Source: Pseudobdellovibrionaceae bacterium
GTDB lineage: Bacteria; Bdellovibrionota; Bdellovibrionia; Bdellovibrionales; UBA1609
Length of the DNA stretch: 41,138 nucleotides
NCBI GenBank assembly: GCA_025354795.1
Contig: JANXMF010000060.1
Coordinates: forward strand, 1-41,138
Reading direction: 5' to 3'
Shown: positions 1 to 41,138 of the stretch, piece by piece
How the letters are laid out: each line of letters starts with the position of its first letter
How positions within the stretch are numbered: position 1 is the stretch's first letter
Made by a program: the position numbers and the translations under genes
Notes under the pieces: generated by a model
The model's database searches: none
What the model saw: only the letters and a program-made list of their open reading frames with translations
Told to the model about the DNA's origin: nothing

Positions 1-2
1 CC

Positions 3-44
3 GAGCCACCGCAAGCGCAACTCACCTTGTTCGATCATGAATAA
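3..44 (+). CDS. C-terminal end of an upstream gene, ending in a clamp-binding-like motif
   Basis: Only the last 13 codons are in the window: frame 3 reads EPPQAQLTLFDHE and then TAA at 42-44. The pentapeptide QLTLF fits the bacterial sliding-clamp (DnaN) binding consensus QLxLF. Such a motif near a C-terminus after a proline/glutamine-rich linker is known from MutS and some other replication or repair proteins. Gene identity is inference from 13 residues; frame 1 also stays open to a TAA at 64-66, so the choice of frame rests only on this motif. Confidence 0.35.
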   Translation, partial: EPPQAQLTLFDHE

Positions 45-168
45 CAAAATAACGCTGGACCCCTAACTGGAAAAACCAGCCTAAAAGTGAGAAAATGCAG
101 GCAAAGGTTGGCTTGGCCGTTAAACTTGCCGATCAGAACCATGATCTTCTTTGCCGCAAGGACAGAAT

Positions 169-2259
169 ATGCATCGCTTAATTTCATCATTGCTTCTTGG
201 TCTATTGGTCTCTTTCACCGCTCAGGCGCAGTTTCAAAAGGCGCAGAATCTCGACCTGAGCTGCGTGCACTTGTATCCCATACAAATGAAGTACATGGAA
301 AAGCATGTGAACTTTTCCAAGCTCTCCAAGAATCTTGAAACCCGCACTATAGAACAATTTGTCAAACGCCTCGATGGCTCGAAACTTTATCTGTTGGATA
401 AAGATGTGAAGGACATTGAGCGGATGATGAAAAATGCGTTTGATAAAACCAAAAACAAAGAATGTGCTTCGCTCGACCAAGCCAATCAGCTTTTTGTCAA
501 ACGCGTGGGCGAGCGCGTGACCTACGCTAAAAAATTCTTGGGCGCTAAATTTAAATATGATCCCAAGGCGCAAATCCAGCGCGATCCGCAAGACCGCCCG
601 CGCCCTAAAACTTTGACCGACGCCAACAAGTTTCATGAAAACTACATGCAATATCAAGTGGCCAGCTACCTCGCCACCGACATGAAACAAGACGAAGCCA
701 AACAGCAGATCATTCGCAATTACGAGCGCGCTCTCAAACGTGTTCAGGATTTCAAGACGGAAGATTTGTTTTCCGCGTATCTGGATTCTTTCGCGCGCGC
801 TTTAGATCCGCATTCAAGTTACATGTCCGCCGATCAGCTGGAGGATTTTGAGATTCAAATGCGCCTGTCGCTGGAAGGTATCGGCGCGACGCTCAGTTCG
901 CAGGACGGATTTACCGTAATTGAGCAGCTGATTGTCGGCGGTGCCGCCGACCTTTCGGGCAAACTGAAAAACAAAGATAAAATTATCGCCGTGGCCCAGG
1001 GGAAGGATGCGGCATTTACCAATGTGATCGAAATGGAACTTCGTGACGTGGTCAAATTGATCCGCGGACCCAAGGGCTCCGAAGTGCGCTTGAAGATTTT
1101 GCGCAAGCTGCCCAAAGACAGCAATCGCTTTGAAGTCACTTTGATCCGCGATCAAATTAAGTTGGACGACGAAGCCGCCTCCATCACTTATTTAGAGCGC
1201 GAGAGCGCCGGTCAGAAATACAAAATTGGTTTACTTAATCTGCCGTCCTTCTACGCCGACAATCGTAAGAATGGGCCTTCGGCCGCGACCGATATGAAGA
1301 AGCTTCTCGCCGACGCCACTACCAACAAAGCCGACGCCGTGGTGCTCGATCTCTCGAACAACGGGGGCGGCAGTCTACGCGATGCCGTGGATATAGCGGG
1401 CTTATTTTTTGGCACCGGCAATGTGGTGAAGCAGAGCCAACGCGTGACTTCGGAACTTGATCAGATGAATTATGAGACGTTGCGCGACACCGATCCCGCG
1501 GTGGATTGGGCGGGCCCCATGGTGGTTTTGACCAGCCGGGTGAGTGCTTCGGCATCTGAAATTGTTTCGGGAACTTTACAAGATTATAAGCGCGCCATCA
1601 TTGTGGGCGGCGACCACACCTTTGGCAAAGGCACCGTGCAGTCGGTGGAGTACCTTCCTCCCGGTCTTGGCGCGATCAAAACTACGGTCGGCATGTTCTT
1701 CACTTCCGGCGGCGAGTCCACTCAGCACCGGGGGGTGTCTGGCGACATCGTATTCCCCTCGGCTTACGCGCAGGATGACGTCGGGGAGAAAACTTTGGAT
1801 TACTCGCTCCCGCCCAAAAAGATCAAAGAATTCCTGTCGCCCACGGCTTACGTGAGCGAAGGCAAGGGTGCTTGGGCGCAAATCAATAAGGATCTGATCT
1901 CCAAGCTTAAGGTGAAATCGCAACCGCGCATTGACGCCTCCAAGGATTTCAAGAAAATTCGCGACGACTTGGACAAAATCAAGAAGCGCGGCAAGATGGT
2001 CATTGTTGGCGATCTTTTGAAGGACAAAGAGAAAGATCCTAAGAAGAAGAAAAACGAAGACGGTGAGGACGAAGAGAATGCTTCGCTCTCGCGCGAAGAA
2101 CGCAAAAAGAAGTACTTGCAGCGCGCGGACGTGGTGGAAGCCATGAATATAGCCGCCGATATGGTGGCCGAGATGCATTCCCCTAGCTTTAAACTTGGGT
2201 CTCAGCAGAGCAAGAAGCTAGGAGAGCACCCCACGGCCGATACCTCTTCCGAGAATTAG
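169..2259 (+). CDS. prc: Carboxy-terminal processing protease, Prc/Tsp type (peptidase S41A)
   Basis: Periplasmic tail-specific protease, 696 aa, close in length to E. coli Prc (about 680). Order of parts: signal peptide (about 1-21, ending AQA), the Tsp N-terminal helical domain, a PDZ domain (about 235-330, with LSLEGIGATL and GGAADLSGKLK), the S41 protease core, and a lysine-rich C-terminal domain. Aligned by eye to E. coli Prc, the catalytic residues are Ser461 (within SASASE), Asp472 (QDY) and Lys487 (FGKGTVQ). The family degrades or trims periplasmic proteins at the C-terminus, including cell-wall enzymes. I chose the ATG at 169 because AAGGA at 158-162 lies 6 nt upstream and the signal peptide starts there; an in-frame TTG at 151 would add six residues. 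The charged stretch around 2030-2110 is very lysine/glutamate rich. Confidence 0.93.
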   Translation: MHRLISSLLLGLLVSFTAQAQFQKAQNLDLSCVHLYPIQMKYMEKHVNFSKLSKNLETRTIEQFVKRLDGSKLYLLDKDVKDIERMMKNAFDKTKNKECASLDQANQLFVKRVGERVTYAKKFLGAKFKYDPKAQIQRDPQDRPRPKTLTDANKFHENYMQYQVASYLATDMKQDEAKQQIIRNYERALKRVQDFKTEDLFSAYLDSFARALDPHSSYMSADQLEDFEIQMRLSLEGIGATLSSQDGFTVIEQLIVGGAADLSGKLKNKDKIIAVAQGKDAAFTNVIEMELRDVVKLIRGPKGSEVRLKILRKLPKDSNRFEVTLIRDQIKLDDEAASITYLERESAGQKYKIGLLNLPSFYADNRKNGPSAATDMKKLLADATTNKADAVVLDLSNNGGGSLRDAVDIAGLFFGTGNVVKQSQRVTSELDQMNYETLRDTDPAVDWAGPMVVLTSRVSASASEIVSGTLQDYKRAIIVGGDHTFGKGTVQSVEYLPPGLGAIKTTVGMFFTSGGESTQHRGVSGDIVFPSAYAQDDVGEKTLDYSLPPKKIKEFLSPTAYVSEGKGAWAQINKDLISKLKVKSQPRIDASKDFKKIRDDLDKIKKRGKMVIVGDLLKDKEKDPKKKKNEDGEDEENASLSREERKKKYLQRADVVEAMNIAADMVAEMHSPSFKLGSQQSKKLGEHPTADTSSEN

Positions 2260-2268
2260 GGTTTTATT

Positions 2269-2297
2269 TTGACAAAGAAAGGGCACGTCAGTATCCC
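2269..2297 (+). promoter_or_regulatory. Candidate sigma70-type promoter for the E1 operon
   Basis: A perfect -35 TTGACA (2269-2274) is followed after 17 nt by TATCCC (2292-2297), a weak -10 with the first three bases matching. It lies in the 73-bp gap before the E1 alpha gene. A 6-bp inverted repeat, CCTCAG (2296-2301) and CTGAGG (2323-2328), would place part of the ribosome site in a stem. Confidence 0.4.
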
Positions 2298-2332
2298 TCA
2301 GAATTGACCTTTTTAGGCAGAACTGAGGAGCC

Positions 2333-3376
2333 ATGGCTGTTTTAACCAACGTGACCACTAAGATCAATCGCAAGGCTAAAACCAAACCCCTCGCATTGCC
2401 TAAAGCCCAGCTTTTGAAGCTCCACGATTACATGGTCAAAAGCCGGGTACTCGAAGACCGTTTGATCAAAATCTATAAAACCGGCGAGGCTTATTTTTGG
2501 ATCGGCGCCCCCGGCGAAGAGGCCTTTGGCGTGGCCCTCGGCCTGTTGGTCAACAAGGGGCATGGTCCGCAGCACGACTACTTACACTTGCACTACCGCG
2601 GCACTCCTACCCTGGTCGCCATGGGCATGCCCATGATCGATTCGATTCGTTTAATTATGAACCGCGTGACCGATCCGTGCACAGGCGGGCGCAATTTTTC
2701 CAATCACTATTGTTTTCCCAAGTGGAATGTCGTCCCCGTGTCTTCACCTATTGAAGTGCAATACGGCACCGCTCTTGGCACCGCTCATGTTCAGCGCCGC
2801 CACAAAAGCAGTGGCATCACCATTGTCACCGGTGGCGACGCCGGTACGGCTGAGGGCGACTTCGCGTCGTGCTTGATTTGGGCTTCTCGCCCGGGCAAGG
2901 AACTGCCGATTTTAATTACGGTGCAAAATAACAAGTGGGGCATTTCGACTGGCTATGATTCCCAGCACGGTGAGACCTATATCGCCGATCGTGGCAAGGC
3001 CTTCAATATGCGCACACGCGTGATCGATGGCAACGATCCGATCGAGACTTACTTAGCCCTGGGCAGCGAGATGGCCTACATTCGCAAGACTGGCAAACCG
3101 GTGCTGCTCGAAGCCAATGTTTCTCGCCTCTATGGGCATTCGTCAGCCACCGGCGCCAATTTGATTCCTGATCGCGACTGCGTTTTGGCTTTTGAAAAAT
3201 TGCTTTTAGAAAACGATGTCTTGCGTCCGGCGGAAGCCAAGAAAATCTGGACAGATTATACCGAAGAGGCGCGCCAGGCCCAAGAGACCGCGCGTCTGGA
3301 CGCAGTCCCACAGGCGGATTCGGTGTGGGACAACGTTTATGCCGGCAGTGAAAACGCAGATTGGAGAAAATTCTAA
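2333..3376 (+). CDS. 2-oxoacid dehydrogenase E1 component, alpha subunit (branched-chain-like)
   Basis: Thiamine-diphosphate enzyme subunit that decarboxylates a 2-oxoacid and passes the acyl group to lipoyl-E2. The TPP-binding region is visible as GGDAGTAEGDF followed about 30 residues later by QNNKWGIST, and the N-terminal part has the family pattern SRVLEDRLIKIYKTGEAYF with GEEAFGVALG. The GEEA instead of GQEA and the NN-WGIST text lean towards the branched-chain 2-oxoacid (BCKDH) branch, but pyruvate cannot be excluded. Length 347 aa is normal. ATG at 2333 is preceded by GAGGAG. Its stop overlaps the ATG of the beta subunit by one base (TAATG), indicating translational coupling. No E2 or E3 gene is in the window, so those partners must be encoded elsewhere. 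Confidence 0.88.
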   Translation: MAVLTNVTTKINRKAKTKPLALPKAQLLKLHDYMVKSRVLEDRLIKIYKTGEAYFWIGAPGEEAFGVALGLLVNKGHGPQHDYLHLHYRGTPTLVAMGMPMIDSIRLIMNRVTDPCTGGRNFSNHYCFPKWNVVPVSSPIEVQYGTALGTAHVQRRHKSSGITIVTGGDAGTAEGDFASCLIWASRPGKELPILITVQNNKWGISTGYDSQHGETYIADRGKAFNMRTRVIDGNDPIETYLALGSEMAYIRKTGKPVLLEANVSRLYGHSSATGANLIPDRDCVLAFEKLLLENDVLRPAEAKKIWTDYTEEARQAQETARLDAVPQADSVWDNVYAGSENADWRKF

Positions 3377-4425
3377 TGGCTAGCTTAGCGCAAGCTATCC
3401 GCATGGGCTTACATTTTGCGGAAGAGAACCTGGAACTCAAAGATATTTTCGGCCAGGACGCAGGCGCCCCCATGGGCGGCGTCTTCACCGCCACTCAAGG
3501 TTTAAAGACCGCATGGAACACTCCGCTCGATGAGCGCGGAATCATCGGCATGGCGACCGGCATTGCTCTCACGGGCGAAAGATGTGTCGCAGAAATCCAG
3601 TTCTGCGATTACATATTCAACACCATTGATCTACTGAAAATCGCCGGCAACACCAATTGGGTCAGCAACGGAAATTATCCAATGCCGCTGGTGGTGATGA
3701 CTCCGGTGGGTGCCGGTATTCGCGGCTCGGTTTATCACAGTCACTCGTTTGATGCGTGGGCTACGCGGCTCCCAGGCTGGAAAGTCGTGATGCCGTCGAA
3801 CTCGCTCGACGCTTATGGTTTGTTGCTCTCGGCGATTGCGGATCCGAACCCGGTGCTATACTTGGTTCCTAAGGCCTTGATGCGCCTGCGTAGCGAGGAG
3901 CTGATTCCCGGCGAGCCCGAAGATCAAAAGGCGCTCAAAAATGCCATTGATGCGCCGATTGGTGAGCGCAGCAAGTGGCGTCCGCGTTGGCCGAAACTCG
4001 AGGACTACCGCGTGCCGATTGGGGAAGCTAAGACCACGCGCTCGGGTCGGGATGTCACCGTGGTGAGTTACGGGCGTAATATTTTGATGTGCAATAAGGT
4101 GGCCGACGACATCGGCGGCGGAGCGGTCGAAGTGATTGATCTGCGCTCACTTTATCCCTATGACTGGCAAGCGATTCGGGCATCTGTGAGGCGCACGCGC
4201 CGCGTATTGTTTGTCAACGAAGACACCGAGGTGACGAATTTCGGCGAACATCTTGCCTACCGAGTGACTCAGGAACTGTTTTATGAAATCGATGCGCCTC
4301 CGAGGGTTTTAGCGGGTAAAAATCTTCCCGGTATCGGACTGCATGCTAACCTAGAGGAAAATTCAGTGCCACAAAGTCACGACATTGAACGGACAGTGCG
4401 TGAAATTTTGGCCGAGGTGCCGTGA
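3376..4425 (+). CDS. 2-oxoacid dehydrogenase E1 component, beta subunit
   Basis: Partner of the preceding alpha subunit in the alpha2-beta2 E1 enzyme. Family landmarks: GQDAGAPMGGVFTATQGL near residue 25, AEIQFCDYIFNTID, GIRGSVYHSHSFDAW, the PSNSLDAYGLL segment, and the C-terminal transketolase domain with VTVVSYGRN and VNEDTEVTNFGEHLAY. At 349 aa it is slightly longer than the usual 325-aa E1 beta because of an extra stretch around 180-215 that includes SKWRPRWPKLEDY. The ATG at 3376 is preferred over the in-frame TTG at 3361 because GGAG at 3363-3366 sits just upstream. The next gene starts on a GTG overlapping this stop, so three genes probably form one transcript. Confidence 0.9.
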   Translation: MASLAQAIRMGLHFAEENLELKDIFGQDAGAPMGGVFTATQGLKTAWNTPLDERGIIGMATGIALTGERCVAEIQFCDYIFNTIDLLKIAGNTNWVSNGNYPMPLVVMTPVGAGIRGSVYHSHSFDAWATRLPGWKVVMPSNSLDAYGLLLSAIADPNPVLYLVPKALMRLRSEELIPGEPEDQKALKNAIDAPIGERSKWRPRWPKLEDYRVPIGEAKTTRSGRDVTVVSYGRNILMCNKVADDIGGGAVEVIDLRSLYPYDWQAIRASVRRTRRVLFVNEDTEVTNFGEHLAYRVTQELFYEIDAPPRVLAGKNLPGIGLHANLEENSVPQSHDIERTVREILAEVP

Positions 4426-5219
4426 AAAAAAAGAAGCTGCCGCCGTTTGACCGCTATGCCCACTATTTTCGCGCGGTCCAATCGCCGGAAGCCGACTGCC
4501 AGTTTATTTCCGACAGTTATAAAGAGCTAAGGGGCCACCGCCCCCACGACCTGCGCGAAGATTTTTGCGCGGCTTTCGCACTATGCTGTGCATGGACCCG
4601 CCGCAATCGCCACAACCGCTCGATCGGCATCGATCTCGATCAGGAGCCGATCAGTTACGGGCAAACGCATTACTTGCCAAAACTGCGGCCGGAGCAGCGG
4701 AAACGCGTGCGCATTTTAAACGGCAGCGTATTGACCGCCAAGGTTCCTCATGTCGACGTGGTGATTGCGTTTAATTTTTCTTTTTGCATTTTCAAATCTC
4801 GCCTGCTTTTGCGTCGCTATTTTAAGAGTGTGCACAAAGGTCTGCGCCAGGACGGCCTATTTATTCTCGATGCTTTCGGCGGTTCCGATACGCAAGAAGC
4901 CAACGAGGAGAAATCGAAGATCGGAAATTTTTTTTACTACTGGGAACAAGGGAGCTTCGAGCCGATCACCAACGAAGCCATGTTTCATATTCATTTCAAA
5001 CGCAAAGGGGAGCGTAAACGCGAGAAAGTTTTTTCCTACGATTGGCGCTTGTGGACGATTGCGGAGATTCGCGAAACTCTGCATGAGGCGGGCTTTCGTC
5101 GCACCCATGTTTATTGGGAGGGCACCACCCGAAGTGGCGGGGGCAACGGAAAGTTCAAGCGCACCGAGGTCGGTGAAGAGTGCTATGGCTGGGTGGCGTA
5201 CTTGGTGGCGGAGAAGTGA
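4422..5219 (+). CDS. Class I SAM-dependent methyltransferase, LREDFC-type
   Basis: 265 aa. The SAM-binding motif I is replaced by the variant DLREDFCAAFALCCAWTRR, followed by the acidic loop SIGIDLDQEP (motif II) and later DVVIAFNFSFCIF, with GLFILDAFGG as the strand after the substrate helix. This combination is typical of an uncharacterised methyltransferase family often annotated only at the fold level; the substrate is unknown. GTG start at 4422 overlaps the E1 beta stop (GTGA), so it is probably translated together with the dehydrogenase subunits, though nothing in the sequence shows a functional link. The C-terminus (ECYGWVAYLVAEK) is family-like, suggesting a complete gene. Confidence 0.75.
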   Translation: MKKKKLPPFDRYAHYFRAVQSPEADCQFISDSYKELRGHRPHDLREDFCAAFALCCAWTRRNRHNRSIGIDLDQEPISYGQTHYLPKLRPEQRKRVRILNGSVLTAKVPHVDVVIAFNFSFCIFKSRLLLRRYFKSVHKGLRQDGLFILDAFGGSDTQEANEEKSKIGNFFYYWEQGSFEPITNEAMFHIHFKRKGERKREKVFSYDWRLWTIAEIRETLHEAGFRRTHVYWEGTTRSGGGNGKFKRTEVGEECYGWVAYLVAEK

Positions 5220-5315
5220 AAGCTAACGAACTGCCGGCCCAGGCCCACTGGGCGGTGGCCTTATCGCTTTGCACCTCGGCACCGACATGGATGATGTCGG
5301 CGCCCAACGGAAATC

Positions 5316-5819
5316 TTACTTTCTAAAATTCACCTTCCCCATGTAATCCATTTTACCAATATCCACGCCCGCATGGCGCAGAATTGCGTAAGCCATGGCC
5401 ATATGAAAATAAAAATTCGGAATCGCGACTTCGGTCACATACTCCTCACCGGGCAGCCACTCACCCTGGGCCCACTTGGGTGACACCTTCATGGTCGCTG
5501 CGTTTTTAAAATCTTCGGGTTTCATTTCGTCGAGACATGTCGTGGCTTTTTTAATACGCGCGCGCAGCTCAGTCCAAGTGGTTTCGTTGTCTTCATGTTT
5601 TGGCGCTTGTTTGCCAGAAAGATAAGACGCGCAAAACTTGGCGCTGTCGCATACGGACTGAATCTGTTTAACCAATGGATACATATCAGGAGCGAGGCGC
5701 ATGCCGACATAGTTGTTGACGTCGAACTTGCGGTGATCCGCATGGGCTGCGGCTTTCACCATCAGGCCATCGAGGTTGGTGAGCATTTTCTTAAATTCGG
5801 TGACTGTTTGATGATACAT
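5316..5819 (-). CDS. DUF1993 family protein
   Basis: 167 aa, matching the usual size of DUF1993 proteins, a family with a DinB-like four-helix fold and no assigned function. Visible family features are the N-terminal helix MYHQTVTEFKKMLTNLDGLM, the conserved segment MRLAPDMYPLVKQIQ with an aspartate-methionine pair, and the C-terminal AIPNFYFHMAMAYAILRHAG followed by DYMGK. In DinB-like folds histidines form a metal site; here H and FYFH are candidates, but that is inference. It stands alone on the minus strand, convergent with the methyltransferase and downstream of pyrE by 57 bp. A 7-bp inverted repeat (CCGACAT/ATGTCGG, 5282-5300) lies between the convergent genes. Confidence 0.8.
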   Translation of the reverse strand: MYHQTVTEFKKMLTNLDGLMVKAAAHADHRKFDVNNYVGMRLAPDMYPLVKQIQSVCDSAKFCASYLSGKQAPKHEDNETTWTELRARIKKATTCLDEMKPEDFKNAATMKVSPKWAQGEWLPGEEYVTEVAIPNFYFHMAMAYAILRHAGVDIGKMDYMGKVNFRK

Positions 5820-5876
5820 AATTGTTCTCCGTGGTTATTGCATGAAGACCCAGGTTAGGCACCTCAGCAACACTCG

Positions 5877-6410
5877 TCAATCCTTTGCGGCCTGCTTCAA
5901 TTGCGCTTGAGTAAAGAGGCTAGTCATTTCTAGCCTCGCGGTTTTTAATTTTTCCTCACCGCCCTGTTGGCGCGAGATCACGCACAGCACATGCTCGACG
6001 ACGGCCCCTTCACGGCGCAAGTCTTCGGCACTGAGAATCACTTGGCCGCCGGTAGTGATCACGTCTTCGATAATGCACACGCGGGTGTCGCGCAAAGTCT
6101 CAAGCCCCTCAGCGACCCGACAGGTGCCGTATGCTTTGGCTTCCTTCCGCACAAACACCGCCGGCAGGCCCGTCTCTAGCGAAAGAGCGGTGGCGATAGG
6201 AATTCCGCCCATTTCTAAGCCCGCCAGGATCTGTATACCTTTCGGTATGAGGGGCGCGAGCGCCACGGCAATTTGACGCAAAATTTTCGGTTGGGATTCA
6301 AAGCGATATTTATCGAAATACTCGGTGGAGGTAAGGCCCGAGCGCAGTTTGAACTGGCCAGTGAGGTGCGCGACTTTGAAAATGGAACGTGCGAGTTCTA
6401 GTGCGGACAT
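5877..6410 (-). CDS. pyrE: Orotate phosphoribosyltransferase
   Basis: Catalyses orotate + PRPP to orotidine 5'-phosphate in pyrimidine synthesis; cytosolic. The PRPP-binding motif is clear as VCIIEDVITTGGQ (about 111-123), the flexible-loop lysine region is VRKEAKAYGT (87-96), and the N-terminal substrate loop is KLRSGLTSTEYFDKYRFES. At 177 aa it is shorter than E. coli PyrE (213), as in many bacteria and archaea with the compact form. No other pyrimidine genes are adjacent, although dcd lies 1.2 kb away on the same strand. Confidence 0.93.
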   Translation of the reverse strand: MSALELARSIFKVAHLTGQFKLRSGLTSTEYFDKYRFESQPKILRQIAVALAPLIPKGIQILAGLEMGGIPIATALSLETGLPAVFVRKEAKAYGTCRVAEGLETLRDTRVCIIEDVITTGGQVILSAEDLRREGAVVEHVLCVISRQQGGEEKLKTARLEMTSLFTQAQLKQAAKD

Positions 6411-6428
6411 GTTTCTCCCGAGGTCACA

Positions 6429-6459
6429 TTGACACTCGACTGCGGTGTAAAGGTGCTAT
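6429..6459 (+). promoter_or_regulatory. Possible promoter upstream of the small membrane ORF
   Basis: TTGACA at 6429-6434 is a perfect -35; TGCTAT at 6454-6459 is a fair -10 but the 19-nt spacer is long. It faces the small ORF at 6580 and lies immediately beyond the pyrE start on the opposite strand. Sequence match only. Confidence 0.25.
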
Positions 6460-6551
6460 TTTGGCCAAAAACGTAACCCAAACCAATTGCTGAGTAAAGC
6501 TTGTCCAACACTTTAATTGGCACATGAAATGCTCTTGTCCTTTTAAGGGAG

Positions 6552-6571
6552 CTTCCTCATGGCCGAGGAAG
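6552..6571 (+). promoter_or_regulatory. Hairpin covering the ribosome binding site of the small ORF
   Basis: CTTCCTC (6552-6558) and GAGGAAG (6565-6571) are perfectly complementary with a 6-nt loop ATGGCC. The right arm is the purine-rich ribosome site for the ATG at 6580. Folding of this stem would block initiation, which suggests, but does not prove, translational control. Confidence 0.4.
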
Positions 6572-6579
6572 AGTGATGC

Positions 6580-6678
6580 ATGGGAAAAATGACAGCGCGA
6601 AAAATCTATCTGATCCTCATTGTGTTAACGATGTTGATGCTAGTTGCGACCAGAACCCTTGTTCCGCACCCAATTTAG
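6580..6678 (+). CDS. Candidate 32-aa single-pass membrane peptide
   Basis: The ORF from ATG at 6580 to TAG at 6676-6678 encodes MGKMTARKIYLIL followed by a hydrophobic run (about residues 9-24) and a short tail ending in HPI. A basic N-terminus followed by one membrane helix is a common small-protein layout. GAGGA at 6565-6569 is 10 nt upstream of the start and is buried in a hairpin. No family is recognised and no homologue can be checked here; it occupies an otherwise gene-free 300-bp stretch between pyrE and cutA. Confidence 0.35.
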   Translation: MGKMTARKIYLILIVLTMLMLVATRTLVPHPI

Positions 6679-6712
6679 TTGCTGCGTATGCGACTGCTCA
6701 AAAAGGTCACGC

Positions 6713-7033
6713 TCAAAGGCTCTGCGTGTAAACCCAATTCAAAAACTGCGGCAAGCCATCCTCGATCGCGAGGAACACCAGACAAGGATTGTCGTAGGGA
6801 TGTATTGCCCGGATTCTTTCCATTAGTGTGGCCCGCTTAAGTTCTGAGGTCTTAAGGATGGCAACCCATTCCGCTGACTTTTGCAGCTGCCCCTGCCACT
6901 TGTAGAGCGAATGTACGGGGCCGTGGATATTGGCGCAGGCGATGGTTTCTTCAAATACCAGCTGTTCGCAAATACTCTTAGCGCTGTCTTCGCTGGGAAA
7001 AGTACAGTAAGCGAACGTGACCCTAGAGCTCAT
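6713..7033 (-). CDS. cutA: CutA-like divalent-cation tolerance protein
   Basis: 106 aa, the normal CutA1 length. Family signatures: FAYCTFPSEDSAKSICEQLVFEETIACANI (N-terminal ferredoxin-like half), VHSLYKWQGQLQKSAEWVAILKTS in the middle and IRAIHPYDNPCLVFLAIEDG near the C-terminus. CutA1 proteins form very stable trimers that resemble PII signalling proteins; the original copper-tolerance role is disputed. The ATG at 7033 is chosen because the family begins at VTFAYCTFP; a longer frame to 7102 would add an arginine-rich stretch that only shadows the CBS gene. The first codons overlap the end of the CBS gene by 11 bp, so the two are probably co-translated. Confidence 0.9.
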   Translation of the reverse strand: MSSRVTFAYCTFPSEDSAKSICEQLVFEETIACANIHGPVHSLYKWQGQLQKSAEWVAILKTSELKRATLMERIRAIHPYDNPCLVFLAIEDGLPQFLNWVYTQSL

Positions 7034-7583
7034 AAGTGCGCGGCGCTGGCGGCGAGAATTCCGCGGGCGCGGGGGTGGGCGCGATCTCCATATCAAAGCC
7101 AAACACTAGCTCGACGAAGTCTGAAAGTGTTATGATCCCCACCGTGGAACGCTGACCATTTTTGACGACCAGAAATGGACTCGCGCTTTTTAGAAACGCG
7201 TCGGCGAGATCGGCGGCATTGGCGTCCTCGAAGATGATGCCTGCCGGCCGGATAAACTGAGTCCACTGGGTTTCTTCCACCGGATCATTGAGCAGCTCGA
7301 GAATTTTCTGTTTTGAAATCCAGCCTAGAACATGGTCAAGGTCGCCCTTGTACACTGGAAAATAAACAGTTTTTGCCGACTTGAGACGGCGCACGCGTTT
7401 GAGCTGCACATCCACGTCTAGGGCTAGTATCACTGGCCTTGGCGTCATGATCTCGCGCACCGGTACGTTTTCAAGTTCATGCATGCGAGCTTGTAGAATG
7501 GGCGAGATCGGGTGGTCTGAGCCTTCTTCGATCGAGTTATTTTCGGGATTCTTTAGATCTTGAATCCAAGAGAACAATTTCAT
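7023..7583 (-). CDS. CBS-domain pair protein (CorC/HlyC-related)
   Basis: 186 aa. Two CBS motifs are visible: VREIMTPRPVILALDVDVQLKRV through FPVYKGDLDHVLGWISKQKILELL, and FIRPAGIIFEDANAADLADAFLKSASPFLVVKNGQRSTVGIITLSDFVELVFG. The text is closest to the central part of CorC/TlyC-type proteins, but both the N-terminal DUF21 membrane domain and the C-terminal CorC transporter-associated domain are missing. CBS pairs bind adenine nucleotides and act as regulatory sensors. The N-terminal 30 residues are polar and the C-terminal 20 are proline/alanine rich. It is the first gene of the CBS-cutA pair; dcd lies 47 bp upstream on the same strand. Confidence 0.8.
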   Translation of the reverse strand: MKLFSWIQDLKNPENNSIEEGSDHPISPILQARMHELENVPVREIMTPRPVILALDVDVQLKRVRRLKSAKTVYFPVYKGDLDHVLGWISKQKILELLNDPVEETQWTQFIRPAGIIFEDANAADLADAFLKSASPFLVVKNGQRSTVGIITLSDFVELVFGFDMEIAPTPAPAEFSPPAPRTYEL

Positions 7584-7630
7584 GTCTTGTTGAGGTTAGC
7601 ACATTCCGGGCCTAGTTTGCGCTGGCTCCG

Positions 7631-8194
7631 TCAGGATTTATGCAGATCTCTTGGCTTTGCTTTTACCTCAATATCCTTAAATACTTGACTTCCCGTGGCA
7701 TTAAGCTGGCCCTGGTATTTTCCACGGTACGGTGCGTCAGCATGTTGGTCGAGGCTACAAAAAACCAGCTGGCAGATCCGGCGCCCGGCCTGAAGTCGTA
7801 TGGGAAGCGAATTGGCATTGTAAAGTTCAAGCGTGATTTGTCCTTCAAAACCGGGGTCGACCCAGCCGGCGTTTTGAATAAAAAGCCCGATGCGCCCGAT
7901 GGAGCTGCGGCCTTCGACGAAGGCGGTGAGGTTATTGGGCAGCCGGATAAATTCCATGGTGGTGGCGAGCAAAAAGGAATGGGGAGGAATGGTGATTTCA
8001 GGACCCTTGATCTGGCGATAGAGAATCTCAGTGTTGAGGTCGATCATGTGCATCTGCCGATCCTCAACCACCAGAAAATCCGCGCCCAGCCGGCAATCTA
8101 TGCTGGCGGGCTGGATCGACTCTTCGTTGAGGGGGGTGACTCCCAACTCGCCGCTTTGGATCAGCCGTTTGAGAGTCGCATCAGAAAGAATCAC
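7631..8194 (-). CDS. dcd: dCTP deaminase
   Basis: 187 aa, trimeric dUTPase-like fold. Deaminates dCTP to dUTP, supplying dUMP for thymidylate synthesis. Diagnostic text: [12 protein letters not shown], the active-site segment [33 protein letters not shown] including the catalytic glutamate of the TLE triad, and the C-terminal YRGKYQGQ nucleotide-binding arm. Some relatives are bifunctional and also hydrolyse dUTP; the sequence alone does not tell me which type this is. The GTG start (8192-8194) overlaps the fusA stop (GTGA), so dcd is translationally coupled to EF-G, an uncommon partnership. Confidence 0.92.
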
Positions 8195-10299
8195 TTCTTT
8201 TGCTCATCGGCGCGCTGCTTTTGGTAAGCCTTGACCAGCTCCTCTTGGATGTTGCGGGGAACAGTCGCGTAGCGCGAGAATTCCATGGTGAACTCGCCTT
8301 TTCCTTGGGTGCCCGAACGCAGCTCGGTCGAATAACCAAACATTTCCGAAAGCGGAACTTCGGCTTCCACCGTGGTAAAGGCGTCGATAGTTTGCGTGCC
8401 CATGATAATTCCGCGGCGTTGGTTGATCTGACCAAGCACGTTGCCTTGGAATTCTTCAGGGGCTGAAACTTCGACCTTCATAATTGGCTCAAGCGCCTTG
8501 GGGCCCGCCTTGGCGTAGAACTCACGAAACGCGGCCATGGCGCAGATCCGGAAGGCCATCTCACTCGAATCCACATCATGGTAAGCACCATCCGACAAGA
8601 TAGCTTTGACCCCTACGATCGGGAAGCCAATCAACAGACCCTTAGTCAGCTGCTCTTGGAAGCCTTTGTCGACGGCAGGAATAAATTCGCGCGGAATTTT
8701 TCCGCCCACCACTTTGTTTTCAAACTCATAGGTTTTGTCAGGGCTATCGAGGGGCTCAAAGGTGCCCACGACTTTGGCGTATTGTCCCGAACCGCCGGTT
8801 TGCTTTTTATGAGTGTAATCATAAGGCGTGGCCTGTGAGATGGTCTCGCGATAGGCCACTTGTGGCTTACCGGAAATCACTTCGCAATTGAACTCACGCT
8901 TCATGCGCTCGATATAAATCTCAAGATGCAGCTCGCCCATGCCGGAGATAATGGTTTCGTTGGATTCTTCGTCGCGCTTCACGCGAAACGTAGGATCCTC
9001 TTTGCGGAACTTCTGCAGCGCTTTGGAAAAATTGTTGGCGCCTTCTTTGCTCTTCGGCTGCACGGCGAGCGAGATCACGGCGTCGGGTACGAACATCGAG
9101 GTCATAGCAATATTGACGGTGCCGTCGGTGAAGGTGTCACCCGAGGAGCAGTCGATACCAAACAGCGCCACGATATCGCCGGCGTGGGCGGTGTCGATGT
9201 CGACCATTTCATCGGCGTGCAGGCGCACCAAGCGCGGAATCTTCACTTTGCGGCCGTTGGCGGTGTTGGTGATGAAATCGCCTTTTTTCATGGTGCCTTG
9301 GTAAATGCGCATGTAGGTAAGCTGTCCGAAGCGCCCGTCTTCAAGTTTGAAGGCGAGCGCGATGAGTGGCTTGTTGGGAGCGGAACTCAACTCCACTTTT
9401 TCTTCGTTCTTATCGAGATCCAAGCCTTCGTTAATAATTTCCGAAGGATTGGGCAGATAATCGTGTACGCCGTCCAAAAGTTTTTGAACACCGCGATTTT
9501 TATAGGCCGAGCCCATGAAAACCGGAGTCAGATTCAACGCTAAGGTGCCTTTACGAATGGCGGCCATCACTTCGGCTTGGGTCGGTTCTTCTTCGTTGAG
9601 GAATTTTTCCGCCACATGGTCGTCAAAATCCGCGGCCTTGCCCACCAGATCGTGGTGGTACCTGGCGGCCTGCTCTTTCATATCCTCGGGGATTTCTTTT
9701 TCGGTGATAATTTCGCCGTTATCGCCGCTAAAATAGTAGGCTTTCATTTTGACCAGATCGATCACGCCATCATGCTTGTCCTCGAGGCCGATCGGGAGCT
9801 GCATGAAAACCGCGTTGTGGCGCAATTTTTCGCGGAGGGCCTCGACCACGCGAAATGGGTTGGCTCCGGCGCGATCCAATTTATTGATAAAAGCCAAACG
9901 CGGAACTTTGTAGCGGCGCATTTGGCGATCCACGGTGATCGACTGCGATTGCACGCCGGCAACTCCGCACAAAACTAAGATGGCGCCGTCTAACACACGC
10001 AGGGCGCGCTCCACTTCAATGGTGAAATCCACGTGTCCGGGAGTATCGATGATATTAATATCAGTTTCATGCCAGGCCACGTTGGTGGCGGCGGACTGAA
10101 TCGTGATTCCGCGTTCGCGCTCGAGATCCATATGATCCATGGTGGCGCCGACGCCGTCCTTGCCCTTGACTTCGTGAATCTGGTGAATCCGGCCGGTGTA
10201 AAAAAGAATGCGCTCCGTCAGAGTGGTTTTACCCGAGTCAATGTGGGCGGAAATACCGATATTTCGAACATTTTCTAAGCACCATTTCAAGCCAGACAT
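8191..10299 (-). CDS. fusA: Translation elongation factor G, mitochondrial EFG1 / spdEFG1-like
   Basis: 702-aa translational GTPase that moves tRNA and mRNA after peptide-bond formation. G motifs: [10 protein letters not shown] (residues 19-28), RGITIQSAA (switch I), DTPGHVDF, and [10 protein letters not shown]. Domains II to V follow, with [10 protein letters not shown] in domain IV and [20 protein letters not shown] in domain V. The N-terminal text ([23 protein letters not shown]) resembles mitochondrial EFG1 and the spirochaete-planctomycete-delta spdEFG1 group rather than the classical str-operon fusA; this is recognition by eye. Start: AAGGA abuts a first ATG at 10305 but is 6 nt from the second at 10299, so the latter is chosen. 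The gene is not in a str operon; it heads a pair with dcd and faces recQ divergently. Confidence 0.95.
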
Positions 10300-10387
10300 A
10301 ATCATTCCTTGCGCATGAGTTTTACTTTGAACGTCAATAAATGCCTGAACGGGTTCGTTTTTTCAACATTATTGCCACGATTACGCA

Positions 10388-10393
10388 TATAAT
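10388..10393 (+). promoter_or_regulatory. Consensus -10 element of the recQ promoter
   Basis: A perfect TATAAT at 10388-10393 lies only 11 bp before the recQ ATG (10405). A start of transcription about 6-7 nt downstream would leave a leader of about 5 nt, too short for a ribosome site, and none is visible. The -35 region is weak (TTCAAC at 10362-10367, spacer 20). Confidence 0.5.
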
Positions 10394-10404
10394 TTCTCTG
10401 ATTG

Positions 10405-11862
10405 ATGACATCCATTTCAGACATTGAAGAGATTGCGCGCCAAGCGAAGCTGTTTCCGCTTCGGGAACCCCAGCGCCGGGCCATGGTCCAGCTGCTTGCG
10501 GGCCAGAATCTATTGCTCATATGGCCGACCGGATCGGGTAAATCGCTATGCTATCAATTGCCCGCTTTGGCGCGTGAGGGCATGGGGCTGGTGATTTCGC
10601 CGCTGATCGCGCTGATGGAGGATCAGGTGGCCAAGGGCCGTGCCTTAGGCTGGCCGGTGACCTGCGTGCACTCGGGGCTGAAGCGTGAGGAGCGGAAAAA
10701 GCGCTTGGCCACGGTTGCGCGTGGGGCGGTAAAGCTTTTGTACGTAACGCCCGAGCGCTTTCGCCAGGACGAGTTTTGTCAGCTTTTGACTGAGACTAAG
10801 ATTTCGCTCTTAGCGGTCGATGAAGCCCACTGCATTTCGCAGTGGGGGCATGATTTTCGCCCGGATTATTCGCGGGTGGGTGAGATTCGGCGCAAGCTGG
10901 GTGATCCGCAGGTGATCGCGCTGACCGCGACCGCTACCAAAGAGGTGCAAGCGGATATTCTACGTCTGCTGCATTTGACGGCCGAGTCCACAGCCTTGAT
11001 GTGGGAGGGAGTGGAGCGTCCGGGTTTGCATTTGGCCGCCGTTGAATGTGAGTCGCACGAAGACAAGCTGAACGCGTTGGTGGATTGGCTTGGCGAAGTG
11101 AAGGGCGCGAAGATTGTTTATTTCACCTTAATCTCGACGCTGCAAAAAGTTTCACACGTCTTGGCGCAAAAGGGCATTGAGCATGGCGTTTATCACGGCG
11201 ACCTCGAGGCGCGGGCACGCAATCAGACGCAGTCGCGCTTTCTGGGCGGCGCGACCGAGTTGCTGCTCGCCACTCCCGCGTTCGGTCTGGGCATTGATAA
11301 GGCCGACGTTCGCGGAGTTTTACATTTTGAAATTCCCGGCTCGCTGGAGGCGTATTTTCAAGAGGTGGGGCGGGCAGGGCGCGATCAGCTTCCGGCCCAT
11401 TGTTTGTTTTTGTATTGGCAGGAAGATCTTGAAACGCAAATGCGTTTTATCGAAACGTTAACGCCCGAGCCCGCGTACATTCGCGCGCTCTATAACTTGT
11501 TGGTGTCGTGGCAAGATCGTCTGTCGACTTTGGATATGGAAGAGCTGCGCGCGCAACTCAGTTTTAAGAATAAACGCGATTTTCGCTTGGAGACCGCGCT
11601 TAACGTGCTTGAACGCTGGGATGTGATCCGCTGGCCGCGCCGTCGCCTGCAAGAATTGACTTTGTTGCGGCCGCTGACCGCTGAAGATTTATCCGAAGAA
11701 TTGTGGAAGGCGCGTAAACTCCAGTTGCAGAAAAAGTTATTGGCGCTGGTGCAGTGGTTTCGCGGCGAAGGATGCCGCAAAGTCGAGATTTATCGTTATC
11801 TGGGCTGGGCGAACAGTGAACCGTGTGGTTTTTGTGATCGCTGTGACGAGGGCGTTGAGTGA
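10405..11862 (+). CDS. recQ: RecQ-family ATP-dependent DNA helicase, short form
   Basis: 485 aa, a 3'-5' superfamily-2 helicase. Motif 0 is FPLREPQRRAM, Walker A is WPTGSGKS (40-47), the DEAH box is at 139-142 followed by CISQWGHDFRPDY, and ALTATAT, FGLGIDKADVRGVLHFEIPGSLEAYFQEVGRAGRD cover motifs III to VI. The C-terminal zinc site is recognisable in GEGCRKVEIYRYLG with PCGFCDRC. There is no HRDC domain, so it is shorter than E. coli RecQ (about 610). The ATG at 10405 is chosen over a TTG three bases before it. The aat start overlaps its stop (GTGA). Confidence 0.93.
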   Translation: MTSISDIEEIARQAKLFPLREPQRRAMVQLLAGQNLLLIWPTGSGKSLCYQLPALAREGMGLVISPLIALMEDQVAKGRALGWPVTCVHSGLKREERKKRLATVARGAVKLLYVTPERFRQDEFCQLLTETKISLLAVDEAHCISQWGHDFRPDYSRVGEIRRKLGDPQVIALTATATKEVQADILRLLHLTAESTALMWEGVERPGLHLAAVECESHEDKLNALVDWLGEVKGAKIVYFTLISTLQKVSHVLAQKGIEHGVYHGDLEARARNQTQSRFLGGATELLLATPAFGLGIDKADVRGVLHFEIPGSLEAYFQEVGRAGRDQLPAHCLFLYWQEDLETQMRFIETLTPEPAYIRALYNLLVSWQDRLSTLDMEELRAQLSFKNKRDFRLETALNVLERWDVIRWPRRRLQELTLLRPLTAEDLSEELWKARKLQLQKKLLALVQWFRGEGCRKVEIYRYLGWANSEPCGFCDRCDEGVE

Positions 11863-12545
11863 GACTGTTTGCGAACGCGCGACGCTTTTTTCCTGATCCG
11901 CGCCACACTCTGGCGGATGGAATTGTCGAAGTCAGCGACGACGTGCGGGTTGAGCGTTTGCTTGAGGCATATAGTTTTGGAATTTTCCCGTGGCCTCAGG
12001 AGAATCTTCCGGCGCTTTGGTTTAGCCCCGATCCTCGCGGAGTTTTGGATTTTTGTGATTTCCACGTGCCGCGCAGTTTGCAAAAGTTGGTGGATAAAAA
12101 TGATTATTTGATTACCTTTAACCAATGTTTTGATTCCGTGATCGCCGCCTGCGCGCGGGTTCCGCGGCCGGGGCAGGCGGGCACTTGGATTACAGACCGT
12201 TTGGTACATGCGTATGGGGCCTTTCACCGCGCGGGTTATGCCCACAGCCTTGAGGTGTGGGATAACGGCGAGTTGATTGGCGGACTCTACGGTGTGTATG
12301 TGGCCGGTACGTTTTGCGGGGAAAGTATGTTTTATGTGCGCCCCAATGGCTCTAAAATCGCGGTGTTGAAATTGGTGGAATTTCTGCGCGCGCAGGGTTT
12401 GCAGTGGCTGGATATTCAGATGGTGACGCCGGTGCTTGAGGTCTTTGGCGGAAAATATATTGCGCGTGAGGTTTATCTGCAGCGTTTGGAATTAGCCAAG
12501 AAGACGGCACGGTTTTTAGAATTTAAACCGCTCGCCCCATTGTGA
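11859..12545 (+). CDS. aat: Leucyl/phenylalanyl-tRNA--protein transferase
   Basis: 228 aa. Transfers Leu or Phe from aminoacyl-tRNA to proteins with N-terminal Lys or Arg, marking them for ClpS/ClpAP in the N-degron pathway. All the family landmarks are present: AYSFGIFPWPQENLPALWFSPDPRGVL, FDSVIAACA, TWITDRLVHAYGAFHRAGYAHSLEVW, GGLYGVYVAGTFCGESMF and IQMVTPVLEVFGGKYIAREVYL. GTG start overlapping the recQ stop indicates coupling. The last 30 bp overlap the convergent PilZ gene. Neither clpS nor clpA is in the window. Confidence 0.95.
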   Translation: MRLFANARRFFPDPRHTLADGIVEVSDDVRVERLLEAYSFGIFPWPQENLPALWFSPDPRGVLDFCDFHVPRSLQKLVDKNDYLITFNQCFDSVIAACARVPRPGQAGTWITDRLVHAYGAFHRAGYAHSLEVWDNGELIGGLYGVYVAGTFCGESMFYVRPNGSKIAVLKLVEFLRAQGLQWLDIQMVTPVLEVFGGKYIAREVYLQRLELAKKTARFLEFKPLAPL

Positions 12546-13112
12546 ACCGCGTTTTGCATCGTAGTTGCCGCCGGGCTGAGCCAGCCGGTACATAATGCCA
12601 AAAGCAATAATCGTAGCCAGTGCATACCAAAAAATTTTGAACGCGTGACTGGCAAGAACGGAACGATAGTATTCGCTGTTGCGGATTTGCTGATCGCGCA
12701 TGGCTTGAATAAAACTGCTGCGCAGACCTTTACGCATGGCGCGGGTGTGGGGCTCGGGCAGGGGATCGAATCTCAGGCCGACTAAAACTTTGCCTTCGTC
12801 TTCAAATAGGTCTTTGCTATAAAACCAACCGCGCATGACGTAAGTTTCAATTCTTGTTACGACTGCCCACCACGCGATTTGTTCACCGCCAGGGATGGGG
12901 ATTTCCACTTTGATATGATCTCCAAGGCCGGGCTCGTGCCCCGATTCCACCAAGAAGGCCAGGCCGGATTCGGAAAGATTGAGTAGCGTAGTTTGCTCGA
13001 TGCCATTGCCGTCGCTTTCGGCTTCTAAACTAAATCGCATGATGTTGCGGTCTTGTGGGCGCAAGACATAGCGGGGGGCGCGGGCGACGTATTTGCGGAT
13101 GGATTCGGCCAT
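12516..13112 (-). CDS. PilZ-like domain protein with C-terminal membrane segment
   Basis: 198 aa. The N-terminal half carries the two c-di-GMP binding signatures of PilZ domains: RYVLR (RxxxR) near residue 14 and NLSESGLAF (the D/NxSxxG type) about 26 residues later, followed by GDHIKVEIPIP and GLRFDPLP. A hydrophobic segment around 160-180 (FKIFWYALATIIAFGIMYRL) is probably a single membrane helix, with a short charged tail. The layout suggests a membrane-anchored c-di-GMP effector; the output is not evident. No GGDEF or EAL gene is in the window. The 193 bp upstream (13113-13305) contain no gene I can support. Confidence 0.72.
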   Translation of the reverse strand: MAESIRKYVARAPRYVLRPQDRNIMRFSLEAESDGNGIEQTTLLNLSESGLAFLVESGHEPGLGDHIKVEIPIPGGEQIAWWAVVTRIETYVMRGWFYSKDLFEDEGKVLVGLRFDPLPEPHTRAMRKGLRSSFIQAMRDQQIRNSEYYRSVLASHAFKIFWYALATIIAFGIMYRLAQPGGNYDAKRGSQWGERFKF

Positions 13113-13305
13113 GTGTTTGTATCGGTTGTTTGGGGTGGTTGTTTTAGTGGGGCTGGGCTTTGGGCTTGGTGAGCCGATAGCCTGGGTGAGTTCGATAGCC
13201 CTCGCCTAAATGGTCGAGTCTCGGGCGGAGCACGATTTCTTGATAGATAATGACGGATGGAAACATTTTGCTCGTGCCCTGATAGGTACAAAACCACGAA
13301 CCCCC

Positions 13306-13590
13306 CTAATGCGTGCAACGAACTTCCAAATCATAAGGAACATAAATCCCCAACGTGATCAGCGAGAGCAAAACGTCCGGCGTGCGCGTCCGCATTGTCA
13401 TACCTTCAAGCTCCGCATTTGGACAGAGTTCACCAGCGGTCAACACGTGACTTCCGCGAATGGTCCCGAGCAAATAGGAATCCATTGCAAGGGTGTGGCT
13501 AGGCCCGGTGGCGAGCGTGGATTCGGTGCTCACGACGGTGAGGTGACTGCAGGCGCTTAAGGTGAAGAATAGCATAATTAATTTCTTCAT
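13306..13590 (-). CDS. Bor-like small lipoprotein, second tandem copy
   Basis: 94 aa. A type II signal sequence ends in the lipobox LSAC, so the mature protein starts at a lipidated cysteine around residue 14. The C-terminal half, DVLLSLITLGIYVPYDLEVRC, matches the pattern of phage lambda Bor and its bacterial relatives (LLG..TLGIYTPRTV.VYC), and the length is also Bor-like (97 aa). Lambda Bor is an outer-membrane lipoprotein linked to serum resistance; a role here cannot be assumed. It starts 3 bp after the first copy ends and is clearly paralogous but strongly diverged. Confidence 0.65.
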   Translation of the reverse strand: MKKLIMLFFTLSACSHLTVVSTESTLATGPSHTLAMDSYLLGTIRGSHVLTAGELCPNAELEGMTMRTRTPDVLLSLITLGIYVPYDLEVRCTH

Positions 13591-13593
13591 AGA

Positions 13594-13884
13594 TTAATCT
13601 CCACACCAAACTTTGACCGTCGTCGGCGAGTAAATTCCGAGTGTGAAAAGAGTGATGATGCCGTCTTCCGGACTCTTGGCCCGCTGAAAGCCGTAGGGCT
13701 TTTGATCCATGCAAATCTTTTGCAAATTCAGAACCGGCTTGCCCATGAGACCCAGAAAATAATAATCCGCGTAATCTATATAAATAGGTTTTATATGGAA
13801 GTCGAATTTCGGATGAAGCTGCACGCGCGTTGACATGCACGAGGCGGCCGTGAGCAGCAGGAGCGGGAGCGCCAGGCGCTTCAC
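13594..13884 (-). CDS. Bor-like small lipoprotein, first tandem copy
   Basis: 96 aa with lipobox TAASC around residue 16. The C-terminal stretch DGIITLFTLGIYSPTTVKVWC is a better fit to the Bor family than its neighbour, and VLNLQKICMDQKPYGFQ corresponds to the VNLAEVC-like segment of Bor. The ATG overlaps the stop of the ankyrin gene (ATGA), and the second Bor-like gene follows after 3 bp, so three lipoproteins appear to be made from one transcript. Confidence 0.7.
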   Translation of the reverse strand: MKRLALPLLLLTAASCMSTRVQLHPKFDFHIKPIYIDYADYYFLGLMGKPVLNLQKICMDQKPYGFQRAKSPEDGIITLFTLGIYSPTTVKVWCGD

Positions 13885-14864
13885 GGGGTGCTGGCCTTGT
13901 CGAACAGCTCCATCGGCAGTTGCACGCGCAGGGCCTCGCTGCGTGCGGATCTTCCGCCCTTATCTTGCAGATCAGGATTCGCGCCCGCACCCAGCAATAG
14001 CATCACGGACTCTTTGTCATGCGCGCTCGCGGCAATTAGCAATGGGGATTGCCCTTGCCGGTTCTGAGTATCGACGGGAGCCTTGGCCGCGAGTAACCAT
14101 TTGATATAATCGGCTCGGCGCGTGATCACGGCCTGATGAAGAGGGGTGTTGCCATCGCTGTCGACTTGCGCGAGCGGGGCTCCGGCGTCGATCAGGCGCT
14201 TAATGATCACGGGCTGATTGTAATTGATGGCGATGAGAAGCAGAGAATCACCGTCTTTGTCGACCTTGTCGAGAGCGGGATTTTTGTCGAGCAAGGCTTC
14301 AAACACACTGGCGTCGCCACGGGGAATGCTGAAGTCCAGCGCTGTCCAGCCATTGGGTTCAGCGGTGGTGGCTGAGGCTTTGTTGTTGAGTAACGCCTTC
14401 ACCGTTTCCAAACTGGCAAAGCGCGCCGCCATCATCAGCGGCGTTAAATCGAAGCCGTCTTTGACCTCGGTTTGCGCACCTTTTTTAACCAGTAAATCGA
14501 TCGAGCCGGGTGAGCTCCCCAGAGCCGCGAAGTGAAGCGCGGTTGAGCCTTGGCTATCGCGCAACTTGGGGTCGGCGCCCGCTTGCAGCAGCACCTCGAC
14601 GATGGCGACATTGTTTTTGCGGGCGGCAGCCATCAATGGGGTAATGCCGAGTGAACTGGTATGGTTTACATCCTCATGGTCCGCGATCAGTTTTTTGACG
14701 GCCACCATATTGCCGTGGGCGGCTTCTTGCACCAAGAGTGGAGAGAGGGTCAAATCGATGTTTTTGACTGAGACTTCAGGCGCTTGCGGACGGGTAGGCA
14801 TTGAGTGGCAACCCAGCAGAAAAAAGATGCTTAGCGCCGTTGTTGTTGCTATGAGTGAAACCAT
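13881..14864 (-). CDS. Ankyrin-repeat lipoprotein
   Basis: 327 aa. The start at 14864 gives a lipoprotein signal (MVSLIATTTALSIFFLLGC, lipobox LLGC); the longer frame to 14945 overlaps the divergent gene and lacks a signal at its start. About eight ankyrin repeats of 33 residues fill the rest, with typical TPLMAAARKNNVAIVEVLLQAGADP and TPLHQAVITRRADYIKWLLAAKAPV units; the last is partial. Ankyrin repeats bind proteins; a lipid-anchored periplasmic or surface ankyrin domain is seen in several Bdellovibrionota and Legionella-type bacteria. It leads the operon with the two Bor-like lipoproteins. Confidence 0.85.
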   Translation of the reverse strand: MVSLIATTTALSIFFLLGCHSMPTRPQAPEVSVKNIDLTLSPLLVQEAAHGNMVAVKKLIADHEDVNHTSSLGITPLMAAARKNNVAIVEVLLQAGADPKLRDSQGSTALHFAALGSSPGSIDLLVKKGAQTEVKDGFDLTPLMMAARFASLETVKALLNNKASATTAEPNGWTALDFSIPRGDASVFEALLDKNPALDKVDKDGDSLLLIAINYNQPVIIKRLIDAGAPLAQVDSDGNTPLHQAVITRRADYIKWLLAAKAPVDTQNRQGQSPLLIAASAHDKESVMLLLGAGANPDLQDKGGRSARSEALRVQLPMELFDKASTP

Positions 14865-14925
14865 GGCTCTGATGTATTCTGAGCCCGGCGTTGGCGCAAG
14901 GCAATTATAAATATCGGAGATTTTA

Positions 14926-15990
14926 ATGGAATGGCCCACGGTCACCGCGCAAACCGCACTAGAGCGTTTAAAACGCGGAGCTCAGGCTGTGGATGTGCGC
15001 AGTCCGGGAGAGTTTCAGCGCGGGTCCTTTCCAGGTTTTACCAATCAAGCGATTTTGAACGATGAGCAGCGCCATGTGGTGGGGCTGACTTACAGAGAGC
15101 AAGGACAAGCGGCCGCAATCGCACTCGGACTCAAATTGGTGCAGCCCGGACCGCTGGTCAAAAAGTGGCGCGAGGCTTTGCCGCATGCGCGCGCGGAGAT
15201 GCGTTTGCTCACCTGTTGGCGCGGAGGTCTGCGCTCGAGAATATCCGCTCAGTGGTTGGGTGAAAATGACTTTGCGGGCGTGCGCATCGCCGGTGGATAC
15301 AAAGCCTTGCGCGCGGCTGCACTTGAGGCGTTCGATTCTCTTCCCGAGTTTTTGGTGCTGGGCGGCCTCACCGGATCGGGAAAAACCGATTTGCTGCGGC
15401 AGCTGTCTCCCGTTTTAGATCTTGAACTCTACGCCAATCATCGCGGCAGCAGTTTTGGTTTAGCCCTTGGTGCGCAACAACCAACGCAGACGACGTTTGA
15501 AAACGCCAATGCTTTTGCGCTCACTGAACCCCCGCCATTGATGTTGGTGGAGGCTGAAAGTCGCATGGTGGGAAAATGCGTGGTGCCTGAGCGCGTGAAG
15601 GCGGCAATGGACCGTTCTGCCATGGTGATGCTCGAAACCCTGCTGGAGGAGCGCGCGCTGCGTATTTTTGCAGAGTATGTTTTGGTTCCGGTGCGAGCAC
15701 ACGGGGCGGCGGCGCTGCAGCGCCATTTGGTCGAGGCTCTGGCGCGAACCCAGCGGCGTTTGGGCGGATTGCGCCATCAGAAGATCTTGACCCTGTTGAA
15801 TGAGGCGTTCTCCGCACCTGAAATAAATCTTGCGCGACATACGCCGTGGATTGAATCTTTGCTCAAGGAGTATTACGATCCGCTTTATGCGCACACCATC
15901 ACGGCCAATGCCGAGCGGATCATCTTCCGCGGCGACTTCCACGCGGTCCAAGATTTCCTCACGTATCGTCTTAGTGGGCGGGGGTCATAG
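14926..15990 (+). CDS. mnmH: tRNA 2-selenouridine synthase
   Basis: 354 aa (also called SelU or YbbB). Replaces sulfur of 2-thiouridine at tRNA wobble position 34 by selenium, using selenophosphate and passing through a geranylated intermediate. The N-terminal rhodanese domain has DVRSPGEFQRGSFPG and the catalytic Cys97 in LLTCWRGGLRS; the C-terminal P-loop domain has GGLTGSGKT at 146-154. GGAG lies just before the ATG. The following gene supplies selenophosphate and begins inside the end of this gene, so the two form one functional module. The divergent ankyrin gene starts 61 bp away. Confidence 0.95.
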   Translation: MEWPTVTAQTALERLKRGAQAVDVRSPGEFQRGSFPGFTNQAILNDEQRHVVGLTYREQGQAAAIALGLKLVQPGPLVKKWREALPHARAEMRLLTCWRGGLRSRISAQWLGENDFAGVRIAGGYKALRAAALEAFDSLPEFLVLGGLTGSGKTDLLRQLSPVLDLELYANHRGSSFGLALGAQQPTQTTFENANAFALTEPPPLMLVEAESRMVGKCVVPERVKAAMDRSAMVMLETLLEERALRIFAEYVLVPVRAHGAAALQRHLVEALARTQRRLGGLRHQKILTLLNEAFSAPEINLARHTPWIESLLKEYYDPLYAHTITANAERIIFRGDFHAVQDFLTYRLSGRGS

Positions 15991-18013
15991 TCACGTTCAG
16001 GTCATAAAAAGCTGGGGTATGAATCCGCTCGATGGAACGGAGATGGTTTTGATTTCCAAGGAGCCGAGCGCGCCGTACTCGGGGATGTTGCCGTCGCGTT
16101 TGGCAGGTTGGTACCCCACCGAGGACATGGAATTTAATCTCCCCGCTTTGTGTGCGCAGAACCAGGTAACATTTATTTGCGCCACCGTGACGGGATTGGA
16201 TGCCACCGCGCAAACGGTGTCGATGGCGGAGCGACCGCCGCTAAATTACGATGTCGCCTCGATCAATGTGGGAATCACGCCGGAACTTCCACCGGGTGCT
16301 GTCGGACATGCGCATGTGACCGCGGTCAAACCGATCGGCGATCTTCTCGGGAAATGGCGAAGGCTGCTGGATAAAAAGGTTAAGCGCTTGGTGATCGTGG
16401 GCGGCGGCGCCGCGGGCTTTGAACTGGCGGTGATTTGCAGATTGCAGTTTCCGGCAGGGGAGATCTGCCTAATGCATTCGGGAGAGACCCTGTTGTCTGG
16501 TTATTCGCGCCGGGCCCAGGGCCGGGCCACACGCATTTTGCGTGAAGCGGGCGTGCAGATTCTGCTAGGGCGGCGAGTGCGTGAAGTGCGCGGACAAATT
16601 CTATTGAGTGACGGTGGTGATGTGGCGTTTGATGAAGCGATATTCACCACCGGCGCGGTGGGTCCCGCCTGGTTGCACGCTCTCAATACAAATAAAAATG
16701 GTTTTGTGGTGGTGGATCGCTACCTGCAAGTTCAGCCGCGGGTTTTTGCCGCAGGCGATTGCGCGCACTTTGCGCCTTCGCCGCTGCCGAAGTCCGGAGT
16801 TTATGCCGTTCGCCAAGGTCCGCTGTTGAGCACCAATTTGCGCCGCACCTTACAGGGCAAGCCGCTGCGGACCTATCGCCCGCAAAAGCGCGCGTTGGCC
16901 CTGCTCACTGCGGGTGAGCGTCGGGCGCTGCTGACTTATGGACCGCTAGTATTTGAAGGCGAGTGGGTGTGGAAGTGGAAAAACTCCATTGATCGTCGCT
17001 TTATGGAGCGCTTTGGCGCTCGGCCAGCAAAGCCAATGGCGAGTCCGGAAAATACCTGCGGTGGGTGTGGCGGGAAAGTGGCGGCAGCGGATGTGTGGGC
17101 TTTGATTGCGGAGCTTAATAAACAAAAAATATTTAGGTCACTGCTGCCGGCGGGAACCGAGGACATAGGTCAAGTGGGTTCGGTGGCCACCACCATCGAT
17201 GGCTTCCGCACCTTCAGCTCAGATTTATTTTTCTTTGCGCAAGTGGCGGTGTGGCACGCGCTCAATGATCTGTTCGCGAGTGGTCTTGCGCCCCTCGGAT
17301 TAAATGCCTACGTCAGTCTGCCGCCGGCCGGCCCCCGTGTGCGCCAAAGCCAACTGCTGAATATGATGTCGGGTGTGCTCGAGGTTTTGCGCGTGGTGAA
17401 CGCGCCTTTATTAAACGCCCATAGCGCAGAAGGTGCCGACGCAGCCCTGGTGTTAAGTGCGGTGGCGAGTAGTAGCGGTGGCTGGTGGAAAAAGGGCGGC
17501 ATGAAGTCCGGCGACGCTCTGATCCTCACCAAAGCGCTCGGGACCGGAACCTATCTACAAGCCGAGATGGCAGGGGCGTTGAGTGTCCATCAGTGGAAGA
17601 TCTTGCGCCGTCAGCTATTGCAACATCATGCCGGGTTAGTGCCGTTGCTAGAGCACGTCCATGCCTGCACCGACGTTTCGGGATTTGGTTTGCTGGGGCA
17701 TTTGACCGAGATGATTGAGGCGTCCAAAGCGACAGTGGAACTGGAGCTCGCCCGCATTCCGGTCTTGCCAGGGTTTGCCGAGCTTCAAACGCAAGGTTTT
17801 CAAACCCATCTCGGCGGACAAAATCAGGCCACGTTCGAGGGCGCAGGTCCGGCGGTGCTATGGGATCCGCAGACTCATGGTCCTTTGCTGATCAGCGTGC
17901 CCACGGAGACCGCAACGCGAGTGCTTGCGCTTTTGGCTGGGGCTGGTTTCACAAGTTGCGCTCGGATCGGAACGGTGGTTTCTCTAGGCAGCGCTGCGAT
18001 TCGGTTTAAATAA
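15908..18013 (+). CDS. selD: FAD-dependent oxidoreductase / selenide, water dikinase fusion
   Basis: About 701 aa. The N-terminal ~370 residues are an NDH-2-like flavoprotein: RIVLVGGGHSHV (FAD site), LVIVGGGAAGFEL (NAD site) and RVFAAGDCAHF. The C-terminal ~330 residues are selenophosphate synthase, with NTCGGCGGK giving catalytic Cys387 and Lys390, then HSAEGADAA and VHACTDVSGFGLLGHLTEM. This fused form is known in several phyla. Cys, not selenocysteine, is at the active site. The metal-binding segment reads TEDIGQVGSVATT rather than the usual DDAAV, a possible change in an acidic metal ligand. The start is uncertain: the flavin fold begins near 15956, with no good start codon; ATG at 15908 overlaps mnmH by 83 bp. 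No selA, selB or selC is here, so selenium may serve tRNA modification only. Confidence 0.88.
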   Translation: MPSGSSSAATSTRSKISSRIVLVGGGHSHVQVIKSWGMNPLDGTEMVLISKEPSAPYSGMLPSRLAGWYPTEDMEFNLPALCAQNQVTFICATVTGLDATAQTVSMAERPPLNYDVASINVGITPELPPGAVGHAHVTAVKPIGDLLGKWRRLLDKKVKRLVIVGGGAAGFELAVICRLQFPAGEICLMHSGETLLSGYSRRAQGRATRILREAGVQILLGRRVREVRGQILLSDGGDVAFDEAIFTTGAVGPAWLHALNTNKNGFVVVDRYLQVQPRVFAAGDCAHFAPSPLPKSGVYAVRQGPLLSTNLRRTLQGKPLRTYRPQKRALALLTAGERRALLTYGPLVFEGEWVWKWKNSIDRRFMERFGARPAKPMASPENTCGGCGGKVAAADVWALIAELNKQKIFRSLLPAGTEDIGQVGSVATTIDGFRTFSSDLFFFAQVAVWHALNDLFASGLAPLGLNAYVSLPPAGPRVRQSQLLNMMSGVLEVLRVVNAPLLNAHSAEGADAALVLSAVASSSGGWWKKGGMKSGDALILTKALGTGTYLQAEMAGALSVHQWKILRRQLLQHHAGLVPLLEHVHACTDVSGFGLLGHLTEMIEASKATVELELARIPVLPGFAELQTQGFQTHLGGQNQATFEGAGPAVLWDPQTHGPLLISVPTETATRVLALLAGAGFTSCARIGTVVSLGSAAIRFK

Positions 18014-18129
18014 GCCCCGGGGACCGTGAGATTCGCCTGGTCATTGAAACCGGTACTACAGCGCTTAATGGCGCCGGTGAGGTGCCCGTAGACACCACCG
18101 TAAAATGTGTGTGGCGCACCCGTAACTAG
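18010..18129 (+). pseudogene. Open fragment without start, possible gene remnant
   Basis: Between selD and the transporter gene one frame is open from 18010 to TAG at 18127-18129 and reads IETGTTALNGAGEVPVDTTV then KCVWRTRN. The composition looks like real protein, but there is no start codon and the upstream frame is closed by TAA at 18007. It could be the 3' end of a deleted gene. No family is recognised. Confidence 0.25.
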
Positions 18130-18167
18130 ACTTTAAAGCTGAGTATCGATAGGCTCGCTATCAATAT

Positions 18168-19436
18168 ATGGCAACCTCCAAAACCTTCATGGTTCGCCTT
18201 AAATTACTGGCAAAGATTGGTGGCCCCGGGATAGTCACGGGCGCGGCCGACGACGACCCCGCAGGCATTGCGACCTACACCATGGCCGGCGCACGCTTTG
18301 GGCACGGGTTTTTATGGGTCGCGCTGTTCACCTGGCCATTGATGGCCGCCGTACAAATGGCCTGCGCTCATATCGCGATGGCGACCGGGCAGGGGCTAGG
18401 AGCGGCTTTATCCAAAAAAATTCCGCAGTGGTTGTTGGTGGGTGTGTGCGTAATGCTTTTCCTGGCCAATACCTTGAACGTCGGTGCCGATCTGGTGGCA
18501 ATGGCGGACTGCGCGGAAATGTTGAGCGGTGTCTCCCGCCACATTTTTGTCGTGCTGATTGGCGTGACGATCGCGGGTCTTACGATTTATTCCCGCTACG
18601 AACATATCGCCTCGGTACTCAAGTGGCTCGCGGCTTCGCTCTTCGCCTATGTGATTTCGGCCTTACTGGAAAAACCGGATTGGTGGGAAGTTTTGCGCGC
18701 CACTCTGGTGCCGCATCTGCCTCGCGGGACTGAAGGGTGGGGAATGTTGGTGGCCATCCTAGGTACCACCATCAGTCCCTATTTGTTTTTTTGGCAGGCT
18801 TCGCAAGAAGTCGAAGAAAAAAAAGCTCACGGGCAAAAGACCCTGCGCAGCCGGCGCGGGACTACGCCTAAACTAATCTTCGAACGTCAGCTCGATGTTG
18901 GCCTGGGCACATTGTTTTCCAACCTTGTGATGTTTTTTATTATTCTCTCCACCAGTCTCACTTTGTCCCGCCACGGCCTGACTCAAATCGAGACTTCGCG
19001 TCAAGCGGCGGAAGCGTTGGTGCCGTTGGCGGGAAAGATGGCTTCGTTATTGTATAGCGTGGGGCTTCTAGGCGTAGGATTTTTAGCCATTCCGACGCTG
19101 ACGGGGTCGGCGGCGTACGCCTTTGCCGAAACGTTTCGCTGGCAACAGGGCTTAGATCTTCAATGGCACAAGGCGAAGGCATTTTATGCGGTGATTTTGG
19201 TTTCTACGCTGTTTGCGATGCTCTTCGATTTTCTCAAGGTGAATCCGCTTAAGGCGCTCTACTGGTCCGCGCTCGTCAACGGTTGCCTTGCGCCCTTTTT
19301 ATTGTTCGGGATCTTAATCGTTATGCGCGATAAGAAACTGATGAACGGGAAGCCGGCTCCGCGTTTCCGTCAAGCCATGCTTTTGCTAACCATGATACTC
19401 ATGTTTGCGGCGGCGGCGGGAATGTTTTTATTTTAA
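18168..19436 (+). CDS. NRAMP-related divalent metal transporter
   Basis: 422-aa integral membrane protein with 11 or so helices. The N-terminus (KIGGPGIVTGAADDDPAGIATYTMAGARFG) is the NRAMP first helix region, but the canonical DPGN metal-binding motif is replaced by DDDPAG, and the helix-6 MPH motif by a segment reading TTISPYLFFWQASQE. Those changes are typical of NRAMP-like branches whose substrate differs from Mn2+/Fe2+, including the NRAMP-related magnesium transporters; the substrate here is not determined. A basic loop (QKTLRSRRGTTPK, about 225-237) is cytosolic. A 5-bp inverted repeat GATAG/CTATC (18148-18162) lies just before the ATG. An Mg2+ P-type ATPase is encoded 1 kb further on. 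Confidence 0.8.
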   Translation: MATSKTFMVRLKLLAKIGGPGIVTGAADDDPAGIATYTMAGARFGHGFLWVALFTWPLMAAVQMACAHIAMATGQGLGAALSKKIPQWLLVGVCVMLFLANTLNVGADLVAMADCAEMLSGVSRHIFVVLIGVTIAGLTIYSRYEHIASVLKWLAASLFAYVISALLEKPDWWEVLRATLVPHLPRGTEGWGMLVAILGTTISPYLFFWQASQEVEEKKAHGQKTLRSRRGTTPKLIFERQLDVGLGTLFSNLVMFFIILSTSLTLSRHGLTQIETSRQAAEALVPLAGKMASLLYSVGLLGVGFLAIPTLTGSAAYAFAETFRWQQGLDLQWHKAKAFYAVILVSTLFAMLFDFLKVNPLKALYWSALVNGCLAPFLLFGILIVMRDKKLMNGKPAPRFRQAMLLLTMILMFAAAAGMFLF

Positions 19437-19439
19437 ACA

Positions 19440-19462
19440 AGGCTCTCCGTGCAGGAGAGCCT
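19440..19462. terminator. Hairpin between convergent genes
   Basis: A perfect 9-bp stem, AGGCTCTCC/GGAGAGCCT, with loop GTGCA lies just after the transporter stop and 15 bp before the end of the minus-strand gene. The minus strand continues with TTGTTT after the stem, which is moderately U-rich; the plus strand continues ATCTATAAAA. Probably terminates mainly the minus-strand transcript. Confidence 0.6.
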
Positions 19463-19477
19463 ATCTATAAAACATGT

Positions 19478-19819
19478 TTAGTTGTCGTGTTTGCGATTTT
19501 TGCGTAGGGCGTGGCGGTCTTTGCGCACTTCGCGGCGTTCCTTGTTGACCTTGTGCTGAGCCTCGTTGCGGTCTTTGCGATCTTGTTGAAGCTGCTCTTT
19601 GTCCGCGCCCAGTCGGGCGGCTGGGGCTCCGACCTGGCGATCAGCTTTGAGTTTCTCACGGTCTTGGTCGACACGCTTTTGATCCTCATTGCGAACCGCC
19701 TGGTCGGCTTTGAGTTCTTTGCGGTCGCCTTGCAGTTCGGCTTGGTCTTTTTGGACTTCGGTCTGTGCTTGTGCGCTCAGGGCTAGGAATGCGATCAAAA
19801 CTAGAATTGTGGTTTTCAT
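19478..19819 (-). CDS. Secreted, highly charged helical protein
   Basis: 113 aa. A Sec signal peptide (about 1-18, ending AQA) is followed by about 95 residues built almost wholly from D, E, K, R, Q, A and L, with recurring KxDxxxL/RNEDQK units of 7 to 11 residues, for example AELQGDRKELKADQ and EKLKADRQ and HKVNKERREVRKDRHALRK. This predicts one long, soluble helix or coiled coil in the periplasm. Function is unknown; such proteins are often loosely annotated as coiled-coil or low-complexity. Monocistronic. Confidence 0.7.
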   Translation of the reverse strand: MKTTILVLIAFLALSAQAQTEVQKDQAELQGDRKELKADQAVRNEDQKRVDQDREKLKADRQVGAPAARLGADKEQLQQDRKDRNEAQHKVNKERREVRKDRHALRKNRKHDN

Positions 19820-19916
19820 AAATACCTCTATTGTTCACAGTTTAAAGCTGCGGCATGGTTGGCTTATGAACCCGGTATGGAGTTTTTGCCATGCCCGGTA
19901 ACCGCTTGAAACCCGG

Positions 19917-20378
19917 TCAGTTTAAACCGGTAACGGTTCCATCTATAATTAAATAGCCGTTGTCATGGCCGGGTTGGTCGGAGCGATGAAGCCAGTGAAT
20001 GATCGCGCCATCGGGCGAGGGTCGATAGCCTCCTAATGGGGCGTTGGACGTTATATAATCGCCGCAAGCTTCGATGGTCGAGCCGACGTGCAACGGGGGA
20101 GTCGGGCCAAAGTCTTCGTTGTAAACAAGTTCTATGGTGTCAGTGGGGGCCAAGCGCACTTGAATATGGTGATGGTGAGTGGCATCGCGATACATTTGGC
20201 TGAGAGTGCCTACAATGTGGGCACGGTCGCGGTAACCATTGGCGGAAGTGGCTTGCCACTGAAGTACTTGTGCTGTGTTCACTGCTAAAAGCCGTCCGTG
20301 GGCCATGCACACCGGCACCTCGGCATGAGCCAAGCCAAAGACTGATAAGAGCACGATCAGTGCGCCGAAATTTTTCAT
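19917..20378 (-). CDS. DUF3465 family periplasmic protein
   Basis: 153 aa after choosing the ATG at 20378, which has GGAGGAAAA just upstream and begins a signal peptide (MKNFGALIVLLSVFGLAHA). The mature part matches the DUF3465 pattern: VGTLSQMYRDATHHHHIQVRL, then a small beta-barrel-like middle and the hallmark GAIIHWLHRSDQPGHDNGYLIIDG. The family is uncharacterised; the fold resembles an OB-type barrel (inference). A frame reaching to 20519 would overlap the divergent MgtA gene and is rejected. Divergent spacing to mgtA is 82 bp, so they could share a control region. Confidence 0.8.
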   Translation of the reverse strand: MKNFGALIVLLSVFGLAHAEVPVCMAHGRLLAVNTAQVLQWQATSANGYRDRAHIVGTLSQMYRDATHHHHIQVRLAPTDTIELVYNEDFGPTPPLHVGSTIEACGDYITSNAPLGGYRPSPDGAIIHWLHRSDQPGHDNGYLIIDGTVTGLN

Positions 20379-20460
20379 TTTTCCTCCAGAGAAATGAGTT
20401 TTAGTCCTTAAGAAGATCAGGCCCGGATCCGAAAGGCTATTGAATTCGAGAGGGCGCCAC

Positions 20461-23157
20461 ATGACGTTTCGCGAAATCTGGAAAAATGTCGCGCGCCAAG
20501 TGGTGTTGGTCAAAGGCATGAGTGGCGGCTTGCGCCCTAGCGTGGACCCAGCCTTAAGCGAACTCCTGATTCAAGTCTCAGATATGGACAATGCATCGGC
20601 ACTGACACTGCTCGCGAGTGCGACCGCGGGCTTGAGTGCCGACCAAGTCGAAGAGCGCTTGCAAAAATACGGGCGCAACACCGTGGCTTACGAACGGGCT
20701 ATTCCACCGCACATCATGCTCCTGCACGGATTTAACAATCCGTTTGTAATCGTTCTGATTATTTTAGCACTTGTCTCCTATTTGACCAGTGACCTCAAGG
20801 GCGCGGTGGTGGTCTCAGTGATGGTCGTGGTGAGTGTGTGCATGCGTTTTTTCCAAGAATACCGGTCCTCGAAAGCGGCGGAAGCGCTAAAGTCCATGGT
20901 AAAAACTACGGCGAGTGTTCGCCGCATCGGCTTTGCCAAACAAGAGATTGCATTTGAAGAGGTGGTGCCGGGCGATATTATTTTGCTCTCCGCTGGGGAC
21001 ATGGTGCCCGCGGATGTGCGCCTACTCACGTCACGCGACATTTTCATTAGCGAGTCTTCGCTAACGGGCGAGGCGATGCCCATCGAAAAATACGACACCG
21101 TGGGGCAGGCGCGCGAGAAATCCTCGCAACCAAACGGCGCCACGAAGCCGCTCGGTCTACTCGAGCGCTCCAATTTGTGTTTTCTGGGCACCAATGTGGT
21201 GAGCGGCACGGCCACCGCGATCGTCGTTCATACCGGTGAGCGCACGCTGTTTGGCTCTCTTGCCAAGAACATTGTCGGCTCGCGCAGTCTCACTAGTTTT
21301 GATCGCGGCGTGAATAGCGTCACCTGGTTGCTCATTCGCTTTATGCTGGTCATGGTGCCCATCGTTTTTGTGCTAAATGGCGCGCTGAAAGGGGATTGGC
21401 AAGAGGCCTTCTTATTTGCCATCGCGGTGGCGGTGGGCCTTACGCCCGAAATGTTGCCGATGGTGGTGACCGCCAACCTGGCCAAGGGCGCGGTGGCGAT
21501 GTCCAAACGCAAGGTGATCGTTAAGCGCTTAAACTCGATTCAAAACCTGGGCGCGATGGATGTGCTCTGCACCGACAAGACCGGGACGCTCACGCAAGAT
21601 AAAATTATTCTCGAGGAGCATTTGAACATTCGCGATGAACATGATGCGCGCGTGCTTAAGTATGCCTATTTGAACAGCTACTACCAAACCGGATTAAAGA
21701 ATCTTTTAGACCGTGCGGTGCTTGAACATTTTGAAATGCTCAACGAACTTTGGCTGCCCGAAGGCTACGAAAAGATCGATGAGATTCCTTTTGATTTTAC
21801 CCGCCGGCGGATGTCGGTGATCGTGCGTAAGCGCAATGGCGCGGCCACCTTGATTTGCAAAGGCGCGGTGGAAGAGCTGATGAATATCTGTAGTCATGTG
21901 GAACTGGACCGTAAGGTCGTGCCGTTGTCCATCGAGCTGGTACGCCAAGCGCATGAATTGGTGCTTAAGAAAAATGAAAATGGCTGCCGCATGGTCGCGG
22001 TGGCCTATAAGCCTATGGAAAGTACGGTGGCGCAATTTTCAGTCGATGACGAGCACAATCTCGTGCTCCTTGGCTTTATCGCCTTTTTAGATCCTCCGAA
22101 GGAGACCGCGGCCGAAGCCATTCGTCTTTTGCATCAAAACGGTGTGGCGGTGAAAATTCTTACCGGCGACAATGATATCGTCACCAAGCGGGTATGCCTC
22201 GAAGTTGGAATTCAGATTCAGCGCGTGGCTCTGGGTTACGAGATCGAACGTCTCAACGACCGGGAGCTCGCCGACATGGCTGTTCACACCACGGTCTTCG
22301 CCAAACTTGCGCCGATGCAAAAGGCGCGCATCGTGCGAGCGCTTCAGAGCAAGGGTCATACCGTGGGCTTTCTGGGTGACGGGATCAACGATGCCCCGGC
22401 TTTGCGCGACGCCGATGTGGGTATTTCGGTGGACACTGCGACTGACATCGCGCGTGAGTCCGCGGATATTATATTGTTGGAAAAGAGTCTATTGGTATTG
22501 GAAGAAGGCGTGATCAAGGGCCGCGAAGTGTACGGCAATATCATCAAATATATCAAAATGACCGCGAGTTCGAACTTTGGCAATGTGTTCAGTATTCTGA
22601 TCGCCAGTGCTTTTATTCCGTTTCTCCCCATGCTTGCGGTACAGATTTTGGTGCAGAATCTGCTCTATGATTTTTCGCAAACCGCCTTACCTTGGGATAA
22701 AATGGATCCGGAGTTCTTGCGTAAGCCGCGTAAGTGGGAACCTCAGGGCATCGCGCGTTTTATGGTTTTCATTGGTCCAGTGAGTTCGGTGTTTGATATC
22801 ATGACTTTTGTGGTGATGTGGTTTGTATTCAAAGCCAATACGGTTGAGCATCAGGCGGTTTTTCAATCGGGTTGGTTTATCGAAGGGCTGCTGTCGCAAA
22901 CGCTGGTGGTGCATTTGATTCGCACTCAGAAGATTCCGTTTTTGCAGAGCACGGCGTCGGCCCCGGTGTTGCTCACGACTTTATTTATTGTCGGGTTGGG
23001 CGCGTGGTTGCCATATGCATCGATTGGTGAGGCGATGGGCATGACGGCGCTGCCGTGGCAGTATTTTCCTTACTTAGGAATTATGCTTTTGGCTTACGGA
23101 GTGTTGGCGCAGCTGGTGAAGACTTGGTATATTCGGCGGTTTCGCGCCTGGTTGTGA
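20461..23157 (+). CDS. mgtA: Magnesium-translocating P-type ATPase
   Basis: 898 aa, P3B-type inner-membrane ATPase that imports Mg2+. Actuator motif SSLTGEAMPIEKY, phosphorylated Asp372 in LCTDKTGTLTQDK, and hinge GDGINDAPALRDADVGISVD are intact. The segment IKMTASSNFGNVFSILIASAFIPFLPMLAVQILVQNLLYDFSQTALPWDKMD is diagnostic of the MgtA/MgtB group and includes its Mg2+ site asparagine. The ATG at 20461 follows GAGAGGG; a TTG at 20440 is less likely. I see no obvious long leader that could hold a Mg2+ riboswitch like the one upstream of E. coli mgtA. The 3' end overlaps the convergent C39-like gene by 77 bp. Confidence 0.93.
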   Translation: MTFREIWKNVARQVVLVKGMSGGLRPSVDPALSELLIQVSDMDNASALTLLASATAGLSADQVEERLQKYGRNTVAYERAIPPHIMLLHGFNNPFVIVLIILALVSYLTSDLKGAVVVSVMVVVSVCMRFFQEYRSSKAAEALKSMVKTTASVRRIGFAKQEIAFEEVVPGDIILLSAGDMVPADVRLLTSRDIFISESSLTGEAMPIEKYDTVGQAREKSSQPNGATKPLGLLERSNLCFLGTNVVSGTATAIVVHTGERTLFGSLAKNIVGSRSLTSFDRGVNSVTWLLIRFMLVMVPIVFVLNGALKGDWQEAFLFAIAVAVGLTPEMLPMVVTANLAKGAVAMSKRKVIVKRLNSIQNLGAMDVLCTDKTGTLTQDKIILEEHLNIRDEHDARVLKYAYLNSYYQTGLKNLLDRAVLEHFEMLNELWLPEGYEKIDEIPFDFTRRRMSVIVRKRNGAATLICKGAVEELMNICSHVELDRKVVPLSIELVRQAHELVLKKNENGCRMVAVAYKPMESTVAQFSVDDEHNLVLLGFIAFLDPPKETAAEAIRLLHQNGVAVKILTGDNDIVTKRVCLEVGIQIQRVALGYEIERLNDRELADMAVHTTVFAKLAPMQKARIVRALQSKGHTVGFLGDGINDAPALRDADVGISVDTATDIARESADIILLEKSLLVLEEGVIKGREVYGNIIKYIKMTASSNFGNVFSILIASAFIPFLPMLAVQILVQNLLYDFSQTALPWDKMDPEFLRKPRKWEPQGIARFMVFIGPVSSVFDIMTFVVMWFVFKANTVEHQAVFQSGWFIEGLLSQTLVVHLIRTQKIPFLQSTASAPVLLTTLFIVGLGAWLPYASIGEAMGMTALPWQYFPYLGIMLLAYGVLAQLVKTWYIRRFRAWL

Positions 23158-23641
23158 GCTGAGCCGTGATTAAGCGAGCGCCGCGCTGGTTCCAATATAA
23201 ACTAAATTCATTTAATTCGAGGTGCTTGTCGCGACCCTCGCGCGCGAACCAGGGATCCATTAGTACAATCGCTTCCTTGGCTATTTGTTTGACCAGGCTG
23301 TAATGACCGGCGTCTTCGTCCCACCATGTAACAAAAACAATCGCCCCGCTGGCATAGGCGCGTTTGAGCTGAGAAATAGGGGCGTCCTCGTGCATTTTGC
23401 AATCAAAGCCATAGAGCCGCGCCAATTCAACAATATGCAGTGGCGGGGTAAAGCCCAGTTCAAGCGTGCCTAGGGATTCCGCAACCGCGATTTCTCCGGG
23501 CGAAGACATACCAAACAGTTGCAGTAGGCTATCGAAACAAGCCGGCCCGCAGGTGAAGTCGAGAGTCTGTGCCACTCGCGGCAAATCTTCACTTCGCAAG
23601 CGCGACCTCTGGGGTTCAGCCTTCATCTTTGACGAGCACAT
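23081..23641 (-). CDS. C39-like (papain-fold) peptidase domain protein
   Basis: 186 aa. The catalytic cysteine region QTLDFTCGPACFDSLLQLFG, the histidine in DEDAGHYSLVKQI and the aspartate in VLMDPW fit the C39 layout, known from bacteriocin-exporter processing domains. It is a stand-alone cytosolic-looking domain: no signal peptide, no ABC transporter alongside. Substrates for such solo C39-like proteins are unknown. Two starts are possible, ATG at 23641 or at 23626; neither has a convincing ribosome site and both overlap the end of the EamA gene, suggesting coupling. The C-terminal 20 residues lie within the mgtA 3' end on the other strand. Confidence 0.7.
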   Translation of the reverse strand: MCSSKMKAEPQRSRLRSEDLPRVAQTLDFTCGPACFDSLLQLFGMSSPGEIAVAESLGTLELGFTPPLHIVELARLYGFDCKMHEDAPISQLKRAYASGAIVFVTWWDEDAGHYSLVKQIAKEAIVLMDPWFAREGRDKHLELNEFSLYWNQRGARLITAQLTTRRETAEYTKSSPAAPTLRKPKA

Positions 23642-24464
23642 AGATCACGCCGACGAATCCGAGTGACGGCAAGAAGGCGGTGAAGCGCATGGGTTCATTG
23701 AGCACCAAAGCCTCGAGCGGTTGCATGAGAAGCGACGAAAGCAGAGTCGGAAACTCCGCGGAGGCCAAGTCGGTAACGGTGTAAAGGCGCATGGACGCGA
23801 GGTAGGCACCGAACATTCCCACCCCCGAAAGTATTCCCGCAAGCCACAGATCGGCACTCCATTGATGAGCGGGTACCGGGAAAATAAAGTATTCCACGCC
23901 GCCGTAAACAATGATCGCCAGTGCGGGAACCAAAGTGGTGATGGCTTCGTTTTCCTCAGCCATACTTTTTTTGATATACATGTAGCCGAAGCAGAGCATC
24001 ACGGTTCCGATTAGGAGTGACGCTAATCCTAGCGCCCGATTGGGTTGCGGCTCAAGGTTAGCGAAATACCACACCAACAGCGCGATTGCAGCGATGGCGC
24101 CAACGCGGGTGCGTGCGCTCGCTGGTACTCCTATCCATGGTCCCAGAAACAGCAGGAGGGGCACATCTACGTTGGCGATCACGGCAACAGTCGAGGCGGT
24201 GAGCCAACTGTAACTTAGAGAAAAAAACGTCAGCGCTAAGCCGGCGAGCAGGGCGCGCAGGACTTGGGTGCGCGGTGATTTAGGGCGCATCTTGAGTCCG
24301 CGGGCGCGGGCGAAGGCTAAGACTAGGAGCAGGCAGCTCACTCCGCGTACGACGAGGCTCTCTGAAAATGCCACGTTGTGCACCGCTAAGAAGCGCATGC
24401 TCAAGCCCGTGACGACCAAACTGGCGATCAGGACTGAGGCCCATAATCGAAAGCGCGAGTTCAT
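23616..24464 (-). CDS. EamA/DMT-superfamily membrane transporter
   Basis: 282 aa with ten predicted membrane helices in two repeats, the usual layout of drug/metabolite transporters of the EamA type. Landmarks: SESLVVRGVSCLLLVL in repeat 1, VAVIANVDVPLLLFLGPWIG, and the second-repeat TVTDLASAEFPTLLSSLLMQPLEALVLNEP. Substrate unknown; amino acids, metabolites or nucleotide-sugars are transported by relatives. GGGGAGAG precedes the ATG. It probably shares a transcript with the C39-like gene that overlaps its end. Confidence 0.85.
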   Translation of the reverse strand: MNSRFRLWASVLIASLVVTGLSMRFLAVHNVAFSESLVVRGVSCLLLVLAFARARGLKMRPKSPRTQVLRALLAGLALTFFSLSYSWLTASTVAVIANVDVPLLLFLGPWIGVPASARTRVGAIAAIALLVWYFANLEPQPNRALGLASLLIGTVMLCFGYMYIKKSMAEENEAITTLVPALAIIVYGGVEYFIFPVPAHQWSADLWLAGILSGVGMFGAYLASMRLYTVTDLASAEFPTLLSSLLMQPLEALVLNEPMRFTAFLPSLGFVGVIYVLVKDEG

Positions 24465-24646
24465 GGTTCTCTCCCCAAGCGAATATTAGCGCTCAATTGA
24501 GAATCCGAAAACTAATCGATTTTCAGTGGAATTGATGAAAAAAGACGAACGATCCAACTAACGAAGGCACATGTGAATTCCGCCTAGACAGATGAACGAG
24601 ATCACAGTAAGACTAATGGCACTAACTTAGTGTTGCGGGTTTCCTG

Positions 24647-25051
24647 CTAGCGTTCCCATGGCATGCTGTCCCACGCGACAAATTCTTCAATGGCGCCATC
24701 TATAATACTGTAGCTTTGGCCTCGCGAACTCGTCCTTTTATATTTAACCTTGGCATCCTTGAACAACCGCTCCACTAACTTTTCAACTTTTCCACTTGTG
24801 TCTCCATACTCACCATCTTCGTTGGCCCCTTGTAATAGTTCAGCCACTGCTCTTCCCTTTTTCGTATCCTGAACCGACGCATATTGTAGCATTGACGCCA
24901 CAACAACGGCCAATCGATGCGTCCTACCATGTGGAACAAGTTCTTTGAGCATGGAAGTCCAAGTATCGTACACTTGTTTACCAACAGCATCCTCAATCGA
25001 AACTGACTTGTGATTTTGTTCTTTTAGTGACCTTGCAGGTTCGCGTTCCAA
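24647..25051 (-). CDS. Hypothetical protein, base composition unlike neighbours
   Basis: 134 aa, soluble and mainly helical, with no domain that I recognise. The N-terminal 20 residues are polar, the middle has RLAVVVASMLQYASVQDTKKGRAVAELLQGA, and the C-terminal part (VKYKRTSSRGQSYSIIDGAIEEFVAWD) could be a small winged or beta-hairpin unit. Codons are noticeably A/T-richer than in the flanking genes. The start is a TTG with AGGGGG about 5 nt upstream. It sits beside an IS4-type fragment and is flanked by 180 bp without genes, which suggests acquired DNA. Confidence 0.5.
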   Translation of the reverse strand: MEREPARSLKEQNHKSVSIEDAVGKQVYDTWTSMLKELVPHGRTHRLAVVVASMLQYASVQDTKKGRAVAELLQGANEDGEYGDTSGKVEKLVERLFKDAKVKYKRTSSRGQSYSIIDGAIEEFVAWDSMPWER

Positions 25052-25147
25052 ATATTCCCCCTTAGCGTTTCATCAATGCGAAATACCCCCTCCTAATGTA
25101 GGTTTGAATTCGTCTAAAAATCAAACAACAAAAAGAGGACGCATCGC

Positions 25148-25397
25148 ATGGATAGCGGTACCAATTTTTCGGATCTTCGTCACGCTCAACAAGTTCGTTC
25201 AAAATTGAATTCTATGGAGGGGCTGCCGTTTTCAGACGTACTTTCGTCGGAGACAATAGCCGACGGCATGGCTGAACACAGTGCAGATTGTCGAGAGCGT
25301 GTTTTCACGACTGACGTTGTCCTTTGGACGTTTTTGTCGCAGGTTATCAACAAAGACCAATCCTGCCAGGCTGCGGTTGCGCGAACGATATCGTTTC
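25148..25397 (+). mobile_element. IS4-family transposase, 5' fragment
   Basis: Codons 1-83 of the next gene read like the N-terminus of planctomycete-type IS4-family transposases: GLPFSDVLSSETIADGMAEH, CRERVFTTDVVLWTFLSQV and NKDQSCQAAVARTISF. The DDE catalytic domain that should follow is absent. The element's left end should lie in 25052-25147; I cannot identify terminal inverted repeats. AGAGGA at 25134-25139 is an intact ribosome site from the element. Confidence 0.7.
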
Positions 25398-25915
25398 TTC
25401 TAAGCCATGGGAAACCGCTGGTGCTAGCGGCCGCGGGCCGCGACGGACAATTGTTGTCCACTATGCGCGGTGAGATCATCGGCGATCTCGCGCTGTTGGA
25501 ACGCAAGCTCGAGTGCCCGTGGACATTTTCGGCGGCGCCCACTTTTCCGGTTCTACTGTTGAGCCGGGCGGCGACGCTTTCCTCTCATCGACGCGAGGGA
25601 TTTAATTTGGTTTTGCGTTACTGGTTTCTCCGTTTGGCCGTCACACACGGCGTCCGCTTCGTCATTGGCACTTTTGTGGCCGGCTCCGCGCGCGAACGCA
25701 CTTTGAGGGCGATGGGCTATGATTTTTTTGTCAACACTTTGGGCTGGCAGCAATCGACTTATCGCTCACTGGCCCCGGTCACGGTGGCCGTCCTGGATAT
25801 GCAAAGAAACGGTGAGCGCGCACTTGCATATTGTTTGCAACATGCGGGTGAGGGAATCGCCCGTTTTTCCTATGAGGGCGGCTTTCCAGAACTTAAATAT
25901 GTGAGGGATTTATGA
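25148..25915 (+). CDS. Chimera: transposase N-terminus fused to a GNAT-like acyltransferase domain
   Basis: 255 aa. Residues 1-83 are an IS4-type transposase start. From about residue 88 the text changes to a GNAT/acyl-homoserine-lactone-synthase-like fold: KPLVLAAAGRDGQLLSTMRGE (first strands), FPVLLLSRAATLSSHRREGFNLVL (the central strand and acyl-CoA loop) and TLRAMGYDFF (the GF-type end motif). This resembles N-acyl amino acid synthases of the FeeM kind; that assignment is by eye. No start codon exists close to the junction, so any product probably uses the transposase start. The ATG of a methyltransferase overlaps the stop (ATGA). Either a recent fusion that hijacked an IS promoter, or a 5'-truncated gene that survives by chance. 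Confidence 0.6.
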   Translation: MDSGTNFSDLRHAQQVRSKLNSMEGLPFSDVLSSETIADGMAEHSADCRERVFTTDVVLWTFLSQVINKDQSCQAAVARTISFLLSHGKPLVLAAAGRDGQLLSTMRGEIIGDLALLERKLECPWTFSAAPTFPVLLLSRAATLSSHRREGFNLVLRYWFLRLAVTHGVRFVIGTFVAGSARERTLRAMGYDFFVNTLGWQQSTYRSLAPVTVAVLDMQRNGERALAYCLQHAGEGIARFSYEGGFPELKYVRDL

Positions 25916-26718
25916 GTCAAACTGGCTCTTATCAATTCGAAAAGTTAGAGAGCCGCCACATTGAAAGTGAATATCTCGCCGAACGGGCCGGCCTACGTCT
26001 TGAGGGATTTGTGGATCTCCTCAAGCGCCACCGGTTTCCCGAGCAAGGCACTGTTCTGGAAGTCGGCACTGGCCACGGCATTCGCGCACGCTTAATCGCC
26101 GACAGTTTCCCGCGAGTGGAGGTGACGGCGATCGACCGCAGTCCTGAACTGCTGGCGCTGGCTAGACACGGTCGGCGGCGGAATCTCGGTTTTCTCGAGG
26201 CCGACCTTTATGACTTACCGTTTGCCGACAATTCCTTCGATTTTGTTTATGCGCGATTGGTGTTTATGCATCTCAGTGATCCCTTGCGGGCGCTACTGAG
26301 TTTAAAACGCGTGCTGCGTCCCGGAGGCCGAATCCTGATCGAAGACGCGGACCGCGACTGCATGTTCTTTGAACCGCGGCCTGTGACTTTCGTCGCGTTC
26401 TGGTGTCAAGTGCAAGAGGGTCAGCGGCGATTGGGCGGAGATCCAAATGTCGGTCGCAAACTGGCGCCTTTTTTGAAACAGCTTGGATTGAGCCAGATCA
26501 ACGTCGAAGTGCAAAACATTCTTGGCGGTGCGGAGGAGATTGCCATGTTGGCCCGAACGCTAATGCCGAGTCTGAACACCTATCTCGAGCCTGAAGCGCG
26601 GGCCTCCGGAGAAGTGGCCATCGCCGATCTCCAAGCGTTGGCCAGCGATCCGCGCGCCACTTTTTACCATTTTTGGTTTGCGGTGAGCGGGGCCAAGCCC
26701 GACTCGACATTGGGCTGA
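25912..26718 (+). CDS. Class I SAM-dependent methyltransferase, UbiE-like
   Basis: 268 aa. Motif I is VLEVGTGHGIRARLIA (about 49-64), followed by AIDRSPELL (acidic loop), EADLYDLPFADNSFDFVYARLVFMHLSD (motifs II/III) and LKRVLRPGGRILIEDAD. This is the Methyltransf_11 type used on small molecules. Overlap with the acyltransferase-like gene (ATGA) points to a shared pathway, perhaps modification of an acylated small molecule; that is inference. The C-terminal 100 residues have no recognisable substrate motif. The base composition matches the core genome, unlike the transposase fragment. Confidence 0.82.
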   Translation: MSQTGSYQFEKLESRHIESEYLAERAGLRLEGFVDLLKRHRFPEQGTVLEVGTGHGIRARLIADSFPRVEVTAIDRSPELLALARHGRRRNLGFLEADLYDLPFADNSFDFVYARLVFMHLSDPLRALLSLKRVLRPGGRILIEDADRDCMFFEPRPVTFVAFWCQVQEGQRRLGGDPNVGRKLAPFLKQLGLSQINVEVQNILGGAEEIAMLARTLMPSLNTYLEPEARASGEVAIADLQALASDPRATFYHFWFAVSGAKPDSTLG

Positions 26719-26755
26719 GGCTTGCGCCCTGTGAGTGAATTGGTGATCATAAGGG

Positions 26756-28324
26756 ATGCGCGTTCTCGGAAATATTTATGCCGTGGCGTTGATCTTCGCG
26801 GCGGTAACAATGGCCATCTATGGCGTCGCGCTTAATAACGATTTCGTGCTCGACGATGAATTGCAGATCGTCAACAACGAGGTCATTCGTTCGCCTAGTA
26901 ACATCGGTATTTTCTTTTCCGCCTCCACCTTCAATCAAGAGAGTCCCCACGCCATGGGGGGAATCTATTTTAAACCGCTCATGTCGTTGGCCTACTCGAT
27001 TTTGTGGTGGCTTAGCCCCGAACAAACCTTGCAATTCCACTTGTGGCAATTGTTGCTGATTGCCGCGAACGCGCTTTTGATATTTTTGCTTTTCCGTAAA
27101 TTGCTGTCGGAGAGCACGGCTTTTGTCTGCGCGGTGATTTTCTTAGTGCATCCGCTGCACACCGAGACGGCGGTTTACATCGCGGACCTGCAGGACGTGA
27201 TGTTCAGTTTCTTTGGGCTGCTGGCACTTAATTTTCTAGCGCGCTGGAAGACCATGGGCTTTCGGCAAGTGGTCGTGCTGTTTTTACTTTTAACCGGCTC
27301 ATTGCTTTCGAAGGAAAGCGGAATTCTCTATTTGGCGACCGCCGTCGCCTATGTGGCGCTGTTTCGACGTGAGTTAATGAAGTCAGCCCTCGCGGCGGGT
27401 GGCGCGACTTTGGCGTTTTACCTTTGGTTGCGGTTGGGAGTGGCGCATCTGAACCAATTGACTTATGCGATGAACAAAATCGGCGCGGCGCCTTTGTCCG
27501 TCCGTTTATTGACCGCGCCTTTGACATTAGCGCTCTATATTGGAAAATTTATTTATCCAGCAAATCTGAGTAGCACTCAGGATTGGATCGTCGAGACGCC
27601 CTCATTCGTCGAATTTTGGTTTCCGCTGGCGCTAATGCTTGGCATTCTTGGCGCCGCGGGCTCTCTTTCCTGGCGCCGCGGAAGCAAATTTACTTTTTTC
27701 ACGCTGTGGGTAGTGATGGGATTAGGCCTACATTCCCATATCGTGGTGCCGCTCGACGGCACCTTTGCCGATCGCTGGTTTTACTTTCCCTGCGTTGGTT
27801 TGCTCGGCTTGCTGGCGCTAGCGTATGAAGAGTGGCTGCTGCCGAGACACCGATCACTGGCCGCGGGCGTGGCGGGGGTGCTAGTGGTCGCATTTGCGCT
27901 GCGAAGTTTCGTGCGTGCTCAGGATTGGAAAGATCAGCTCACGCTCTGCACTCACGATCTGCAAATTTCGCCTGACGCCTATGATCTGCACAATTGCGTC
28001 GGTGTAGAACTTTTCCGCCGCGGTCAGGTGCGCGAGGCCAAGGCGGAGTTTGAGCGCTCGACCGAACTCAAGCCCCAATGGGATGTGAATTGGAATAATC
28101 TTGGCGCTGCCTACAATCATTTGGGGGATATTGAACGCGCCAAGCAGAACTACTTGCAGGCTATTCAAAATGGGCCGTATTTCATGGCGTACCACAATTA
28201 TGCGAGTCTATTGGCGGCCGAGGGTCATACTCGGGAGGCTCGCACTTTTATTGAGGAAAAGGCATTGCCACGTTTTCCCGCGAGTGCGGCGTTGATCCAG
28301 CTTTATCAGAGCCTTCCGCCCTAA
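26756..28324 (+). CDS. Membrane glycosyltransferase-like protein with C-terminal TPRs
   Basis: 522 aa. About ten membrane helices (residues 8-390) are followed by a soluble TPR domain (about 400-520). The first loop carries NNDFVLDDELQIVNNEVI, the acidic pair expected in GT-C enzymes, and the overall order (GT-C membrane part plus TPR) is that of TMTC/DUF1736-like O-mannosyltransferases, which use a polyprenyl-phosphate sugar. WYFPCVGLLGLLALAYEEW is family-like. TPR units: CVGVELFRRGQVREAKAEFERSTELKP, NLGAAYNHLGDIERAKQNYLQAI and YASLLAAEGHTREARTFIEEK. The start at 26756 has AAGGG directly abutting, so spacing is poor; a slightly later start is possible. Confidence 0.72.
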   Translation: MRVLGNIYAVALIFAAVTMAIYGVALNNDFVLDDELQIVNNEVIRSPSNIGIFFSASTFNQESPHAMGGIYFKPLMSLAYSILWWLSPEQTLQFHLWQLLLIAANALLIFLLFRKLLSESTAFVCAVIFLVHPLHTETAVYIADLQDVMFSFFGLLALNFLARWKTMGFRQVVVLFLLLTGSLLSKESGILYLATAVAYVALFRRELMKSALAAGGATLAFYLWLRLGVAHLNQLTYAMNKIGAAPLSVRLLTAPLTLALYIGKFIYPANLSSTQDWIVETPSFVEFWFPLALMLGILGAAGSLSWRRGSKFTFFTLWVVMGLGLHSHIVVPLDGTFADRWFYFPCVGLLGLLALAYEEWLLPRHRSLAAGVAGVLVVAFALRSFVRAQDWKDQLTLCTHDLQISPDAYDLHNCVGVELFRRGQVREAKAEFERSTELKPQWDVNWNNLGAAYNHLGDIERAKQNYLQAIQNGPYFMAYHNYASLLAAEGHTREARTFIEEKALPRFPASAALIQLYQSLPP

Positions 28325-28398
28325 GGCACCGTCCATAAAATATATAACGATGTAATTCCAACCCACTCGCGGTAAAGAATTGCGGCCTTTCCCCCCGT

Positions 28399-29703
28399 AT
28401 GGTAAGCCATCTCCTCGTCGAGGAGCTTAATCCCCATCGCAAAGAAGTGCGCATTGAATTGATCCCGGAAAAGATGGCGCTGTTGCAGCTCTTCCCACGC
28501 GACGTCGCGTCCGCACTTTTGCCGCAGCTCACGGCTTACAATGGCGGCAGTTTTACCGAGGGTCTTAATAAACTTACCAATGAAATGCCGCCGATGGTGC
28601 GCACCGCCCTCAACCAATGCCCGCACTATGAAGACGAGCGGGGTGCCGAGTTTGATATTGTTCGCCACGCCGCGGGCAGGTGGCAATATCAAGCGCATGG
28701 CCGAGGAGCTTCTAGCGATAGTTACCGGGCTGCGACCCTCGTGGTCCCGGATCGGGCAGGCCTTAGCGCCGCGAATTCGGATCGCAGTCAAAATCAGTTT
28801 CAAACTGAAAATGTTTATCTGAAGGCCGAGGAAAGAGCCGCGCGGGCTTTATTTGATCTAGTTGAAAAAATCCAAAGTGCTGAAGTTTATCACCGCAGTG
28901 AACAGAGTGTTCCTCATTTTCTGGAGATCGCGCAGGCCCGTTTTGCGAAAAGTCTGTTGTCGCGCGAAGACGCCGACCGCCTGGTGCTCGATGCCGCCAA
29001 CGCCGAAGCCCGCTGGACCGACGCTGAAATTTAGGTGAACGATGCGCGTGCCACAGTGCAAGCACTGCTGGGCCATGCGTAAATTCGCGCCGAGTGGCCG
29101 TGGGAAAAGAAGTTCAATCTGGAGCAAATGCATACCCTCCTTAACGCCGAGGCCGGGCGGGCGGCGCTGGAAAACCGTCCTGATCTGCTGGCCGCGCGCG
29201 ACGCCCAGGCTAGTGAGTCCGCACGTAGCCGTTCACTCCTCCGCACCATGTTGCCCAGTCTCGATCTCAGCTATTCCGTGGGTGACACCTATTTTTCCCA
29301 TGAGAAGGTATCGGGTTGGTCGAGCTTGGCCACGTTGACGGTTCCTTTGTGGAGTGGTTTACGTGACTACTCGGCCTATAAGGTCCAAGTGCAGTCGAGC
29401 TTTGCCGCCGAGTTTCGCGTGCAGCAGTTGCAAAGGGAAATCTTGGGAAGCGTAAGTGCCAGTCAAGCGAACTTCCGCTTGAGTGTGCAACAATATGAGT
29501 CTCGCTTGCGCAATTTGAGTATGGCCCATCGCCTGCTGGATCAAGATGCCGCTCGCTTCAAAATCGGGCGTGCTAGTGCCGACGATCTCAATCTTGATCT
29601 GACGCGCGTAACGGACGCTGAGATCCTCACCATTCAAGGCAAGCGCCAAGCGCACACTGCGTATCTCAAGTTGCTACACGTCATGGGCAAGAGCGCGCTC
29701 TAG
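28399..29703 (+). pseudogene. Degenerate efflux region: RND-like piece and TolC-family outer-membrane channel with two in-frame stops
   Basis: One frame runs from 28399 to the TAG at 29701, interrupted only by TAG at 29032-29034 and TAA at 29080-29082. From about 28800 to the end it reads as the TolC family: EIAQARFAKSLLSREDADRL before the stops and VNDARATVQALLGHA between them, then ENRPDLLAARDAQASESARS and a channel half ending in YLKLLHVMGKSAL. The N-terminal part of TolC and its signal peptide are missing. The first 60 residues instead resemble an RND permease periplasmic segment (KEVRIELIPEKMALLQLFPRDVASAL). A second open piece, 29128-29703, is the TolC C-terminal half. Best read as a decayed RND-TolC operon with an internal deletion. 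Confidence 0.7.
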
Positions 29704-29765
29704 TTGACCCGTGCCCAGCGCTTGTTTAAGATAGTCAAAATTCTAAAGCAGGAGAGACTTCCATT

Positions 29766-30101
29766 ATGACCAAAACATTATTAGCTTCCATTTTGTTCGC
29801 ATCTTCGCTCAGCTTTGCGCAGGTTCCCGGCGGCGCTCCGCCTAAAATGCCCGATGCCGGTACGGACGCGGCACAAGGGTTGAACAAGGGCAAAGCCTTG
29901 GCACACGAGGCAGAGCAAAAGGCTGTCGTTCATATCAACTCGGCGAGCCCCGAAGAGCTGGCCAAATTGCCCGGCATTGGTCCTGCAAAGGCTAAGGCCA
30001 TTGTCGCTGCCCGACCGTTTAAGTCGATCGAAGATTTGAAAAACGTCAAAGGCATCAAAGAAGGCGTGTTCAATAAGATTAAAGGCATGGTCGCGCTTTA
30101 A
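29766..30101 (+). CDS. ComEA-like helix-hairpin-helix protein
   Basis: 111 aa with a Sec signal peptide (MTKTLLASILFASSLSFA, cleaved about 18). After a low-complexity linker, residues 53-110 form a ComEA-type double HhH domain: VVHINSASPEELAKLPGIGPAKAKAIVAARPFKSIEDLKNVKGIKEGVFNKIKGMVAL. ComEA proteins bind double-stranded DNA in the periplasm during natural uptake, but the family is also common in bacteria without other competence genes nearby, as here. AGGAGAG lies 10-12 nt before the ATG. An imperfect terminator-like hairpin follows. Confidence 0.88.
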   Translation: MTKTLLASILFASSLSFAQVPGGAPPKMPDAGTDAAQGLNKGKALAHEAEQKAVVHINSASPEELAKLPGIGPAKAKAIVAARPFKSIEDLKNVKGIKEGVFNKIKGMVAL

Positions 30102-30112
30102 TAGTTAAAGAT

Positions 30113-30133
30113 AAGCGCGCCTAAAGGGCGCTT
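30113..30133 (+). terminator. Hairpin after the HhH gene
   Basis: AAGCGC (30113-30118) pairs with GCGCTT (30128-30133); inside, CC and GG extend the stem across a bulged G to a TAAA loop. The tail is CCTATAG, not a T-run, so it is at best a weak intrinsic terminator. Confidence 0.4.
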
Positions 30134-30162
30134 CCTATAGCATTGCAAAAGCATTTTGCCTG

Positions 30163-30194
30163 GCGCCTTTGCGAGAATTGAAGCGTAAAGGCGC
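30163..30194. repeat. Imperfect inverted repeat in the gap
   Basis: GCGCCTTTGCG (30163-30173) and CGTAAAGGCGC (30184-30194) pair at 10 of 11 positions with a 10-nt loop. It lies 30 bp after the first hairpin and shares the same GGCGC element. Confidence 0.4.
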
Positions 30195-30582
30195 GGTAAG
30201 AAAAACTCTAACGGCGTGCGCCTGCTGGACCAAAAACTCCGTCGGCGTCAAGCATCGAACGACTCGATTGGCTCGGGATTTTAGGTATATTTCGTTTTGA
30301 TGCAATTCCATAGGGGGCAATAACATCATCATTGCATCCTAAAGCCTCCGCCGTATGATCGCCTTGGCAACTCTCAACACTGTGGCGGCGACAATGCAGG
30401 GAAGAGGTTCTTCAGCGGCGGTTTGACCCCCATTGCCCTTTTGTGCGCTTCTTTCATCAGCACTTCGACATGTTTTTATCTTTTGGACGCCTCTATATAA
30501 GAGGCCGACACCACTGGAATGTTGCTTCCGAAGCAAATCATTTAACAGACATTTGGCACTTATAAGGCGGGTCGCCCTTGAC

Positions 30583-30617
30583 CATATGTCTAAAATGGCG
30601 GACAATTTAGACATATG
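30583..30617. promoter_or_regulatory. Perfect 12-bp inverted repeat spanning the ATPase start codon
   Basis: CATATGTCTAAA (30583-30594) and TTTAGACATATG (30606-30617) are exact inverses with an 11-bp spacer ATGGCGGACAA. The right arm ends on the ATG start codon (30615-30617) of the ATPase gene. The geometry fits a dimeric repressor operator or an RNA hairpin that hides the start codon. No ribosome site is visible outside it. Confidence 0.6.
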
Positions 30618-31778
30618 ATACATAGGAATATTAAACTTCCGGAATCACAGAGCTTTTTTCTGTTTGGACCACGCGGAAGTGGCAAATCTACCCTTCTAAA
30701 ACAGCATTTTCAGCACAAGAAGGTCCTATGGCTCGATCTTCTCAATCAGCGAACGGAATTTGAACTTTCACAGGACCCAGACCGCCTGCTGGATTTGTGG
30801 AAGAAGAACCGAGCTCCATGGATCGTGGTCGATGAGGTCCAGAAGATCCCACGGTTACTGGATGTGGCTCATCGCGGAATTGAAGAGCACCGGATCCGCT
30901 TCGCGTTGACCGGTTCAAGCGCTAGAAAATTGAGACGGGGCGGCGCCAATCTTCTCGCTGGACGCGCGGTCGAGCGGCAACTGCACCCGTTTTCGGCAAT
31001 GGAGTTAAAAAACGAGTTTGATCTTGAAAAAGCTCTGGCATTTGGTTTGTTGCCAAAGCTGTGGAGTGAGGACAAGCTCAGCGGTAGTGACGCGACCGAT
31101 TTTCTCTATGCCTATGTTCAGACTTACCTCAAGGAAGAAGTCGCAGCGGAGCAATTGGTACGTAATCTTGATCCTTTCCGCCGTTTTTTGGTGAGTGCCG
31201 CACAATCCAATTCAACTATTGTCAATCGTTCCAAAATTGAACGAGACGCGGGTGTCTCCAGCCGTCAGGTTTCCAGACACTTCGAGATACTGATCGACAC
31301 ACTGATTGGATTTTACCTCGAGCCCTTCCACCTTTCCGTACGAAAACGCCAAACCGCAAAAAGTAAATTCTATTTTTTTGATACTGGAGTTGTGCGCGCG
31401 CTACAAAATTTAGCGGGAGAGACTCTGTCCACTGGGTCCTATGAGTTTGGCAATCTCTTTAAGACATTTCTCATCAACGAGTTTGTCAAACTTCGCGCGG
31501 CACTGAACTTAAAATGGAACTTCAGCTACTTGCGCACGAAAGACGACGTCGAAATTGATTTGATCATAGAAAAGCCTCGAGGCAAGCCAGTGTTGATTGG
31601 GATCAAATCCGCGGCTAAGGTGGGACCCGATGATTTGCAATCCCTCCTTCACATCAAGGAAGATCTGGATCATTCCGCAACTTATTTACTATCCAACTCC
31701 AAGGTTGGGGCAGAGATTGAAAACGTCCGCTGTTTACATTGGCGCAGTGGCCTCAGAGAGATCTTCGCCTTGGATTAA
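30615..31778 (+). CDS. AAA-type ATPase with DUF4143 domain
   Basis: 387 aa, AAA_14 plus DUF4143. Walker A is FFLFGPRGSGKSTLLKQ (about 15-31), Walker B PWIVVDEVQKIP, then the arginine-rich sensor ALTGSSARKLRRGGANLLAGRA. The DUF4143 part carries a PD-(D/E)XK-like nuclease core; here the motif reads VEIDLIIEKPRGKPVLIGIKSA, with glycine where the catalytic acid of the [EQ]xK step is expected, so nuclease activity may be lost. This abundant family is poorly understood and often lies in accessory DNA. Codons are A/T-richer than the flanking genes. The start codon is inside a perfect inverted repeat, and a terminator follows directly, making a self-contained unit. The 3' end overlaps the convergent PHP gene by 4 bp. 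Confidence 0.87.
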   Translation: MIHRNIKLPESQSFFLFGPRGSGKSTLLKQHFQHKKVLWLDLLNQRTEFELSQDPDRLLDLWKKNRAPWIVVDEVQKIPRLLDVAHRGIEEHRIRFALTGSSARKLRRGGANLLAGRAVERQLHPFSAMELKNEFDLEKALAFGLLPKLWSEDKLSGSDATDFLYAYVQTYLKEEVAAEQLVRNLDPFRRFLVSAAQSNSTIVNRSKIERDAGVSSRQVSRHFEILIDTLIGFYLEPFHLSVRKRQTAKSKFYFFDTGVVRALQNLAGETLSTGSYEFGNLFKTFLINEFVKLRAALNLKWNFSYLRTKDDVEIDLIIEKPRGKPVLIGIKSAAKVGPDDLQSLLHIKEDLDHSATYLLSNSKVGAEIENVRCLHWRSGLREIFALD

Positions 31779-32494
31779 TGGCAACTCTTTGCCATTTTCC
31801 GAAAAGGAACCTGGAACTTTTTAAACTCGACCTGCTGCCGGCGAATGGCCGCAAGTATGGCTTGGGGATGGCGACGACACTGGAGCTGAGTCTTCCACGA
31901 GTTGATTTGTTCAGTTCGGTGCAGATCGCTCGAAGCCAAAAGCGGAAGCCCGCTATGCAGGACCTCCTCGGAAAAAACCGGACCACTAGCGACTTCCCAT
32001 GCGTCGAATTCACCCGCCCACTCGTCGCGGCGACTCCACAGGTGATAGGTCTGCGGTTCGAGCGCGCCAGTGTGGACGGGGTGAGCGGCGACGGCCAGGC
32101 CACCCAGTGCGCGAATTTGTCTGGCGATGGCCAGCGGTTCTTGGTCGGCCGACACGAACTGTTCAAGACCCAAGGCCAAGATGTGAGCCGAGCGATGATT
32201 GAATATCGAATTCTTAGTCACCTCAAAGCCAGGAATGACCACCATGTTGTACATTTTCAATGCCCGTTCGGCTTGTTCTTGAATCTGCTCAATGTAAATA
32301 GGAAATGTTTTCTCCGTAAGAGTGCGGTTCATCCAGCGTGCCGAGCGGCCCAGAAAAGTTTCGCTCTCGCACAGATGATCGGTGATGGCGATGGCGCCAA
32401 ACCCGAGACCGCCGTAAAGATCGATCACTTCGGCGATGGACAACTGACCATCGCTGAAATTCGAGTGAATGTGGAAATCGCCGAGCCAAGCCAT
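31775..32494 (-). CDS. PHP-domain metal-dependent phosphoesterase
   Basis: 239 aa from the second of two adjacent ATGs. All PHP motifs are present: FHIHSNFSDG (residues 7-16, metal histidines), AIAITDH, HILALGL, AVAAHPVH and LLASSDLH. PHP proteins are trinuclear metal phosphoesterases; stand-alone versions act on nucleotides, RNA ends or small phosphate esters, and the substrate here is not evident. The last residues (FRKMAKSCH) overlap the terminator and 3' end of the ATPase gene, which looks as if that unit was placed directly against this gene. Confidence 0.85.
   Translation of the reverse strand: MAWLGDFHIHSNFSDGQLSIAEVIDLYGGLGFGAIAITDHLCESETFLGRSARWMNRTLTEKTFPIYIEQIQEQAERALKMYNMVVIPGFEVTKNSIFNHRSAHILALGLEQFVSADQEPLAIARQIRALGGLAVAAHPVHTGALEPQTYHLWSRRDEWAGEFDAWEVASGPVFSEEVLHSGLPLLASSDLHRTEQINSWKTQLQCRRHPQAILAAIRRQQVEFKKFQVPFRKMAKSCH
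31777..31800 (+). terminator. Intrinsic terminator of the ATPase gene
   Basis: AATGGCAA/TTGCCATT, an 8-bp stem (31777-31784 and 31789-31796) with loop CTCT, is followed by TTCC. It begins inside the TAA of the ATPase gene and lies in the 3' end of the convergent PHP gene. Confidence 0.6.
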
Positions 32495-32527
32495 CAAGGA
32501 TAGGATACCACCGCACGGTTTTTAAGC

Positions 32528-32588
32528 TGTCAGCCTCCTGTCATAGATTTGTCAGGATTGCGTTTAGAAACTCTGTCAGGATTGTGTT
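32528..32588. repeat. Helically phased TGTCA repeats upstream of the porin gene
   Basis: TGTCA occurs at 32528, 32539, 32550 and 32574, spaced by 11, 11 and 24 bp. The last two are the heads of a longer direct repeat: TGTCAGGATTGCGTT (32550-32564) and TGTCAGGATTGTGTT (32574-32588). A similar element, TGTTAGGATTGCGT, occurs at 39062-39075 upstream of the secreted nuclease gene. The spacing suggests protein binding on one face of the DNA. Confidence 0.5.
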
Positions 32589-32639
32589 GAAGTGCGAGGG
32601 AATGTTGACCGGGGGGATGGGGACCTGGATAAGCAGCGA

Positions 32640-33911
32640 ATGTTGGTGCGGCTAACCACTTTGATATTGTGTTTGATTTATATAGAAAGGGCTGCGGGCG
32701 TTGAGGAATCGGCGCCGGCGGCTGGGCCGGAACCACTGGTGAGGTCTTTACCTGTCATTGTTACACCGGTGGAGCCGGCCTATTCTCCGCCGCCTCCCGA
32801 GCCAACTAGGACCGTGACCTTGAGCCTGCCAAAAATGGAATGGTCGGGCGATCTCCGTTACCGACTCAACAAAGGTCACGAGGCCATCGACGAAGACCGC
32901 ACGTACCACCAATTGCGCGCGCGGCTCGGACTGCGCGCCGAAGTGAATGAGCAAGTGCACGCGACGATTCGTCTGGCCACCGCGACCTCGGCGATCAGCC
33001 AAAATCAAACTCTGGGTGACAGCGGCGATCCCGGCATGCCTAGACGAGGTTTCGGAATTGATTTGGCGTTTATGGATTGGCAAGTATTTGAGGCTGGCAA
33101 TCTATGGCTGGGCCGCACTGCCAACCCGTTTTGGTCCCCCAATCAAGCGCAATTGATTTTTGATTCCGATTTGGCGTTTGAGGGCCTCGCCCTGAAGGTC
33201 TATCCACACTGGGGTCGTCATACGGCATTTGTGAATGCGGGTGCGTTTATAATTTCCGAAGAGTATTCGACCGCAAATGCCAACGACCTGGTCGACGTGG
33301 GCCTAGTGGGCGGAGACCTCGGCTACAGGTTTTCACGCGAATCCATGTCGGCCACCGCGCATGTGGGGAATTACTACTACGTGAATATTCAAGACAAGCC
33401 GGTGACGTCGCTCGAAAAGTCCGCGGTCACGGATCAATACTCTTATCCGTTTGACAGTTATCGCGGCAACACTATTTATCCCAACGATCCTCTGTTGCCC
33501 GTCGATCAGCGCAAATATTATTTTCAACACCAATACGTACTACTTGAGGCGGGCGCGGAATGGAAGCATCGGCTTGGCGCTTTTGAGTACACAGTTTTTG
33601 TAGACTTGGTGAGAAACGACCATTTAAAAAATCTCAATCGCGGCTACGAGTATGGTGGAGTACTGAAGTACGGACGCTTTTCGATAGGAGAGGCTTGGAT
33701 CAGTAAGAAGCGCGACGCCGTGGTCGCGGCCTTCACCGATAGCGATAGCAACGGTGGCGGCACCGACGGCCTGGGCACTAAGCTTCAGTTGAACGTGCAA
33801 CTCTCTAAAAATGCCACGTTGACATTTTCGCAATACAAAGCCAAACGCGGCGTGGATACGGTGGAGCGGGAGTATGCACTGAATCAGCTGGATTTAGGGG
33901 TGAAGTTTTAG
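32640..33911 (+). CDS. Putative outer-membrane porin, copy A
   Basis: 423 aa. The start at 32640 gives a signal peptide (MLVRLTTLILCLIYIERAAG); a GTG at 32592 would bury it. A proline-rich linker (about 25-58) is followed by a beta-barrel of alternating amphipathic strands beginning EWSGDLRYRLNKGHEAID, with the family segment ATATSAISQNQTLGDSGDPGMPRRGFGIDLAFMDW and a C-terminal strand ending in phenylalanine (LDLGVKF), the usual BamA recognition end. The layout fits uncharacterised putative porins (Porin_5-like). It is paralogous to copy B at 35365, sharing QNQTLGDS, GMPRRGFGIDLAFMDW and TDxxxxGGGTD. Its upstream region carries the phased TGTCA repeats. Confidence 0.75.
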   Translation: MLVRLTTLILCLIYIERAAGVEESAPAAGPEPLVRSLPVIVTPVEPAYSPPPPEPTRTVTLSLPKMEWSGDLRYRLNKGHEAIDEDRTYHQLRARLGLRAEVNEQVHATIRLATATSAISQNQTLGDSGDPGMPRRGFGIDLAFMDWQVFEAGNLWLGRTANPFWSPNQAQLIFDSDLAFEGLALKVYPHWGRHTAFVNAGAFIISEEYSTANANDLVDVGLVGGDLGYRFSRESMSATAHVGNYYYVNIQDKPVTSLEKSAVTDQYSYPFDSYRGNTIYPNDPLLPVDQRKYYFQHQYVLLEAGAEWKHRLGAFEYTVFVDLVRNDHLKNLNRGYEYGGVLKYGRFSIGEAWISKKRDAVVAAFTDSDSNGGGTDGLGTKLQLNVQLSKNATLTFSQYKAKRGVDTVEREYALNQLDLGVKF

Positions 33912-33943
33912 CGCGGGCATTCCTAACAATATCCCAACGTCGC

Positions 33944-34309
33944 ATGAGCGAGCAGGACCGCATTCGCGCGGAATTTTGCAAGCCGGTGCAGTCCATGCAT
34001 GAGTTTTCCGAAACCCCTTATCGCGGCAGTTCGGCGAAAATTCTATCGTTTCAAGGCATTCGCGCCAGCATCAATGCCGCTTGCGCCCGCTGCCATCAGT
34101 TTCCAGCCAAAACCAATGACTTCAGCTATGTCGATAGCCTGTTCGCAAAAGACGTTTCCGATGGAACCTTCAGCGGGCCCCTACCCGGATTTTCCGAAGC
34201 CGCTGAGAAAATGCGTAACGCGATTTTTCACAGCGATCCCAAAAAGCGCTACTGTTCTGGGGCGCTCCCGCCTTCGCATTCCCAGAAATGGTTCGCCACG
34301 GCTATTTGA
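33944..34309 (+). CDS. CXXCH cytochrome-like ORF without a visible signal peptide
   Basis: 121 aa as read. A single heme c motif CARCH lies at residues 47-51, and the following segment GFSEAAEKMRNAIFHSDPKKR has the shape of small cytochrome-like domains that normally end in KKRMPP. After KKR the frame reads YCSGALPPSHSQKWFATAI, which looks out of register with the family. No signal peptide is seen, although heme c attachment happens in the periplasm. The reading frame of the next gene resumes, one base earlier, exactly here (run of five A at 34241-34245). Either a frameshift has joined or broken these genes, or the ORF is decaying. Confidence 0.5.
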   Translation: MSEQDRIRAEFCKPVQSMHEFSETPYRGSSAKILSFQGIRASINAACARCHQFPAKTNDFSYVDSLFAKDVSDGTFSGPLPGFSEAAEKMRNAIFHSDPKKRYCSGALPPSHSQKWFATAI

Positions 34310-35355
34310 ATTGCAATTCCTGTCACACCACCATGGTGGGCGGCGGCTTACTCAACGAATACGGCCGCTCGCTCTCGCGCGAAATCTTATCGCAGCCGTC
34401 GCTGCTTGGCGTTCCCGTCACCGAGGGTGATGAGCGCGCGGGCTATGGACTGTTACGTACGCCGGAGTGGCTGCTACTTGGCGGCGATGTGCGCTTACTG
34501 CAAACCTTTATGGAGTCTAAGAAGGCTTCCAGAGGCCGCTTTATGATTATGCAAATGGATTTGGATGGCTCCGCGCAAGTTTCAAAAATGATCCGTGTGT
34601 TCGCTTCCATCGGACGAGTATTGCCGAAAGACTCCGATGCGACGGCGATGGATTTCGTGACCAGTCCCCGCCATGGCGTCGAGTTGGCACTGACCAAGGC
34701 CGAAGACGTCAATCATGTGACCTTACGTTTCGGCCGCTTTATGCCGGGCTATGGAATTGGTTTTGTTGAACACACCTTGGTCACACGGCAGTTGCTCGAT
34801 TTTCAGCCCGGCCAAGAACGCTACGCCGCCGAGTTAGCGTGGGCCGACGACCATACCTCAGTCATCGCCACCGGTATCGGCGCGCAGGTCGATCGCGCGA
34901 AACAAAGCCGCACTAAGCGCGAAACCGGAGGTATCATCCAACTCGCCACCGCACTGGGCGAACATGCCAAGGTCGGCGCTAATTATTATCAGACTCAGAT
35001 TGAGGCCGGCACCCGCCGTATTTACGGCGCCTTCGCCAATGTTGGTTTCTCCAAGACCTGGTACGGCCTGCTCGAATTGGATAAACCGCAGACTCCAACT
35101 GGCAAGTGGGGTCTCGTCGAAATTTTTAAAGTCGGTTATGAAATCAAACAGGGCCTGCATTTAATTGGCATCGAAGAATTCGCTAATCTCAATACCGAAA
35201 AATCAAATCCAAAATTCGACGCCTACTCGGCAGGAGCCGAGTGGTTTCCGCGTCCGCATTGGGATCTCTACGGTCTTTATCGCAAGGAGCGCGACACCAA
35301 CATCAGCAACGATTTTAACGACGTGGTCTGGCTGATCGCGCATTTTTACCTCTAG
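34288..35355 (+). CDS. Heme c plus beta-barrel outer-membrane protein, 5' end disturbed
   Basis: 355 aa from the first ATG. The N-terminus reads HGYLNCNSCHTTMVGGGLLNEYGRSLSRE, one CXXCH heme motif at 9-13, then about 300 residues of amphipathic beta strands ending in WLIAHFYL, a porin-like end. Cytochrome-porin fusions such as Cyc2 of iron oxidisers have this order. Upstream in the same frame, 34246-34287 encodes ALLFWGAPAFAFPE, a convincing end of a signal peptide, but there is no ATG, GTG or TTG between it and the stop at 34216. So either a -1 shift from the preceding ORF at the A run or a lost start codon is needed. Confidence 0.6.
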   Translation: MVRHGYLNCNSCHTTMVGGGLLNEYGRSLSREILSQPSLLGVPVTEGDERAGYGLLRTPEWLLLGGDVRLLQTFMESKKASRGRFMIMQMDLDGSAQVSKMIRVFASIGRVLPKDSDATAMDFVTSPRHGVELALTKAEDVNHVTLRFGRFMPGYGIGFVEHTLVTRQLLDFQPGQERYAAELAWADDHTSVIATGIGAQVDRAKQSRTKRETGGIIQLATALGEHAKVGANYYQTQIEAGTRRIYGAFANVGFSKTWYGLLELDKPQTPTGKWGLVEIFKVGYEIKQGLHLIGIEEFANLNTEKSNPKFDAYSAGAEWFPRPHWDLYGLYRKERDTNISNDFNDVVWLIAHFYL

Positions 35356-35364
35356 GGAGAGTTT

Positions 35365-36435
35365 GTGCTGGCGGCATTGATGACATTCCTGATCGCCTAT
35401 CAGGCCCATGGGGAGTGGATCTGGGGCGGAGAAATGCGCATTCGCGGGCACACCGAAAAAAGCGGTGACAATGAAGCCCGGGTCATGGAACGCCTGCGCC
35501 TGCGCCTCGACGTGCAAGCTATTATTGACGAGGAACTGCGCGCCGAGCTGCGCCTAGCGTCTGGCACTAGCAATCGCAGCGCCAATCAAACCTTGGGCGA
35601 CAGCTCCGCACCAGGTGCTCCCCGCCGGATCTTCGGCCTTGACCTCGCCTATATGGAATGGAAGCCCGCGTTTTTTGCTAAATTTGATTTGGGTAAAATT
35701 CCCCAACTCCACTACCGTCCCGGAGCCAGCTCGATTTTACTCGACGAAAATATTAGCCTTGAAGGCGGGGGCGGAGTTTTAGATTACACTTGGCTCGATA
35801 CCTGGCGGGTAGCGCTCGCCGGCGGATCCGTGATTGTGCGCGAAAACTACGATACCTATTATTCCGTGGCGAATTCCAACAATATGATCAATTGGGCACA
35901 GGTGCGCGGGCAGTGGCAAGCGGGTCGCTACCGCGTCACCGCCGGCGGCGGATTTTTTAATTACACCAGCCTCAAAGGCAAAAAGTTTTCAGACCTCGTC
36001 AATGGCGGTACGGCCAACGGCAACACCACCAGTTTGACCGGCACCATCGCCAATCCGTATTTAGCGCGCGAGTATTTTATGGAAGGGTTCATCCCGCTAT
36101 CGGCGGTCGATTTGAGCGTGTTTTTTGAACGCATTGAGAATCATGAAACGCCCGACTGCAATTGGGCGATCTGGAGCGGAATGTCACTCGCACACAAAAC
36201 CTGGGAGGCACAAGTGGCCTACGCGGAGGTCAAACCCGATCCGGTGCCTGCACTGTTCACCAACGCCGACCTCGCCGGCGGCACCACCGATGCGCGCGGT
36301 TGGGTGATCACCGCGCGCTGGAAGGCTTCACCGAACCTCAACCTCAAACTGTGGCAGTTCGTCAACCGCATTCAAGCGTCGACAGTCAATAAGGAATACA
36401 ATAAAACCTATTTAGATCTGAGTGCCAGCTTCTAG
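35365..36435 (+). CDS. Putative outer-membrane porin, copy B
   Basis: 356 aa from a GTG preceded by GGGAGA at 4 nt; the signal peptide is MLAALMTFLIAYQAHG. The barrel begins EWIWGGEMRIRGH and shares with copy A the segment SGTSNRSANQTLGDSSAPGAPRRIFGLDLAYMEW, the loop TNADLAGGTTD and a final strand ending in SASF. It lacks the proline-rich linker of copy A. It begins 9 bp after the heme-barrel gene, so the two are co-transcribed. Function is unknown; Porin_5-like proteins are general or specific outer-membrane pores. The end overlaps the convergent acyltransferase gene by 24 bp. Confidence 0.75.
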   Translation: MLAALMTFLIAYQAHGEWIWGGEMRIRGHTEKSGDNEARVMERLRLRLDVQAIIDEELRAELRLASGTSNRSANQTLGDSSAPGAPRRIFGLDLAYMEWKPAFFAKFDLGKIPQLHYRPGASSILLDENISLEGGGGVLDYTWLDTWRVALAGGSVIVRENYDTYYSVANSNNMINWAQVRGQWQAGRYRVTAGGGFFNYTSLKGKKFSDLVNGGTANGNTTSLTGTIANPYLAREYFMEGFIPLSAVDLSVFFERIENHETPDCNWAIWSGMSLAHKTWEAQVAYAEVKPDPVPALFTNADLAGGTTDARGWVITARWKASPNLNLKLWQFVNRIQASTVNKEYNKTYLDLSASF

Positions 36436-37287
36436 ACTGTAACGCTGTTTGATCGTCGAGGTGAATGCCTCCACTCCGATCAGGGTCAAAAAGTCGATGC
36501 AGTAGAAGTCGCGGTCGAGCGCGGGCTCACCGCAAAGTTTGGCGCCCATTTTCAGGTAGGAGCGAAATAGCGGTGGAATCAGATCCTCGGGATCAACCGG
36601 GCGCGGCGCGTACGGATTTTCATCTAGATAAGCCAGCGCGCGGGGCAGTTGTCGGGCGGTGTACTTGGCAGTGGGTTTGACGCCATATTCATAGGTGAGG
36701 AAACCGGAGTCCCGCAAATGCTGAGTCACCACCGCGATCTCGAGGGGCTCGATGGTCTTGATGCTGCTGCAGCCAAATAAAACCCGGGTTTCGGTTGTAC
36801 GTATGTAGGCGGCAATTCCGCGCCATAGAAGCGCGATAATCACGCCTGATCGGTGGGAGATATCGATGCACGCGCGGCCCAGTTCCAGACGGGGTCCTTG
36901 GAGCGCCAAAATTTTCTCCATGTGAAATTCATTTTGCGAATAGCACGAATTCGAAAAACTGCTGGAGTTGAGGCGGTAAGTTCCGATCACCTGGCCGCTG
37001 CGCTGATCGACCACCATCAAATGATCACAATCGTAGTCGAGCAGATCGACATCGACGCCCTGGGTGCGGCGTTTTTTCATGAATTCCTTGTGGAAGACAT
37101 CAAAGCGAAGTTTGAGACAGCTTTTCAGATCCTCACCGTTTTCAGCGGTGCGCACTTGATAGTGGCCGCGCGTGAAGGCGAAGTGCACTTTGGCGCGAAA
37201 TTCTTTTACGCGGTAGTGATGCAATTTGAATTTGATGTCGGCACGCTCGAAGACGGAGCGTAGGTTGGTGATCATGCTTAGAGTCAT
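36412..37287 (-). CDS. GNAT acyltransferase, OlsB-like
   Basis: 291 aa. The GNAT core is visible as YQVRTAENGEDLKSCLKLRFDVFHKEF, VIGTYRLNSSS, GPRLELGRACIDISHRSGVIIALLWRGIAAYI and VLFGCSSI. This is the pattern of OlsB-type L-ornithine N-acyltransferases (often labelled putative hemolysin), which make lyso-ornithine lipid from 3-hydroxyacyl-ACP. AGGGAGG precedes the ATG at 37287. An OlsA-like acyltransferase gene lies 111 bp upstream on the same strand, supporting this assignment. The sequence alone cannot separate OlsB from other long-chain N-acyl amino acid synthases. Confidence 0.72.
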   Translation of the reverse strand: MTLSMITNLRSVFERADIKFKLHHYRVKEFRAKVHFAFTRGHYQVRTAENGEDLKSCLKLRFDVFHKEFMKKRRTQGVDVDLLDYDCDHLMVVDQRSGQVIGTYRLNSSSFSNSCYSQNEFHMEKILALQGPRLELGRACIDISHRSGVIIALLWRGIAAYIRTTETRVLFGCSSIKTIEPLEIAVVTQHLRDSGFLTYEYGVKPTAKYTARQLPRALAYLDENPYAPRPVDPEDLIPPLFRSYLKMGAKLCGEPALDRDFYCIDFLTLIGVEAFTSTIKQRYSLEAGTQI

Positions 37288-37398
37288 GGCAGCCTCCCTT
37301 GTATAGTTTTTGTTTATCTTAGGGGATTGTGGCCTGGTTGAGGGTTAGGATTTGGTTTTCTGTGGTCTAGGCACCGGGGGATCGGCGCCGGCGAGTCA

Positions 37399-38154
37399 CT
37401 AGTATGTCGCCGCCACCATTCGGTGCGTATGCTCGGCGAGATAGTCTTTGGAATCTTCCGGTCTTGGCAAAAAAGCCGGATGAAATTGTAGTCTCGCCGT
37501 AACTGATTTTAAATTCAAAAGGCTCCAGAAGTGGGGCAGAAAGCCCATTCTTCCGTACCAGCAAACGCGGTCGCGGTTGAGGGGACTAAACGCTTCGCCG
37601 TTGATCTCGGTGTAGCGCAAGGTTACTGGTCGGATTTCCTTGCCCGCGTGGCTAGCCGCTAATAAGAGCGAGCGTTTGAACGGTAGAACAGCTTCGCCGC
37701 AGGAACTTGTGCCTTCTGGAAAGAGCACCACGTGAAAACCCTGGTTGAGACAGTTTGCGATCTGTTGAATATCAAAACCGATGCGCTCACGGTGGCGTCG
37801 TTCAATAAACAAACTGCCACCGATTTCAGCCATGGTGCCCAGGAAAAATATTTCGCCCATGTCGATCGAAGTGACAAAGGCCGTGGGGACGGTTGCCGCA
37901 ATGACCATGAGATCGAGATAGGAAAGGTGATTGCACACCATCAACTGGCTCCGGTCTGAAGGAGGGAGGCCCTCCACCTGAACCTGTGTGCGTAGAATTC
38001 GCAGGGCGAAGCGTGAGTAGCGTGAAACGTTGCGAATCAGGCGCTGTTGCCGCTCTTGCCCGTCACGGAAGAGGAGCTTGATCGCCATTCCGTGCAATAA
38101 GAACACGGCGATGGCCGGAAAAATAATAAGCGCGGTCCAAAGCTGGCGCAACAT
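37399..38154 (-). CDS. PlsC-family 1-acyl-glycerol-phosphate / OlsA-like acyltransferase
   Basis: 251 aa. The acyltransferase box NHLSYLD (HX4D), the second motif LFIERRHRERIG and the third FPEGTSS (block III) are intact. An N-terminal membrane segment covers about residues 5-28. The family either makes phosphatidic acid (PlsC) or O-acylates lyso-ornithine lipid (OlsA); the adjacent OlsB-like gene favours OlsA, as inference. Its start lies 3 bp after the nuclease stop, so the three minus-strand genes (nuclease, OlsA-like, OlsB-like) may be one transcript. Confidence 0.78.
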   Translation of the reverse strand: MLRQLWTALIIFPAIAVFLLHGMAIKLLFRDGQERQQRLIRNVSRYSRFALRILRTQVQVEGLPPSDRSQLMVCNHLSYLDLMVIAATVPTAFVTSIDMGEIFFLGTMAEIGGSLFIERRHRERIGFDIQQIANCLNQGFHVVLFPEGTSSCGEAVLPFKRSLLLAASHAGKEIRPVTLRYTEINGEAFSPLNRDRVCWYGRMGFLPHFWSLLNLKSVTARLQFHPAFLPRPEDSKDYLAEHTHRMVAATY

Positions 38155-38157
38155 GCG

Positions 38158-39000
38158 CTAGTTGGCGATCATAGATGTGAAGACGGGCGGAACATCGGGA
38201 CACTCTTCGCCCAGTTGCACCGCGGCCGCTCGGTGCGCGGCCAAATCACTTTCAGTCATGACGTAAAATTTTGGATCACAGTGATTGGTTTTGATCGTGT
38301 CAGCGATGGCCTGGACTTCCTGCGCCGACATCATCAGTTTCCAAATCGCCTTGATATGCAACCAATTGCCGACATACTCGCACGCAAATGCGCGATTGGG
38401 CGGCAGCCACTGGTCGGGACCCTTGTCGGACTTTGCGTTGTTGGCTTTTCCGTCAACAGACATCAGGTGGTAGGCGTTGCCCATGAAGTTGGCATAAGCG
38501 CAGCGTTTTTTCCAGTCCCAGTCTGAAGCTCCGGCAACGTAGGCTTCTTTGAGCGGCACCATGTGATCAATTTGTATGTCTTTAGCGTCGGTAAAACTAT
38601 TGTTGGTGTAAGGATCGTTCCAGAGCCCCTTTCCAATAAAGCACCGATTGGCGGGCATAACCTCTGTGGGCACTTTGGAGTCACGGATCAACACCAAGCC
38701 GCGGGTGTTGAAGCAAGTGGTGTCGTGAGTGTTATCCATCCAGGTGCCGAAGTGATGCGCCCGCACGTATTTTTCTTTAGGGATGGGAGGAACTGAGTCG
38801 TGTTCCACCCATTTCAGCAAGCTTAAGCTCGCCAAAATATCCACGGTCACTTCGGAAAAGAAACCAAACGGCGAAATGTCCGAGGTGGAGACCGGTTTCT
38901 CGTCGATGGAAAAGTATTTGTCCCCCGGTAACTGATCATAAGCGTGGCTGGTTGAACTTAGAACTAGGACCAAAACACTGCCGAGCAAGTATTTCCCCAC
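38158..39000 (-). CDS. Secreted HNH nuclease (DUF1524/GmrSD-like)
   Basis: 280 aa with a signal peptide (MGKYLLGSVLVLVLSSTSHA). The HNH core is DIQIDHMVPLKEAYVAGASDW (metal and general-base His), then GNAYHLMSVDGKANNAKSDKGPDQWLPPN, in which the second Asn and the Lys complete the DUF1524-type site. Several cysteines suggest disulfides, consistent with export. An upstream GTG at 39030 gives 10 more residues but overlaps the -10 promoter element at 39024-39029; the GTG at 39000 has GGGGGG at 39005-39010, 4 nt away, and starts the signal peptide, so I prefer it. A role in DNA scavenging is plausible; predation is only a guess. Confidence 0.8.
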   Translation of the reverse strand: MGKYLLGSVLVLVLSSTSHAYDQLPGDKYFSIDEKPVSTSDISPFGFFSEVTVDILASLSLLKWVEHDSVPPIPKEKYVRAHHFGTWMDNTHDTTCFNTRGLVLIRDSKVPTEVMPANRCFIGKGLWNDPYTNNSFTDAKDIQIDHMVPLKEAYVAGASDWDWKKRCAYANFMGNAYHLMSVDGKANNAKSDKGPDQWLPPNRAFACEYVGNWLHIKAIWKLMMSAQEVQAIADTIKTNHCDPKFYVMTESDLAAHRAAAVQLGEECPDVPPVFTSMIAN

Positions 39001-39023
39001 AAATCCCCCCTTTTGGTGAAATA

Positions 39024-39052
39024 ATTTCACCGACCAGGGGATTTGAAGTCAA
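39024..39052 (-). promoter_or_regulatory. Sigma70-type promoter of the nuclease operon
   Basis: Reading the minus strand, TTGACT (39052-39047) is followed after exactly 17 nt by TGAAAT (39029-39024). Matches are 5 of 6 and 4 of 6. Transcription would begin near 39017, just before the GGGGGG ribosome site, and this fixes the downstream GTG as the start of translation. The TGTTAGGATTGCGT element (39062-39075) lies 10 bp upstream of the -35. Confidence 0.55.
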
Positions 39053-39133
39053 CTGAACGTCTGTTAGGATTGCGTGATAGCCCAACTTTGAATTGTGGGT
39101 TGCACCAAATTTAAGCACGCGACGGATAAACCG

Positions 39134-39151
39134 GCTTCTGTTCACAGAAGC
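39134..39151 (-). terminator. Hairpin after the histidine kinase gene
   Basis: GCTTCTG and CAGAAGC form a perfect 7-bp stem with a 4-nt loop. On the minus strand the tail is CGGTTTATC, so intrinsic termination would be moderate at best. It lies 20 bp after the kinase stop. Confidence 0.5.
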
Positions 39152-39171
39152 ATTGGACTTTAAATATAATT

Positions 39172-41138
39172 TCATTTTTCGCCGGCTTTGACGATGGCTT
39201 GCAGGAGTTTATTTTTATGCACGGGTTTGGCCAAATGGGCGGTGAATCCAGCTTCCAGAATACGCTTGATCTCATCACTGCCGGCATAGGCGGTCAGGGC
39301 GATGGCCGGCGTATGCGCGCTCAGCGCGCGAATCTTGCGGATAAAACTGTAACCGTCTTCCCCAGGCATCGAAATGTCGCTCAGTAAAATATCCGGCTGC
39401 ATTTGCAAAAATAGGCGGTGACCGATTTCCGCTGAACTCGCCAGTCGCACCGTCGCGCCACACGATGTGAGCATGTCTTCAAACAAGTCGAGACTATCCA
39501 TATCGTCATCCACTACTAGGATACGAATACCATCGAGTGGTACCGGATTCAATTGCCCTGCCCCGCCCCGATTGCCATTGGGCAGCAGGGCGTGGGCCGG
39601 ACTGATCAATGGCAGACACACCGTAAACACCGTACCTTGGCCTTCGCCAGGACTTACCGCGCTGACCGTGCCTTGCTGCAGCTCCACCAGGCTTTTCACT
39701 AAGGATAGGCCCAGTCCCAGACCGCCATGACGACGTTTCATCGAAGTGTCCTCTTGGCTGAAGCGTTCAAAAATATGCGGCAAGAAATCAGCTTTGATCC
39801 CGCAACCGTTGTCCGCCACTTCCACCTTGACCGATTTGCCAGCGGTGGATTCGACAACCTCCAGGCGCAAGAAAATTTTGCCGTTTTCAGGCGTAAATTT
39901 GACTGCATTGTTGAGCAGATTCCAGAACACTTGCTCCATCCGCACCGGATCAGCGAGTATGTAACAGGGCAAGTCGCCCAGCTCAGCTTCGATCGAAATC
40001 GCTTTCTTTCCCGCCAGCGTTTGCGCGGCTTGGATCGCCAGCTTGGCAGTTTCCGTAACATCGATCGCTTGCAAATCAACCGACAATTTTCCGGCTTGGA
40101 TGCGCGAGATGTCGAGCAGGTCTTCAATCAACTGGCCTTGCACGTGAGCGCTGCGCTCGATCACGGATAGGGCATGCATCATCGACGGCGGTATTTCTTT
40201 GCGCGAGAGCAACTGCTGTGCCCAACCCAGAATGGTGGTAAGCGGGGTACGCAGCTCATGCGAGAGCACCGCAAGGAAGCTATCCTTGACTCGGTTGGCG
40301 CGCAAAGCGACGTCGCGAGCCTGCTCCAGCGCCGCTTGGGATTCCTGCAGCGCACTGATGTCCAAATTGATTCCGGCCCAGCGTGAAATCTCGCCTTTGT
40401 CGTTGCGGATGGGAACGCCGCGGGCCAGGACCGGATGCCACTTCCCGTCGACGCCGAGAAAGCGTTGCTGGATATCCCACACTCCGCCGGTGCGCACGCA
40501 TTCCTTCCACGCGGCCGCAGTGCGGGCCGAGTCCTCAGGATGCAACACGCCGGACCAGCCAAAATTGGAGCACTCTTCCTGAGTGAGGCCGATCAGCTTG
40601 AGCAGTGACTCGCTCGTGTAAGTGTTGCGGCCATCGGGTGCGCAGATCCAAATGCCATAGTCGATGGACTCACCGATCGCGCGGTAGATGCGTTCGTTTT
40701 CCTTAGACTCTTTAAATTTGGTGATATCCGAGGCGATCAAAACAAAACCGGGGTTGCGGCCTTCGATATTGGGAACTAGCGTGACATTAAAAGTGGCTTC
40801 GCGCCGATTCCCTGTTGTTTCACGCTCATAGACGACCTGCTCACCCGCCAATGCACGTTTAAACCAAGGCGCATGGGCCTGATAGACTTCCTCGCCTACG
40901 ATCCTTTGAAAGGACATGCCAATCACTTCATCAGGGTTCAAGTCATACCAATTGCAAAACGCGTCGTTGGCAAACAGCAAGCGTTCACGGGCATCCAGCT
41001 GCACCATTATCACCGGTGCGGCATTGGCGATCTGGCGGAGCTGGGCCATGGCTTTTTTGAGATTGTCGTGGGCGAGCTTTTCAGACTCGAGGGTGCGGCC
41101 AAAGGACTCCGAAACGCTCAACAAAGAGCGCCGACCAA
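39172..41138 (-). CDS. Hybrid sensor histidine kinase, PAS-PAS-HisKA-HATPase-REC (5' end cut by window edge)
   Basis: At least 650 aa; the frame is open to the right edge, so the N-terminus is outside. Two PAS domains (about 25-140 and 145-260) are followed by a HisKA domain with VLSHELRTPLTTILGWAQQLL (phospho-His), an HATPase with EQVFWNLLNNAVKFTP (N box), ADNGCGI (G1) and GGLGLGLSLVK (G2), and a C-terminal receiver with VVDDDMDSL, the phospho-acceptor in LLSDISMPGEDG and AKPVH. The second PAS begins GIWICAPDGRNTYTSE, a common PAS_3 type. The ligand is unknown and no partner response regulator is in the window. A TTG at 41124 is an internal codon rather than a start. Confidence 0.92.
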   Translation of the reverse strand, partial: GRRSLLSVSESFGRTLESEKLAHDNLKKAMAQLRQIANAAPVIMVQLDARERLLFANDAFCNWYDLNPDEVIGMSFQRIVGEEVYQAHAPWFKRALAGEQVVYERETTGNRREATFNVTLVPNIEGRNPGFVLIASDITKFKESKENERIYRAIGESIDYGIWICAPDGRNTYTSESLLKLIGLTQEECSNFGWSGVLHPEDSARTAAAWKECVRTGGVWDIQQRFLGVDGKWHPVLARGVPIRNDKGEISRWAGINLDISALQESQAALEQARDVALRANRVKDSFLAVLSHELRTPLTTILGWAQQLLSRKEIPPSMMHALSVIERSAHVQGQLIEDLLDISRIQAGKLSVDLQAIDVTETAKLAIQAAQTLAGKKAISIEAELGDLPCYILADPVRMEQVFWNLLNNAVKFTPENGKIFLRLEVVESTAGKSVKVEVADNGCGIKADFLPHIFERFSQEDTSMKRRHGGLGLGLSLVKSLVELQQGTVSAVSPGEGQGTVFTVCLPLISPAHALLPNGNRGGAGQLNPVPLDGIRILVVDDDMDSLDLFEDMLTSCGATVRLASSAEIGHRLFLQMQPDILLSDISMPGEDGYSFIRKIRALSAHTPAIALTAYAGSDEIKRILEAGFTAHLAKPVHKNKLLQAIVKAGEK

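Follow-up and report, generated by a model that had tools for sequence, protein, structure and literature searches.

An in-frame transposase-acyltransferase fusion in a Pseudobdellovibrionaceae genome is most likely the scar of an insertion sequence-associated deletion in a hydrazine-type (cupin/MetRS) gene cluster

Gene clusters with a cupin/MetRS hydrazine synthetase are known for s56-p1 (Spb38-40), triacsin (Tri26-28), azaserine (AzsL-N) and pyrazomycin (PyrN). Enzymes of this kind carry out lysine N6-hydroxylation, ATP-dependent ester formation and a zinc-cupin rearrangement that creates the N-N bond, and the release of hydrazinoacetic acid has been assigned to a DAO homologue (PMC11705231, PMC10445470, PMC8664883). 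In this study, we describe clusters, conserved mainly in Bdellovibrionota, which share with these systems a cupin-MetRS protein, a lysine-monooxygenase-like enzyme and a DAO-type oxidoreductase, which would correspond, less surely for the DAO protein, to the three activities reported to make hydrazinoacetic acid (PMC11705231, PMC10445470). Moreover, we compare them with a locus of a Pseudobdellovibrionaceae bacterium (assembly GCA_025354795.1), located in the 41,138 nucleotides of contig JANXMF010000060.1 that we analysed and refer to as the window, from which, unlike the known hydrazine clusters, the genes for N-N bond formation appear to have been deleted.

The cupin and MetRS domains of the intact clusters (PF07883 and PF09334) reside in one protein, which shares 30% identity (E = 1e-57) with its homologue in a plasmid-borne, azaserine-like cluster of Streptomyces lavendulae. 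His47, His49, Glu53 and His87 of one copy (L003) are spaced, in a by-eye reading, as are the zinc and catalytic residues Asp63, His65, Glu69 and His103 in the cupin of RHS1, so that L003 would have His47 where RHS1 has Asp63 (PMC8664883). The best solved match of the hydroxylase, by sequence only, is the L-lysine monooxygenase of PDB 4d7e (E = 3e-83), and the DAO-type FAD oxidoreductase carries PF01266; the hydroxylase has no recognisable similarity to its counterpart in the S. lavendulae cluster, and the DAO protein none to the FAD oxidoreductase of that cluster. Judging from these similarities, the intact pathway would proceed from lysine N6-hydroxylation through formation of the N-N bond by cupin-MetRS and trimming by the DAO enzyme to acylation and methylation, the trimming step being less sure in view of the lack of likeness to the S. 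lavendulae enzyme. What sets the intact clusters apart from the known hydrazine clusters is that they carry instead an acyltransferase resembling acyl-homoserine lactone (AHL) synthases and a methyltransferase, together with EamA, C39 and LysR genes, whereas none of their conserved genes was seen to encode an NRPS or PKS. A comparable step, the acylation of a hydrazine, is known from clusters of a like kind, in which a GNAT of the AzsS/Tri31 type succinylates hydrazinoacetic acid (PMC10445470). However, the intact acyltransferase and the GNAT of the azaserine-like S. lavendulae cluster are unrelated in sequence (0.4% probability in hhalign), and because the former resembles AHL synthases and FeeM rather than that enzyme, it is by analogy that we infer acylation and then methylation of a hydrazine. 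The open literature searched holds no description of the intact cluster, and a search by title and abstract gave nothing relevant on hydrazine clusters in Bdellovibrio. In their nitrogen-nitrogen bond chemistry, the intact clusters look like a variety that has not been described.

The gene order of the intact clusters is well conserved. Genes for a C39 peptidase, an EamA exporter and a LysR protein on the minus strand are followed on the plus strand by those for cupin-MetRS, DAO, the lysine hydroxylase, the acyltransferase, the methyltransferase and often a cupin. All intact loci have the hydroxylase and DAO directly upstream of the acyltransferase and the methyltransferase downstream of it; the acyltransferase frame starts beside the hydroxylase stop or overlaps it. 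Cupin-MetRS and LysR are present in every intact locus whose contig extends that far. C39, EamA and LysR occur in that order in five loci (L035, L036, L037, L042 and L043); the other contigs end before these genes, L038 having EamA and C39 on the opposite side. Two minor features of these loci may be recorded here. The hydroxylase gene of L004 (positions 4507-5884; the same contig as L043) is frameshifted into two overlapping frames, either by a sequencing error or by decay of another cluster copy. In genome G118, a second MetRS-like match of 22% identity lies a few kb from the intact cluster (L036, positions 172-1197, minus strand) and could be the housekeeping enzyme.

In the window, the C39 and EamA genes stand in the same order and orientation as in the five intact loci (44-51% identity), and on the other side are a beheaded acyltransferase and a methyltransferase with 52-68% identity to its cluster relatives (Table 1). 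The distance from the EamA start to the codon equivalent to acyltransferase codon 46 is ~5.3-5.5 kb in the intact loci versus ~0.95 kb in the window, so that ~5.4 kb comprising LysR, cupin-MetRS, DAO, hydroxylase and the acyltransferase 5' end is missing. The place of these genes is taken by a segment with a GC content of ~0.43-0.48, compared with 0.51-0.61 in the adjoining cluster genes, in which no remnants of LysR, cupin-MetRS, DAO or hydroxylase were found. For the orphan frame inside it, neither plasmids nor the 140 other searched genomes of the order yielded a relative.

Table 1. Coordinates of the features at the window locus and the evidence for each
Feature	Position	Strand	Evidence or remark
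C39-like peptidase	23081-23641	-	Pfam Peptidase_C39; same place in L035, L036, L037, L042, L043
EamA-like exporter	23616-24464	-	orthologues in the same position of five intact clusters, 48-51% identity
Foreign low-GC segment	24465..25399		~0.95 kb; composition, synteny
Orphan ORF	24647-25051	-	134 aa; inside foreign segment
GAGGA, ribosome-site-like	25135-25139	+	8 bases 5' of ATG 25148 (sequence)
Chimeric ORF	25148-25915	+	255 aa, open throughout (sequence)
IS4-type transposase 5' fragment	25148..25399	+	84 codons out of ~400-455; tblastn, NCBIfam NF033592, alignment
Junction zone, transposase to acyltransferase frame	25400..25420	+	codons 85-91; breakpoint placed to zone only
Acyltransferase, GNAT/AHL-synthase-like, without first ~45 residues	25421..25915	+	alignment with intact relatives; AlphaFold models
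SAM-dependent class I methyltransferase, complete	25912-26718	+	Pfam Methyltransf_11, E = 6e-24

The segment ends within a chimeric frame whose residues 1-84 resemble the N-terminus of an IS4 transposase and whose residues ~91-255 resemble a GNAT-type acyltransferase. The original prediction, made from the DNA letters alone, had already proposed such an in-frame fusion, with a ribosome site ahead of it and a methyltransferase overlapping its end, and all three features are borne out: the overlap is an ATGA, the ribosome site is a GAGGA that resembles one, and tblastn aligns residues 14-86 with annotated IS4 transposases encoded on cyanobacterial plasmids (33-39% identity, lowest E value 2e-9), the matches spanning ~80% of the query. 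The NCBIfam model transpos_IS4_1 (NF033592) also matches residues 29-79, with an E value of 4e-4 that is under its curated cut-off. In an alignment with Nostoc and Nodularia transposases, similarity ends at about residue 83-88, ahead of the DTSAYCQAR stretch that they have in common, and firm similarity to acyltransferases begins at about codon 93; the IS4 DDE catalytic domain is not in the chimera, since the frame enters the acyltransferase after about codon 84-90. That this might be an ordinary acyltransferase family whose normal N-terminus happens to look transposase-like could be argued from the weak Pfam Nterm_IS4 match, which reaches only E = 0.058 and is under the cut-off, but the tblastn matches to annotated transposases and the absence of any such N-terminus from the intact relatives leave this explanation with almost no probability.

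One genome scan gave three relatives of the acyltransferase part, at 55-59% identity, and further ones came to light when 141 genomes of the order were searched. An acyltransferase with its own N-terminus is thus present in eight further genomes of the order (G097, G113-G118 and G129) and on a separate contig (L002). After identical contigs from two collections (L003 and L042; L004 and L043) had been counted once each, there were nine independent intact genes, all from other bacteria, mainly Bdellovibrionota (L002, L035, L036, L037, L039, L040, L042, L043 and the more divergent L038). They encode ~208-213 residues including an N-terminus of ~45 residues, none carries transposase sequence, and the firm alignment of the window protein starts at about their residue 46. 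A stretch of the form LRxxxYxxAxG occurs in the N-terminus of all nine. The fusion itself was absent from every relative found, and no acyltransferase relative was seen among plasmids and viral contigs.

AlphaFold models of four sequences, built on shallow alignments with the best of five reported for each, are of modest quality. The intact relative is predicted to be GNAT-like (pLDDT 68, pTM 0.71, the other four models scoring 39-58), and residues 3-28, which form its strand 1 and helix 1, belong with the stretch after them to the part lost from the window. The best PDB fold matches of this model are BjaI, MesI, RpaI, LasI, FeeM and GNAT acetyltransferases, the closest being the CoA-dependent AHL synthases (BjaI, MesI and RpaI) and FeeM (BjaI, E = 5e-8; FeeM, E = 5e-6; TM ~0.5-0.6), with a sequence identity of 10-15% in those matches. 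This agrees with the earlier suggestion of a GNAT-like domain akin to AHL-type or acyl-amino-acid synthases. In sequence searches the intact protein matches no Pfam or NCBIfam family, so that it does not belong to the LuxI-type/AHL synthase family by sequence; the acyltransferase part of the chimera likewise matches no family in either collection, and the acyltransferase has no sequence match in the PDB. The model of the chimera has a pLDDT of ~30 in the transposase part and of 60-95 in most blocks of the acyltransferase part from residue 91 on, and all the listed matches of a fold search with it were to GNATs, with nothing for its transposase part.

Taken together, these findings make it very probable that an IS-associated deletion in a hydrazine-type (cupin/MetRS) cluster left this locus as a scar. 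The ancestor would have had the order C39-EamA-LysR-[cupin-MetRS]-DAO-lysine hydroxylase-acyltransferase-methyltransferase. DNA of foreign origin carrying an IS4-type element may have inserted between EamA and the acyltransferase, after which a deletion running from about codon 84-90 of the transposase gene to about codon 46 of the acyltransferase gene would have removed ~5.4 kb of the cluster, including what were presumably the committed enzymes of the pathway. The two frames would have been joined in phase by chance, as is expected for about one in three such joints, giving a chimera of 255 codons that reads on into the methyltransferase coupled to it by ATGA. Of the large rearrangements that insertion sequences cause, deletions next to the element are some of the commonest (PMC11708052), and deletions that start and end in genes of the same orientation do produce chimeric proteins (PMC7671302). 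The deletion-generated chimeric genes of M. tuberculosis likewise come from a multigene deletion with ends of the same orientation and an in-phase joint, but here one partner is a foreign transposase fragment (PMC7671302).

The part played by the insertion sequence is circumstantial. Its right end is absent from the window, and neither terminal inverted repeats nor a target duplication could be delimited; around the Nostoc and Nodularia copies, too, no inverted repeat emerged at the threshold applied. The assembly has one copy of the transposase N-terminus, and no C-terminal half was found in it. Among the 140 other genomes of the order searched, none has this type of transposase, and in the phylum it occurs in two of 368 other genomes, at ~32% identity. 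No empty site could be read in genomes of the same genus, because the gene downstream of the locus, at 26756, was matched there only distantly (≤35% identity).

Both junctions are known from the assembled contig only, and the genome is fragmented into 243 contigs, so it might be supposed that two pieces were misjoined and that the true locus is an intact cluster. However, both flanks come from one cluster, in the expected order and orientation, and the joint falls within the transposase gene and not at an IS end, where a collapsed repeat would fall, which is more in line with a deletion than with an assembly error. The single copy of the transposase fragment and the missing C-terminal half speak against a misjoin as well, and the lost cassette should then turn up on another contig, whereas no counterpart of cupin-MetRS, the hydroxylase or DAO was seen elsewhere in the 94%-complete genome. 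We regard a misassembly as very improbable.

A more serious alternative, though still an unlikely one, is that the chimera works, the transposase start and ribosome site driving a shortened acyltransferase, or that its frame has been kept only for translation of the methyltransferase; perhaps the two enzymes still act on a substrate from elsewhere. The open frame, the ribosome-site-like sequence and the retained coupling are in keeping with this. The open frame also counts to some extent against a scar, as does the lack of accelerated change in the retained part, which makes continued function possible. The terminal branch of the window has a length of 0.373 for the retained acyltransferase part, equal to that of the methyltransferase, neither showing relaxed constraint, and all 47 columns that are invariant across the other nine sequences are unchanged in the window. 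Without constraint, this bounds drift to less than ~0.064 substitutions per residue at 95% (exp(-47d) = 0.05), and therefore the event either happened recently or left a remnant that is still under constraint, two alternatives that these data do not distinguish. A recent event accounts equally well for the absent drift, and against a working chimera stand the lost residues with strand 1, helix 1 and the stretch common to the nine relatives, the low confidence of the predicted transposase part and the missing upstream enzymes. That the chimera is both expressed and active, with strand 1 and helix 1 replaced or dispensable, and was kept with the methyltransferase after the loss of the hydrazine genes, seems to us rather improbable.

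A deletion scar also changes how the original prediction should be read, for its observation was mostly right and its interpretation mostly not. The transposase similarity held up and no relative of fused architecture came to light, and the suggested search for relatives with an intact acyltransferase 5' end yielded the nine genes. The idea of a productive domain capture is probably mistaken: it reads the event the wrong way round, because the intact relatives have their own N-terminus, which was lost here together with four upstream genes. An insertion sequence was supposed to have supplied expression signals, for which there is the ribosome-like site and no promoter-like site just 5' of 25148, and it was held that no other start codon was available, when GTG 25421, TTG 25451 and 25454, ATG 25463 and others lie in frame inside the acyltransferase part. 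The proposal of a new acyl-metabolite pathway has some merit for the intact clusters elsewhere, not for the window locus.

Before an in-frame transposase fusion is taken for gene birth, it should be compared with its intact relatives. The fusion in itself is most likely an ordinary deletion scar, and the novelty lies in the parent cluster, which is of more interest and in which cupin-MetRS N-N chemistry is combined with a methyltransferase and an acyltransferase resembling AHL synthases. The Bdellovibrionota are known chiefly for predatory bacteria, and if the intact copies make an acylated, methylated hydrazine, this would be a new product class from the phylum.

Two further observations concern the acyltransferase family. 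In genome G116 (L038, positions 8402-10327, plus strand), the lysine hydroxylase and the acyltransferase form one continuous frame of 642 codons, a second and different fusion with the same family and a candidate single protein. Distant relatives with 25-32% identity are present in other genomes of the order (L006-L009, L024-L031, L033 and L034), outside the hydrazine-type cluster as far as their short flanks show, and they possibly represent an undescribed GNAT family.
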